In this document: positions 1-7,235 of the stretch, piece after piece
How positions within the stretch are numbered: the stretch's first letter is position 1
Layout: every line of letters begins with the position of its first letter
Assembly (NCBI GenBank): GCA_027022065.1
Contig: JALVZS010000170.1
Coordinates: forward strand, 1 to 7,235
DNA from: a bacterium
Lineage (GTDB): Bacteria; Thermosulfidibacterota; Thermosulfidibacteria; Thermosulfidibacterales; Thermosulfidibacteraceae
Direction of reading: 5' to 3'
DNA length: 7,235 nucleotides
Position numbers and translations under genes: made by a program
Notes under the pieces: model-generated
What the model was told of the DNA's origin: nothing
What the model saw: the letters and a program-made list of their open reading frames with translations, nothing else
Database searches by the model: none

Positions 1-129
1 CCTGAGTGTCCATATCATCCCAAAAGGCCTATTACCTTTCCTTCAGTATCCTACAATATGTTTAGAAAAAGGGTTTTGGCTCTGTCCAGTGGTGATATCA
101 AGCTGGAAGAGTTTTTGATTTCCCCTTGA
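1..129 (+). CDS. C-terminal end of an unidentified protein (partial)
   Basis: Frame 1 is open from the window edge to a TGA at 127-129. It gives a 42-residue tail that begins PECPYHPKRPITFP and ends EEFLISP. I do not recognise the family. The Cys-Pro-Tyr-His-Pro start and the acidic end look protein-like, but 42 open codons could occur by chance (roughly 1 in 7 to 1 in 8 for random DNA). It lies on the same strand as the oxidase genes. Its stop codon falls inside the -35 box of the promoter for the next gene, so the two are close neighbours but probably separately transcribed. No cysteine pair, membrane segment or signal is visible in the part present. Confidence 0.45.
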   Translation, partial: PECPYHPKRPITFPSVSYNMFRKRVLALSSGDIKLEEFLISP

Positions 130-154
130 AAAGGATTAATTCCTGAGTTATATT
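126..154 (+). promoter_or_regulatory. Sigma-70-type promoter for the bd-like oxidase genes
   Basis: TTGAAA (126-131, 5/6 to TTGACA) and TATATT (149-154, 5/6 to TATAAT) are separated by exactly 17 bases. Transcription would start near 161 and leave a leader of about 28 bases containing a strong ribosome-binding site, GGGAGGTGGG (177-186), just before the ATG at 189. The -35 box overlaps the stop codon of the preceding reading frame. A short AGGA/TCCT inverted repeat sits in the spacer but is too small to call an operator. Confidence 0.6.
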
Positions 155-188
155 ACTTAAAAAGTCATATTAAATCGGGAGGTGGGTC

Positions 189-1511
189 ATGTATCCAGCG
201 TGGTTTCTACCAACGCTTAGCTCCGCATTTATAATAGCCATGGTTGCTACCTTTCATATTCTGCCGTCCCATCTTGCCACCAGCGCTCTTTGGTTTGGTG
301 TTTACGTTGAGAGGAAAGCTTATAAGGAGGGAAGAAGTGAGTTCATTGAGTTTCTCAAGAAGTTTTCTCTGCTAGTGCTCATATTTTGCTTTATATACGG
401 ATCCATAACGGGTGTGGGGATATGGTTTTCGGCTGCTGCTGCATCTCCAAGGGCCATTTCTGCTTTGATACACAACTATGTTTGGGGATGGGCAACGGAA
501 TGGGTGTTCTTTATCATTGAGATAGTTACCATTTATGCCTACTACTACACCTTTGAGAGGGTATCTCCTCAGCACCACATGAGAATAGGCATCATATACG
601 CCTGGGGAGCCTGGATAAGCATGATCATCATAACGGGCATTCTTGCCTTTATGTTAACTCCTGGGCCTTGGTTCAAGACGGGTGGATTCTTTGATGGTTT
701 CTTCAATCCCACTTATTGGCCTCAGCTCTTGAGCAGAACGGGATTTATGTTTTCTTTAGCCGCTGTCTATGCGATGATTGCTGCATCACGCATGTCCAAC
801 TCTCCTGCTAAGGAAGAAATAATAAGAATGGCCTCTATTTGGGGTATGGGGGGGCTTATAGCTGGTGCTTTGTTTGGGTTATGGTATCTCCACAAGATCC
901 CTTCTAGTGCTAAAGACTTGATGGATAGCCTCGTTTATCTGAAGCATCTTTTGGTGATATGCGGGGTCTTTGGTGCTTTGGTTTTCGTGTACTTTGCGGT
1001 ATTCGGCTACCTTAGGCCTTCGCTGGCTAGAGGATGGCTCAGTGTGGCGGCTGTTATTGTGCTTTTTGTTTCCATCATTGCAGGTGAGGCTTTTAGAGAA
1101 GGTATAAGAAGGCCCTATATAATCGGTGGACTTATGTATGGAAGCAGCCAGGTTATAGCCAGGGATGTTCCTGCAAAGAAGGTTAAGTCAGAGGTGGAGG
1201 AGCTTAATGAAAAGGGGTTCCTAAGCAGGTTATACTACCTTCCTCCTAGATTCCGCACCATCAATGATAAAAATATGATTGAGGTGGGCAGAATAATTGT
1301 ATCCCATGAATGTGCAGGCTGCCATTCTATTAAAAGAAATGGGCTTATAAGGCCTTTGGCTAAACTGCTAAACGGTATGGAAAAAGAAGACATAGAGGAC
1401 ATCTTAGATAGCCTGGGGGATTATCCCTACATGCCGCCCTTTATAGGCAATGAGAAGGAGAAGGAGGCGGCTGCTGCCTATCTAGCCAAAATAGCAAAGG
1501 AGAGGAGGTAA
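189..1511 (+). CDS. cydA: Cytochrome bd-like oxidase subunit I with fused C-terminal cytochrome c domain
   Basis: A 440-residue inner-membrane protein with about eight membrane helices (near 10-40, 58-80, 104-121, 134-156, 183-201, 215-233, 251-274, 283-300). It aligns by eye with E. coli CydA: His23 with heme ligand His19, Glu104 and Glu111 with Glu99 and Glu107, QHHMRIG with VQHM, and [12 protein letters not shown] with VAEYGRQPW, so Glu304 matches Glu445 and Arg307 matches Arg448. The b558 ligands His186 and Met393 fall on Arg183 (or Ser182) and Leu255. The quinol-binding Q-loop is absent: only about 18 residues join helices 6 and 7. The ninth helix is replaced by a soluble domain with CAGCH (Cys375, Cys378, His379) and a likely distal Met415 in YMPPF, which is a class I cytochrome c fold. 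Eight helices put that domain on the periplasmic side. The start has a strong SD. Its stop is 3 bases from the next gene. Family assignment is firm; electron donor and product are inferred. Confidence 0.85.
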
Positions 1512-1514
1512 GCC

Positions 1515-2708
1515 ATGGGCTTTTTGAATAATATGAGGGATGTGTTTGGAGTTCCTTTCTATCCTGTTGTTTTCCAAGTGCTTATGGTTCTTACCTTTGC
1601 TATACACATAATCTTTGTAAACATTGTTATGGGATCCACCGCCCTTGCCATTTGGGGAAGGATAAAAGGTGGAGATTACTACATCAGGTTGTCTAGAGGC
1701 TTGGCGAGGACCTCAACCATTGCCACATCTTTGGCTATTGTAGTTGGTGTGGCACCCCTTCTGTTTGTCCAGGTAATATATGATCCCTTCTGGTACACAT
1801 CAGCCCAGATCTCGGCGTGGTGGGCGCTTTTGTTCTTGGTTAGTATAGCCGTTTCCTTCACCTGCTCTTACCTTTTCTATTTAGGTGGCAAGGGAAGAGG
1901 AGGTAGCTTGTTCTGGGCACTGGTTAGTCTTGCCGCTTTGCTGATTACAGCGGTGATCATACACGGTATTTCTGTTCAGATGCTCTCTCCCGAGAAGTGG
2001 CATAAATGGATTGACAGGGGAACCCATGTGGATCTTTCAGGGGGTATGATTCACACAATAGATCTGCCCAGGCTTCTTCACTTCATACTGCCTGCCTTGG
2101 CCATTACAGGCGTATATCTGATGCTATACGGATGGTACTACAGGGGTAAATACAGCGACTCTTATGTTAACTGGGTTGCTTCATTTGGGGCAAAGCTAGC
2201 TTTGTATGTTTCATGTTTGCAGGGGCTTGTGGGCTTGTGGTGGCTTTTGACGGAAAAACCCCATTTCATGGTGCATCCTTTGACTATTCTGGCCGTTCTA
2301 GGTGGTGCTTCCTTTGTGGGATATCTGTTCAAGATACAGAATGATCCCGTTGATAAAGCTATACCGACGGCCATCTTTGCCTTTGTGGTTGTGCTATTGA
2401 TGTCTGCAGCCAGAGAGCTTTTGAGGTATCTTAAGCTTTCCTCTGTGGGATACAGCTTGTACAGCTACAAATTGAGTCTCAGCCTGGGTAGCACGGTGCT
2501 TTTCTTTGCGACATTCATCATGGGTCTTTTGGTGATCTCCTACCCCATAATGGTCGCCTACAAGGTGGGTAAATCCAAGGAGAAGCTTTTGGAGCTTCCT
2601 GAGCTTAATCTGTGGGGAAAGATAGCCGTTGCCCTTCCTATGATATGGTTTGTGGTTGTGGCGGTGTTGGGACTTGCTATCTCTATAAAAAACGGCACAC
2701 TATTTTAG
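1515..2708 (+). CDS. Second CydA-like subunit of a bd-type oxidase (CydA'-like)
   Basis: A 397-residue membrane protein with about ten helices. It is a divergent CydA homologue, not CydB. LTFAIHIIFVNIVMG (His31) matches the His19 helix of E. coli CydA. PRLLHFILPALAITG (His189) matches the helix carrying low-spin heme ligand His186. AARELLRYLK (Glu301, Arg304) matches the Glu445/Arg448 segment. The helix matching Glu99/Glu107 (about 100-122) has no glutamate, so the proton/oxygen-channel carboxylates are missing here. There is no Q-loop: only about 10 residues (TEKPHFMVHP) join helices 6 and 7. The gene follows the cytochrome c-fused subunit after a 3-base gap, with AGGAGGT overlapping the upstream stop, so the pair is surely co-transcribed and likely forms a heterodimer. 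CydA/CydA' pairs without CydB are known in Nitrospirota and Aquificota relatives; this placement is from memory and should be tested by phylogeny. Confidence 0.8.
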   Translation: MGFLNNMRDVFGVPFYPVVFQVLMVLTFAIHIIFVNIVMGSTALAIWGRIKGGDYYIRLSRGLARTSTIATSLAIVVGVAPLLFVQVIYDPFWYTSAQISAWWALLFLVSIAVSFTCSYLFYLGGKGRGGSLFWALVSLAALLITAVIIHGISVQMLSPEKWHKWIDRGTHVDLSGGMIHTIDLPRLLHFILPALAITGVYLMLYGWYYRGKYSDSYVNWVASFGAKLALYVSCLQGLVGLWWLLTEKPHFMVHPLTILAVLGGASFVGYLFKIQNDPVDKAIPTAIFAFVVVLLMSAARELLRYLKLSSVGYSLYSYKLSLSLGSTVLFFATFIMGLLVISYPIMVAYKVGKSKEKLLELPELNLWGKIAVALPMIWFVVVAVLGLAISIKNGTLF

Positions 2709-2716
2709 TGGATTCA

Positions 2717-2735
2717 GGGGGCTTTGCCCCCCTTT
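2717..2735 (+). terminator. Hairpin at the convergent end of the oxidase genes and mreD
   Basis: GGGGGC (2717-2722), loop TTT, GCCCCC (2726-2731), then CTTTC. The stem is a perfect 6 bp of G/C pairs nine bases after the oxidase stop. The T-run on the plus strand is short (three Ts), and on the minus strand there is none, so intrinsic termination would be weak. It lies immediately beyond the mreD stop at 2736, so one hairpin may serve both converging transcripts. Confidence 0.55.
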
Positions 2736-3245
2736 CTACCTCATTATCGCGCAGGATATCAGAAACAGCAGGGTATTTGAGGCCACTTTAATGGTTATTG
2801 TGCTTAAAAGAAGATTTCCCGATACGGTTTCTTCTAGGAAAGCTGTTGCAATTGCGTATTTCATCAGCACATCTGCTGCAAAAACTGCGATGGCGAGAAA
2901 CATTTGAACAATAGTATTTCCCACCTCTATCTTTCTTTCCAGTATGTTAAGCCCCTCTGCTATTGTGATCTTGGATAGCGCATTTACCCCTAGTATAGCT
3001 CCGTTGAATAGGTCTTCTGTTAATCCTCCCAACCATGCCCACAATAGCAGGGGTATGCCTTTTGTGTTTGTTCTAAGTGCCATGAAGGCTACGAAAACCC
3101 CCATGATATCTAGATACTTGGAGGCAAGATTTTCGCTGAATATGAGAAGCAGCATTCTAACGAGCAGGAAGAATAAAAAGATACCCAATGACTGTGCAAA
3201 GTTGCTGTTACCGTTTTCTTTTTGCCTTCTTCTTCGTTTTGCCAA
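2736..3245 (-). CDS. mreD: Rod shape-determining protein MreD
   Basis: A small integral-membrane protein of the elongasome that links the MreB/MreC scaffold to the RodA/PBP2 wall synthases. About five to six hydrophobic helices are visible, with the family hallmark GLTEDLFNGAILGVNALSK in the middle (compare G-L-x-x-D-L-x-x-G-x-x-L-G-x-N-A-L in MreD). No ATG starts the frame. The longest frame begins at TTG 3260, which has no SD. I prefer TTG at 3245, with GGAG nine bases upstream (3255-3258), giving 169 residues. A third choice, TTG 25 codons from the longest start, would begin right before the first helix, as in most MreD proteins. The preferred start overlaps mreC by 38 bases and gives a very basic cytosolic N-terminus (AKRRRRQK), unusual for the family. 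Stop TAG at 2736-2738. Confidence 0.87.
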   Translation of the reverse strand: MAKRRRRQKENGNSNFAQSLGIFLFFLLVRMLLLIFSENLASKYLDIMGVFVAFMALRTNTKGIPLLLWAWLGGLTEDLFNGAILGVNALSKITIAEGLNILERKIEVGNTIVQMFLAIAVFAADVLMKYAIATAFLEETVSGNLLLSTITIKVASNTLLFLISCAIMR

Positions 3246-4029
3246 CGGGCCTTTCTCCAACTATAAGCACTATTCTGTTGTTTTCTATTCTATCTGTAGG
3301 TATTAACTCTATATCCAAAAATTTTTCTTCTATGCTTCTTTCAACTCTCGCCACTCTGCCCACATAGACGCCTGGAGGGAAAATTCCCCCTATTCCGGTG
3401 GATACAAAAAGGTCTCCTACCTTAACATCCATTCCAGGTGGGACGTAATCCACCTTCATCCGCTCACCAGTGCCTTTTGCTACTCCTTTCACTTTTGAGC
3501 GGAAGTCCTCCACGTGTATGGAAAACTCAGGGTCCGTGTTGCTTATAGCCACGCTGTAGTTTTCGTATACATACCTTATCTGACCTACTATTCCATTGCT
3601 TCCGATAACCGCCATGCCCTCTTTTACTCCGTCTTTTTTACCTCTGTTGAGTTTAAAGCGTTTTTCCCAGTACTCACCCACCCAACCCGTGACCTCTGCT
3701 GGAATTACAATGTTTTTTAGCCTCTCCTTTAACCCCAAAAGCCTTGAGAGTTGTAAGTTTTCTCTTCGCAGTTTTTGATTAATCATGTCTATCTGCTTCA
3801 GTTCTAGTAGTTTTGTTTTTAACAGCTTGTTTTCCTCTAGGATTTTGCCGGCTTCTACGATAGAGCGGACGGTCTTTGTGCTTTGTTGTTTAAGACCCTG
3901 GTATATCTCAAGGATCTTTGTGCTTATCAATACAGGCCCTTCGGCTATGGCTCTCACCTTTATTCTTAGGGTTATTAGTGCAGTGGAAAGGAGGAACAGA
4001 AGTATGTAGCTTGCTACCTCCTTCTTCAA
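3208..4029 (-). CDS. mreC: Rod shape-determining protein MreC
   Basis: A 273-residue bitopic protein: a short cytosolic N-terminus, one membrane helix (about 6-23), a periplasmic coiled coil (about 55-105, Leu/Ile heptads) and the twin beta-barrel domain (about 108-256). The family signature [17 protein letters not shown] lies at 210-226, followed by [12 protein letters not shown]. In the elongasome MreC connects MreB and MreD to PBP2. The start is TTG; TTGA (4026-4029) joins it to the mreB stop in a 4-base overlap, implying translational coupling, with AAGAGGA upstream as a plausible SD. The C-terminus ends in a Lys/Arg-rich tail ([11 protein letters not shown]) beyond the usual barrel. This tail is encoded in the region overlapping mreD, so both proteins are basic there because both read the same A/G-rich DNA. 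Confidence 0.95.
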
Positions 4030-5054
4030 GCCACAGAAATCCTCTTAAGAAGGGATAGGTGATCTAAAACCTTCCCTGCGCCTTTGACCACGCAGGTTAA
4101 GGGATCCTCTGCCACTATAACTGGCAGTTTAGTCTTTTCTGCAAGCACCCTGTCTAAACCTGGAAGTAGTGCTCCTCCTCCTGCCAAAACTATCCCTCTC
4201 TCCGCCAGATCTGCTGATAACTCAGGGGGAACCTTTTCTAAAGATTCCTTAACCGTTATCACTATCTTGTGCACCGTTTCTGATATGGCTTCCCTTATCT
4301 CTGCTGAAGTAACCTTAATAGTTGCGGGCACCCCTTCTGCCAGATCCCTGCCTTTAACCTCCAGATATCCTTCCCTGTCGGTTTCTGGGTGTGCCGATGC
4401 AAACTCTATCTTTATTCTCTCTGCCGTCTTTTCTCCTATTATCAGGTTGTACTTCTTTTTTATATACTGAACTATGGCCTCATCTATTTCATCTCCTGCT
4501 ATCCTAAGGGATTGGCTGTACACTATTCCTGAGAGGGAGATCACTGCTATTTCGGTGGTCCCTCCTCCTATGTCCACTATCATGTTTCCCACAGGTTCCT
4601 GCACAGGGAGTCCTGCTCCAATGGCTGCTGCCATGGGCTGTTCTATGAGATAAACCTCCCTTGCCCCTGCCGATGAAACTGAATCTATAACTGCTTTCTT
4701 CTCCACCTGCGTTATTCCTGAAGGGACTGCCACCACAACCCTTGGCCTTACGAAGGTGTTTCTGTTGTGTACCTTCTTTATAAAGTAGGAAAGCATAGCT
4801 TCTGTAACCTCAAAATCCGTGATAACGCCATCTCTCAGGGGTCTTATTGAAACAATATTTCCTGGCGTTTTCCCCAGCATCTTCTTCGCTTCCTCTCCCA
4901 CGGCTAAAACGGTGTTGCTGTCCTTGTCTATAGCCACGACGGAAGGCTCTCTTAGAACTATGCCTTTCCCCTTGACATAGATGAGCGTATTGGCTGTTCC
5001 TAAATCTACTGCGAGATCCTTGGAAAATATCCCCAGCAATCTGTTGAGCATCAT
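4026..5054 (-). CDS. mreB: Rod shape-determining protein MreB (bacterial actin)
   Basis: A 342-residue actin-family ATPase that forms membrane-bound filaments directing lateral wall growth. The nucleotide-binding signatures are clear: phosphate-1 loop [17 protein letters not shown] (15-31), connect/phosphate-2 region [19 protein letters not shown] (158-176) and adenosine motif [17 protein letters not shown] (288-304). Length matches the family (about 340). An N-terminal MLNRLLGIF segment could act as the amphipathic membrane anchor seen in many MreBs. Two adjacent ATGs exist: 5054 is the longest, while 5051 gives better spacing from AGAGG, so the true start may be one codon shorter. It is first in mreB-mreC-mreD and begins 28 bases after tRNA-Arg on the same strand. 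No penicillin-binding protein 2 or rodA gene follows mreD here, since the strand changes. Confidence 0.97.
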
Positions 5055-5082
5055 TTACCTCTTAATCTTTTGTAGAATTAAA

Positions 5083-5156
5083 CGCCCCCGGGGTGATTTG
5101 AACACCCGACCTACGGCTCCGGAGGCCGTCGCTCTATCCAACTGAGCTACGGGGGC
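5083..5156 (-). tRNA. tRNA-Arg (anticodon CCG)
   Basis: Read on the minus strand, the gene folds as a complete cloverleaf. The 7-bp acceptor is GCCCCCG/CGGGGGC and the D arm is GCTC/GAGC. The anticodon stem ACGGC/GCCGT holds loop CTCCGGA, so bases 34-36 are CCG and read the arginine codon CGG. A five-base variable region AGGTC follows, then T stem GGGTG/CACCC with loop TTCAAAT. The discriminator is G at 5083. CCA is not encoded (TT follows), so it must be added enzymatically. The gene lies between a strong promoter and mreB and probably shares a precursor transcript with the mre operon. Confidence 0.96.
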
Positions 5157-5173
5157 TTATAGGATCTGCTGAA

Positions 5174-5201
5174 AGTATAATGGGCTGTATTATTGTGTCA
5201 A
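5174..5201 (-). promoter_or_regulatory. Promoter for tRNA-Arg and mreBCD
   Basis: On the minus strand, TTGACA (5196-5201, perfect -35) and TATACT (5174-5179, 5/6 -10) are separated by 16 bases. The expected transcription start is about 5166-5168, some ten bases before the tRNA 5' end, typical for a tRNA gene. No terminator separates the tRNA from mreB, so the same promoter probably drives the mre genes. Confidence 0.72.
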
Positions 5202-5216
5202 GCAAGGATCAGGAGC

Positions 5217-5244
5217 TTGACTATATTCTTTTTGAATATATATT
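5217..5244 (+). promoter_or_regulatory. Promoter with internal palindrome for the small Gly/Trp/His-rich protein
   Basis: TTGACT (5217-5222, 5/6) and TATATT (5239-5244, 5/6) are 16 bases apart. The spacer is largely an inverted repeat: TATATTC (5222-5228), TTTTT, GAATATA (5234-5240), 7-bp arms. Its position between the -35 and -10 boxes would suit a repressor or MerR-like operator, though an AT-rich promoter can give such a repeat by chance. Start of transcription is expected near 5251, leaving a short leader with TAGGAGGTG before the ATG. Confidence 0.6.
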
Positions 5245-5274
5245 ACTAGTGGAAAACAGCTAGGAGGTGCGATC

Positions 5275-5589
5275 ATGTTTGGAAGAGGAGGTTGGGGATA
5301 TGGACACAGACATGGATGGGGAGGTTGGGGAGGCTACGGTAGAAGATGGTGGCCTCCTGCAAGTGTTGAGGGCTACACCTATGTGGGCCCTTGCCGCTGT
5401 GGATGGGGACCTCATGCCTATTATGTGGACTCCTCCGGCAGGCTTGTGCACGCTTGGGATGTCTTCTCTGGTAGAGCCCCTGTTTCCTTCCAGGAGGCCG
5501 AGCTTGAGGCACTGAAGAGGGAGAAGGAGGAGCTGGAGAAAAGGATAAGAGAGCTGGAGGAAAAGCTTAAGAAAGGTGGGGAATCTTAA
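5275..5589 (+). CDS. Small Gly/Trp/His-rich protein with Cys-X-Cys/His centre and coiled-coil tail
   Basis: 104 residues in three parts. Residues 1-26 hold 11 Gly, 5 Trp, two His and several Arg/Tyr, with no signal peptide or membrane helix. Residues 33-70 are more ordered and contain Cys40, Cys42, His47 and His59, a possible metal site. Residues 74-100 form a charged coiled coil with a/d positions Leu77, Leu80, Leu87, Ile91, Leu94, Leu98. The layout (Gly/aromatic-rich head, coiled-coil tail) resembles small DUF5320-type proteins, but the usual GTGPxGxGPxTGRG opening of that group is absent, so I do not assign it. The start has a strong SD (TAGGAGGTG, 8 bases or fewer upstream), its own promoter, and a strong terminator after the stop, so it is a genuine single-gene transcript and could be well expressed. 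Function unknown. Confidence 0.8.
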   Translation: MFGRGGWGYGHRHGWGGWGGYGRRWWPPASVEGYTYVGPCRCGWGPHAYYVDSSGRLVHAWDVFSGRAPVSFQEAELEALKREKEELEKRIRELEEKLKKGGES

Positions 5590-5591
5590 AG

Positions 5592-5622
5592 AGCCGGGGG
5601 ATATCCCCGGCTTTTTCTTTTT
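5592..5622 (+). terminator. Strong intrinsic terminator after the small protein gene
   Basis: Perfect 8-bp stem AGCCGGGG (5592-5599) / CCCCGGCT (5605-5612) with a GATAT loop, followed by TTTTCTTTTT. It begins two bases after the stop codon. It isolates the small gene from rlmI downstream. Confidence 0.93.
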
Positions 5623-5664
5623 GGGTGTTGCCTGTTGGAGGGTTAAGGGTTACTTAATCTTTCT

Positions 5665-6843
5665 ATGAAGCTAACGGTAAAGGGGAAGTTTGCCGATAGA
5701 ATAAGAGAAGGTTATCCCTGGATATTCAGAGATTGGGTTAAGTCTCTGGATGCTGTTGGGCCTGGAGAGGTAGTTTCTGTTCACTCTCCAACCGGGAAGT
5801 TTCTGGGTATGGCCTATGTGAATCCAGACTCTTACATAGTTGGAAGGGTGTATTCTAAGTCTGAGGAGCCTCTTAACAGGGAGCTTGTATTCAAAAGACT
5901 TGAAGCTGCCATTTCTCTTAGGGACTCCCTTGATATTGACTCTTCTGCTTTCAGGGTGCTCTTCAGCGAGGCGGATGGTCTTCCCGGTCTTATTGTGGAT
6001 TGGTACTCTGGAGTTGTGGTTTTTCAGATCCTTACCTTGGGTATAGAGAAGATCAGGGAAGAGGTGATTGAGGCTATAAAGGAGGTTCTGAATCCGAGGG
6101 CTCTTGTGGAAAGAAGGGATGCCCCTGGAAGACACATGGAAGGACTTTCCGTGGAAAAAGCCGTGGTTCATTACGGTTCTAAATGGCTGGAGCATGGAAG
6201 GGTGAGAATAGAGGAAAACGGCCTTAAGTTTTGGGTGGATCTCTTTCACGGTCACAAAACGGGACACTATCTGGATCAAAGGGAGAACAGGCTGGAGGTG
6301 GCGAAGCTTGCAAAAGGTAAAAAGGTGCTTGACTGTTTTTGTAATACAGGTGGTTTTGGTATTACTTGTGCAGCAATGGGGGCTGAGGAGGTCACATGCA
6401 TAGATCTTTCTGAAAAGATGCTTGAGCTCGGGGTGGAGAACGCAAAATTGAACGGGGTTGAGAATAAGGTATTTTTTGTGAAAGGGGATGTTTTTGATGA
6501 ACTAAGGACGCTTGTTAGAAGGGGAATGGAGTTTGATATAGTAATTTTGGATCCTCCATCTTTTACAAAATCCAAAAAGACCCTTCAGAATGCCCTCAGG
6601 GGCTACAAGGATATAAATGTGCATGCCCTTAGACTAATTAAACCTGGCGGCTTTTTGGTAACTGCCAGTTGTTCCCATCACGTAACGCTGGATCTCTTTA
6701 TGGATGTGGTAAATAGTGCTTTAAAGGATGCTGGAAGAAGTGCAAGGCTCGTTGCCATACGGTTTCAGGCAAAGGATCATCCTATGCTCTTTAGCATGCC
6801 TGAGACGTTGTATTTAAAGCTTCTCATACTGGAGGTTCATTAG
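5665..6843 (+). CDS. rlmI: 23S rRNA (cytosine-C5) methyltransferase, RlmI family
   Basis: A 392-residue SAM-dependent enzyme of the RlmI/YccW group (COG1092), which in E. coli makes m5C1962 in 23S rRNA. The N-terminal part is a PUA domain (about 1-75; REGYPWIFRDWV is typical). A linker domain with GLPGLIVDWY (105-114) follows, then the Rossmann methyltransferase. Visible motifs are HKTGHYLDQRENR (197-209, motif X), VLDCFCNTGGF (221-231, SAM-binding motif I), acidic Asp247 in CIDLS, LDPPSFTKSK (295-304, motif IV) and TASCSHHV (333-340, motif VI with the conserved Cys336). Length is normal for the family (about 390-400). An in-frame TAA at 5644 limits the start, and the ATG at 5665 fits the family, though its SD is poor: GGAGGG lies about 22 bases upstream. 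Exact target base inferred from family. Co-directional with ribE. Confidence 0.93.
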   Translation: MKLTVKGKFADRIREGYPWIFRDWVKSLDAVGPGEVVSVHSPTGKFLGMAYVNPDSYIVGRVYSKSEEPLNRELVFKRLEAAISLRDSLDIDSSAFRVLFSEADGLPGLIVDWYSGVVVFQILTLGIEKIREEVIEAIKEVLNPRALVERRDAPGRHMEGLSVEKAVVHYGSKWLEHGRVRIEENGLKFWVDLFHGHKTGHYLDQRENRLEVAKLAKGKKVLDCFCNTGGFGITCAAMGAEEVTCIDLSEKMLELGVENAKLNGVENKVFFVKGDVFDELRTLVRRGMEFDIVILDPPSFTKSKKTLQNALRGYKDINVHALRLIKPGGFLVTASCSHHVTLDLFMDVVNSALKDAGRSARLVAIRFQAKDHPMLFSMPETLYLKLLILEVH

Positions 6844-6846
6844 TTG
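6831..6846 (+). promoter_or_regulatory. Ribosome-binding site that fixes the TTG start of ribE
   Basis: GGAGG (6831-6835) lies inside the last codons of rlmI, eight bases before TTG at 6844-6846. The TTG directly abuts the rlmI stop (TAGTTG). No ATG or GTG gives the conserved N-terminus, so this site decides the start and implies coupled translation. Confidence 0.8.
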
Positions 6847-7235
6847 TTTACTGGAATTGTTCAGAAGTTAGGTATATTCAAAAGACTCTATTCTTTTCAG
6901 GGTGGATTTAGGCTTGAGGTGGAAGTGAGGAATAACTGGGACGATTTGCAGGTGGGGGAAAGTATAGCGGTTAATGGGGCTTGTCTTACCCTCGTGGGAT
7001 TTGATGAAAAGAGTCTGATTTTTGATGTTTCCAGAGAAACCATTGCCAAAACTGCGCTTTCTCATCTTGTTTCAGGAAGTCTATTGAATCTTGAAAGGGC
7101 TTTAAGGCTTTCGGATAGGTTAGGTGGTCATTTGGTGTTGGGTCATGTGGATGGAGTGGGGGAGGTAGCCTTTGTTCGGCCTGAAGGGGAGTTCTTCAGA
7201 ATGGGGGTAAGGGTGCCATCGGATCTTATTAGGTA
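6844..7235 (+). CDS. ribE: Riboflavin synthase, alpha chain (partial, 3' end beyond window)
   Basis: The enzyme dismutates two 6,7-dimethyl-8-ribityllumazine molecules to riboflavin plus a pyrimidinedione, the last step of vitamin B2 synthesis. 130 codons are present of the usual 195-215. From the TTG start (read as Met) the family N-terminus FTGIVQKLG appears, followed by VGESIAVNGACLTLV (37-51), SRET (63-66) and NLERALRLSDRLGGH (82-96), then LGHVDGVGEV, which opens the second of the two tandem barrel repeats. Matching E. coli RibE, Phe2, Ser40, Cys47 and His101 are the active-site residues and all are present. The trimerisation helix and most of the second barrel are outside the window. The start abuts the rlmI stop. 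No FMN riboswitch precedes it. Confidence 0.95.
   Translation, partial: MFTGIVQKLGIFKRLYSFQGGFRLEVEVRNNWDDLQVGESIAVNGACLTLVGFDEKSLIFDVSRETIAKTALSHLVSGSLLNLERALRLSDRLGGHLVLGHVDGVGEVAFVRPEGEFFRMGVRVPSDLIR

Follow-up and report, generated by a model that had tools for sequence, protein, structure and literature searches.

The stretch of DNA analysed here (the window; 7,235 nucleotides) is contig G000:C170 of a 1.57 Mb genome in 251 contigs, with an estimated completeness of 88%. It begins with two genes for membrane proteins, which we term subunit I and subunit II; coordinates and features of both are listed in Table 1. The subunit I gene is a single unbroken frame, and the subunit II gene starts 3 bases past its stop codon, with an AGGAGG upstream. 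Convergent with the oxidase genes, on the minus strand at 2736-5054, are an mreB-like gene, mreC (Pfam, 7e-34) and a frame weakly resembling mreD, and a tRNA-Arg (CCG) lies on the same strand at 5083-5156. These are followed by a small protein rich in Gly and Trp, with a coiled coil at its C-terminus (5275-5589; weak DUF5320 match, E 0.07, below cut-off), a SAM-dependent methyltransferase with a PUA-like domain (5665-6843; RlmI-like) and a riboflavin synthase-like frame cut by the contig end (6844-7233). An Rfam search returned no family except one tRNA.

Table 1. Genes and sequence features of the oxidase locus, in window coordinates.
Feature	Coordinates	Strand	Basis
Shine-Dalgarno-like GGGAGGTG 5′ of subunit I	178-185	+	sequence inspection
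Subunit I: bd-type core (8 TM) with C-terminal mono-heme cytochrome c, 440 aa	189-1511	+	ORF, Pfam, alignment, model
H23, aligns with TM1 active-site heme ligand of canonical CydA	255-257	+	alignment
E104 and E111, counterparts of the conserved glutamates in TM3 of canonical CydA	498-521	+	alignment
R183, beside the lost heme b558 His position	735-737	+	alignment
REGIRRPY (R303, E304, R307, P309), counterpart of canonical AEVGRQPW, end of TM8	1095-1118	+	profile alignment
Cytochrome c domain (CAGCH 1311-1325; axial Met415 1431-1433)	1281-1484	+	Pfam, alignment, structure match
Subunit II: CydA-like paralogue of 397 aa with about 10 TM helices	1515-2708	+	model, profile comparison

Fold and topology of subunit I

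Subunit I has a Pfam match to Cyt_bd_oxida_I over residues 15-228 (1.3e-8, above the curated cut-off) and a match to Cytochrome_CBB3 (PF13442) over residues 365-432 (1.4e-5). The latter scored 25.7 bits against a cut-off of 27 in the window search and 29.7 bits, above the cut-off, in the genome search. The CAGCH motif spans residues 375-379 (C375, C378, H379), and YMPPF spans residues 414-418 (M415). These two cysteines, the histidine and the methionine are invariant in 71/71 aligned full-length subunit I proteins, which rules out a chance heme c motif. A frameshifted or chimeric gene is also ruled out, since full-length relatives occur in many MAGs and in one named strain. The preliminary description of a CydA-like core running directly into both heme c motifs in one frame is thus correct. 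A PDB sequence search gave no match for either subunit.

The AlphaFold model of subunit I (pLDDT 89.9, pTM 0.88; 71-row alignment) has long helices at residues 12-47 (broken at 28), 50-85, 98-120, 127-156, 176-199, 205-236, 249-275 and 282-306. These are eight membrane helices; the ninth is absent, as had been proposed. Using VIA-align, residues 6-321 superpose on CydA of ten solved bd oxidases with Z scores of 29-32 and an rmsd of about 3. On the E. coli chains the superposition reaches to about residue 462. Residues 360-440 of subunit I match class I cytochromes c, with Z up to 7.8. SorU is the best of these matches, with other class I cytochromes within 1 Z unit. At the place of the canonical Q-loop, the TM6-TM7 connection is 12 residues long (237-248). 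In the model, therefore, a cytochrome c stands in place of helix 9, and all that is left of the Q-loop is a link of 12 residues.

The N-terminus of canonical CydA lies outside. With eight helices and the same outside N-terminus, the cytochrome c domain of subunit I would be periplasmic. The loop charges are as expected for an N-out/C-out protein, with 11 lysines and arginines in loops inferred to be cytoplasmic and 4 in loops inferred to be periplasmic. A C-terminus on the periplasmic side, carrying heme c, had been suggested from the sequence and is supported both by the even number of helices and by these charges.

Family placement and active-site residues

The cytochrome bd superfamily comprises the qOR, OR-C and OR-N families (PMC13189123). 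Only one of the three has a quinol site, the others using cytochrome c or possibly another donor (PMC8509429), and the literature treats the two families without the site as probably fed in this way (PMC8509429, PMC9266656, PMC10839748, PMC13189123). The biochemically characterised cytochromes bd are all quinol oxidases (PMC9266656), and our literature search found no biochemically characterised member of OR-C. Subunit I belongs to the superfamily by its Pfam match (1.3e-8), by Z scores of about 30 to ten CydA chains, and by conservation of H23, E104, E111 and E304. It also has the C-terminal heme c domain and lacks the quinol site, as OR-C proteins do. The OR-C family was reportedly described by Murali, Gennis and Hemp in 2021, and its hallmark is said to be a C-terminal heme c domain on subunit I. 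As OR-C is defined in the papers that cite this work, the gene pair fits the family, which had already been named from genome surveys. Compared through those later papers, the pair resembles OR-C in its bd active-site core, missing quinol site and presumed cytochrome c donor, with no clear difference; with group labels assigned here, it falls in a clade beside qOR and OR-N. The idea of a new kind of enzyme is accordingly set aside. Three points go beyond the first reading of the locus: the loss of both b558 ligands, a CydA-like partner, and a range of heme c attachments among relatives.

Trees were built from 52 proteins, using either the whole protein or the protein with its cytochrome c domain removed. 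The heme-c group forms one side of a branch in both (98/99 for the whole protein, 100/99 without the cytochrome c domain). Canonical CydA lies outside it, as do bd-like proteins without heme c that come from the same phylum as a Nitrospirae genome. For these trees, groups were labelled OR-C or OR-N here by CxxCH content and source, not by published reference sequences. How the three groups branch relative to one another is not the same in both trees.

Subunit I keeps the active-site residues of canonical CydA and has lost the ligands of heme b558. Histidine occupies the H23 column in 30/30 OR-C, 10/10 OR-N-like and 12/12 canonical proteins; its counterpart in E. coli CydA is presumably H19. 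E104 and E111 correspond to E98 and E106 of the canonical CydA encoded in the same genome. In a profile alignment of subunit I against 36 canonical CydA sequences (97.5% probability), REGIRRPY pairs with AEVGRQPW, so that E304 matches the canonical TM8 glutamate; this pairing comes from the profile alignment, and MAFFT alignments did not align the two. H23, E104, E111, R303, E304, R307 and P309 are invariant across 71 full-length subunit I proteins. All 12 canonical and all 10 OR-N-like proteins have the TM5 histidine of heme b558, as against 0/30 in the heme-c group; for the TM7 methionine the counts are 12/12 in canonical and 0/30 in heme-c proteins. An arginine fills the R183 column in all 30 heme-c proteins. 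The Q-loop lysine and glutamate (K249 and E254 in the canonical CydA of this genome) are found in 12/12 canonical sequences, as against 3/30 and 0/30 in the heme-c group, which bears out the earlier observation that the Q-loop is absent. With both b558 ligands lost and the active-site residues kept, subunit I probably binds two active-site hemes and heme c, without b558, as judged from these alignments. Four residues past R183, TM5 has a conserved methionine at residue 187 (window 747-749; 61/71, with cysteine in 9).

Compared with known systems, the window pair shares with canonical bd oxidases (qOR, CydAB) the TM1-TM4 core, the conserved H/E/E residues, a GRQPW-like motif with its glutamate, and the overall fold. 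It differs in lacking the Q-loop motif, the b558 ligands and helix 9, in carrying a cytochrome c domain, and in having a CydA-like partner where canonical enzymes have CydB. The OR-N protein CydAA' is carried by Nitrospinota and Nitrospirales (PMC10839748, PMC12342949). OR-N proteins of Nitrospira and Nitrospinota resemble the pair in lacking the canonical quinol site and in having an arginine beside the b558 position, and a pairing of CydA-family proteins has been proposed there too (PMC10839748). The OR-N-like proteins examined here have no CxxCH and keep the b558-position histidine, whereas subunit I has a heme c motif and no such histidine. The bd oxidase of Melioribacter roseus was considered as a similar enzyme and ruled out, being a short-Q-loop quinol oxidase. 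Among heme-copper oxidases, cbb3 and caa3 reduce oxygen with electrons that enter through an attached cytochrome c. The pair resembles them in this respect, but its fold and active site are unrelated.

Partner subunit and distribution of the gene pair

Subunit II has no Pfam match. Profile comparison relates it to subunit I (95% probability) and canonical CydA (91%) and hardly to canonical CydB (1.9%). About ten helices are seen in its model (pLDDT 90.7), which superposes on CydA chains with Z scores of 23-26. Foldseek alone does not separate CydA from CydB for this protein; with VIA-align, the best chain for each bd entry is CydA. The expected assignment of the partner as a recognisable CydB was therefore abandoned, and the description that best suits the enzyme is of two paired proteins of the CydA family. 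H31, R186, H189, M296 and R300 of subunit II are invariant in 62 sequences. In the profile alignment, H31 aligns with the TM1 ligand of canonical CydA and H189 with the b558 histidine. Subunit II would pair with subunit I in the place of CydB, as a second bd-fold protein that may carry a b heme of its own. We tentatively consider, at rather less than even odds, a heterodimer of CydA-type paralogues with a relocated third heme. In it, subunit I would lack b558 and be fed by its own heme c, subunit II would hold a separate b heme at the b558-position histidine, and the electron path or the charge coupling would be unlike that of every solved bd oxidase.

Scanning GTDB species genomes gave 109 confirmed related stretches, and 80 loci were kept (34-70% identity). 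They come from Thermodesulfobacteriota, Deltaproteobacteria, Nitrospirae, Elusimicrobia, Verrucomicrobia, Holophagaceae, Calditrichota and Methylomirabilis, and include one named strain, Thermosulfurimonas dismutans S95. Matches at E <= 0.001 were found in 4/9 genomes of the window's own small phylum, all four full-length, and strong matches (E below 1e-70) in 36/198 sampled genomes of the phylum of T. dismutans. Subunit II adjoins subunit I in 72/80 loci, six loci are cut by contig ends, and two (L029 and L043) have no subunit II match.

Most relatives have one heme c motif on subunit I. Two motifs are present in Verrucomicrobia, Holophagaceae and Calditrichota, where the protein is about 500 aa long, and five loci (L153, L154, L155, L156 and L157) encode proteins of 856-890 aa with eight CxxCH motifs. 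These long proteins combine a cytochrome c as in the window with a seven-motif tail that partly matches MtrC/MtrF and cytochrome c7 families. Open frames of 855-896 aa in some relatives, considered as candidate fusions of subunits I and II, proved to be subunit I with such a tail, and subunit II is a separate gene in L153, L156 and L157. A bd-type protein with eight CxxCH motifs could draw electrons from a multiheme network. The pairs in L158, L159 and L160 have one heme c motif on subunit I and two on subunit II. At L167 (1480-2892), an OR-C-like protein with one CMACH has a membrane protein of 359 aa as its neighbour. The beginning of this neighbour is similar to proteins that, in L163 and L170, are encoded between the two bd-like genes.

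Proposed oxygen reduction and probable electron donor

Architecture, motif conservation, ligand loss, gene pairing and clade were shown by computation. From them we infer, with a probability of about 0.8, that the pair is a membrane oxygen reductase of the OR-C family of the bd superfamily, fed through its built-in cytochrome c; cofactor content, donor, activity and role all belong to this inference. Subunit I would have a two-heme active site in its first helices and a periplasmic cytochrome c domain in place of its ninth. A reduced periplasmic cytochrome c, mono- or multiheme, would pass electrons to heme c, which would pass them on to the two active-site hemes, where oxygen would be reduced to water with protons from the cytoplasm. 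With the quinol site of the Q-loop and the low-spin b558 lost from subunit I, heme c would take over their role as the point of entry. Electron entry through heme c rather than directly from quinol had been proposed at the outset, and the sequence comparisons favour it, given the b558 ligands in 0/30 proteins and a clade apart from canonical CydA.

It is unlikely, though still the foremost of the alternatives, that the enzyme is a quinol oxidase after all, binding quinol at another site in subunit II or at the subunit interface and using heme c as an internal relay to the active site. Subunit II keeps an invariant histidine at the b558 position, conserved along with subunit I. Proteins linked to quinol, polysulfide reductase subunit C among them, also belong to the wider fold group of subunit II, with lower Z scores. 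No Rieske protein was detected in the genome (88% completeness), and hence there is no sign of a bc1-type pathway that would carry electrons from quinol to cytochrome c. Against this, the known Q-loop motif is lost, published phylogenomics found no conserved quinol site outside qOR (PMC8509429, PMC9266656), and the position of the heme c domain, at the periplasmic end, would allow docking of a soluble donor. A bd scaffold turned mainly to nitric oxide, peroxide or another small molecule seems less probable again. The residues that hold both oxygen-reducing hemes of canonical bd are conserved, which speaks for oxygen, although the literature search yielded no member with biochemical data, and genes for peroxide as well as oxygen defence lie near some relatives.

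A terminal oxidase of sulfur oxidation, receiving electrons from Sox or sulfite-oxidising cytochromes, would be compatible with the cytochrome c-fed oxygen reductase, and we regard it as very improbable. Several relatives come from sulfur-cycling or hydrothermal bacteria, and SorU is the best structural match of the cytochrome c domain; that match is not specific. The sulfur-oxidation donor offered as an example in the preliminary description found no backing here, as the recurring neighbours included no recognised sulfur-oxidation genes.

The cytochrome c-fed oxygen reductase would serve in trace oxygen removal or microaerobic respiration in a cytochrome c-rich bacterium. CxxCH motifs are abundant in the genome, where one stretch of a contig has 12 and another has 7, and cytochrome c assembly genes are present. 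A dedicated soluble cytochrome c donor was not found in a search with PF13442, for which subunit I is the sole match in the genome. The genome also encodes a canonical cydAB (G000:C141), and no heme-copper oxidase was detected at 88% completeness. If true, a cytochrome c-fed bd enzyme without b558 would show which parts of a bd oxidase are needed for oxygen reduction, and would give anaerobes an oxygen sink supplied from the periplasmic pool of cytochromes. The question is testable, as the pair is also present in T. dismutans S95.

Oxidases of the bd type are a known oxygen defence in sulfate reducers (PMC11451228). Genes for defence against oxygen and reactive oxygen species lie within about 5 kb at 10/78 loci, a raw count that stems mostly from one clade of related genomes; there is no such neighbour in the window itself. 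The genes include those for rubrerythrin, PerR/Fur, flavodiiron-like proteins, desulfoferrodoxin, ferritin and peroxiredoxin, which weakly suggests a role in oxygen removal in some lineages. Six other loci have Rieske genes and six have cytochrome b genes about 5 kb away. At L069, L032, L019 and L072, the heme-c bd genes are found near genes for rubrerythrin, flavodiiron-like proteins, PerR/Fur, desulfoferrodoxin and ferritin.
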